Below, in pieces: positions 1 to 36,160 of a stretch of 36,160 bases of DNA. A program made the translations under genes and the position numbers. This DNA is from a virus, in IMG/VR virus record IMGVR_UViG_3300030012_000361, positions 1 to 36,160 of that record. One strand, 5' to 3'. Within the stretch, counting starts at the first letter, position 1. The number at the start of each line of letters is the position of its first letter. The notes under the pieces are model-generated. The model was not told the origin of the DNA. It saw only the letters and a list, made by a program, of their open reading frames with translations, and searched no databases.

Positions 1-2
1 AC

Positions 3-647
3 AATGCTTCTCAAGGTGGAGTGAAAGGACAGCAAAGAGTTAATGAAACAAACATCCAACTATCTTTCACTGGTTCTACAAACACTATAACTGCAGCAAG
101 TGGTACTCCGTTTGCTAATGCTTTAGTGGGTGACTTTATTATGGTGACAGGTAGCTCCAAAGCAGCTAATAATGGGACACACAAGATTACAACAAAAACA
201 AACAATACAACAATCATAGTAGACCCAGTAGACTATGAAAGTCTGGTGGACGATTCAAATGTTTCTGGATGTACGATTAGACAAAATGTCAAAGGTATCA
301 AAGGCTTAACATTGGTAGCTCTAGGAAACTCTGCAAGTGGGACAATACTCAAAGGTGATTACTTAGGTATATCTGCTTCTACCTCAAATGCACCAACAAC
401 TTACACGCCAGTCCAATATGTTTTGGCAACCTCTGACGCTGTAGAAACAAACAATGGTAGTAGCGCTTTGAATCAATATAGCGTAAGGATAGAGCCAAAG
501 CTGCGTAGTGGTTTTACCAATACAGCAGACAGGGTGTATCACACTCCTGCAAAGGGTTTATTTAGATTAGTCACAAAAGAAGTAGAATGGAGCGCTGACC
601 AGATTTCCAATTATGGAATATCTTTTTCATGTCAAGAGGTAATATAA
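3..647 (+). CDS. tail protein, 5'-partial
   Basis: The reading frame is open at the left edge, so the true start lies outside the window. The internal GTG at 21 has no usable ribosome site and is probably not the start. The product (at least 214 aa) is rich in Ser, Thr, Asn and Gly, has no membrane segment, and looks like a beta-rich virion protein. It ends directly before the next gene with no gap (stop TAA, then ATG at 648). It sits ahead of a tail protein, a Cys-peptidase-like gene and a tail-tip gene, the order seen downstream of tape-measure genes in lambda-like and GTA-like tails. A distal-tail or hub role is therefore likely, but the family was not recognised. Confidence 0.7.
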   Translation, partial: NASQGGVKGQQRVNETNIQLSFTGSTNTITAASGTPFANALVGDFIMVTGSSKAANNGTHKITTKTNNTTIIVDPVDYESLVDDSNVSGCTIRQNVKGIKGLTLVALGNSASGTILKGDYLGISASTSNAPTTYTPVQYVLATSDAVETNNGSSALNQYSVRIEPKLRSGFTNTADRVYHTPAKGLFRLVTKEVEWSADQISNYGISFSCQEVI

Positions 648-1298
648 ATGTCCAACAGAAGTGGGATAGACGCAGCATTAGTAGACCTTCTTGGAGAAGA
701 TAATCAAATATTATTTCTAGCTGTAAAGCTAGAGTTTGATACTGAGACACTTAGATTCTGGAATGGTAAAAATAATCTAGTCATAAAAGAAGGTGGTAGC
801 GACACTACCTATATTGGAGCAGGTGATCTCTTAAGTGTTTCTGGTATAGAAGAAAACTTAGATATGAGTGTCGGTGGTGTGACTGTTGCTTTAGCAGGTA
901 TGAACGCAGAGGTCTTGAATCTGGCCCTCAATGAAGAATATCAGAACAGACAAGTATCAATATTACTAGGACAGCTATCTGGTGGTACAGATATATCTGC
1001 AGGGACTATGACTATTTTTTCTGGCCGTATGCAGACCATGCAAATTAATGATGACCCAGACGGCTCAACTATTACTCTTAATGCAGAGAGCAGATTGATA
1101 GATATGGAAAGACCATCAAACCTCAGATACACAAATGAATCTCAACAGTTTATATCAGCAGGAGATACTTGTTTTGCAAGAGTATCTGCTTTGCAAGATA
1201 AGGAAATACTTTGGGGACGAACAACTGGTGGTGGTGGTATTGGTGGAAGTTCTGGGCCAAGTGGTGGTAATGAGAATAGACAGATTCAGCATAAATGA
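648..1298 (+). CDS. tail hub-like protein
   Basis: 216 aa, starting one base after the previous stop and overlapping the next gene by 4 bases, so translation is probably coupled. In its first half it describes a 'value/condition' beta protein (LRFWNGKNNLVIKEGG, then TYIGAGDLLSVSGIEENLDM), which resembles the DUF2163/hub class of siphovirus tail proteins. It keeps the matching later segment (ITLNAESRLIDMERPSNLRY). The C-terminus is a flexible Gly/Ser tail. By position it fills the slot between a distal tail protein and the peptidase-like assembly protein. The family assignment is by resemblance only. Confidence 0.75.
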   Translation: MSNRSGIDAALVDLLGEDNQILFLAVKLEFDTETLRFWNGKNNLVIKEGGSDTTYIGAGDLLSVSGIEENLDMSVGGVTVALAGMNAEVLNLALNEEYQNRQVSILLGQLSGGTDISAGTMTIFSGRMQTMQINDDPDGSTITLNAESRLIDMERPSNLRYTNESQQFISAGDTCFARVSALQDKEILWGRTTGGGGIGGSSGPSGGNENRQIQHK

Positions 1299-1732
1299 GA
1301 AAGTATATTGATTGGAAACCAAAGCTGCGTGAGTTTTTTGATTATGCAAAAGACAGAAAGTTTGTGTTCGGTGAATGGGACTGCGTAATATTTACCAATA
1401 CAGCAATCAAATATATGACAGGCAAACATCTTTTACCGAAGACTTGGAAGACTTGGAATAGCGAATCTGAGGCCCTAGAAGCCATCCAGAAGCTCGGTAA
1501 AGGTGAAGGCCTTGCCAATGCCATAGATGAAGCAATAAAGCGCTCTGGTGGCCTTACAGAAGTTCCTATTATTACAAGACAAATGGGTGATATTGCTGTA
1601 GTAAAACAAGAATCTGAACAGGTTTTAGTATGTGACGGCTATAAATTAGTAGGGCCTTCTGATTCTGGTATGAAAGTTTTGAATGAAACCATGCCAGTAG
1701 AGTACATAAAGTGTTGGAGAATCAATGGGTAA
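1295..1732 (+). CDS. DUF6950-like / NlpC-P60-type tail assembly protein
   Basis: 145 aa, overlapping both neighbours (4 and 8 bases). The segment FVFGEWDCVIFTNTAIKYMTG has the hallmark 'W-x-D-C' of small phage proteins related to NlpC/P60 Cys peptidases (DUF6950-like), where the Cys would be the nucleophile. A later QMGDIAVVKQES matches the 'GDI/V' strand that precedes the second catalytic position in this fold, but no clear catalytic His follows in the expected place. It may therefore be a structural relative rather than an active peptidase. Its place just before the tail-tip gene matches lambda gpK and the GTA gene order. Confidence 0.72.
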   Translation: MRKYIDWKPKLREFFDYAKDRKFVFGEWDCVIFTNTAIKYMTGKHLLPKTWKTWNSESEALEAIQKLGKGEGLANAIDEAIKRSGGLTEVPIITRQMGDIAVVKQESEQVLVCDGYKLVGPSDSGMKVLNETMPVEYIKCWRING

Positions 1733-4700
1733 GGTAGTAGAAACAGCCTTAAAAGTATTTGTCGCAACAGTTCTTATAGTGACTGGTATAGGTTTCCTTA
1801 CACCTGCGTTTGCAGGTCTATCATTTTGGTCTGCGATGACAACAAGCATTAGTTTCTTAGGTGGACTAAGTGCTGTTGGTGTAGCTACATTATCTGCTGT
1901 TGGTACACTTGTTCAAGGACTACTCAGTAAATCACCAGATTCCGTAAGTCAAAACTTTGGTGCAAAGGTCACTGCAAGAGGTGCTGCAGTACCAAGACAA
2001 ATAATCTATGGCCGTACTAGAGTGGGTGGTACGATTACGCATATTGAGACTTCTGGTACTGACAATAATCGCCTAAGTTTTGTTGCTGTTATCGCAGGAC
2101 ATGAGTGCGAATCTTTAGATCAAGTCATTGTGAATGACGAAATCCTAACCACTACAACTACTGGTGGTTTTCAAGTGGCAACAAATTCTAAGTTTACCAA
2201 TACAGATAATGATAATGCTTTTGCTAATGGTAGATTAGTTAGGTTTTTATTTGTTAATGGTTCTCAAACTACATCTAATGCTACAGTGGTAGCAAACTCT
2301 AATCTTGGTACAAGCGACAAGTTTGTATCTTGTGCTTATGTATTTATGCAGTGCGTGTTTGACCCAGAGAAGTTTGGTGGTGGTTTACCAAATGTAAGTT
2401 TTATAGTCAAAGGTAAAAAATGTTTTGACCCAAGAGATTCATCAACTGCATGGACAGACAATCCTGCATTGATAGTAAGAGATTATATTACCGATACTGT
2501 ATATGGACTCAAAGCAAAAAGCAGTGAGGTCTTAGACACTGCAGCTCTAGGTGGTTTTATAAGTGCTGCAAACACTTGTGACTCAAGCGAATCACCAACA
2601 ACTGCTGCAACAACACAAGCAGCGACAAGCTCGGTGCTTGTTAGAGTAGCAAAGGATGACGCTTTGTTGATTGGCGTAGGTGATAGAGTGACTGGAACTG
2701 GCATATCTGGAACAGTCAAAGTTATTGGAAAGAGACCACTCAGTCTAACAGAAGCGCAGATAACTTTAGATACTGCTGTCACTGTTGGTAGTGGTGTGAC
2801 TCTAACATTCTCTCAACCACAATATGTGGCCAATGGATTCACTGACTTCCAAGGGACTGGGTCAAATATATTATCTGGAATACTAAGTTCTTGTAGTGGA
2901 AGAATATCTTTTATCAATGGCAAGTTCTGTATGTTTGTCGGAGCTACAGTCACGCCAGATATGACTATTGGCGATGACGATGTTTTAGCACCTTTCAGAA
3001 TTATTACAAAATCCAATGGAGCAGAAAGCTATAACACGGCCAAAGCTGTTTATGTAGACGCTTCTCAAGATTATGTTGCTACAGATAGTCCAGTCTATAC
3101 CAGTGCTACACACTTAGCTAATGACACACCAACAGGAGAATCTTCTGCAAACTATAGAAACCAATTAGAAATGCAGCTTCCATTTACTACCGATGTTGCT
3201 CATGCACAAAGATTGGTGAAACAAAATCTTCTTTACTCAAGACAAGATACAACTATTTCTACCATAGTGCCTATAAGATATATGCAGCTACAACCTCATG
3301 ACTATGTCAATGTGACCAATACTAGACTCGGTTTCAATAATAAATTATTTGAAGTGATGGGTTTGAATATTGAACCACAAGGAGACCAAGAAAATTCAAT
3401 CCTAGTCTGCAACATACAACTCAAAGAGATAGATGGTTCTGTCTATAATTTTTTAGCAACGGACTATATAGACCCAGAAGATGTAGCAATAGATGATGGT
3501 GATATAGGTGATTTATCTTTAGACCCACCAACAGGTCTTTCTCTTGCTTCTGACATTCAGTCAGAAGGTCAAACATTGAAAGTCAATGTTGTTGCTTCTT
3601 GGACAAACCTTGTGTCCGATAGAGTGCAAGGAACTGAGGTGGCCTACAAACAATCTACTGATTCAGACTACACTGGAGATATTACTGTAGGTAAAGGTGT
3701 ATCAAAAGCCATCATTCCAAACTTAGTTATCGGTAATACATACAATGTAAAAGTCAGACACTTTGATATTAATGGTATCAACAGTGCATATACAAGCGCA
3801 GTCAATATAACAATATCAGACCCAACTACAATAGGACCACCAACGAGCTTTACTGCTAGTGGCGATGGCGATGGACCAGTAGGTGGTATCTTATTATCTT
3901 GGACTAATCCAAATAATAATGAACTCAAAGATATAAAAATCTATAGGCATACATCCAACTTTACACCTACGGATGACACATATCTCAATCAAGTTATACC
4001 TGCAACCAGACCTGCGCAGAATCAGTTAGCATTTCAGACAATCTTTGACGGACTTACTGCAGGTGTGACTTATTACTTTGCACTTAGAGCTGTCTCTACT
4101 TTGGGTGTTCATTCCAACTTTACCAGTGTAGTCAATGCCAGTTTCCGATTTGGTAAAGAAGATATAGGCCTAAACAATGTGACTAATCATACACAAGTAA
4201 AATCTGACCTATCTAATTTTAGTGTAGAGAGTGATTTGTTTGAGATAACAAGCTCAGAGCTAAGAGGTAAAACGCCTATAAAGAATGACCAAATAACAAT
4301 CAACCTAAGTGGTACTAGTATTGGCCTTAACAATGCAGGTAGTGGGACACAAACATTATCTAATGCAAATGTCGGTTTATCTAATGTGACAAACCATGCG
4401 CAAGTCAAAGATGACTTGAGCAACCTCAGTCTTACAAGCGCAGACTTTGAAGTAGATAGTGGAAGTTTGAAAGCTAAAAACGCTCTAAGAAATTCACAAG
4501 TATCTATTGCTGCAGACGGAACATTATCTGGAGCAGGTGGTGGTCAAGTCACTGCTGTCGGTGTTGGCGCTGTAAAAACTGATTTAACAAACGCTCCTAA
4601 TGGTATTAAGAATGACCAAGTCACATTAGCTAAGAGTGGTAGTGGTGTATTATCTCTGACAAACGGAAACGCTGCGACAGTGTCCTTTGATAATGACGAT

Positions 4701-6440
4701 GTAGGTCTAGGTAATGTCACAAACCACGCACAAGTAAAAGATGACTTGTCAAACTTGACAATCAACTCTTCTGACTTAGAAGTCAGTAGTGGTTCTCTAC
4801 AAGCTAAAGACGCTTTGAAGAATAGTCAAATATCTATTAGTGCTGCAGGTGCTTTATCTGGAGCAGGTGGTGGTGCTGTGACTGCTTCTGGATTGGGTGC
4901 TGTAAAGACTGATTTGACTAACGCACCAAGCACTATAGTAAACTCAAACACTACTAAGTCCGATGTAGGCTTATCCAATGTCACTAATCATGCACAAGTC
5001 AAAGATGACCTAAGTAATTTAAGTTTGACTTCCGATGACTTTGAGGTAAGTGGTGGAAGTCTTGCAGCCAAGAACGCTCTGAAAAATGCACAAATATCTA
5101 TAGCTGCTGACGGAAGTTTGTCTAACGCAGGTGGTGGACAAGTCACGGCCAGTGGACTGGGTGCTGTAAAAACTGATTTAACAAACGCACCTAATGATAT
5201 AAAAAATAATCAGATAACATTGAGCTTATCTGGTACAACTTTAGGCCTAAACAATGCAGGTAGTGGGACGCAGACTCTAAGTAAAACTAATGTAGGTTTG
5301 AGCGATCTTAATTCTTTACAAAGTGGAGCAGGAACTAAACTTGCAGGGATAGAAACAAACGCAACCTTTGGAGCTGTACTTGGTTCTTCTGGTACTGGTA
5401 ATCTTTTAGACGAAAACGATAACAACCTTACAGACGCTCTAATAATTACAAGCCAAGGTACATCTAACGATACTAACAATGTAAACAGTGTGGCCAAAGC
5501 CGATGTCACAAGTGCAATAACAGGAACGCAAACCAATGTGGCTTCTATAGTATCTGGACTTGCTTCTGGTTCGCAAAGTGTTAATGCAGGTGTTTTAAAT
5601 GCAGGACAAATAAATACATCTTTACTAAAGTTAGACGAACTGTTTTTACCTACTGAGGGTACAGCCACCTCTGGCCAAACAGTAAATATTTTTTCTACTA
5701 TGACGCAAGTAAGCCTTGGCTCTATTGGCGATGGAGCAGGTTTCTATATGGGTACAGTATCTTTTGATATTACTGACGCTCAGAGCGATAGAATAAGAGG
5801 TGCTTCAATACACATTGACTTAAAGTCTGGTTCAACAACTGTCTATACAAAGTACTTCCCAATAGGTATTAAAGAAGGTAATCAATACTATGACGCAGGA
5901 GACGCCTTTGGTCATAGTGCTGACTTGCCAGTTATGCACCTTGAGTTCGCATATTTTCATACAGCTAATACAGCACTCAATTTATTCATTAACGCAGATT
6001 CAACTGACTCTATAACAACATGTCTTGTGAAAGCTAGAGCTGTAAGATTCGGAGCAGAGACAGTGTCCTTCAATCCAACTTCTGTCGCAGGTGCTAGTGT
6101 ACCTGCTAGTACGGAAACAACTTTTGCTGCAGTGACAGTGAGTGGATTTACAGGAACAAAAGCAGTTAATCTTACTGGTAATTCAACAGCATTAGTAAGT
6201 GTTAATAGTGGAACTTTTGTGAACTCAAGTATCCCTGCTATAAGTGCTAACCAAACATTCCAAGTTAAGATGACATCTTCTGCTACAGCAGGAGCAGTAA
6301 GAACTGCTACTGTAGAGATAGGTGGAACTGCAATAACTTTTTCACTTACAACGCAGGGTACTTATACACCTACATATTCTGGTGGTGGTGGTAGTGGTTC
6401 TGCAGGTGGTGGTTTTGAAAGTACAACTCAGCTTAATTAA
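1725..6440 (+). CDS. tail-tip / host-specificity protein (J-like)
   Basis: 1571 aa, the largest complete gene here. The N-terminus has two to three hydrophobic stretches (about residues 5-65) followed by GAKVTARGAAVPRQIIYGRTRVGG, a stretch typical of gpJ/GTA-type tip proteins. Residues about 590-790 read as two fibronectin-III-like domains (PTGLSLASDI..., PTSFTASGDG...). Residues about 810-1190 hold near-identical modules beginning VGLSNVTNHAQVKDDLSNL. The rest is a beta-rich receptor-binding region and a Gly/Ser-rich end (SGGGGSGSAGGG). It is the probable host-recognition protein. Start chosen at the ATG overlapping the previous gene. Confidence 0.85.
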   Translation: MGKVVETALKVFVATVLIVTGIGFLTPAFAGLSFWSAMTTSISFLGGLSAVGVATLSAVGTLVQGLLSKSPDSVSQNFGAKVTARGAAVPRQIIYGRTRVGGTITHIETSGTDNNRLSFVAVIAGHECESLDQVIVNDEILTTTTTGGFQVATNSKFTNTDNDNAFANGRLVRFLFVNGSQTTSNATVVANSNLGTSDKFVSCAYVFMQCVFDPEKFGGGLPNVSFIVKGKKCFDPRDSSTAWTDNPALIVRDYITDTVYGLKAKSSEVLDTAALGGFISAANTCDSSESPTTAATTQAATSSVLVRVAKDDALLIGVGDRVTGTGISGTVKVIGKRPLSLTEAQITLDTAVTVGSGVTLTFSQPQYVANGFTDFQGTGSNILSGILSSCSGRISFINGKFCMFVGATVTPDMTIGDDDVLAPFRIITKSNGAESYNTAKAVYVDASQDYVATDSPVYTSATHLANDTPTGESSANYRNQLEMQLPFTTDVAHAQRLVKQNLLYSRQDTTISTIVPIRYMQLQPHDYVNVTNTRLGFNNKLFEVMGLNIEPQGDQENSILVCNIQLKEIDGSVYNFLATDYIDPEDVAIDDGDIGDLSLDPPTGLSLASDIQSEGQTLKVNVVASWTNLVSDRVQGTEVAYKQSTDSDYTGDITVGKGVSKAIIPNLVIGNTYNVKVRHFDINGINSAYTSAVNITISDPTTIGPPTSFTASGDGDGPVGGILLSWTNPNNNELKDIKIYRHTSNFTPTDDTYLNQVIPATRPAQNQLAFQTIFDGLTAGVTYYFALRAVSTLGVHSNFTSVVNASFRFGKEDIGLNNVTNHTQVKSDLSNFSVESDLFEITSSELRGKTPIKNDQITINLSGTSIGLNNAGSGTQTLSNANVGLSNVTNHAQVKDDLSNLSLTSADFEVDSGSLKAKNALRNSQVSIAADGTLSGAGGGQVTAVGVGAVKTDLTNAPNGIKNDQVTLAKSGSGVLSLTNGNAATVSFDNDDVGLGNVTNHAQVKDDLSNLTINSSDLEVSSGSLQAKDALKNSQISISAAGALSGAGGGAVTASGLGAVKTDLTNAPSTIVNSNTTKSDVGLSNVTNHAQVKDDLSNLSLTSDDFEVSGGSLAAKNALKNAQISIAADGSLSNAGGGQVTASGLGAVKTDLTNAPNDIKNNQITLSLSGTTLGLNNAGSGTQTLSKTNVGLSDLNSLQSGAGTKLAGIETNATFGAVLGSSGTGNLLDENDNNLTDALIITSQGTSNDTNNVNSVAKADVTSAITGTQTNVASIVSGLASGSQSVNAGVLNAGQINTSLLKLDELFLPTEGTATSGQTVNIFSTMTQVSLGSIGDGAGFYMGTVSFDITDAQSDRIRGASIHIDLKSGSTTVYTKYFPIGIKEGNQYYDAGDAFGHSADLPVMHLEFAYFHTANTALNLFINADSTDSITTCLVKARAVRFGAETVSFNPTSVAGASVPASTETTFAAVTVSGFTGTKAVNLTGNSTALVSVNSGTFVNSSIPAISANQTFQVKMTSSATAGAVRTATVEIGGTAITFSLTTQGTYTPTYSGGGGSGSAGGGFESTTQLN
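4160..5290 (+). repeat. tandem protein modules in tail-tip gene
   Basis: Three close copies and one divergent copy of a module of about 85-110 codons run in tandem. Each begins with VGL(S/G)NVTNHAQVKDDLSNL. The three close copies then share a '(S/A)GSL.AK.AL.NSQ.SI' block, an 'AGGG.VTA.G.GAVKTDLTNAP' block and a variable tail. The divergent first copy (IGLNNVTNHTQVK, near 4160) lacks the AGGG block. Full copies start near 4369, 4699 and 4963. The DNA has drifted more than the protein, so the duplications are not recent. Confidence 0.85.
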
Positions 6441-6442
6441 TT

Positions 6443-6811
6443 ATGACTTATACATTTACATATACAATCAACACTCATAGTATCAAAGAGTATCTAGGCA
6501 AAAAGATTATCAGTCAGATAATGTATACCATAGCAGTGTCAAGAAGCGATGGTAAGTCTTGCAACTTAGAGCTATCTATTAATTATCCTTTAGACTGCGC
6601 TACAAAAGTCATACCACATTCAAGACAAAAATATGATGAGTCAGATAATGTTATTGAAGAAGGTGAGTATGCTGACAGGACAGATTTCAAAGAGTATGAC
6701 GATTTAACAATACCAGATGATTTGATAACATGGTTAAGAAATCATCATGAAAATGACTCAGCACAATTACAAGGCTTGAAAAATTTTGCTGATTACACAA
6801 TAGGAGAATAA
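6443..6811 (+). CDS. hypothetical protein after tail tip
   Basis: 122 aa, starting two bases after the tail-tip stop and ending one base before the next ATG. It has no signal peptide or membrane helix. The first 60 residues look beta-stranded (TYTFTYTINTHSI, YTIAVSRSDGKSCNLELSI); the end is acidic and helical (DDLTIPDDLITWLRNHHEN). The family is not recognised. Position suggests a small virion or tail-associated protein, or a chaperone for the tip. Confidence 0.7.
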   Translation: MTYTFTYTINTHSIKEYLGKKIISQIMYTIAVSRSDGKSCNLELSINYPLDCATKVIPHSRQKYDESDNVIEEGEYADRTDFKEYDDLTIPDDLITWLRNHHENDSAQLQGLKNFADYTIGE

Positions 6812-6812
6812 T

Positions 6813-7202
6813 ATGGATAACATGGGAAGTGGTAGATTCGGTGGCGACATGGACCGAAACGAAGTGGAAATGGACCTCAATAAGTTCATGGCCATGATAC
6901 AAGAAATATCTGAACTCAAAGATAAGATAAGAGAACTAGAGGATACAAAGAATGTCAATCCTCACCAGAAGTGGATACACCTTGCACAAGCTGTAGACTC
7001 TTGGAGAATATTCCCTCGCTTGTTTTTGACTGTATATATCATACTTCTGTACTCTACAGTAATGTGGTTTATGGATTTAGAAGCACCAAACTTTGAACAG
7101 TCTGGCCTTATCTCTGTAGTAGTCGGAGCAGGAGCAGCATGGTTTGGCCTATATGCAGGGACTAGTGGAGCTTCTAAGAGCTTTAAAGGTGAAGACAAAT
7201 AG
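6813..7202 (+). CDS. two-helix membrane protein, possible holin
   Basis: 129 aa, with a strong AGGAG ribosome site before ATG 6813. The N-terminal half is charged with a short coiled coil (LKDKIRELEDTKN). Two hydrophobic segments follow: residues about 68-86 (RLFLTVYIILLYSTVMWFM) and about 97-118 (GLISVVVGAGAAWFGLYAG). The C-terminus is basic (SGASKSFKGEDK). The two-helix topology with charged ends fits a holin-type or inner-membrane accessory protein. It opens a run of small membrane proteins between the tail and lysis regions. Function is inferred from topology only. Confidence 0.7.
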   Translation: MDNMGSGRFGGDMDRNEVEMDLNKFMAMIQEISELKDKIRELEDTKNVNPHQKWIHLAQAVDSWRIFPRLFLTVYIILLYSTVMWFMDLEAPNFEQSGLISVVVGAGAAWFGLYAGTSGASKSFKGEDK

Positions 7203-7205
7203 TAG

Positions 7206-7499
7206 ATGGACGCCTTTGAATTAATTGAATCTGTAGGCCTTCCTATAGCTTCTGGTCTTGTAATGGGATATTTTATATTTCTAATTATGAGACAACTCAT
7301 GGGTGAACTTGTAGGCGAGATAAATACTATACAAGGTATCACCAAAATGCTCATAACCAGAGCGACAATAATGAACAATGAAATGATACGCATAGACACA
7401 ATAGTGTCTGCTGCTTTAGATTTATCTCCAGACCTAGAAAGGATAGCGAGAGCTGAGAACTTTGTAGAGGACGGAAAGATAGACGCTAGAAGGGACTAG
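7206..7499 (+). CDS. small membrane protein, UviB/BhlA-like topology (copy 1)
   Basis: 97 aa with one N-terminal helix (residues about 8-29, SVGLPIASGLVMGYFIFLIM) followed by a helical amphipathic tail. The plan 'MDxxELIxxxG..., one helix, ...MIRI/L...' is shared with the next gene, so the two look like diverged tandem paralogues. This topology is seen in UviB/BhlA-type holin-like proteins. No strong ribosome site is visible, and expression may depend on coupling to the gene ending at 7202. Confidence 0.65.
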   Translation: MDAFELIESVGLPIASGLVMGYFIFLIMRQLMGELVGEINTIQGITKMLITRATIMNNEMIRIDTIVSAALDLSPDLERIARAENFVEDGKIDARRD

Positions 7500-7500
7500 C

Positions 7501-7776
7501 GTGGACATAGTAGAACTTATAGATAAGTTTGGTTTCACTACTGTAATGGTAGTAGGTCTTGGATATTTTGTTTACTTTGTATGGCAAACAATAACCAATA
7601 AGATAGACCCTGCTGTTGATGATATGAAGAAGACTATCATTAGACTGACAGACGCTCTAAGACTTTTGGACCAAGATATGATACGCTTAAAAGAAAAGGT
7701 ATTGACTATAGAAAAACTAAAAGATGGCGAAGAAAAAAAAGCAGGTAGAAAAGGAACTGCAATTCGGAAGAAATAA
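7501..7776 (+). CDS. small membrane protein, UviB/BhlA-like topology (copy 2)
   Basis: 91 aa from a GTG start preceded by AAGGGAC and one base after the previous stop. One helix lies at residues about 10-29 (GFTTVMVVGLGYFVYFVWQT), followed by a helical segment (MKKTIIRLTDALRLLDQDMI) and a very basic tail (KKAGRKGTAIRKK). It resembles its upstream neighbour (MDxVELIDKFG versus MDAFELIESVG). The basic tail is encoded in DNA that also encodes the start of csgF in another frame (7724-7776). Confidence 0.65.
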   Translation: MDIVELIDKFGFTTVMVVGLGYFVYFVWQTITNKIDPAVDDMKKTIIRLTDALRLLDQDMIRLKEKVLTIEKLKDGEEKKAGRKGTAIRKK

Positions 7777-8224
7777 AATACTCATTGTAGTAGGGATTAT
7801 TGCTGTCTTATTTTTAACATGCTCACTAGCAGCAGACGAAATCACACACAAATTTAAGTCGCCTTCATTCAATGGTTCTCTAAATACCTCGGCCCATTAT
7901 CTTACGATTGAGCAGCAGGAGTATTCAAGAGCAGAGCAACTGCGCAAAGATTTACTGGCCTTAGCAGAACAAAAGAAAAGAGACGAAGAGAACAGTGTAA
8001 TAAGTCGCTTCCAGAGGAACTTAGAATCACGCATATTCGCTCAGATAAGCAGACAGATAGTAGACAATCTGTTTGGAGAAAATCCAAGCGAGAGTGGGAC
8101 ATTTACATTATTCGGCAACACCATAACTTACACAAGCGATGGTGAATTTATAACCTTAACGATTACAGACGAGTTCGGAAATGTCACGGAAATTACCATA
8201 CCTATTGGTGACCTTACTTTCTAG
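7724..8224 (+). CDS. csgF: CsgF-like curli secretion accessory protein
   Basis: 166 aa. After a basic N-terminus and hydrophobic core (residues 19-36) there is a likely signal-peptidase I site after SLA (residue 36). The mature start HKFKSPSFNG (42-51) matches the conserved N-terminal plug of CsgF (E. coli FRNPNFGGNP), which inserts into the CsgG channel. The remainder keeps the family order: a Gln/Glu-rich helix, RIFAQISRQIVDNLFG (like QSQILGGLL), then paired beta strands (FTLFGNTITYTSDG, FITLTITDEFGNVTEITI). The family role is to couple exported curlin to the outer-membrane CsgG pore. It overlaps csgG by 44 bases. The unusual part is the longer charged leader (18 residues before the hydrophobic core). 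Confidence 0.85.
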   Translation: MAKKKKQVEKELQFGRNKILIVVGIIAVLFLTCSLAADEITHKFKSPSFNGSLNTSAHYLTIEQQEYSRAEQLRKDLLALAEQKKRDEENSVISRFQRNLESRIFAQISRQIVDNLFGENPSESGTFTLFGNTITYTSDGEFITLTITDEFGNVTEITIPIGDLTF

Positions 8225-9008
8225 CTGCAGTCTTCTTGAGATAGATGAAGCTACAATGCCGTATCGGTTTGAACATGATACGAGAGAAGAGGTACAAATA
8301 TTAGATTTACAGAATGAAGCACTGGCCAGTGTCAAAGTGCCAGTCATCAAACCAGTAGTCGCTGTATATCCGACATCTTTTACAGACCAAACAGGCCAGA
8401 GAAAAAGTAATAGTAGCTTTGCTTTGTTCTCTACGGCCATAACACAAGCGCCTTATACACTGCTTATAAGGGCCTTAAAACATGCAGGTCATAGTAATGG
8501 GTCATTCTTTACAGTCATTGAAAGGATAAATCTGGATTCACTGACTCGTGAAAGACAGCTCATCCGAAGTACAAGAAATCAGTTTGCAGAAAATGGTGAA
8601 GGCACGGAGCTTCCACCACTGCTGTTCGCAGGTCTGCTTGTTGAAGGCGCTGTTGTAAGTTATGATACTAACTTAGTGACTGGTGGCGCAGGAGCTAGAT
8701 ACCTCGGTATTGGTTCTTCTAGTCAGTACAGACAAGACAATGTGACTGTAAGTCTCCGTCTTGTTTCTGTCGCTACTGGAGAGATACTGATTGAAGTAAG
8801 TAGCTCTAAAACTATCTGGTCTACTGGAATATCAGAAGATGTTTTCCGATTCATAGAAATGGGTACAGAACTCGTTGAGATAGAAGTGGGTGCTTCTACC
8901 AATGAGAGTGCTACCTTAGCTCTGTCTAAAGCGATAGAAGAGGGAGTACTGCAAATAATTAATATCGGTTATGACCGAGGGTTTTGGAAACATGAAGAAG
9001 CTAATTAG
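8181..9008 (+). CDS. csgG: CsgG-like outer-membrane curli secretion channel lipoprotein
   Basis: 275 aa, full family length. Residues 1-16 are a lipoprotein signal with lipobox LSSC (Cys16). The core matches CsgG closely: VAVYPTSFTDQTGQ (E. coli VSVYNIQDETGQ), ALFSTAITQAPYTLLIRALK, TVIERINLDSLTRERQLIR, LLVEGAVVSYDTN, then GGAGARYLGIGSSSQYRQ and LRLVSVATGEIL. In the family this forms a nonameric outer-membrane pore that exports unfolded curlin. The constriction loop differs: the central Phe (Phe56 of mature E. coli CsgG) is kept, but the Asn before it is Leu, and the Tyr position is not aromatic. It overlaps csgF and the curlin-like gene, so one operon is expected. Confidence 0.93.
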   Translation: MSRKLPYLLVTLLSSCSLLEIDEATMPYRFEHDTREEVQILDLQNEALASVKVPVIKPVVAVYPTSFTDQTGQRKSNSSFALFSTAITQAPYTLLIRALKHAGHSNGSFFTVIERINLDSLTRERQLIRSTRNQFAENGEGTELPPLLFAGLLVEGAVVSYDTNLVTGGAGARYLGIGSSSQYRQDNVTVSLRLVSVATGEILIEVSSSKTIWSTGISEDVFRFIEMGTELVEIEVGASTNESATLALSKAIEEGVLQIINIGYDRGFWKHEEAN

Positions 9009-9702
9009 TTTAAGTCTTATATTAAGCATGTCTGTTTTGGCTGACGATAACGAAATTTATCTTGACCAAAATGGAAACAGTAGCACAATCAAGATTGAGC
9101 AAATTGGTGGTTCTGGAAATATCATAGGTGGATTAAATTCCTCAGCAGGTAGCTTGACAGCGTTTGACCTTGATGGGTTAAACATGAATCTATCCTTGTT
9201 CCAAATAGGTAGTAGCAATACTTTCTTAGGCGACATACTTGGAGATAATATTACTTTCTTGTATGACGCTGACGGAGACAGTAATTCCATGACTATCCAA
9301 GTAGACCCTAGTAATACTTTTGGTGCTGACTCTGGCAATTACAATATAGATATTACTGGAAACTCTAATGCTGCAACTCTTGATGTAGGTACAACTGCTC
9401 TTGCAGGTACACTAGATTTAGATTGGATAATCCAAGGTTCTGGGAACACACTAGATTTTGATATTAACTATGATGGAGCAACCAATTTCATGGACCTTGA
9501 TGGTGATGATAACACTGTAAACTTTACTGGTTCTGGTGCTGCTAATGGTTTTTTCTATCTGGACCAGACAGGCGATGATCGCACCTTTAACATTCAGCAG
9601 ATAGACACTTTAAATAATGCCTATTTAAAGTTAATCTCAATAGGTGATAATGGTTCGGTTTGTATTATACAGTCTGACGGCTCTACCTCTACTGGGTGCT
9701 GA
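8992..9702 (+). CDS. secreted curlin-like repeat protein
   Basis: 236 aa from ATG 8992, chosen over an upstream ATG at 8971 because it begins an ideal signal peptide (MKKLISLSLILSMSVLA, cut before DDN). The mature protein has irregular curlin-type units with spaced Gln/Gly/Asn: IYLDQNGNSSTIKIEQIGG, LSLFQIGSSNTF, WIIQGSGNTLDF, FYLDQTGDDRTFNIQQ. The middle is more Asp/Asn-rich than CsgA. It ends with a Cys pair (SVCIIQSDGSTSTGC). With CsgF and CsgG directly upstream, it is the obvious export substrate and a candidate phage-coded amyloid or nucleator. It overlaps csgG by 17 bases and the FecR gene by 59. Confidence 0.8.
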   Translation: MKKLISLSLILSMSVLADDNEIYLDQNGNSSTIKIEQIGGSGNIIGGLNSSAGSLTAFDLDGLNMNLSLFQIGSSNTFLGDILGDNITFLYDADGDSNSMTIQVDPSNTFGADSGNYNIDITGNSNAATLDVGTTALAGTLDLDWIIQGSGNTLDFDINYDGATNFMDLDGDDNTVNFTGSGAANGFFYLDQTGDDRTFNIQQIDTLNNAYLKLISIGDNGSVCIIQSDGSTSTGC

Positions 9703-10738
9703 TTTAGATATAGGCGACATATCTGAGCTAAGAGGTTCAGCTCAGATAGTCAGAGATAAGGATTATATTGCAGAGCTAGACTTTGCAATACAATCCAATG
9801 ATAAAGCAATAACTCAAAATGGCCGTATGGCTATAGAGTTTTTAGATGAATCTATTGTCCGTCTGACAGAGGACAGTCATTTAGTTATAGATGAATATAT
9901 CTATGACCCAGACCCAAGCAAAGCAAAGATGTCTCTTAACTTTGCATTAGGGACTACAAGATTTCTGAGTGGGAATGTAGACAGAATGTCTAAGCAAAAT
10001 GTCACACTCAAAACTCCAAGCGCAAACATATTTATTAGAGGTAGTAGTTTCTCGGCTGTAGTAGACGAGTTCGGAAGATCACTTTTAATAAATCTACCTT
10101 ATGGTCCAAACGATTCTATGATTGGAGAAATAGAAGTTCAGACTGCTATGGGAAGTGTCATACTTTCTGAGCCGTTTGAAGCTACTTCTGTAAACACTTT
10201 TGAAAGCATACCTACTTCGCCAGTAATCTTAGACCTTACACTGGACATAATTGACAATATGCTCATAGTAAATCCACCAAGAGAGGAGCTAAGTTTAGAA
10301 GAAGAACAAACTACCCAGACTGCAGACTACTTAGATTTTAATGATTTAGATATTGATTATTTAGATGAAGATTTTTTAGACAATGAAGCAGACTTAGAAT
10401 TTACAGAACTAGATATTAATTATTTAGATGTAAACTTCTTAGAAGATTTATTAGATGTCCTTGACGCTTTGGATGTAGCCGAGGATGAAGACGCTCTTGC
10501 GCTAGAAGGCAATCTATCCATAGTCGGTACAACTTTTGGACAAGATACAGACACGCAAATAACAACATTCCTAACTGGTCAAGTGCTGACCTTGCAAAGA
10601 AATGTTGCAGGTAATGCAAGAGTAGATATAGATGGCGCAGGTTCATATACAGTAATCTTCATTCAAGATGGTGTCTCCAGAACTGTCACAATCAATGGTG
10701 GAAGCTCTACTCAAATAACCATAAGACAAGGTAGCTAA
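9644..10738 (+). CDS. FecR-domain periplasmic protein
   Basis: 364 aa. A signal peptide (residues about 3-19, MVRFVLYSLTALPLLGA) is followed by a FecR domain at about 22-180: 'G.A.I.RD..Y...L...I.S.D.A.T...G...I.F.DES.VRLT.DS.L.ID', then KTPSANIFIRGSSFSAVV. Residues about 225-280 are strongly acidic with a repeated YLD/FLD pattern (YLDFNDLDIDYLDEDFLD). The end is another small beta domain (LSIVGTTFGQ to the C-terminus). Stand-alone FecR proteins commonly sit next to CHASE2 cyclases in bacteria, exactly as here. That suggests a periplasmic ligand or partner for the cyclase sensor. The start could also be Met3. Confidence 0.82.
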   Translation: MIMVRFVLYSLTALPLLGADLDIGDISELRGSAQIVRDKDYIAELDFAIQSNDKAITQNGRMAIEFLDESIVRLTEDSHLVIDEYIYDPDPSKAKMSLNFALGTTRFLSGNVDRMSKQNVTLKTPSANIFIRGSSFSAVVDEFGRSLLINLPYGPNDSMIGEIEVQTAMGSVILSEPFEATSVNTFESIPTSPVILDLTLDIIDNMLIVNPPREELSLEEEQTTQTADYLDFNDLDIDYLDEDFLDNEADLEFTELDINYLDVNFLEDLLDVLDALDVAEDEDALALEGNLSIVGTTFGQDTDTQITTFLTGQVLTLQRNVAGNARVDIDGAGSYTVIFIQDGVSRTVTINGGSSTQITIRQGS

Positions 10739-10757
10739 TATAAATGGTAGTAATATT

Positions 10758-12524
10758 ATGAAGCGAATACTATTTGTACTGCTTATAATATTGGCCATAC
10801 CATTAATATTTAACTGGACTCCACTACAAGTCATGAAGATGAGAGTCTTTGATTCTCTGATTGAGACGCCAAACGAGTCTGGTAATTTTATTATTTTAAA
10901 TATCTCTGAGCAAGACTTAGAAGACTTTGGTGGATGGCCATTACCAAGAGATATATTTGCGCAACTCCATTATGCTTTACTAGAGTATGGCGCTACTGGT
11001 GTGGCCTACGGAATCAGCTTTCCACAAAAGGATAGGATGGGTGGAGACCAAGTCTTTGCTCAAGCCTTAAATGAAACTGGTTCAGTCATAGCTATGTTTC
11101 CAGATAACAGTGGCCAGTATCCTAAGACAACTTCTACTATTATTAAAGGAGAAGATATTGGTGGTATGATGTTAGAAGGAGTGAAGCAAAACTATCTGGA
11201 ACTCCGAGAGTCCAGTCTGCAGGGTTTAGCTTTCGCTCCTACAGAAGCAGACCTTATAGTAAGACGAGTACCACTATTGGCTAGAAGTCCAGACGGATGG
11301 ATACCAAGTTTCGCCACGCAGATATACAAGCTCGTGACAGGTAGCAAAAACTATATTATTACAACAAACCAAAACGGAATCCAAGAGATAGTTATACAAG
11401 GACTTAATCCAGTCAAGACAGATAGCCTTGGAAGGAAATGGATTTCATGGGTAGACACTCCAGAGATAACATTGAAAGAATTAGATAAGGTAAAAGATCG
11501 CTTTGTCATTGTCGGAGTGGACGCTGCAGGAATACAAATACAGATACCAACGCCAGTAGGATTAAAAGAGCCACATAAGGTTCAAGCAGCTCTAGCAGAA
11601 TCAATCTTAATTGAAGACTCTCCATACATACCAGACTATTCTTTTGGCCTAGAAATACTTATTTTCTTATTATCTGGCGCTCTTATTTGCGTTCTAACGA
11701 GTTCTTTTGGTGTGGTTGGTACGCTAACATCCCTTAGTTTTACCTTCGCTCTAACGGCTTCTGGTGGCTTCTGGCTAATCAGAAGTGGTCTACTTATAGA
11801 TGTTAGTTATACTCTAATATCACAATTTGTTATAGCTAGTACTGGCTTCTTTTTGAAGTTCCGTCAGCAATACAAATTACGCCAACAAATAAAGAAACAG
11901 TTTGAGAAATACTTAGATAAAAGACAGGTGGCAAGGCTACAGAAAAATCCCTCTCTGCTAAAACTTGGTGGTGAAAAACAGTATGCGTCCTTCCTCTTCA
12001 CTGACCTTCGTGGCTTTACTTCTCTATCAGAAAGAGTAGGCCCAGAAAAGACTTGTTATATTATGAACAAAGCACTGACAGCTCAAGTATCTGCAGTCCA
12101 AGAGCAAGACGGATTAGTAGACAAGTTTATTGGAGACGCTATGTTCGCACAATTCGGTCCACCTCTGGGCCTAGAGAATCATGAAGAAGCTGCTCTTAAT
12201 GCTGCTATGCAGATACAAAAGAATATCAAAGCACTGAATCAAGAGCTTGAAGCAGAAGGTATAGACCCAGTACAGATCGGTATAGGTATAGAAACAGGTT
12301 ATGCTGTAGTAGGCAATATGGGTTCTGAAAGTAGGTTTGAGTATTCTGCTATTGGCGACCCAGTAAACTGCGCAGCTAGATATGAGTCAGCTACCAAAGG
12401 CCTTGGTGTTGATTTAGTTATTGGACAAACAACACAAGACGGCATATCATTTAATCTATTACCACTTGGAAAGATAGAAGCCAAGGGCAAGAAAGATAAA
12501 TTACAGGTGTATACATGGGAATGA
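10758..12524 (+). CDS. CHASE2-sensor class III adenylate cyclase
   Basis: 588 aa. Residues about 4-21 are a first membrane helix. About 25-290 is a periplasmic CHASE2 domain (FIILNISEQDLEDFGGWPLP, then GATGVAYGISF). Three helices at about 295-380 lead into a short coiled linker and a class III cyclase domain (about 405-588). All catalytic positions are intact: Asp416 (FTDLRGFTS) and Asp460 for metal, Lys456 and Asp534 for adenine selection (DKFIGDAM, IGDPVN), Asn537 and Arg541 for transition-state binding (VNCAAR). ATP to cAMP is therefore predicted. A membrane signalling enzyme of this type is very unusual in a phage. It follows the FecR gene by 19 bases and overlaps the spanin gene. Confidence 0.92.
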   Translation: MKRILFVLLIILAIPLIFNWTPLQVMKMRVFDSLIETPNESGNFIILNISEQDLEDFGGWPLPRDIFAQLHYALLEYGATGVAYGISFPQKDRMGGDQVFAQALNETGSVIAMFPDNSGQYPKTTSTIIKGEDIGGMMLEGVKQNYLELRESSLQGLAFAPTEADLIVRRVPLLARSPDGWIPSFATQIYKLVTGSKNYIITTNQNGIQEIVIQGLNPVKTDSLGRKWISWVDTPEITLKELDKVKDRFVIVGVDAAGIQIQIPTPVGLKEPHKVQAALAESILIEDSPYIPDYSFGLEILIFLLSGALICVLTSSFGVVGTLTSLSFTFALTASGGFWLIRSGLLIDVSYTLISQFVIASTGFFLKFRQQYKLRQQIKKQFEKYLDKRQVARLQKNPSLLKLGGEKQYASFLFTDLRGFTSLSERVGPEKTCYIMNKALTAQVSAVQEQDGLVDKFIGDAMFAQFGPPLGLENHEEAALNAAMQIQKNIKALNQELEAEGIDPVQIGIGIETGYAVVGNMGSESRFEYSAIGDPVNCAARYESATKGLGVDLVIGQTTQDGISFNLLPLGKIEAKGKKDKLQVYTWE

Positions 12525-12922
12525 AAATCGCAGGTGTGTTGGGTTTGCTTCTCGTAATATCCGTAGCAGGTTCAGCATGGTACATTGACAGACTACAAGA
12601 TGAGATTTCTGTATTAAAAGGTAATGCCATAGCATTAGAAAATTCTATCGCACAACAAAACGAACAAATCAAAGAACACAAAGCCAAGGCCGAAGCGCTG
12701 CAAAATCAAAACAATAAACTTGCTTCTCAGAATCAAGAGTCTATGAGGGAAGTAAATCAGCTTAGAAATACTTTTGCTTCTCATGATTTAGACAATCTGG
12801 CATTAGCTAAACCTGCTCTCATAGAATCAAAGGTAAATAAAGCAGTCAAAAGATTAATGCAAGAGTTTAGAGATATAACAGACCCAGACCAATTCAATGA
12901 AGAAGATAATACTGACGGCTAG
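12515..12922 (+). CDS. i-spanin-like inner-membrane protein (Rz-like)
   Basis: 135 aa. One N-terminal helix (residues about 4-22, KIAGVLGLLLVISVAGSAWY) is followed by a long coiled coil (about 25-85, repeated Gln/Asn/Lys heptads). That is the plan of i-spanins, which span the periplasm and fuse the membranes with an o-spanin at the end of lysis. AGGTG lies six bases before ATG 12515, although ATG 12521 would give an ATGA overlap with the cyclase stop. Its 3' end overlaps the o-spanin gene by 26 bases in another frame, the classic Rz/Rz1 arrangement. Confidence 0.8.
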   Translation: MGMKIAGVLGLLLVISVAGSAWYIDRLQDEISVLKGNAIALENSIAQQNEQIKEHKAKAEALQNQNNKLASQNQESMREVNQLRNTFASHDLDNLALAKPALIESKVNKAVKRLMQEFRDITDPDQFNEEDNTDG

Positions 12923-13280
12923 TTTCGCAGCTCTAATGACTAGCTGTTCTATGATACCTAGTCAAACAAAGCCAGTGGAAGTAGTGACTATTGCTGAGCG
13001 TATGCCAATGTATCATCCCCCTCTCCCCCTTGAGGTACAACTGGTAGATGTTGATTGGACAGTTCTGACTCCAGAACTTATGGAAGAATATCTACAAAGG
13101 ATAGAAGCAGGTGAAGCACCACGCTCAGCATACTATGCGCTGACTACAAAAGAATATGAGAATCTAAGTATGAACATGGCCGAACTTAAAAGATATTTGA
13201 AAGACACGCTGCATATCATTGAATTTTATAGAGAATATGAAGATGACGAAGACGAAGAAAACAAGCAGACAAAAGATTAA
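12897..13280 (+). CDS. o-spanin-like outer-membrane lipoprotein (Rz1-like)
   Basis: 127 aa. A short signal sequence ends in a near-consensus lipobox (LMTSC, Cys17). A Pro-rich stretch follows (PMYHPPLPLEV), as in many o-spanins, then a helical region (VLTPELMEEYLQRIEAG; NMAELKRYLKDTLHIIEFY) and a highly acidic tail (EYEDDEDEEN). The overlap with the upstream coiled-coil gene and the lipobox make a spanin partner the best reading. It is longer than lambda Rz1 but matches the size of the related lipoprotein in other marine phages. Confidence 0.8.
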   Translation: MKKIILTASFAALMTSCSMIPSQTKPVEVVTIAERMPMYHPPLPLEVQLVDVDWTVLTPELMEEYLQRIEAGEAPRSAYYALTTKEYENLSMNMAELKRYLKDTLHIIEFYREYEDDEDEENKQTKD

Positions 13281-13322
13281 AGTGTTATGCTTAGGTCTTC
13301 AACTAATATAGGAGAGTGAATT

Positions 13323-13499
13323 ATGTTGGAGTTTTTTCAATGGATAAGAATACTCATAGAGATTCTACCTTGGTTAGTTATGGGTGCTAGTGCAATAGCT
13401 GCAATAACACCTACGCCAGTAGATGACGGATGGGTTAAGAAAGCCTACTCTGTTCTTGACGCCATAGCGCTGAACATTGGTAAGGCCAAAGATAAGTAG
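13323..13499 (+). CDS. small holin-like membrane protein
   Basis: 58 aa, with a perfect AGGAGA ribosome site eight bases before ATG 13323. A hydrophobic stretch covers residues about 5-30 (FQWIRILIEILPWLVMGASA), then TPTPVDDGWVKKAYSVLDAI and a basic end (NIGKAKDK). The 'TPTP-DD-W' turn followed by an amphipathic helix is recognisable from small phage proteins found beside lysis genes. The lysis region has spanins and an endolysin, so this is one of two or three holin candidates (with 6813-7202 and the 7206-7776 pair). Confidence 0.75.
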   Translation: MLEFFQWIRILIEILPWLVMGASAIAAITPTPVDDGWVKKAYSVLDAIALNIGKAKDK

Positions 13500-13507
13500 T
13501 AGAAACT

Positions 13508-13882
13508 ATGGAAGTAGTGCCATTTGTATATAACGCTATTCTGGAAAGAGTAGTAGACGGAGACACTATTGATGTCACCTTGGACCTTGGATTCTCAGTA
13601 AAGCTACACAAGCAACGCTGCAGACTTATGGGTATAGACACACCAGAGTCTAGGACAAGGGACTTAAAAGAAAAAGCATTAGGCAAAGCAGCAGCAGCCA
13701 GACTTGCTGAACTTTGCGCAGAAAAACTAGTCATCAAATCAGCAGGAATAGATAAGTATGGAAGAATCTTGGCCACGCCATATACAGAAAATGGTGAAGA
13801 TATTTGTGAGCTGCTTATCAAAGAGGGCCATGCAGTTCCCTATTTCGGTGGGAAGAAGACTAAAGTCTGGGGAGATTATTAA
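13508..13882 (+). CDS. thermonuclease-family (SNase-like) nuclease
   Basis: 124 aa, a single SNase domain without signal peptide, so probably cytoplasmic. Catalytic positions of staphylococcal nuclease are present in order: Asp19 (VDGDTI), Arg39, Asp44, Thr45 and Glu47 in RLMGIDTPE (same spacing as the staphylococcal motif), and Arg86 in DKYGR. It hydrolyses DNA or RNA with calcium in characterised members. It sits between the holin-like gene and the endolysin gene, eight bases after the former. Host DNA degradation or nucleotide recycling is a plausible job. Confidence 0.88.
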   Translation: MEVVPFVYNAILERVVDGDTIDVTLDLGFSVKLHKQRCRLMGIDTPESRTRDLKEKALGKAAAARLAELCAEKLVIKSAGIDKYGRILATPYTENGEDICELLIKEGHAVPYFGGKKTKVWGDY

Positions 13883-13883
13883 A

Positions 13884-14336
13884 ATGAACAACAACAAAAT
13901 ATCAGCAGAAGGCATTGGACTTATAAAGAAGTTTGAGGGCCTAGAGCTAGAAGCGTATCAATGTAGCGCAGGTGTATGGACCATAGGCTATGGCCATACC
14001 AAAGGAGTACAAGAAGGCGATGTTATTAGTGAAGACCATGCCAATCATTTATTAGAGGTAGAGCTAGAAGAGTATGAAGGCTATGTAAACCAATATGTCA
14101 AAGTGCCACTCAAGCAGTGCCACCATGATTCTTTGACTGCTTTCGTTTACAATCTTGGGCCAAATAATTTCATGAGTTCTACACTCCTTCGTGTCTTAAA
14201 CGAAGGTCAATATGACGAAGTTCCTGCGCAGATTAAAAGATGGAACAAAGCAGGTGGCCAAGTCCTTGAAGGATTGGTTAGACGAAGAGAAGCAGAAGCA
14301 TTATTATTTGAGGGTAAAGACTGGACACATATCTAA
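13884..14336 (+). CDS. GH24 endolysin (T4/P21-type muramidase)
   Basis: 150 aa from ATG 13884, one base after the nuclease stop. The frame extends further upstream, but that part only shadows the nuclease gene. The glycoside hydrolase 24 triad shows the exact E-8-[DC]-5-T spacing: Glu18 (FEGLE), Cys27, Thr33 (WTIGYGHT). The Cys instead of Asp is as in P21/P1-type endolysins. Other family blocks are DSLTAFVYNLGPNNF and LVRRREAEALLF near the end. There is no N-terminal signal-anchor, so a holin is needed for release. It cuts the MurNAc-GlcNAc bond of peptidoglycan. Confidence 0.93.
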   Translation: MNNNKISAEGIGLIKKFEGLELEAYQCSAGVWTIGYGHTKGVQEGDVISEDHANHLLEVELEEYEGYVNQYVKVPLKQCHHDSLTAFVYNLGPNNFMSSTLLRVLNEGQYDEVPAQIKRWNKAGGQVLEGLVRRREAEALLFEGKDWTHI

Positions 14337-14603
14337 ATGGCACTAAGTAAAACTCAGACGAGGAGACTAGGTGGAATACTATCCATAATGTTTGGTGATA
14401 GTATGCCTAGTGAAGTATTAACAGAACTTATAAAGGAAGGCTATGTAGAGATCGTTGAGGACAAAGCCTTGCTCTCGCAGAAGGGTATGGACGAGAAGCG
14501 AAGGCTCTGTACTCTTGCAGGTCTTAATATTGCTTACTCTTCTGAACGCAAGTCTGGAGAAGCACCAATAAATGAAGCCAACTCAACAGAACAGGACAGG
14601 TAA
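14337..14603 (+). CDS. hypothetical small protein
   Basis: 88 aa, ATG directly after the endolysin stop. The basic N-terminus (KTQTRRLGGILSIMFGDSM) and the pattern 'LTELIKEGYVEIVEDKALLSQKGMDEKR' resemble a winged-helix fold with a short wing, as in small phage DNA-binding proteins, but there is no firm family match. It overlaps the methyltransferase gene by 32 bases. Confidence 0.65.
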   Translation: MALSKTQTRRLGGILSIMFGDSMPSEVLTELIKEGYVEIVEDKALLSQKGMDEKRRLCTLAGLNIAYSSERKSGEAPINEANSTEQDR

Positions 14604-15105
14604 AGCTACAAAGCAAGATGTAGTTATGACACCATTTCCGACTGCTAAGTATATAGTAGATTACTTCAAGCCAACAGGAAAAATGTTAGAGCCATGTAAA
14701 GGCCATGGTGCATTTCTGAGGGCCATGCAAGAATATAATTTTGCAACAAAGGGAATGTCTGTAGAAGATGATGATGTAGATTGGTGTGAAATATCTGAGG
14801 GTAGAGACTTCTTTGAGTATGATAAAAAAGTAGATTGGATAATTACCAATCCACCATACAGTATTTTTGACGCCTTCTTAGAAAAGTCTTTTGAGGTAGC
14901 AGACAATGTTGTTTTCTTTATTCCGTTTTCTAAGTTTCTAAAATCAAAGAGTAATGACCAGAGCGTAAAACACTATGGCGACATTAAAGAGATTATAGTT
15001 CTAGGGACAGGAAGCACACACGGCTTTCCAGTAGGCTTTATGGTAGGCGCTATACACTATCAACGAGACTACAAAGGTGATATTAAATTCAGCCGTAATT
15101 ACTAA
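14572..15105 (+). CDS. DNA adenine methyltransferase-like protein
   Basis: 177 aa. The SAM-binding block MLEPCKGHGAFLRAM (motif I, residues about 39-53) is followed by the catalytic NPPYSIFDAF (motif IV, about 94-103). This is the order of N6-adenine methyltransferases of the alpha/gamma type. An upstream GTGKATKQDVVMTPFPTAKY holds a motif-X-like segment. There is no recognisable target-recognition domain, and the protein is short, so specificity is unknown. It could protect phage DNA from host restriction. Ribosome site GGAGAAG lies 11 bases before the ATG. It is the last plus-strand gene before a convergent minus-strand block. Confidence 0.8.
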   Translation: MKPTQQNRTGKATKQDVVMTPFPTAKYIVDYFKPTGKMLEPCKGHGAFLRAMQEYNFATKGMSVEDDDVDWCEISEGRDFFEYDKKVDWIITNPPYSIFDAFLEKSFEVADNVVFFIPFSKFLKSKSNDQSVKHYGDIKEIIVLGTGSTHGFPVGFMVGAIHYQRDYKGDIKFSRNY

Positions 15106-15138
15106 TATATCTACAAAAGCTGCAGATTCGGCTTCGTG

Positions 15139-15179
15139 AGACCTCGCCTAACGCATTTTGTTGAGGTAGGCAAGGGTCT
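15139..15179. terminator. candidate bidirectional terminator hairpin between convergent genes
   Basis: In the 88-base gap between the convergent genes ending at 15105 and 15194. Nested arms AGACC/GGTCT (15139-15143 with 15175-15179) and GCCTA/TAGGC (15146-15150 with 15167-15171) enclose a 16-base loop. A second, exclusive pairing CCTC/GAGG plus AAC/GTT is possible in the same bases. There is no strong T-run, so it may act as a weak terminator or a structured 3' end for both transcripts. Confidence 0.45.
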
Positions 15180-15190
15180 AGGTATACCTA
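15179..15190. promoter_or_regulatory. perfect 12-bp palindrome
   Basis: TAGGTATACCTA is an exact inverted repeat at the foot of the convergent hairpin and just beyond the 3' end of the gene at 15194. It differs from the operator found at the promoters, so it is either a separate protein site or part of the terminator structure. Confidence 0.4.
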
Positions 15191-15193
15191 AAA

Positions 15194-15412
15194 TTACCTT
15201 AAATTAATTACTTCTGCGTATCTGGATTGGTGTTTAGGCATGTGATACCCATACTGTTTTCGGAATATAGACTGTCCTTCTTCCTCAGTGTAGTACTTTC
15301 TGTTCTCACACTTCGCTTCGTAGTCAGCCATATCTTTCCAAATCCAGTAATTCATTTCGTATGATTTTCTCACATCATATTTGAATTGTTTATATGGTGC
15401 TATCTCCCTCAT
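15194..15412 (-). CDS. hypothetical small protein
   Basis: 72 aa, with a strong AGGAGA ribosome site upstream of its ATG on the minus strand. It is highly charged and aromatic (YEMNYWIWKDMADYEAKCEN, then YYTEEEGQSIFRKQYGYHM) with no membrane segment. Last gene of the minus-strand early block. Its ATG overlaps the TGA of a possible 33-codon ORF upstream (ATGA), which hints at coupled translation. The family is not recognised. Confidence 0.7.
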   Translation of the reverse strand: MREIAPYKQFKYDVRKSYEMNYWIWKDMADYEAKCENRKYYTEEEGQSIFRKQYGYHMPKHQSRYAEVINLR

Positions 15413-15510
15413 TTTCTTCTCCTCTTTTTCATGTCATCTACAGCTAGTGTAGATTCCCATGCGAACAGACCTGCTAAGACTGTTATAAAAACAGTAGCAA
15501 AGCAATTAAT
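15409..15510 (-). CDS. possible 33-aa membrane peptide, non-canonical start
   Basis: A short open frame lies between the repressor gene and the gene at 15194-15412. It reads CFATVFITVLAGLFAW (one helix), then an acidic turn and a basic end (DDMKKRRRK): classic small inner-membrane peptide features. It has no ATG/GTG/TTG. The only plausible start is ATT at 15510, seven bases after GGAG. Its TGA overlaps the next ATG. Kept at low confidence because ATT starts are rare. Confidence 0.35.
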   Translation of the reverse strand: MNCFATVFITVLAGLFAWESTLAVDDMKKRRRK

Positions 15511-15718
15511 CTACAAGCTCCTCTCTCTGCTCAAGATTATGAAAATAGTTTTGGAGCAGCATTTGAATCCTTGGATTGATGTTAGAGTATCCATTCTCAA
15601 ACCTTGCAATCATTGAGCGATTGGGTTTTCCTTTAACTTCGTAGCCTAAGTACTTGGCCACATCCGTTTGTGATACTCCGTGTTTCTCTCTAAGTCTCTG
15701 TAGTTTAGTTCCGTCCAT
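15506..15718 (-). CDS. XRE-family helix-turn-helix repressor
   Basis: 70 aa, a single Cro/CI-type HTH domain: LQRLREKHGVSQTDVAKYLG (helices 1-2), then RSMIARFENGYSN (recognition helix) and PRIQMLLQNYF. There is no peptidase or dimerisation domain, so it is Cro/C-repressor size. The promoter directly upstream has a perfect TATAAT six bases before the ATG and no ribosome site, so the mRNA is probably leaderless. An 18-bp inverted repeat over the -35 recurs at three other promoters, making this protein the likely regulator of all of them, including itself. Confidence 0.88.
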   Translation of the reverse strand: MDGTKLQRLREKHGVSQTDVAKYLGYEVKGKPNRSMIARFENGYSNINPRIQMLLQNYFHNLEQREELVD

Positions 15719-15724
15719 GCTTAA

Positions 15725-15755
15725 ATTATAAGTCCTATAGTTTTTATTGCAACTT
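15725..15755 (-). promoter_or_regulatory. promoter and operator A (repressor gene)
   Basis: On the minus strand: -35 TTGCAA (15752-15747), 16-bp spacer, -10 TATAAT (15730-15725), ATG six bases further. The operator, read on the plus strand at 15738-15755, is TAGTT-N8-AACTT, one mismatch from the perfect arms of copies B, C and D. Transcription should start at or next to the ATG. The element sits just after the stop codon of the 51-aa gene. Confidence 0.72.
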
Positions 15756-15910
15756 TATTTCTCAGCTACAATTTGTAATTTATTAGAATGAATCTTCTTT
15801 ATCTGGCCAGTCTCCTCGTCCATAAAAAGAATGATCTTTTTGTTCAGCTTACTACGGCCATAATATTGGCCGTAGATAGCTTGATTCTTTACCTTGAGTC
15901 TCCAAGCCAT
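15755..15910 (-). CDS. small basic hypothetical protein
   Basis: 51 aa. Its ATG overlaps the TAA of the 322-aa gene (TAATG), so translation is coupled. The sequence is basic and beta-like (AWRLKVKNQAIYGQYYGRSK, then KKIILFMDEETGQIKKIHS), resembling a small SH3-like or ribbon fold. Its stop codon ends at 15755, touching the operator of the repressor promoter. No family is recognised. The overlap and intact frame support it as a real gene. Confidence 0.65.
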   Translation of the reverse strand: MAWRLKVKNQAIYGQYYGRSKLNKKIILFMDEETGQIKKIHSNKLQIVAEK

Positions 15911-16878
15911 TATGACTTCTCCTCTTGTACTAGCTCACAAGCATACTCGTAAGCTGACTTCCATGAATCCAAAGTCCACTCTCTGTCCTCTCGGTCTCTG
16001 TCCCAGTCATATTCTTTTCTATTATCAAGAACATCAATGACTGTTGTCCAAGTGTAGAAATCGTCTCGCTCAATATTCAGCCATTCAATCTCTTCTACTA
16101 AGGACATACACTTCTGTTTATAACTCTGCGTCTTAGCTTTGAGAACATACTTAGCAGCAAGTCTTTCCGAAGAATAATCTCTTTCATACTTGGCAATCTT
16201 TTTCTGGTCTCTTGCTATTCTTCTCTCAGCAGACTTAACAGCGCTTGTATATTTTCTAAGCAGTCTTTCATTGTTGGCCAATCTACTTTTAGCAGCCTTG
16301 TAGTTTTCAGCAACTTGATTGACAACTTTGACTTGGTCTTTCAGAGCGTCTTGCAAATCTTTCTCTTCTTGGACCAATCTGTTTGAAGTTTCTACATAAC
16401 CTTTTTCTATACAGTACTTAGTAAGTCTCAGCTCAATGACAGCATGTTCTGCGCAGTGAGGTCTGAGGTCTGGATTCTTTACAGCATGAATGTAATGACC
16501 AAGGTCATGTATCATTTCGGCCCAACCGAAATCTGTATTCAATCTGTAATGGCCATTGTAGTTTCTTTTGTTGAATGGATTAGCACCACCAACAAAGACA
16601 CCCCATGAGTTAGAGCTACCACCGACTTCCTCAATAGGCTTACCTTTGATTCTTCGGTTATAGAGTTCATTACCCATGGCCATTCTCATGGCATTAAAAA
16701 AGAACTTCTTAGCTGTACCAAAGTCCACCTTCTCAAGCGAACTTTCATAACGAGGATTAACCTCTCCGTCAATGGTCCTTGGCTGCTTACGAATTTTGTT
16801 AGCAGGTGTGACACCATTGTCTTCCCATAACGAGTCTAGTTTTTTATAAAGCTCTAGTGCTTCTTGCGATGTTTTCAT
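15910..16878 (-). CDS. unknown protein with HDLGHYIH motif and coiled coil
   Basis: 322 aa, with an AGGAGA ribosome site and its own operator-controlled promoter. Residues about 75-150 are conserved-looking, with clustered potential metal ligands: WAEMIHDLGHYIHAVKN followed by RPHCAEHAVIEL, reminiscent of metal-dependent hydrolase or zincin-like sites but not the standard HExxH. Residues about 165-270 form a long charged coiled coil; the C-terminus is rich in Trp, Asp and Arg. The product is not recognised. The early, repressor-controlled position suggests a host-takeover or anti-host-defence role, which is inference. Confidence 0.75.
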   Translation of the reverse strand: MKTSQEALELYKKLDSLWEDNGVTPANKIRKQPRTIDGEVNPRYESSLEKVDFGTAKKFFFNAMRMAMGNELYNRRIKGKPIEEVGGSSNSWGVFVGGANPFNKRNYNGHYRLNTDFGWAEMIHDLGHYIHAVKNPDLRPHCAEHAVIELRLTKYCIEKGYVETSNRLVQEEKDLQDALKDQVKVVNQVAENYKAAKSRLANNERLLRKYTSAVKSAERRIARDQKKIAKYERDYSSERLAAKYVLKAKTQSYKQKCMSLVEEIEWLNIERDDFYTWTTVIDVLDNRKEYDWDRDREDREWTLDSWKSAYEYACELVQEEKS

Positions 16879-16915
16879 ATTTATCTTCTCCTATATTTAT
16901 TTAACATACACATCC

Positions 16916-16946
16916 ATTGTACCAGAACTAGTTATTATTGCAACTA
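16916..16946 (-). promoter_or_regulatory. promoter and operator B
   Basis: Minus strand: -35 TTGCAA (16943-16938), 16 bp, -10 TACAAT (16921-16916). The operator at 16929-16946 has perfect arms TAGTT-N8-AACTA on the plus strand. It drives the 322-aa gene and the 51-aa gene. The upstream HNH gene ends at 16954, eight bases before the operator. Confidence 0.72.
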
Positions 16947-16953
16947 TTAATTA

Positions 16954-17298
16954 TTAGAAGGGTAGGTCGCCATCTTGGTCTATGTAAAATTTTGCACCTT
17001 CATATTGAGCTTGTGCATATTTTTTTCCAAGGTCTGGGTCTAGGCCGTGAGCTTCAAAAAGATTCTTCTCAGTGCCGTGTTTTGTATGCAGCTCCATGTG
17101 ACACTTCATACACAAAGGTATGCAATTCTGGTCACCAGAACGCATAGAAGCTCCTCTAACGCCATCCCAAGGTTTAAGTAGATGGTGAGCTTGGGTTGGA
17201 CCAGAACACTGACTAGGGCCATTCTTTTGGCCTATAAGACATGCCAGACTTTGAATGAATCTGACATGTCTCTTATCTCTGTATTGTTTATTAGCCAT
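16954..17298 (-). CDS. HNH-type protein, DUF968/Ref-like
   Basis: 114 aa. 'RHVRFIQSLACLIGQ' and 'CSGPTQAHHLLKPWDGVRG', then 'DQNCIPLCMKCHMELHTKHG', give the HH...D..PLC..CH...H pattern of HNH/Ref-type recombination nucleases. It closes the recombination operon, with ATG overlapping the previous TAA. The last residues, IDQDGDLPF, closely resemble the acidic C-terminal tip of bacterial single-strand-binding protein (DDDIPF). That tip recruits repair enzymes. Confidence 0.82.
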   Translation of the reverse strand: MANKQYRDKRHVRFIQSLACLIGQKNGPSQCSGPTQAHHLLKPWDGVRGASMRSGDQNCIPLCMKCHMELHTKHGTEKNLFEAHGLDPDLGKKYAQAQYEGAKFYIDQDGDLPF

Positions 17299-17801
17299 TA
17301 AAACTTTGGCTTGAAATCATCTACAGGTTGCTCTGGTTCTACATTGGTTTCAGCTACATCATCTACCAATTCAAATCCAAGACTTGAATATGGCCTACCT
17401 GCAGCAGACTCCTTGGCCCAGATACCAAGTTTATATATTAGAGGTACATCATATTTAGTAAGGCCCTCATATATCGCTCTGACTTTTTCATTCTCCTCTG
17501 CAAGAGATTTAAGATCGTTCATATATCTTTTATAGTCATCGTTCCTTACTAGTGGCATTGTGACTTTACCACCCATATCTGGACTGGCTTCACTCTTCTT
17601 GTTTTCTGGTGCATTGTAATGTAGCAGTCCCATTGAAACTAACATTTCATATTGGGTCTGGCCTTCATTATTTTTTTTCTCGCACACCATGCCATAATAT
17701 TTTTTACCATCTAAATGGAATGTACCCTTTCTCAGAATCTTTGCGTCTGGGTCAGAGAACATAGCTCCATAGTTATCATTATCAAAAGATTTATCTTCCA
17801 T
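17298..17801 (-). CDS. hypothetical protein, possible ssDNA-binding protein
   Basis: 167 aa between the winged-helix and HNH genes. The N-terminal two thirds could be beta-barrel-like (KGTFHLDGKKYYGMVCEKKN, then a methionine-rich strand); the C-terminus is acidic and ends in aromatic/basic residues (EPEQPVDDFKPKF). This general plan, with ERF and exonuclease neighbours, fits a single-strand DNA-binding protein, but no OB-fold signature was seen. Confidence 0.6.
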   Translation of the reverse strand: MEDKSFDNDNYGAMFSDPDAKILRKGTFHLDGKKYYGMVCEKKNNEGQTQYEMLVSMGLLHYNAPENKKSEASPDMGGKVTMPLVRNDDYKRYMNDLKSLAEENEKVRAIYEGLTKYDVPLIYKLGIWAKESAAGRPYSSLGFELVDDVAETNVEPEQPVDDFKPKF

Positions 17802-17804
17802 AAT

Positions 17805-18065
17805 TTACTCCGTTATAAGTTTATATTCATAGCCTTTTCCACCTGCAATTCGTCTACTGACTAAGACCTCTTTGTCCATAGGCAAGTTATATTTTATTCT
17901 ACAATAATCCTTGCGCATATTTCTGGTCGCAGCAGCAATAGAGTTTTCGCCATAGAAAGTGCCAGTGTTATTTTTGATGACTCGCTGTAAATCCCAATAG
18001 GTCCAGTAATGTCCGTTCCTCATTGTGAGAAATACAGCGTCATCCAGTGTTAGCTTCTTAGCCAT
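17805..18065 (-). CDS. winged-helix DNA-binding protein
   Basis: 86 aa. The pattern DDAVFLTMRNGHYWTYWDLQ, SIAAATRNMRKD and VSRRIAGGKGYEYKLI reads as helix-helix-recognition helix-wing, as in phage winged-helix proteins of recombination clusters. The ATG overlaps the TAA of the ERF gene. It probably assists the ERF/nuclease pair or regulates the operon. No exact family is claimed. Confidence 0.7.
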   Translation of the reverse strand: MAKKLTLDDAVFLTMRNGHYWTYWDLQRVIKNNTGTFYGENSIAAATRNMRKDYCRIKYNLPMDKEVLVSRRIAGGKGYEYKLITE

Positions 18066-18532
18066 TAGAACTTCTTAGGACTTTCCTCTGCGTCCTTGAC
18101 TGTTGTCTTTGGTTGAACTTTCTTAGCTTGATTATGCTCTTCAAGTCTAGCTGCTACTGCAGCATTACCATCATCATCGTCAGTAGTTCCAACACCAGTG
18201 GCCAACATTAAGCTATAGCGTCTTGCATAGCTAAGTGCTGAACCGAAGCCGTGAGGATTATTCTTTGGCGCAGGAATGTAGACTCTACCATTACTGATTG
18301 AGCCACCATGGCCATAAAGAATTGTCTCAACAACAACACCAGTATCATGCTCTGATACTACTTGGTGAAAGTAGATACCATTCTTGTTCAATGGTTCTTT
18401 CACTGCAAGTAGAACAGCATTAAGTGTGGCATAGCCACTATTGAAAGCAGGGTTCTTTGCGTCCTTAGACACGCTCTCAATTTCGGTTTGCGCTTTGATT
18501 AGCGCAGTTATCAATTCATTATTTATCTTCAT
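18065..18532 (-). CDS. ERF-family single-strand annealing protein
   Basis: 155 aa. The family core is clear: LITALIKAQTEIESVSKDAK, 'NSGYATLNAVLLAVKEPLNKNGI', then HGFGSALSYARRYSLMLATG followed by TTDDDDGNAA. ERF proteins bind single-stranded DNA and anneal complementary strands during phage recombination. The C-terminal 30 residues are a charged, disordered tail. It lies directly after the PD-(D/E)XK nuclease gene, the usual exonuclease and annealase pair. Confidence 0.92.
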   Translation of the reverse strand: MKINNELITALIKAQTEIESVSKDAKNPAFNSGYATLNAVLLAVKEPLNKNGIYFHQVVSEHDTGVVVETILYGHGGSISNGRVYIPAPKNNPHGFGSALSYARRYSLMLATGVGTTDDDDGNAAVAARLEEHNQAKKVQPKTTVKDAEESPKKF

Positions 18533-18541
18533 TTTATACTC

Positions 18542-19336
18542 CTATATATTTATAAATAATTTCTTTGCTCCTTCTATTTCAGTAGGAGACCAGAAGTTCA
18601 TAAAGTTATCATTACTCAAGTTTGGCTCAAGACATGATAGTCTACAGACTTCTGTTATATCGTCAGATAGAGAGAGCAGACGCTCCATCTTTCTAACAAT
18701 TCGGTATATGTCCTCAATGTGTTGGTCCACATTGGGAACTTCAAAACTTATGATGTCGGCTTTTGTAGATGTCATATATACATAATCTACTATTGGTGTC
18801 TTACCAGTAGCCAACGAGTAGAAAGACAACTGTCTTCCGTAAAAATCGGAAACCTCTTTAGGTTCTCTACTCGCTGTCTTCAAGTCTCGGACAGAGTCCT
18901 CAAACAAATAATCAATACGGCCCATGATTGGGATAGGAAAGTCATCTATCTGAAACTCTACTTCCTCTTGCATAGCAATAGGCTTACCAAGGCTTCTATA
19001 TCTTTTGATAATCTCTGGCATAAACTTCAAACATTTTTCCTTGTTCTTGTTATGTGCGCTGATAGAGTATTGGTCCTCTGGAAGTTTCATATTTTCAATC
19101 TCATCAAAAATTTCTAGGCCATGAGCAATACATGTCTCTGGTTTCATTCTTAAATTATTGAGAGCTGCGTTCAATATAGACTCTACTGCATTACCATTGG
19201 TAAAAGCAGGTGAGTATTGTTGGTCATAATATCCTGCAGTATTGACGAGCCATTTAGCAGGGTCTCTTACGAATTTATTTATCTGATTGGGACTCAGTCT
19301 TGAAATCCCATGTACTTCAAAAATATTATTTTTCAT
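18542..19336 (-). CDS. PD-(D/E)XK (RecB/Cas4-like) exonuclease
   Basis: 264 aa. Catalytic blocks: MGRIDYLFEDSVRDLKTASRE (the 'D...DxK' strand pair), preceded by a family Glu near MQEEVEF, and FYGRQLSFYSLATGK (the helix with conserved Gln and Tyr). It degrades dsDNA ends to feed the ERF annealing protein. First gene of the minus-strand early operon, with an AGGAGA ribosome site and an operator-controlled promoter upstream. Confidence 0.88.
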   Translation of the reverse strand: MKNNIFEVHGISRLSPNQINKFVRDPAKWLVNTAGYYDQQYSPAFTNGNAVESILNAALNNLRMKPETCIAHGLEIFDEIENMKLPEDQYSISAHNKNKEKCLKFMPEIIKRYRSLGKPIAMQEEVEFQIDDFPIPIMGRIDYLFEDSVRDLKTASREPKEVSDFYGRQLSFYSLATGKTPIVDYVYMTSTKADIISFEVPNVDQHIEDIYRIVRKMERLLSLSDDITEVCRLSCLEPNLSNDNFMNFWSPTEIEGAKKLFINI

Positions 19337-19372
19337 TTTATCTCCTATTTATTTTCAATGTATAGGGTTGTC

Positions 19373-19409
19373 AGTATAAACATTTCTGATATAGTTGCAA
19401 TAGGAACTA
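19373..19409 (-). promoter_or_regulatory. promoter and operator C (recombination operon)
   Basis: Minus strand: -35 TTGCAA (19400-19395), 16 bp, -10 TATACT (19378-19373). The operator TAGTTGCAATAGGAACTA covers 19392-19409 with perfect arms. Because TTGCAA is palindromic and lies between divergent operons, a bound repressor should affect both directions. Confidence 0.75.
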
Positions 19410-19436
19410 GACAAAAAAGTATACTTAATTTATATT
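19408..19436 (+). promoter_or_regulatory. candidate plus-strand early promoter
   Basis: TAGACA-N17-TATATT overlaps the right arm of operator C, but its start site would fall only a few bases before ATG 19446 and would lose the TTGGAG ribosome site. TATACT at 19420, with TTGCAA 19 bp upstream, is the alternative and would keep a short leader. Confidence 0.35.
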
Positions 19437-19445
19437 GGAGACTAC

Positions 19446-20030
19446 ATGAGCATACAGGGATTAAATTGGTGTCTTGAGAACGCAGAGAATTGTGACATGC
19501 CAAGTGAGGTAGCGATCTTATTTCTGCTTTCAAATTATGCAGACGAAAATCAGAGCGCCTATCCAAGTGAAAAATGGTTGGGCCAGAAAGCAAGAATCAG
19601 CGACAGACAAGTCAGACGGATAATCACAAAACTTGTGGACAAAGGGTTAATAACTGTTGAGAAGAGAAGAGGTACTTCTAACAGATATTATTTGTGTATG
19701 GACGCAGAGGTCCAAAAAGGTAGGACACCCACTTCCTCTAATACTAAAGTAGAAACTAAAGATATATATGGGCCAGAGTTCAATGAGTTCTGGAAGAGTT
19801 ATCCACGGAAGGTTGGAAAGTTTCCTGCAGCTAAATCATTTCTAAGAGAATCAAAAAGAGTAGACCCAAAAATTCTAGTACAGAAAGCTAAGTGGTTTGC
19901 AATAGAACAACAGAACACTGAGGAGTGCTTTATCAAACATCCTACAACATGGCTGAACCAGAGATTGTATGATGAGGTAGAGAAACCAAAAATTATAAAT
20001 AAAAAATCCAAGTCATGGATTCAAGGATAG
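19446..20030 (+). CDS. helix-turn-helix replication organiser (phage O-like)
   Basis: 194 aa. Residues about 15-75 are a winged-helix of the 'helix-turn-helix domain 36' kind: VAILFLLSNYADENQSAYPS, LGQKARISDRQVRRIITKLV, GLITVEKRRGTSNRYYL. Residues about 105-175 form a second domain (FNEFWKSYPRKVGK, WFAIEQQNTEE, HPTTWLNQRLYDE), typical of phage replication-initiation proteins. It precedes the primase-helicase by nine bases. It probably binds the origin and loads the helicase. TTGGAG ribosome site. Confidence 0.82.
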   Translation: MSIQGLNWCLENAENCDMPSEVAILFLLSNYADENQSAYPSEKWLGQKARISDRQVRRIITKLVDKGLITVEKRRGTSNRYYLCMDAEVQKGRTPTSSNTKVETKDIYGPEFNEFWKSYPRKVGKFPAAKSFLRESKRVDPKILVQKAKWFAIEQQNTEECFIKHPTTWLNQRLYDEVEKPKIINKKSKSWIQG

Positions 20031-20039
20031 GAGAATAAA

Positions 20040-21749
20040 ATGAGTATGATAGATATTTTATACAATGAGAATATAAAAGTAAGGAGCTACAGTGAGGGTA
20101 GCTACAAAACGAAATGCAGTGCATGTCAGCCACCTCATGATGGAAAAGATAATCCTCTGAGTGTGACTATCCAATCGGACCACGCTGTTTGGAATTGTCA
20201 TCATTGTGGACGCACTGGGACTACTATGCGTGGCAAGACAAATAATTTTGTCTCTCGGCCAAAGAAAGTTTTTATTGCACCGAAGACACCAGAGAATCCT
20301 AAGAAGCCAGAGACATTATATTCTTGGTTTAGCAACAGAGGTATCTCAAAAGAAACAGTAGAAAAAAAAGATATTTATATTGACCAAGAAGTTTGGATAG
20401 CACTTCCATATAAGGATGAGAATAAGGCAACAGTCAATATTAAATACAGAAGTAAATCAAAAAAATTCAAGCAGACTCCTAACGCAAAACGGACTCTCTA
20501 TAATTATGACTTGGCTTATGACCAAGACACTATCATTTTTGTGGAAGGAGAAATGGATGTTCTTAGTCTGTTAGAGGTAGGGTATGAAAATGCTGTATCT
20601 CTACCAGACGGAGCGCCAAAAGAAGCAAAGTTCAATGAGAAAGACGCAAGGTTTACGGCCTTAGAAAATTGTCCACTCAAGGCTAAGAAAGTAATTTTAT
20701 TTACAGACAATGACGAAGCAGGACAAGCTCTACATGCCGAGCTGCTGCATAGGTTCGGTAAGGATATGTGTTGGTTTGTTGAATACCCAAGCGACTGTAA
20801 GGACGCAAATGAGGTCCTTGTAAAGCATGGTCCAATGAGATTAAAGAACATGATAGAAAGCGCAAAGCCTTATCCAGTAGATGGACTCTACAGCGCCAAT
20901 GAATATTATGGCTCAGTCATAGATTTATATAATGGTAATTATGCAAAGCCAGTAGAGATCGGTTATGACGAACTGGACAAAATCTATAAAGTTTTGCGTG
21001 GGACATTCCATGTTATTACTGGTATACCAAACCATGGTAAGTCATCATGGCTTGACCAGATACTTTTGAAACTAAGCAGTGAACATAATTGGAGATATGC
21101 AGTATATTCTCCAGAACATTCTACTGCTATGCACCTAAGAAGATTGGTACAAATGCACTTGCAGAAATCTTTTGACGAAGGATTTGCAAACCGAATGTCA
21201 AGAGACGAACTTCAAGCTGCTCTTGATTGGCTGAATGAAAGATTTTATTTCATTGAAACGCCAGATAGTGTTCCAGATATAGATTACATTTTAGATGTCG
21301 CTAAAAGCTCTGTACTAAAGTATGGCTGCGATGGCCTAGTCATAGACCCATATAATGAAGTCAGCGCTTCTAGGGACGCTTCTAAGCGTGAGGATGAGCA
21401 TATCCGAGACTTTATATCAAAGTGCAAAAGGTTTGCTCGTGTGCATGATGTAGTGGTTTGGATAGTGGCACACCCAACGAAGCAACAAAAGAATAATAAA
21501 GGAGAGTTTGACCCAGTCACGGCCTATGATATTTCTGGCGCAAGTCATTGGAATAATCAGAGTGATTGTATTCTTTCTATCCATAGGATGTTTGAGGATG
21601 ATTCTATACAAGTTCTTACTCGCAAGATTAGAGAACAGGGTTTGTATGGTCAGATTGGTGAAGCAAGGTTTTATTACAATGCTTCAAAGAGAGTGTTTGA
21701 AGAACGAGGTGAACCGACTTTTTCTTACCAAGATATTTATAAAGACTAG
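20040..21749 (+). CDS. primase-helicase (T7 gp4-like)
   Basis: 569 aa. Zinc ribbon Cys26/29 and Cys53/56 (CSAC, CHHC); TOPRIM with Glu169 (VEGEMDV) and Asp223/Asp225 (FTDNDEAG); hexameric DnaB-type helicase with Walker A Lys334 (HGKSSW), Walker B about GLVIDPYNE and sensor WIVAHPTKQ. It makes primers and unwinds the fork. No phage DNA polymerase gene is seen, so host polymerase III is probably used. A good AGGAGA ribosome site precedes ATG 20040. Confidence 0.94.
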   Translation: MSMIDILYNENIKVRSYSEGSYKTKCSACQPPHDGKDNPLSVTIQSDHAVWNCHHCGRTGTTMRGKTNNFVSRPKKVFIAPKTPENPKKPETLYSWFSNRGISKETVEKKDIYIDQEVWIALPYKDENKATVNIKYRSKSKKFKQTPNAKRTLYNYDLAYDQDTIIFVEGEMDVLSLLEVGYENAVSLPDGAPKEAKFNEKDARFTALENCPLKAKKVILFTDNDEAGQALHAELLHRFGKDMCWFVEYPSDCKDANEVLVKHGPMRLKNMIESAKPYPVDGLYSANEYYGSVIDLYNGNYAKPVEIGYDELDKIYKVLRGTFHVITGIPNHGKSSWLDQILLKLSSEHNWRYAVYSPEHSTAMHLRRLVQMHLQKSFDEGFANRMSRDELQAALDWLNERFYFIETPDSVPDIDYILDVAKSSVLKYGCDGLVIDPYNEVSASRDASKREDEHIRDFISKCKRFARVHDVVVWIVAHPTKQQKNNKGEFDPVTAYDISGASHWNNQSDCILSIHRMFEDDSIQVLTRKIREQGLYGQIGEARFYYNASKRVFEERGEPTFSYQDIYKD

Positions 21750-21757
21750 GAGAGACT

Positions 21758-21922
21758 ATGAAACTACATTTTGAAAACAAGAAACCGAACACCCAGACTG
21801 TTCAATTTAGGATTGACCCAGAGACTAATAAAAAGCTGACGGCCCTAAGAAAATATTACAGTGTCAAAAATGGTGAGCTGATAAAACAAATGATTGATTT
21901 GTGCTACAAAGAAATAAAGTAA
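21758..21922 (+). CDS. ribbon-helix-helix-like small protein
   Basis: 54 aa, with an AGGAGA ribosome site eight bases after the primase stop. 'QTVQFRIDPETNKKLTALRK' (strand then helix) and 'VKNGELIKQMIDLCYKEI' (second helix) fit a CopG/Arc-type ribbon-helix-helix dimer. Probably a small DNA-binding regulator. Its stop lies six bases before operator D. Confidence 0.72.
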   Translation: MKLHFENKKPNTQTVQFRIDPETNKKLTALRKYYSVKNGELIKQMIDLCYKEIK

Positions 21923-21927
21923 ATTAG

Positions 21928-21958
21928 TAGTTGTTATTTTAACTATAGTGTGTATAAT
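21928..21958 (+). promoter_or_regulatory. promoter and operator D
   Basis: TAGTT-N8-AACTA (21928-21945) with perfect arms. -35 TTGTTA (21931-21936), 16 bp, -10 TATAAT (21953-21958). Same geometry as A-C but on the plus strand. It controls the operon from 21993 onward, including the second methyltransferase. Confidence 0.72.
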
Positions 21959-21992
21959 AACTAGTGTGAATAAATTGAAAGGAGAAAATAAA

Positions 21993-22250
21993 TTGAAAAT
22001 AACTAGCAAATATATTGGAGAAGATTTTTACGGAGACCATTATCAAGTGGTCATCAACGGCAAAAAGTTCCCAAGAGAGAGAGGATGTAATTATATTATT
22101 ACTCAATACTGGGAAGATAAAAAAGCAAGAGCTGAGGAGTTAGCTGTTGCTGAGTATGAAGGTAAATATGTATCCAGAGGTGGACAGATTTATCAAGATG
22201 AAGAAGCGTATCACCAAGCTATGGAGATACAGGACGAGTTGTACCGATGA
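21993..22250 (+). CDS. hypothetical protein, TTG start
   Basis: 85 aa. The frame opens further upstream, but those bases are the promoter. The TTG at 21993 follows AAAGGAG by eight bases and is the best start. The sequence (FYGDHYQVVINGKKFPRERG, YIITQYWEDKKARAEELAV, GGQIYQDEEAYHQAMEIQ) is alpha/beta and charged. The stop overlaps the next ATG (ATGA). Family unknown. Confidence 0.7.
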   Translation: MKITSKYIGEDFYGDHYQVVINGKKFPRERGCNYIITQYWEDKKARAEELAVAEYEGKYVSRGGQIYQDEEAYHQAMEIQDELYR

Positions 22251-22471
22251 AACATTTTAAAGATCGTGAGTTCAGTTTGTTTAATTATATGTGCGACATA
22301 TTGTTTGAGTTCTACGAAAAGAACGAGCTTGAACATTTATGTGCTGCAGATTCTTTGGCCGTTGGCAATTACAAAAGCACCAAGCAATATTTATTTCTTA
22401 AAAGATTTTGCGATGTTTGGGAGCGTGTTGAATCAAGGGAACATGATAGAAGTTATAAACAAAGATTTTAG
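22247..22471 (+). CDS. hypothetical small protein
   Basis: 74 aa, translationally coupled to the previous gene by ATGA. Helical, aromatic-rich (SLFNYMCDILFEFYEKNELE, LFLKRFCDVWERVE). Its 3' end overlaps the methyltransferase start by 29 bases. Family unknown. Overlaps on both sides support it as real. Confidence 0.6.
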   Translation: MKHFKDREFSLFNYMCDILFEFYEKNELEHLCAADSLAVGNYKSTKQYLFLKRFCDVWERVESREHDRSYKQRF

Positions 22472-23117
22472 AGATTGTGTAATACCAGAAGGACTGGTAA
22501 TTACAGACCCACCTTATAATCAAGGCTATGCCTACAATAAATATAAAGACAAAATAAGCGATGATGATTACATAGAATTGCTATCACACATTCCTACACC
22601 TTGCGTCATCATTCATTATCCAGAAGAAACTATTAACATTCTTCCTAAAGCTATCAAGGCCAAATGTGAGCAGGTAGTTTGTTGGGTATACAACAGCAAT
22701 ACTGGTAAGCAAAGTAGATTGATTTCTTGGTGGGGATGTAAGCCAGATATGTCCAAACTAAAACAGCCATATAAGAATCTCAATGACATTAGAATAATGA
22801 AAAGAATAGCAGACGGAAAAGATGGAGCTAACATCTATGACTGGTGGTACATCAACCAAGTCAAAAATGTTTCCGAGGAAAAGACAGAACATCCATGTCA
22901 GATACCTATGGAGTTGGTATATAAAATTATTATGCTGACTGCAGAGGAAGGTGATTTGATTATAGATGTGTTTGCAGGTAGTGGTACTACAGGTATCGTT
23001 GCTGAAAAACTTGGCCTTAATTCTGTAATGTATGATATTGATTATGAATATTGTCGCATTATGGAAGAAAGAAAAAGGCAAAATTTGAATATCTTTAATA
23101 TAGGAGAAATGAAATGA
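22443..23117 (+). CDS. DNA adenine/cytosine-N4 methyltransferase (beta-class order)
   Basis: 224 aa from ATG 22443. The open frame upstream overlaps another gene and has no conserved content, so this start is preferred. Catalytic ITDPPYNQGYAY (motif IV) comes first and DVFAGSGTTGIVAEKLG (motif I) near the C-terminus, the beta-class order shared with CcrM and M.RsrI types. The middle (WVYNSNTGKQSRLISWWG) is the target-recognition region. Specificity cannot be read off. No restriction enzyme is next to it, so it is an orphan enzyme. ATGA overlap with the next gene. Confidence 0.88.
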   Translation: MIEVINKDFRDCVIPEGLVITDPPYNQGYAYNKYKDKISDDDYIELLSHIPTPCVIIHYPEETINILPKAIKAKCEQVVCWVYNSNTGKQSRLISWWGCKPDMSKLKQPYKNLNDIRIMKRIADGKDGANIYDWWYINQVKNVSEEKTEHPCQIPMELVYKIIMLTAEEGDLIIDVFAGSGTTGIVAEKLGLNSVMYDIDYEYCRIMEERKRQNLNIFNIGEMK

Positions 23118-23446
23118 AAGATAAATTGAATTGTAAAGGCTGCGAAAAAATCATGCAGCTTATGAAAGAAAATGGCTACACGCCAGAACACGGATATGAA
23201 GATGTCATACCTAAGTGTGCTGAGTGTAGACAGGACTATCAGAAATGGCTTGAGGTGAACGCAGAGCCATTGGAAGGATTACCTATGGTCAAAGACGCAG
23301 TGATAGCTCTGGCCACTAAGGGCATAGTAATTAATATGGATGACAGTCTATTTGACATTCTTAATAATCTTAATGGCGATGATAAAGAAATGTTTGCGAC
23401 TGCTCTCAAGTATCCAAAAGGGATACCCTCAAATTTAGTATCATGA
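23114..23446 (+). CDS. hypothetical protein with CxxC pairs
   Basis: 110 aa. Two Cys pairs (CKGCEKI, CAEC) about 27 residues apart suggest a small zinc finger at the N-terminus; the rest is helical. Coupled to neighbours on both sides by 4-base overlaps. Unknown function. Confidence 0.65.
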   Translation: MKDKLNCKGCEKIMQLMKENGYTPEHGYEDVIPKCAECRQDYQKWLEVNAEPLEGLPMVKDAVIALATKGIVINMDDSLFDILNNLNGDDKEMFATALKYPKGIPSNLVS

Positions 23447-24651
23447 ATAATGTAGTACTTCAAAGACTGATACATGGTTATCAGCTCATTGACGCTAAGA
23501 AGTTTGATGATAAGTTCAACGCTCAAGAGAAGCCATTTATCTCTGGAGAGGATGGACCATTTACACCTCAAGGAAATTTTGCTTATGACTCTCATCATGA
23601 TTTTCATAATCCTAATTTCGGTAATGAGTTCTCAAAGGAATGGGCCAGAACATTTACTATTCCACCACATGTTGCTATGGGTATGAAAGAATATACAAAG
23701 CACCCAGACCCAAACGCAGAATACTATGACAAGGATACTGGTAGATTTTTGAGCGTATCAGAAATGACTCAACATCAAAGAGACAATGCAGTCAATTTCA
23801 CAATACCACCAACGCTCATGAAAAATGCTATGCAAAATCTTTCTAAGGATATTACACAAGCAGGTAAGTTCTATCTCAATGTAAAGCCAGAAGAAGAATT
23901 GACGCAGAAAGAAATTAAAGACTGTTTGGAAGACATAAGAATCTACTGTCCATATCCAAAGACATTTCTACAATATGAGACACCAGACTTTGTATTTAAT
24001 TTACTGGCGACAGAAGTATTAACAGAAGCAGCAAATGAGGATGACGCAAAGAACTTTGAAGCTGAGACTGGAGAGCATAGAGATAATGCTTTCCATACAG
24101 TCATAGACTTCAATCTCAATGTATGGTCCAAAGAGCAGAAAGCATTTCAGACCGATCTTTCTACAACAAGAATATATTTCTTTAAGAACAATGAGGATGA
24201 TATGGGATGTCAGTACACTCATGAGTTGCTACCAAACTTTTGGTCTAGCGTCACAAAGCAGGACCATCCTGCAGCAGAAACATTTAGAGGAAGCTGCTTC
24301 TCAATCTGGTTAGCCTTTATGTGCTACATTCAATACCCACAAATAGCTGAACCTACAGAGAAGAAGGGAAGACCTAATCAATGGTTTGACATACCTATGA
24401 GGAAACATAGCACTTCTGAGTACAGAAACAAACCTCAGTTCGCTCACATAGAGGTGGACATTAAAATGTTTGAGAGCCACGGAAATGTGCAAGGTGATGG
24501 TAAGACAGAGGGTAAAGCATTACATAGCGTTAGAAAGCATTTAAGACGCTACAGGGATGGTAAAAAGACATGGGTAAAGGCTCACTTTAGAGGTAATAAG
24601 GAGTATGGAATAGTCACAAAGGACTACAATGTTCCCTCTCAGATTTCTTGA
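23443..24651 (+). CDS. hypothetical protein, last gene of early plus operon
   Basis: 402 aa, no signal peptide or membrane helix. The C-terminal part, 'HSVRKHLRRYRDGKKTWVK' followed by HFRGNKEYGIVTKDYNV, is a conserved end seen in many phage and plasmid proteins of unknown role. The rest (FSKEWARTFTIPPHVAMGMK, ETPDFVFNLLATEVLTEAAN) shows no enzymatic motif I recognise. Its stop codon lies in the -35 of the late promoter. Confidence 0.7.
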   Translation: MNNVVLQRLIHGYQLIDAKKFDDKFNAQEKPFISGEDGPFTPQGNFAYDSHHDFHNPNFGNEFSKEWARTFTIPPHVAMGMKEYTKHPDPNAEYYDKDTGRFLSVSEMTQHQRDNAVNFTIPPTLMKNAMQNLSKDITQAGKFYLNVKPEEELTQKEIKDCLEDIRIYCPYPKTFLQYETPDFVFNLLATEVLTEAANEDDAKNFEAETGEHRDNAFHTVIDFNLNVWSKEQKAFQTDLSTTRIYFFKNNEDDMGCQYTHELLPNFWSSVTKQDHPAAETFRGSCFSIWLAFMCYIQYPQIAEPTEKKGRPNQWFDIPMRKHSTSEYRNKPQFAHIEVDIKMFESHGNVQGDGKTEGKALHSVRKHLRRYRDGKKTWVKAHFRGNKEYGIVTKDYNVPSQIS

Positions 24652-24676
24652 TAGTTGGTTTACAAACCATTATGAT
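24648..24676 (+). promoter_or_regulatory. candidate late promoter with palindrome and operator-like site
   Basis: TTGATA (24648-24653), 17 bp, TATGAT (24671-24676): a strong sigma-70-like match in front of the packaging genes. The spacer contains the 14-bp inverted repeat TGGTTTACAAACCA (24656-24669). The site TAGTT-N8-AACCA (24652-24669) matches the repressor operator with one mismatch. Confidence 0.65.
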
Positions 24677-24695
24677 TGAGAAAACTTGAGAAATA

Positions 24696-25244
24696 ATGAA
24701 TAAAAAAGTGGCCAAATTAGACAAGACTCTAAAGGAGAAAATCAGAAACCTATATGTCCAAGGGTTTGATAACGAGCAGGGTGAGAGGGTAATGTACTCT
24801 CTCGCTGAACTCGCAAAAAGATTCTCAGTCGGTCAATCTACTCTCTATAGACATGCAAGAAATGAAGACTGGAAAATACAACAGGACCAGTTCCAAGCTG
24901 AATATCTATCAGAGCTTGATGAAAAGAGAAAAGAAATCTTGGTTCAAGACAGTGTCAAGTTTGATTCGGACACATTAGACATATCAAAAACTTTACTCAG
25001 ACAGATTGCCAATCTAATAAAAGAAAGCGAAGACAGAAAGAGTATCACACCAAATTTATTATCTACTATTGCAGAAGCAACATACAAGGTTCAGAGGGTG
25101 GCAAAACTGGCCCTTGGTGAAGCTACTGACAATATGAACCTAAACGCAAATGTCAAAGACACAACAGCTTTCAAAGAAGCTATGGAACTCTTGGACGAGA
25201 TTGCAGACGCCAAGCGAACTGGCGACATGGAATCTCTACACTAA
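24696..25244 (+). CDS. terS: terminase small subunit
   Basis: 182 aa. An HTH segment near the N-terminus (YSLAELAKRFSVGQSTLYRH) followed by long helices (SKTLLRQIANLIKESEDRKS) is typical of TerS, which recognises the packaging site and forms a ring. It sits directly before terminase large and overlaps it. No obvious ribosome site except TTGAGAAATA. This is the first gene after the late promoter. Confidence 0.82.
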   Translation: MNKKVAKLDKTLKEKIRNLYVQGFDNEQGERVMYSLAELAKRFSVGQSTLYRHARNEDWKIQQDQFQAEYLSELDEKRKEILVQDSVKFDSDTLDISKTLLRQIANLIKESEDRKSITPNLLSTIAEATYKVQRVAKLALGEATDNMNLNANVKDTTAFKEAMELLDEIADAKRTGDMESLH

Positions 25245-26457
25245 CTGGCTAAAGACAGCAAGAGAGAAACAGCTACAGCCAAAGACAGACCACTTTGTCT
25301 GGCTCATCCTTGCAGGTAGAGGTTGGGGAAAGACAAGAACTGGTGCGCAAGATATAGCTCTTTATGCTTTGAAGAATCCTAATACTATATGCGCAGTAGT
25401 TGCACCTACTTTTGGAGACCTAAGAAGAGTTTGTTTCGGTGGAGACTCTGGACTCTTATCAATAATTCCAGAAGATTGTTATGACAAAACTTATGGGACT
25501 AATGGATATTCACAAACCACACAAGAAATAAGATTGGCCAATGGGTCAAAGATCGTTGGCTTTGCTGCTATCAAACCAGACAGACTGAGAGGACCACAAT
25601 ATCATAGAGTCTGGGCCGATGAGTTATGTGCATGGCAAGACCCACAAGAAGTCTTTGACCAGATTATGTTTGGCCTAAGATTAGGAGAAAGACCTCAGTG
25701 TGTAATTACAACAACGCCTAAACCTATCAAACTAATCAAGGACCTTATAGCAAGAAAAGATGTGGCCATAACAAAAGGTAATACTTTTGAGAATGAAGAT
25801 AACTTGGCTGAGTCAGCTTTGGCCATGATGTTAGAAAGATATGAAGGTACATCCATTGGCCGACAAGAACTATATGCAGAAGTGCTAGAAGATGTTGAAG
25901 GCGCATTGTGGAATGTCAATATGATTGAGTCTCAAAGATTACCAGAGGGTACGGATATAGAGCTGCAACAAATTGTAGTAGGCATTGACCCTGCTGTGAC
26001 CAGTGGAGAGAAGGCTGACGAGACTGGTATTGTGGTCGCAGGTAAAGATAGTCAAGGCCACTTCTATATATTAGAAGACCTTAGTGGAAGACATAGTCCA
26101 GATAAATGGTGTAGAATAGCTGTAAGAGCTTTCTATGAATGGGAAGCAGATAGGATTGTCGCAGAGGTGAACAATGGTGGTGACCTTGTAGAAAGACTGT
26201 TGAGGACTATAGATGATACAGTTCCGTACAGAGCAGTCAGAGCTACACGAGGAAAGATTTTACGGGCCGAACCGATAGCTGCTTTGTACGAGCAGGGTAG
26301 GTGTCACCATATTGGATTCTACGAGGAACTAGAAGCTCAAATGTGTACTTACACTGGCCTATCAAAAGAAGCAAGTCCAGATAGACTGGACGCTTTGGTT
26401 TGGAGCTTGTTTGAATTAAGCAAGTCTCGTGGTAATGTAAACTGGAGAATTACATAA
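25150..26457 (+). CDS. terL: terminase large subunit
   Basis: 435 aa if started at ATG 25150; TTG 25201 is an alternative, and the exact start is unsure. ATPase: GRGWGKTRTGA (Walker A), HRVWADELCAW (Walker B), TTTPKP (coupling). Nuclease: GIDPAVTSGEKADETGI, VAEVNNGGDLVERLL and ASPDRLDALVWSLFEL supply acidic metal ligands. It packages DNA into procapsids and cuts the concatemer. It overlaps terS by 95 bases with this start. Confidence 0.93.
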   Translation: MSKTQQLSKKLWNSWTRLQTPSELATWNLYTNWLKTAREKQLQPKTDHFVWLILAGRGWGKTRTGAQDIALYALKNPNTICAVVAPTFGDLRRVCFGGDSGLLSIIPEDCYDKTYGTNGYSQTTQEIRLANGSKIVGFAAIKPDRLRGPQYHRVWADELCAWQDPQEVFDQIMFGLRLGERPQCVITTTPKPIKLIKDLIARKDVAITKGNTFENEDNLAESALAMMLERYEGTSIGRQELYAEVLEDVEGALWNVNMIESQRLPEGTDIELQQIVVGIDPAVTSGEKADETGIVVAGKDSQGHFYILEDLSGRHSPDKWCRIAVRAFYEWEADRIVAEVNNGGDLVERLLRTIDDTVPYRAVRATRGKILRAEPIAALYEQGRCHHIGFYEELEAQMCTYTGLSKEASPDRLDALVWSLFELSKSRGNVNWRIT

Positions 26458-28508
26458 TGGCAAAAGAAAGAACATTTTTTCAGCGACTCTTCGGATTGAA
26501 TCAAGAAGAAAAGCAAATGGGTAGCACTAATATGTTAGGCTACTTCGGTGTCAATAGTACTGGCAAAGACTACAAGTATACAGACCTAGCCAAAGAAGGT
26601 TATCTACAAAATCCAATAGTATATAAATGTGTAAATGAAATAGCCAAGGGTGCTGCTGCTGTTCCGTATAAAATCAAAGCAGGTGACACTCCTCTTGAGA
26701 ATCATCCTTTGATGGACCTGCTAGACAGGCCTAATCCCTTAGAAAGCTACTACGAGTTCATGAGCAGTCTCTTTGGCTATCTCTTATTATCTGGCAACGC
26801 CTATGTGCTAAAAGCAGGTGGGTCAATGGGTACGCCTAGAGAGCTACATCTTTTAAGACCAGACAGAATTACTATCAAAGGAAGTGGTAGGCCAATACCA
26901 AGTAGATATGATTACACTGTTGGTGGAAGACTAGAAGCAAGTTATGATGTAGACCAAGAAAACGGATTCTCTGAACTTAAGCATATCAAGCTCTGGTCTC
27001 CATTAGATGATTACTATGGATGTAGTCCTCTTGCTGCAGCAGCAGTTGAGGTGGACCAATTCAATATGGCCAGTACCCATAATGTAAATCTATTAGGTAA
27101 TGGTGCAAGGCCAAGTGGTGCTGTCATATTCAAACCTAGAGACGAGCAAGGCTTTTCAATAAACTTATCTGACTCACAAAGACAACAGCTACTAACAGAC
27201 ATAAACAATAGATTCAGTGGGTCAAATAATGCAGGTAGACCTTTACTATTAGAAGGTGATTTTGATTGGAAAGAAATGGGACTGTCTCCAAAGGACATGG
27301 ATTTCCTCAATTTAAAACACATGAGTGCAAGTGATATTGCTCTCTGCTTTGGAGTTCCGTCCCAGTTAGTTGGAGTACCAGACGCTCAGACCTACGCAAA
27401 TGTCGCAGAAGCTCGTCTTGCATTATATGAAGAGACTATCATACCCTTCCTCAAAAAAATCGCTTCTGACTTTAATGAGTGGCTTGTACCTATGTTTGAT
27501 GACAGACTTGAGCTTGAGTTTGACATAGACGCAATACCTGCTCTTTCAGAAAGAAGAAAAAGAATATATGAGAATGTGACCTCTGCAGTAGCGCAGGGAA
27601 TTATGTCAAGAAATGAAGCAAGAGCTGCTATAGGCTTAGAGCCAAAGAAAGGTGCTGACGATTTATTAGTACCTGCTACCCTATTCCCTCTTGGAGACGA
27701 GTCCGTCCCAGAGCCAGAGAATCCAGTCCAAGAACAAGACCTTGAAGACTACATGCCAGAAGATGAGGAAGATGTAGACGATAAGGAAGTAGATGAATAT
27801 TATCTAGCCGAAGAGAAAGCTCTATCGGATATTGATACTAAGCCTACTGCTTCTATGGCTGAGGAAGCGCAGAGAGGTCTTGATTGGAGAAAGGAGTTCA
27901 ACCGAGGTGGGACTTCTGTTGGTGTTGCTAGAGCAAACCAATTAGTGAGTAGAGAGAAACTATCTATATCTACTGTAAAGAGAATGTTTAGTTTTTTCTC
28001 TAGGCATGAAGTGGATAAACAGGGTCAAGGTTTTAGACAAGGCCAAGAGGGTTATCCAAGCGCAGGAAGAATAGCATGGGCCTTATGGGGTGGAGACGCA
28101 GGTTTCACATGGGCCAAGAAAGTAAGAAAGCAAATTGAGATTGAAGAAGATAAGTTGTATGCCTTAGAAGAACATATAGATACCAAAGACTTAGAAGAGA
28201 AAGCACCAAGCATTTCTGGGCCAATGCGTAAAGCATTAGAAAAGAAAGTTAAAGATCATAATGAAAAGTATGGAGACAGTAAGACCAAGAGAACAAACAT
28301 AAGAACTTTGGAAGCTGTCTTCCGAAGAGGTGTTGGTGCATACAGAACTAATCCTCAATCTGTCAGACCAAATGTGACAGGGCCAGACCAGTGGGCCTTG
28401 GCCAGAGTGAACAGCTACCTTAGAGCTTTGAGAACAGGAAGATTCAGAAGTGGTAAGCATGACACCGATTTATTTCCAAAGGGCCATCCACTGTCTAGCA
28501 AAACATGA
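26457..28508 (+). CDS. HK97-type portal with long C-terminal extension
   Basis: 683 aa, against about 400-450 for ordinary HK97 portals. Residues about 40-400 are the portal (NPIVYKCVNEIAKGAAAVPY, GNAYVLKAG, then LNLKHMSASDIALCFGVPSQ). After an acidic linker (about 425-460) come two more conserved domains: 'RGLDWRKEFNRGGTSVGVARA...FSFFSRHEVDKQGQG...AGRIAWALWGGD' and 'RRGVGAYRTNPQSVRP...WALARVNSYLRAL'. Both are known as stand-alone or fused phage domains of unclear role. The 12-subunit portal is the DNA gate. Confidence 0.92.
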   Translation: MAKERTFFQRLFGLNQEEKQMGSTNMLGYFGVNSTGKDYKYTDLAKEGYLQNPIVYKCVNEIAKGAAAVPYKIKAGDTPLENHPLMDLLDRPNPLESYYEFMSSLFGYLLLSGNAYVLKAGGSMGTPRELHLLRPDRITIKGSGRPIPSRYDYTVGGRLEASYDVDQENGFSELKHIKLWSPLDDYYGCSPLAAAAVEVDQFNMASTHNVNLLGNGARPSGAVIFKPRDEQGFSINLSDSQRQQLLTDINNRFSGSNNAGRPLLLEGDFDWKEMGLSPKDMDFLNLKHMSASDIALCFGVPSQLVGVPDAQTYANVAEARLALYEETIIPFLKKIASDFNEWLVPMFDDRLELEFDIDAIPALSERRKRIYENVTSAVAQGIMSRNEARAAIGLEPKKGADDLLVPATLFPLGDESVPEPENPVQEQDLEDYMPEDEEDVDDKEVDEYYLAEEKALSDIDTKPTASMAEEAQRGLDWRKEFNRGGTSVGVARANQLVSREKLSISTVKRMFSFFSRHEVDKQGQGFRQGQEGYPSAGRIAWALWGGDAGFTWAKKVRKQIEIEEDKLYALEEHIDTKDLEEKAPSISGPMRKALEKKVKDHNEKYGDSKTKRTNIRTLEAVFRRGVGAYRTNPQSVRPNVTGPDQWALARVNSYLRALRTGRFRSGKHDTDLFPKGHPLSSKT

Positions 28509-29323
28509 GACGCCAGAGAAAAGAATTTAACAGTATAAGACTCGGAAGAGTAAGCATAAACCGAGAAGCGTTAAAGGCTAGAGTCACAAGAAATAGATTA
28601 GAACGCAGAAACTATAAAGAGCTTCGTGCCATCTTTTCTAAGTGGTTAAATGGTCAAGCCTATATGTATAGAGAGTTTGGTGTTTACGAGCCAGTAGCAG
28701 CGTCTCTGGCCCTCAGAGAAGCATTATTGCCTACAATGCAGCAACATATTAAAAGAGTCTTTGCTGTAATCTATGAAGGCAACGAACAAAGATATATCAA
28801 TGTCAAACAAGAAGCTCTTGTCTTCGGTAGGAATCAAGATATTGACCTCATAGTTGCGAGATACTTTCAAGGTAGAATTGACTTCTTAGACGGCCTTAGC
28901 GCTCGTCTAAGCGAAAAGATTAAGAGAATAATAGAAGAAGGTCAGTTAGATGGAGAATCGCTGCAGGTGATTTCTAGGCGTCTTGTAAATACTGTTGGTG
29001 CTTTGACCTTATCAAGAGCTGCAACCATAGCAAGAACAGAGACACATAGCGCTGCAAGTTTTGCTCATGACCAGTATTACGAAACAGTACAAGCCGACAC
29101 TGGTATTGAAATGAAAAAGAAATGGGTGGCTACCAATGATGAAAGGACTAGACCTACACATTTTGAAATGAACTCTAAGCCAAGCATAGACATGAGTGAG
29201 AAGTTTGAGGTAGGTGGTGTAAGAATGAAGTATGCAGGAGACCCTGCAGGTGGACCAAAGAATGTTATAAATTGTAGATGTAATATAATTTATTTGGACG
29301 CCAGAGATATGGAAGAGGATTGA
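28505..29323 (+). CDS. MuF / SPP1 gp7-like head morphogenesis protein
   Basis: 272 aa, overlapping the portal gene by four bases. The C-terminal fold has 'TRPTHFEMNSKPSIDMSEKF' and 'AGGPKNVINCRCNIIYLD', the hallmark of Phage Mu F proteins, which associate with the portal inside the head. The N-terminus is basic and helical. No toxin-like C-terminal extension is present. Confidence 0.88.
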   Translation: MRRQRKEFNSIRLGRVSINREALKARVTRNRLERRNYKELRAIFSKWLNGQAYMYREFGVYEPVAASLALREALLPTMQQHIKRVFAVIYEGNEQRYINVKQEALVFGRNQDIDLIVARYFQGRIDFLDGLSARLSEKIKRIIEEGQLDGESLQVISRRLVNTVGALTLSRAATIARTETHSAASFAHDQYYETVQADTGIEMKKKWVATNDERTRPTHFEMNSKPSIDMSEKFEVGGVRMKYAGDPAGGPKNVINCRCNIIYLDARDMEED

Positions 29324-29429
29324 TGACTATATATTGTGCGACTTACAGACTTGGAGTACTATATATAGGATTATGCAGCTTGAAATATTAGTGGTATGAT
29401 GATAAGAGCATTTTATTAGGAGATGACAC
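29324..29429 (+). promoter_or_regulatory. 106-base gap, weak promoter candidate before head operon
   Basis: A+T-rich spacer before the prohead protease. TTGTGC (29334-29339), 17 bp, TACTAT (29357-29362) is a weak promoter match. TTAGGAGATG supplies a ribosome site for ATG 29430. A 22-codon ORF here is judged accidental. Confidence 0.3.
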
Positions 29430-30335
29430 ATGGCAAGTAATTTAGAAAGCAGTGTCAGTACCAGTGGGTATATTGAACAAATAGAAGATTCTAATGACTC
29501 AAAAGCAGAACTCAGAAGGGATGTATTCTCTACTGAGAAAGAAGCAGCCGATAGAGCTGAGGAGATAGGATGTGTGGGAACACACTCACATGATGAGGAC
29601 GGACAAGAAGTCTTTATGCCATGTAAGACTCACGAAGAATATATAGACAAGGTCGGAATGGATGTCCGACAAGATGACGAACACCAAGAAGTCAAGGCCG
29701 AAATCAAGGCCTATCATGATGACGAAGATGAAGACAAACAATATGGAAAGTTTGAAGGATATGGTTCTGTCTTTGGCAACAAAGATTTAGGAAACGATGT
29801 AATTCAATCTGGCGCTTTTGCAAAATCACTAAAGCGTAAAAAGCCAAAGGATGTAAAGCTCCTTTATCAACATAAATCAGAAATGCCTATCGGTGTATTT
29901 GATGAAATCAAAGAAGACGGCCATGGTCTTTATGTAAAAGGACGCCTTGCCTTGCAAACACAAGCAGGAAAAGAAGCGTATGAGTTGATGAAGATGGGAG
30001 CATTGGATGGCCTAAGCATAGGCTTCCGTGTAAATCCAGACGAAGTTTCATACGATAAGCGCTCAAGAAGGCGTATTATCAAAGAAGTAGAACTTATGGA
30101 AGTATCACTTGTGACCTTCCCTATGAATCCGAAAGCGAAGATTAGGAGTGTCAAGGGTGAGGATATTTCTGTTAGGGAGTGGGAGAATGGACTGCGAGAC
30201 GCTTTCGCATTATCTCGTTCAGAAGCAAAAGTGGCTGCAGCAGCAGTACACAAGTCTTTTGGTCAGCGAGACGCTGACTCTACGGCTGAACTGGTAGACG
30301 CCATAAAAAACTTAACTTTAACCTTAAAATCTTAA
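29430..30335 (+). CDS. HK97-family prohead protease
   Basis: 301 aa. The catalytic pair is visible: His148 (LLYQHKSEMPIG) and Ser196 (DGLSIGF), with a family Glu in ELMEVSLVTFPMNP. It cleaves the capsid delta domain and itself during head maturation. It carries a 90-residue N-terminal extension with a small conserved segment (GCVGTHSHDEDGQEVFMPC), a domain often fused to phage proteases and tail proteins. The C-terminal part after about 245 is helical and may be the removable scaffold. Confidence 0.92.
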   Translation: MASNLESSVSTSGYIEQIEDSNDSKAELRRDVFSTEKEAADRAEEIGCVGTHSHDEDGQEVFMPCKTHEEYIDKVGMDVRQDDEHQEVKAEIKAYHDDEDEDKQYGKFEGYGSVFGNKDLGNDVIQSGAFAKSLKRKKPKDVKLLYQHKSEMPIGVFDEIKEDGHGLYVKGRLALQTQAGKEAYELMKMGALDGLSIGFRVNPDEVSYDKRSRRRIIKEVELMEVSLVTFPMNPKAKIRSVKGEDISVREWENGLRDAFALSRSEAKVAAAAVHKSFGQRDADSTAELVDAIKNLTLTLKS

Positions 30336-30347
30336 TAGGAGATAATT

Positions 30348-31562
30348 ATGTCGGAAGATGTAAAAAACGCTATTCAAGAAATGGGTTCAACCTTCAACGA
30401 ATTTAAGAAGGTCAATGACGAAAGACTTGAAAAGCTAGAGAAAGGTGAAAGCACTGCTATTCTTGACGAGAAGATGGCGAAGATTGAATCTAAGTTAGAT
30501 TCTCTTGAAGAAGTTAATCAACAATTAACTAAAGCAGAGCAAAGCCAAAATGCCATTAAGGAGCAAGTAGAGAAACTAGAAACTGTATTAAGCAGACCAA
30601 ACTCTGGTTTTGAATCTAAGCAAGTTGATGAGCTAACTAAGGCTTTTGATTTGTACTGCAGAAAGGGCGCAGAAGCTCTTACTCCAGACGAGAAAAAAGC
30701 ATTAACTGTATCTAATGACTCAACAGGTGGATATTTAGCACCACCAGAGTATGTAAGAGAATTGATTAAGGATGTGACTGAAATCTCACCTATCCGTTCT
30801 ATTGCTAAAGTCAGAAGTACAGGACAAAGAAGTATCCAGATTCCAAAAAGAACTGGACAATTCGCAGCCGAATGGGTGGCTGAGAGTGGTACTAGAAGCG
30901 AGACTACTGGTTATCAAGTAGGCCTTGAAGAGATACCTGCGCATGAGCATTACGCTCTTGTAGATATTTCTGAGCAAGACTTAGAAGATACAGTATTTGA
31001 CTTAGAAGCAGAAATGCAATCTGAGTTCTCTGAGCAGTTTGCGAAAGCAGAAGGCGCAGCGTTTGTTTCTGGTAATGCTGTTGGTAAGCCAGAAGGATTT
31101 ATGACTAACTCAAGTGTGAGTGAAGTAAATAGTGGAAGTGCGTCAGCGATCTTAGCTGATTCATTAATCTCTTTAGTTCATAACATTAAGAGTGAGTACG
31201 GAAGGAATGGTGTTTTTGTATTCAACAGAAATACATTAGCAGCTATCAGAAAACTGAAAGACACTGCAGGTCAATATGTATTCCAAGCAGGGATGAATCT
31301 TCAAGGTGGAGCTACAAGCACCATCTTAGGTTATAACTATGTGGAAGCTAGTGATATGCCTAATGTCGCAGGTAATGCGTTCCCAGTCGCCTTTGGTGAT
31401 TTCTCAAGAGCGTACATGATAGTGGACAGAGTAGCGTTAGCTGTTCTGAGAGACCCATTCACACAAGCTACTTCTGGTAATGTAAGATATGTTGCAAGAA
31501 GAAGAGTTGGTGGACAAGTTGTTCTTCCAGAAGCATTAACAAAACTTAAAATATCAACATAA
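30348..31562 (+). CDS. major capsid protein (HK97 fold)
   Basis: 404 aa. Residues 1-95 are a charged coiled coil (delta/scaffold domain, removed by the protease). Then GGYLAPPEYVRELIKDVTEI, SIQIPKRTGQFAAEWVAESG, LVDISEQDLEDTVFDLEAEM and a C-terminal FGDFSRAYMIVDR follow the HK97 order exactly. A strong AGGAG ribosome site precedes ATG 30348. Confidence 0.95.
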   Translation: MSEDVKNAIQEMGSTFNEFKKVNDERLEKLEKGESTAILDEKMAKIESKLDSLEEVNQQLTKAEQSQNAIKEQVEKLETVLSRPNSGFESKQVDELTKAFDLYCRKGAEALTPDEKKALTVSNDSTGGYLAPPEYVRELIKDVTEISPIRSIAKVRSTGQRSIQIPKRTGQFAAEWVAESGTRSETTGYQVGLEEIPAHEHYALVDISEQDLEDTVFDLEAEMQSEFSEQFAKAEGAAFVSGNAVGKPEGFMTNSSVSEVNSGSASAILADSLISLVHNIKSEYGRNGVFVFNRNTLAAIRKLKDTAGQYVFQAGMNLQGGATSTILGYNYVEASDMPNVAGNAFPVAFGDFSRAYMIVDRVALAVLRDPFTQATSGNVRYVARRRVGGQVVLPEALTKLKIST

Positions 31563-31581
31563 TTTATAGGAGTATATAGAT

Positions 31582-32031
31582 ATGAAAGACTTAGCAAATA
31601 ATTTATTAGCTGCTCAATCCTTAGCTCCTTTAGTCAGAACTGCTGACGCAAATGGTACTGGAGTAGACCTTCAGTTCTTTGAAGGTGCTATGGCTATAGT
31701 TGATGTTGGAGCAGAAGGAGATACACTGAGTTCGTCTGTTAAGATTGATTTCAAATTGGAACATTCTGATGATAACAGCTCATTCTCAGCAGTGACTTCG
31801 TCTTCTGATGTCACCGATGGAAGCGTAGATTCTAATGGAATCTTTGCAACCTTTGATGACAATGCAGAAGCTCCTGCTATCGCAGCTATCGGTTATGTCG
31901 GTGGTAAGCGTTATTTAAGAGTAGTAGCAGACCATACAGGTACTCATTCTAATGGGACACCTTATGGAGCTATGATTCTCAAAGGCGCACCTAGACATGC
32001 AGGTGGAGCTGACAGTAGCTCTAGTTCGTAA
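31582..32031 (+). CDS. capsid decoration / head-tail protein
   Basis: 149 aa, with an AGGAG ribosome site 12 bases before the ATG. It is a beta-rich protein (DLQFFEGAMAIVDVGAEGDT, VKIDFKLEHSDDNSSFSAVT, GGKRYLRVVADHTGTHSNGT) ending in a Ser-rich tail. This family always lies after the capsid gene in marine siphophages. It is probably a decoration or head-stabilising protein. Confidence 0.78.
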   Translation: MKDLANNLLAAQSLAPLVRTADANGTGVDLQFFEGAMAIVDVGAEGDTLSSSVKIDFKLEHSDDNSSFSAVTSSSDVTDGSVDSNGIFATFDDNAEAPAIAAIGYVGGKRYLRVVADHTGTHSNGTPYGAMILKGAPRHAGGADSSSSS

Positions 32032-32041
32032 TTGAACTTAC

Positions 32042-32071
32042 GAGGTGGTCTTAGGGCCACCTCATTTTATT
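32042..32071 (+). terminator. rho-independent terminator
   Basis: A 9-bp stem GAGGTGGTC/GGCCACCTC (with one T-G pair) and a TTAG loop (32042-32063), followed by ATTTTATT. It directly follows the decoration gene and probably limits read-through from the very abundant capsid transcript. Confidence 0.85.
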
Positions 32072-32082
32072 AAGGAATTAAT

Positions 32083-32445
32083 ATGGCAAATAAGAAATAC
32101 AAAATTTTAGTACCCAAGCCATGCGCTATTGATGAGCATGGGATGGATGTCCAGTTGATGAAAGCTGATTCTATAGTAGAAGCTGACAACGATGTCATGA
32201 ACTCTAACATGGAGCAGTTTGTTCAGAATGGATGGGCCATGGAAGTCAAAGTAGATTCTGCTGACGAATCAGTAGAAGTAGAAGCTGAAATCAAAAGAGC
32301 AAGAAATGAGGATGGGACATTGAAAGGCGATGACCCAGATACGCCAGAAGTGAATGAAGCATGGGAAGGTGGTAAAGCTCCAGAGAAGAAAAAGTCTACA
32401 AAGAAAAAATCTACAGCTAAGAAATCTACAAAGAAGAAAAGCTAA
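32083..32445 (+). CDS. hypothetical protein with lysine-rich tail
   Basis: 120 aa. The N-terminal 60 residues are a compact domain (KILVPKPCAIDEHGMDVQLM). The middle, EDGTLKGDDPDTPEVNEAWE, is a motif seen in many phage head-region proteins. The tail is KKST repeats, strongly basic, perhaps for DNA or capsid binding. AAGGAA ribosome site. Confidence 0.7.
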   Translation: MANKKYKILVPKPCAIDEHGMDVQLMKADSIVEADNDVMNSNMEQFVQNGWAMEVKVDSADESVEVEAEIKRARNEDGTLKGDDPDTPEVNEAWEGGKAPEKKKSTKKKSTAKKSTKKKS

Positions 32446-32510
32446 AAGACTCTCATAGCTACATAGCCATCTAAAAGGGTGGTATAGTAATTAAAGCAGA
32501 AGCTAATGTT

Positions 32511-32526
32511 TATGACAGCAGTCATA
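32511..32526 (+). promoter_or_regulatory. small hairpin in leader of 32546 gene
   Basis: Inverted repeat TATGAC-AGCA-GTCATA, 20 bases before ATG 32546, in the 100-base gap 32446-32545. The gap also contains TATAGT near 32482 but no convincing -35. The hairpin may be an mRNA stability or operator element. Confidence 0.35.
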
Positions 32527-32545
32527 TATAGACTAGGAATATTAT

Positions 32546-32896
32546 ATGAGTGCAGGTTTTTTTCATTTTATCATTGAGCAGGGTGCTACATTTAAGCATA
32601 CTCTTACGCTTAAAGACTCTGCAGATTCACTCATAAACCTAACAGGATTCTCAGCCGAAATGGACTTGAGAAGAAATCAAGATGATAGTTCAGAAGTTCT
32701 TACCCTCACTGTTGCTAACAGCAGAGTGACTATGGGTGGAGCTGCAGGAACAATAATCCTAGAAATATCAGCAAGTGATACAGCAAGTATGACTGTAGGC
32801 GATGGAGTCTATGACATAAAACTTACAGACTCTAATGCCAAGATAGATAGAATTTTAGAAGGTACATTTTCTGTACGAGGAAGTGTGAGTAGATAA
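32546..32896 (+). CDS. fibre-adaptor-like protein (BppU N-domain type)
   Basis: 116 aa. 'IIEQGATFKHTLTLKDSADSLI' and 'LTGFSAEMDLRRNQDDSSEV' follow the Ig-like pattern of BppU/baseplate N-terminal domains (Q-G-x-T/D, then strand pairs). It ends at the start of the collagen-like gene (TAATG overlap), so it may form the collar to which that fibre attaches. Confidence 0.68.
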   Translation: MSAGFFHFIIEQGATFKHTLTLKDSADSLINLTGFSAEMDLRRNQDDSSEVLTLTVANSRVTMGGAAGTIILEISASDTASMTVGDGVYDIKLTDSNAKIDRILEGTFSVRGSVSR

Positions 32897-35800
32897 TGAG
32901 CGATCTTGTCAAAAGCATAACCATAACTGGCCCAAATGATATATCTGTTATTACTGTAGCAACGCAGGGTGCTACTGGTGGAGCAGGTCAGAAGGGTTAG
33001 AAAGGAGCTGTCGGAGCTGCAAGTTCTGTTGCAGGACCAACAGGTTCAACAGGAGATAAAGGCCAAAAAGGTGAGATAGGTGTGACAGGGCCAAGTGGTC
33101 CTACTGGTTCAACAGGTTCTACAGGTAGTACAGGTCCGACAGGTTCACAAGGAGACAAGGGTGAAAAAGGACAGAAAGGAACAACAGGAAATACAGGAAA
33201 CACTGGACCGACTGGACCAACTGGTGCTACTGGCGATAAGGGTCAAAAGGGAACTACTGGAGATACTGGAGCGACAGGAGATAAAGGTCAGAAAGGTCAG
33301 ACAGGAGCTACAGGAAACACTGGAGCAGAAGGAAGCAAAGGACAAAAAGGAGAAGTAGGTGTCACTGGTAATACAGGTGACAAGGGCCAAAAGGGTGAAG
33401 TCGGTTCTACAGGTAGTACAGGAAGCCAAGGAAGCAAAGGACAGAAGGGAGAGAAAGGTCAGAAAGGTCTTAAAGGTGTAGAAGGAAACTTTGGTGGCCA
33501 GACAGTTAATTATAATTTCTCTACTAATACAACAGACAGCGACCCAACAGCAGGTCTTCTCAAATTCAATAACGCAAATTTATCAAGCGCCAGTCAATTA
33601 TTTATAGATGATGAAGACCAAAGCTCAACAGACATACAGGCATACCTAAGAACTATAGATGACTCAACATCTACCATCAAAGGCCATGTCAGAATATCAA
33701 ACAAAACAGACGCCACGGACTTTGCGCTGTTCCAAATTGGTGGGTCAATAACAGAAGCAACAGGATATTTCAAAGTTCCAGTATCACATTTATCTGGAGC
33801 AACATCTTTCTCCAATGGCGAAGAACTTATTGTGACCTTTGCTAGAACTGGTGATATTGGAGACACTGGAGCTAAGGGTCAAAAAGGTACTACAGGAGAT
33901 ACAGGAGCAGCAGGGTCAGACGGAAGTAAAGGCCAGAAGGGTCAAACAGGGAATACTGGTTCAACAGGTCCTACAGGCTCTACAGGCCCTAGTGGTCCAA
34001 CTGGTTCTACTGGACCTACTGGACCTGCAGGTAATGATGGGTCAGACGGAAGTAAGGGACAGAAGGGAGAAACTGGCCAATCTATAACTGGACAGAAAGG
34101 TGAGAAAGGACAGACTGGTGCAACAGGAAGTCAAGGACCTGCAGGAAACGATGGTAGTAATGGTAGCGATGGCTCAAAGGGACAGAAAGGTGAAGCAGGA
34201 CAAGATGGTTCTACAGGGCCTACAGGGCCACAAGGAGCGCAAGGAAGTGGTGGTACTGCAGGAGATAAGGGCCAGAAAGGAGAAGCAGGTACAAACGGAA
34301 GTAATGGTTCTGACGGCACTGACGGAGACAAAGGACAGAAAGGTGAGATAGGAAACACTGGACCTAGTGGACCGACAGGAGCAGGTGGGCCTACAGGACC
34401 TCAAGGTAATGTTGGACAGAAAGGACAGAAAGGTGAAGACGGAGCGCAAGGCAACGCAGGGCCAACAGGAAGTAGTGGTGATAAAGGACAGAAAGGAGAA
34501 ACAGGAAGCACTGGTTCTCAAGGCTCAACTGGACCAAGTGGGCCTAGTGGTTCAGACGGAGACAAAGGACAAAAAGGTACAACTGGGTCTACAGGGCCAC
34601 AAGGTAGTACTGGACCTACTGGACCAGACGGACCTACAGGTGCTAGTGGAGATAAAGGACAGAAGGGACAGACTGGAAGTACAGGTAGTACAGGTCCAAC
34701 AGGACCACAAGGAAGTACAGGACCGAGTGGAGATAAAGGGCAAAAAGGAACAACAGGCTCTACAGGCTCACAAGGACCACAAGGAGATACAGGTCCAACA
34801 GGTCCTAGTGGACCAACAGGAGATAAAGGACAGAAAGGTGTAGCAGGTTCTACTGGACCTACTGGTGGAACAGGACCACAAGGTTCTACTGGCGACAAAG
34901 GTCAGAAAGGACAAACAGGTGCTACAGGTAATACAGGCTCTACTGGTCCTGCAGGTAGCGATGGAAATGATGGTAATGATGGAAGCAAAGGTCAGAAAGG
35001 AGAAGTAGGAAGTACTGGCCCTGCAGGTCCTACTGGTTCTACTGGTCCAACAGGTAGTGGTGGTGCTACTGGAGACAAGGGACAAAAAGGTCAAACTGGA
35101 AATACTGGTCCTGCAGGTAGTAATGGAAACGATGGAAACGATGGTAGTAAAGGTCAAAAAGGCGAAGTAGGAGCTACTGGTTCTAAGGGTCAGAAAGGAG
35201 AGATCGGTGCGACAGGTAATGATGGACCGACTGGACCGACTGGCTCAGCAGGAAGTAAAGGTCAAAAGGGTACAACAGGTAATACTGGTCCACAAGGTAG
35301 TGGTGGAGACAAAGGTCAAAAGGGTGAAGTAGGTAGTACTGGTCCGACTGGTAGTACAGGTTCAGCAGGAGACAAAGGTCAGAAAGGCCAGACAGGAAAT
35401 ACTGGACCAACTGGTAGTACTGGCCCTGCAGGTAGTAATGGAAGCGATGGGTCTAAAGGACAAAAGGGTCAAACAGGTAATACAGGTAATACTGGACCAA
35501 CAGGAAATACTGGTCCAACTGGAGCAGCAGGAGACAAGGGACAGAAGGGTACTACAGGCTCAACTGGTGGTACTGGACCTACTGGGCCGACTGGTCCAAG
35601 TGGTTCGGATGGTAATGATGGAAGTAAAGGTGAGAAGGGCCAGAAGGGTGTCACAGGTAATACTGGACCTACAGGTCCTACAGGAAGTACTGGAACTGGT
35701 ATTACTATGGAAGGGCAAGTCGCCACTACAAGTGATTTACCTTCTTCTGGCAATACAAAAGGAGACGCCTATATAGTACAGCAAGACGATAGTCTGCATA

Positions 35801-36160
35801 TATTTGATGGTTCTAGTTTTGTAAGTGGTGGTTCTATACAAGGACCACAAGGTTCAAAAGGCCAGAAGGGAGAAACAGGAAGCGCAGGAAGCAACGGAAG
35901 TAAGGGACAGAAGGGTCAGACAGGAGCTACTGGACCACAAGGCTCTACAGGCCCTACAGGAAGTACAGGTTCTCAAGGCGATAAAGGACAAAAAGGTCAG
36001 ACTGGAAACACTGGCTCAACAGGTCCAACAGGTCCAACTGGCCCAAATGGTAATGACGGAAGCGATGGCTCTAAAGGTCAGAAGGGACAGACAGGTGGTA
36101 CTGGCCCAACAGGAAGTACTGGACCAACAGGAAGTCAAGGTGATAAGGGACAAAAGGGCC
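32896..36160 (+). CDS. giant collagen-like tail fibre, in-frame TAG at codon 35, 3'-partial
   Basis: Starts [20 protein letters not shown] and runs to the window end, over 1085 codons, with one interruption: TAG at 32998-33000 inside the first collagen repeats (GGAGQKG*KGAVG). After that the frame stays open. The repeats are Gly-X-Y ([20 protein letters not shown]), hundreds of triplets. Two globular inserts are present: 33484-33846 ([20 protein letters not shown], ending FARTGDIGD), a fibre domain also seen in cyanophages, and about 35700-35845 ([20 protein letters not shown], then [11 protein letters not shown]). It is probably a trimeric side fibre or head fibre. Confidence 0.75.
32998..33000 (+). 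other. in-frame amber codon in fibre gene
   Basis: TAG follows GGTCAGAAGGGT and precedes AAAGGAGCT, at a repeat position normally CAG/CAA (Gln), GAG/GAA (Glu) or AAG/AAA (Lys). One base change from CAG, GAG or AAG would restore the repeat. TAG is a normal stop for at least eight genes here. Confidence 0.9.

Follow-up and report, generated by a model that had tools for sequence, protein, structure and literature searches.

Phage curli genes have a debated role in marine virology; proposals range from the capture of sibling cells and the exclusion of superinfecting phages to nutrient uptake and the control of lysis. The genes csgF and csgG are known in pelagimyophages (PMC7029224). A curli-FecR-adenylate cyclase cluster of alphaproteobacterial origin has been reported in SAR11 podo- and myophages; a histidine kinase precedes it in podophages, and spanins and holins are not mentioned in that report (PMC9599517). 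For csgGF of phage Melnitz, a role in lysis was proposed from synteny, and clumping of infected cells was not seen by the authors (PMC9004378).

Comparable receptors are found in bacteria. The CHASE2 cyclases of S. meliloti signal via an outer-membrane barrel (PMC13001267), and CyaD1 from which CHASE2 is missing produces cAMP constitutively (PMC5498481). The Burkholderia BiofilmReg operon, which is disrupted in a biofilm-negative mutant, also pairs a periplasmic FecR-domain protein, of the FecR-LysM type, with a CHASE2 receptor. However, its receptor is a histidine kinase with a two-component output rather than a cyclase, and it has no curli genes (PMC5192318).

The locus described here shares with the pelagiphage cluster the order small transmembrane (TM) genes-csgF-csgG-curlin-FecR-(curlin)-cyclase and the CHASE2-cyclase architecture (PMC9599517; PMC7029224; HTVC008M; Melnitz PMC9004378). 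Unlike that cluster, it belongs to a siphovirus with a lambda-J-type tail, has one curlin gene, and is followed immediately by spanins and an endolysin. The two cyclases are also distant, that of HTVC008M being only ~31% identical to the one studied here.

Results

The virus and the cyclase gene

The window, meaning the whole stretch of DNA that was analysed, is the 36,160-nt IMG/VR virus record IMGVR_UViG_3300030012_000361. It comes from a genuine marine siphovirus. Tail genes and a J-like tail fibre lie at 0.6-6.4 kb, terminase, portal, head protease and HK97-type capsid genes at 24.7-31.6 kb, and spanins and an endolysin are also present; the late region is lambda-like, and a replication block including Erf occupies the minus strand. 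With these genes on the contig, the cyclase is phage-encoded, as had been claimed. Its open reading frame was also predicted correctly, as the coordinates, frame and length are exact and all 588 codons are uninterrupted (Table 1).

Among the relatives scanned, the lambda-J model matched the window and one relative only. A T7-type portal (PF12236), sought in order to class relatives as podoviruses, gave no match anywhere, controls included. An Rfam scan of the window returned nothing, so that it shows no counterpart of the riboswitch described beside the Melnitz curli genes. The structural region also contains a collagen-like Gly-X-Y repeat frame of more than 1,000 aa with GDKGQKG units (33082-36159, plus strand), which is open at the contig end.

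Organization of the curli module

The module runs csgF-csgG-curlin-FecR-cyclase, with the cyclase as its last gene, and, as far as their contigs extend, the 80 nearest viral loci are arranged in the same way. The curlin gene is syntenic with the annotated curlin genes of HTVC008M and Melnitz. In the window, 19 nt separate the end of the FecR gene from the cyclase ATG; in relatives the two genes touch (median gap -1 nt, 65 loci). A scan seeded with csgG, and hence without selection for the cyclase, found FecR and cyclase genes at all 49 phage csgG loci that have at least 4.5 kb downstream.

The FecR protein has no sequence relative in the PDB, and its predicted model is poor (pLDDT 48.5), with low confidence except for the ~70 C-terminal residues. 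At residues ~224-270 it carries a highly conserved acidic-aromatic stretch, LDFNDLDIDYLDEDFL...LDINYLDVNFLEDLLDVLDAL.

Table 1. Features of the cyclase locus, with positions in the window
Feature	Position	Strand	Evidence or remark
Small one-TM/coiled-coil protein (phrog_18771)	7206..7499	+	travels with module
Second small one-TM/coiled-coil protein (phrog_18771)	7501..7776	+	
CsgF	7724..8224	+	Pfam CsgF 73.2 bits, above cut-off
CsgG, outer-membrane curli pore lipoprotein	8181..9008	+	Pfam CsgG 164.6 bits, above cut-off
Curlin-repeat (CsgA/B-like) protein, signal peptide	8992..9702	+	weak Pfam Curlin_rpt (E=0.01)
FecR-domain protein, N-terminal hydrophobic signal	9650..10738	+	Pfam FecR 31.4 bits
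Predicted CHASE2-class III (IIIb-type) adenylate cyclase, 588 aa	10758..12524	+	ATG start, no internal stop
Residues 371-408, linker and cyclase transducer element, FEKYL replacing FGRY	11868..11981	+	78% mean identity
Asp416, metal-binding residue 1	12003..12005	+	90/90 relatives; every aligned row of larger sets
Lys456, purine-recognition lysine (ATP-type)	12123..12125	+	90/90 relatives; Glu in guanylyl cyclase Cya2 2w01
Asp460, metal-binding residue 2	12135..12137	+	90/90 relatives
Ser530, second purine-recognition position	12345..12347	+	T67 S21 D2 of 90 relatives; alignment to 1wc1, 3r5g
Asn537 and Arg541, ribose/transition-state residues	12366..12380	+	Asn 89/90, Arg 90/90 relatives
i-spanin (Rz-like)	12515..12922	+	PHROG Rz-like spanin; start overlaps cyclase stop by 10 nt
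o-spanin (Rz1-like lipoprotein)	12897..13280	+	
Endolysin	13884..14336	+	likely start; mechanical ORF from 13758

Domains and catalytic residues

Pfam places a CHASE2 domain at residues 11-308 (97.9 bits; cut-off 26.3) and a Guanylate_cyc domain at residues 409-585 (58.3 bits; cut-off 21.9). The AlphaFold2 model (mean pLDDT 89.7) has an N-terminal helix (2-17), an alpha/beta sensor domain, three helices spanning 295-382 (295-316, 319-342 and 350-382) and the cyclase domain, with CHASE2 between the N-terminal TM helix and the three-helix membrane segment. The sensor and membrane helices are thus intact, in agreement with the original prediction. The modelled cyclase domain matches the solved structures of CyaC, Cya2 and P. 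aeruginosa CyaB (TM-score by target ~0.8-0.85).

Adenine is recognized by Lys and Asp in class IIIa cyclases and by Lys and Thr or Ser in class IIIb. The original prediction listed six catalytic residues and read a Lys/Asp pair as the selector of ATP. Asp416, Lys456, Asp460, Asn537 and Arg541 are indeed present, but Asp534 is not the ATP selector. When aligned with CyaC (1wc1) and CyaB (3r5g), Asp534 lies opposite Pro and Arg, respectively, and Lys456 is paired for adenine recognition with Ser530, seven residues before Asn537, where both solved enzymes have Thr. Ser or Thr is found here in nearly all relatives, including 28/28 alphaproteobacterial ones. By alignment, then, K456 with S530 is the class IIIb pattern. 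CyaC (Spirulina) has the same catalytic fold and residues, but is soluble and has Thr at the Ser530 position. Cya2 (Synechocystis) has them too and is CHASE2-regulated, but it is a guanylyl cyclase, with Glu where the phage protein has Lys456; judged by this comparison, Lys456 favours ATP as the substrate.

No stretch of the protein is more conserved than the linker and transducer element (78%, compared with 55% in the cyclase domain), and this speaks for retained signal coupling. The gene product is very probably an active membrane adenylate cyclase, to judge from these sequence features.

Conservation and selection

Beyond the 90 relatives of Table 1, we aligned three more sets, of 70, 80 and 83 cyclases, which overlap partly and include a few truncated rows; every aligned row in them keeps the catalytic columns intact. 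Frequent non-functional copies, which had been raised as a point against an active enzyme, are not what we find: the catalytic residues are near-invariant across ~300 phage cyclases, and dN/dS for close pairs is 0.05-0.11. Compared with its nearest relative, L141 (94% identity), which was found via csgG, the window cyclase gives a dN/dS of 0.095 at a dS of 0.38. Thus, it is under strong purifying selection. The corresponding dN/dS values of the other module genes are.06 (csgF),.09 (csgG),.09 (curlin) and.08 (FecR).

The branch of the window cyclase is long, and the protein deviates at 18/172 near-invariant columns, more than any relative does, including D528E beside the active site. Decay as the cause of these departures is rejected on the dN/dS against L141. 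The sole split copy that we met is L085:4843-6666, from a metagenome bin, in which the cyclase is divided into two frames by a frameshift or an assembly error.

Distribution and phylogeny

A sensor-cyclase in a phage had been considered exceptional. Instead, viral contigs matching three query lineages number at least 597, 584 and 302, the cyclase is present in two cultured phage groups (HTVC008M and Melnitz), it has its own PHROGs family (phrog_35576), and its cluster has been published. The HTVC008M record names it as 'adenylate/guanylyl cyclase'.

In a quick maximum-likelihood tree, in which some forks are open, a fully supported branch splits 28 alphaproteobacterial cyclases from all phage-type sequences, and the window cyclase falls in a 25-row virus-only clade. 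The comparison with bacterial CHASE2 cyclases therefore puts it deep among phage sequences. Going by this tree, the cyclase is an old phage gene, and we reject a recent pick-up from a host on account of the deep position. The published pelagiphage tree likewise groups the phage cyclases together (PMC9599517). The alphaproteobacterial enzymes, such as CyaD1, CyaD2 and CyaK of S. meliloti, share CHASE2, three TM helices, a class III cyclase domain with Lys and Ser/Thr, and a frequent FecR neighbour, whereas the phage cyclases are shorter and lie within an export module.

A sister module with TolC and HlyD

The cyclase group with at least 302 viral contigs is a sister group, in which a FecR-cadherin protein and TolC/HlyD take the place of curli (loci L301-L380, e.g., L347:1578-12470, L345 and L342). 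This module comprises a protein of 1,200-1,700 aa that has a FecR domain at its N terminus as well as cadherin repeats, together with TolC, a 250-aa membrane protein, HlyD and the cyclase. Among ten sister loci with 5 kb of upstream sequence, nine have the FecR gene, eight have TolC and HlyD, and two have csg genes. The 250-aa protein between TolC and HlyD has no Pfam match, and we have set aside as a guess the idea that it is half of an ABC transporter. We first met this module in a bacterial bin, and our literature search found no published description of a phage FecR-cadherin/TolC/HlyD module. Phage-type modules are also carried by the genome-bin contigs L084 (Neomarinimicrobiota bin) and L085-L089, several of which look as if they came from phages and were placed in bacterial bins.

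The two small TM genes upstream of csgF in the window, whose products belong to one PHROG, are usually kept in the sister module and so accompany both export systems. Their products (91-97 aa) have no Pfam match at E<=0.1 and no kinase domain, and the window shows no histidine kinase ahead of the module such as was reported for the podophage clusters. They are probably the published 'HK' of the pelagiphage cluster, and may be holin-like proteins or scaffolds instead of histidine kinases.

In Alphaproteobacteria, the nearest CHASE2 cyclases have a FecR gene as neighbour in 11/20 fetched regions, against ~0.2 expected from 64 FecR matches in ~86 Mb. This is ~60-fold above background. The figure applies to this subfamily, because the bacterial loci were selected as those most similar to the phage cyclase. 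A Pfam scan of four of the bacterial FecR proteins found cadherin-like, Big, Calx-beta, VWA or RTX domains, and several are adhesin-like. FecR and the cyclase are kept together both in the sister module and in Alphaproteobacteria. Thus, this pair stays constant, and what varies is the surface structure that is exported.

Discussion

We propose, at what we judge to be an even chance, that the receptor cyclase reads a FecR-domain protein tied to the export of the phage's own surface fibres, and that its cAMP is received by host proteins. The enzyme would be a homodimeric class IIIb receptor adenylate cyclase, in which the periplasmic CHASE2 domain switches the cytoplasmic cyclase through the conserved transducer helix. 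It would provide the signal output of the curli (type VIII) secretion module that the phage encodes. The upstream FecR-domain protein may be the periplasmic partner, itself within or next to the fibre system, reporting the state of fibre export through the CsgG/CsgF pore with its curlin subunit. Gene linkage suggests FecR as the CHASE2 partner, and the Burkholderia operon and the S. meliloti cyclases offer precedents for a CHASE2 domain that might read a FecR domain. We infer both the contact and the direction of the response; no published report of a cyclase-FecR contact was found. The original prediction had a sensor of periplasmic cues in general. Its CHASE2 domain stands, but with csgF, csgG, curlin and FecR genes directly upstream the likely input shifts to the fibre-export module itself. 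A cNMP-binding protein (PF00027) was found in 0/31 phage records, so that cAMP should act on host proteins. It would target host cAMP-binding proteins and adjust the infected cell while fibres are displayed, and the benefit may be aggregation, capture or exclusion. Weighing against the proposal are the lack of clumping in Melnitz-infected cells (PMC9004378) and the unusual column departures of the window copy, although the latter are set against ordinary purifying selection relative to L141.

The same count, together with the age of the phage-only clade, would also suit a generic host takeover, in which cAMP retunes metabolism via a host CRP-type regulator and the curli genes are adjacent because both are late accessory cargo. 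We consider this unlikely. This is because the cyclase is never apart from FecR and an export system at the 49 csgG loci, and the link to FecR survives the replacement of curli by TolC/HlyD and exists in bacteria as well.

Somewhat less likely still is that the CsgG/CsgF pore and the cyclase help to set the time of lysis, along the lines proposed for Melnitz csgGF (PMC9004378). The curli module does sit within the lysis region. The cyclase stop overlaps the i-spanin start, the genes 3' of it encode the Rz and Rz1 spanins, a nuclease and the endolysin, and spanin or lysin genes are near in 44/49 csgG loci. However, the window already has a complete spanin and endolysin set, and the lysis neighbours are lineage-specific. 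In the myophage and TolC/HlyD sets, spanin and lysin models derived from the window match nothing downstream of the cyclase, though unrelated lysins could escape such models. The lysis hypothesis is weakened because these neighbours accompany only the relatives of the window; in that lineage it may still hold.

That the product is cGMP, or cAMP and cGMP together, rather than cAMP only, we regard as improbable. The second specificity residue is Ser, which is known from guanylyl cyclases (PMC4215837), the CHASE2 cyclase with a solved structure, Cya2, belongs to the guanylyl cyclases, and the S. meliloti CHASE2 enzymes are termed AC/GCs. Nevertheless, Lys456 is invariant, and guanylyl cyclases have Glu at this position. 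A catalytically dead scaffold or receptor remnant, to which the unusual column departures of the window copy might point, is very improbable given that the metal, Lys, Asn and Arg residues are all kept and the dN/dS against the closest relative is low.

We return to the reading of a cyclase that monitors fibre export. In its wider form, which we put forward tentatively, phages may carry a two-part core of a FecR periplasmic protein and a CHASE2 cyclase that serves different fibre or adhesin exporters and signals their export state to the host as cAMP. To the published picture our analysis adds the module within the lysis region of a lambda-tailed siphovirus, the sister TolC/HlyD module, and the FecR neighbours in Alphaproteobacteria. 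A constant FecR-cyclase core with a changing exporter turns the question about phage curli into whether FecR controls the cyclase. If it does, FecR would be a ligand candidate for CHASE2, a domain whose signals are mostly unknown, and viruses would carry a second-messenger circuit that monitors export. In that case, cells infected by the viruses of abundant ocean bacteria would routinely receive a cAMP signalling input from them.
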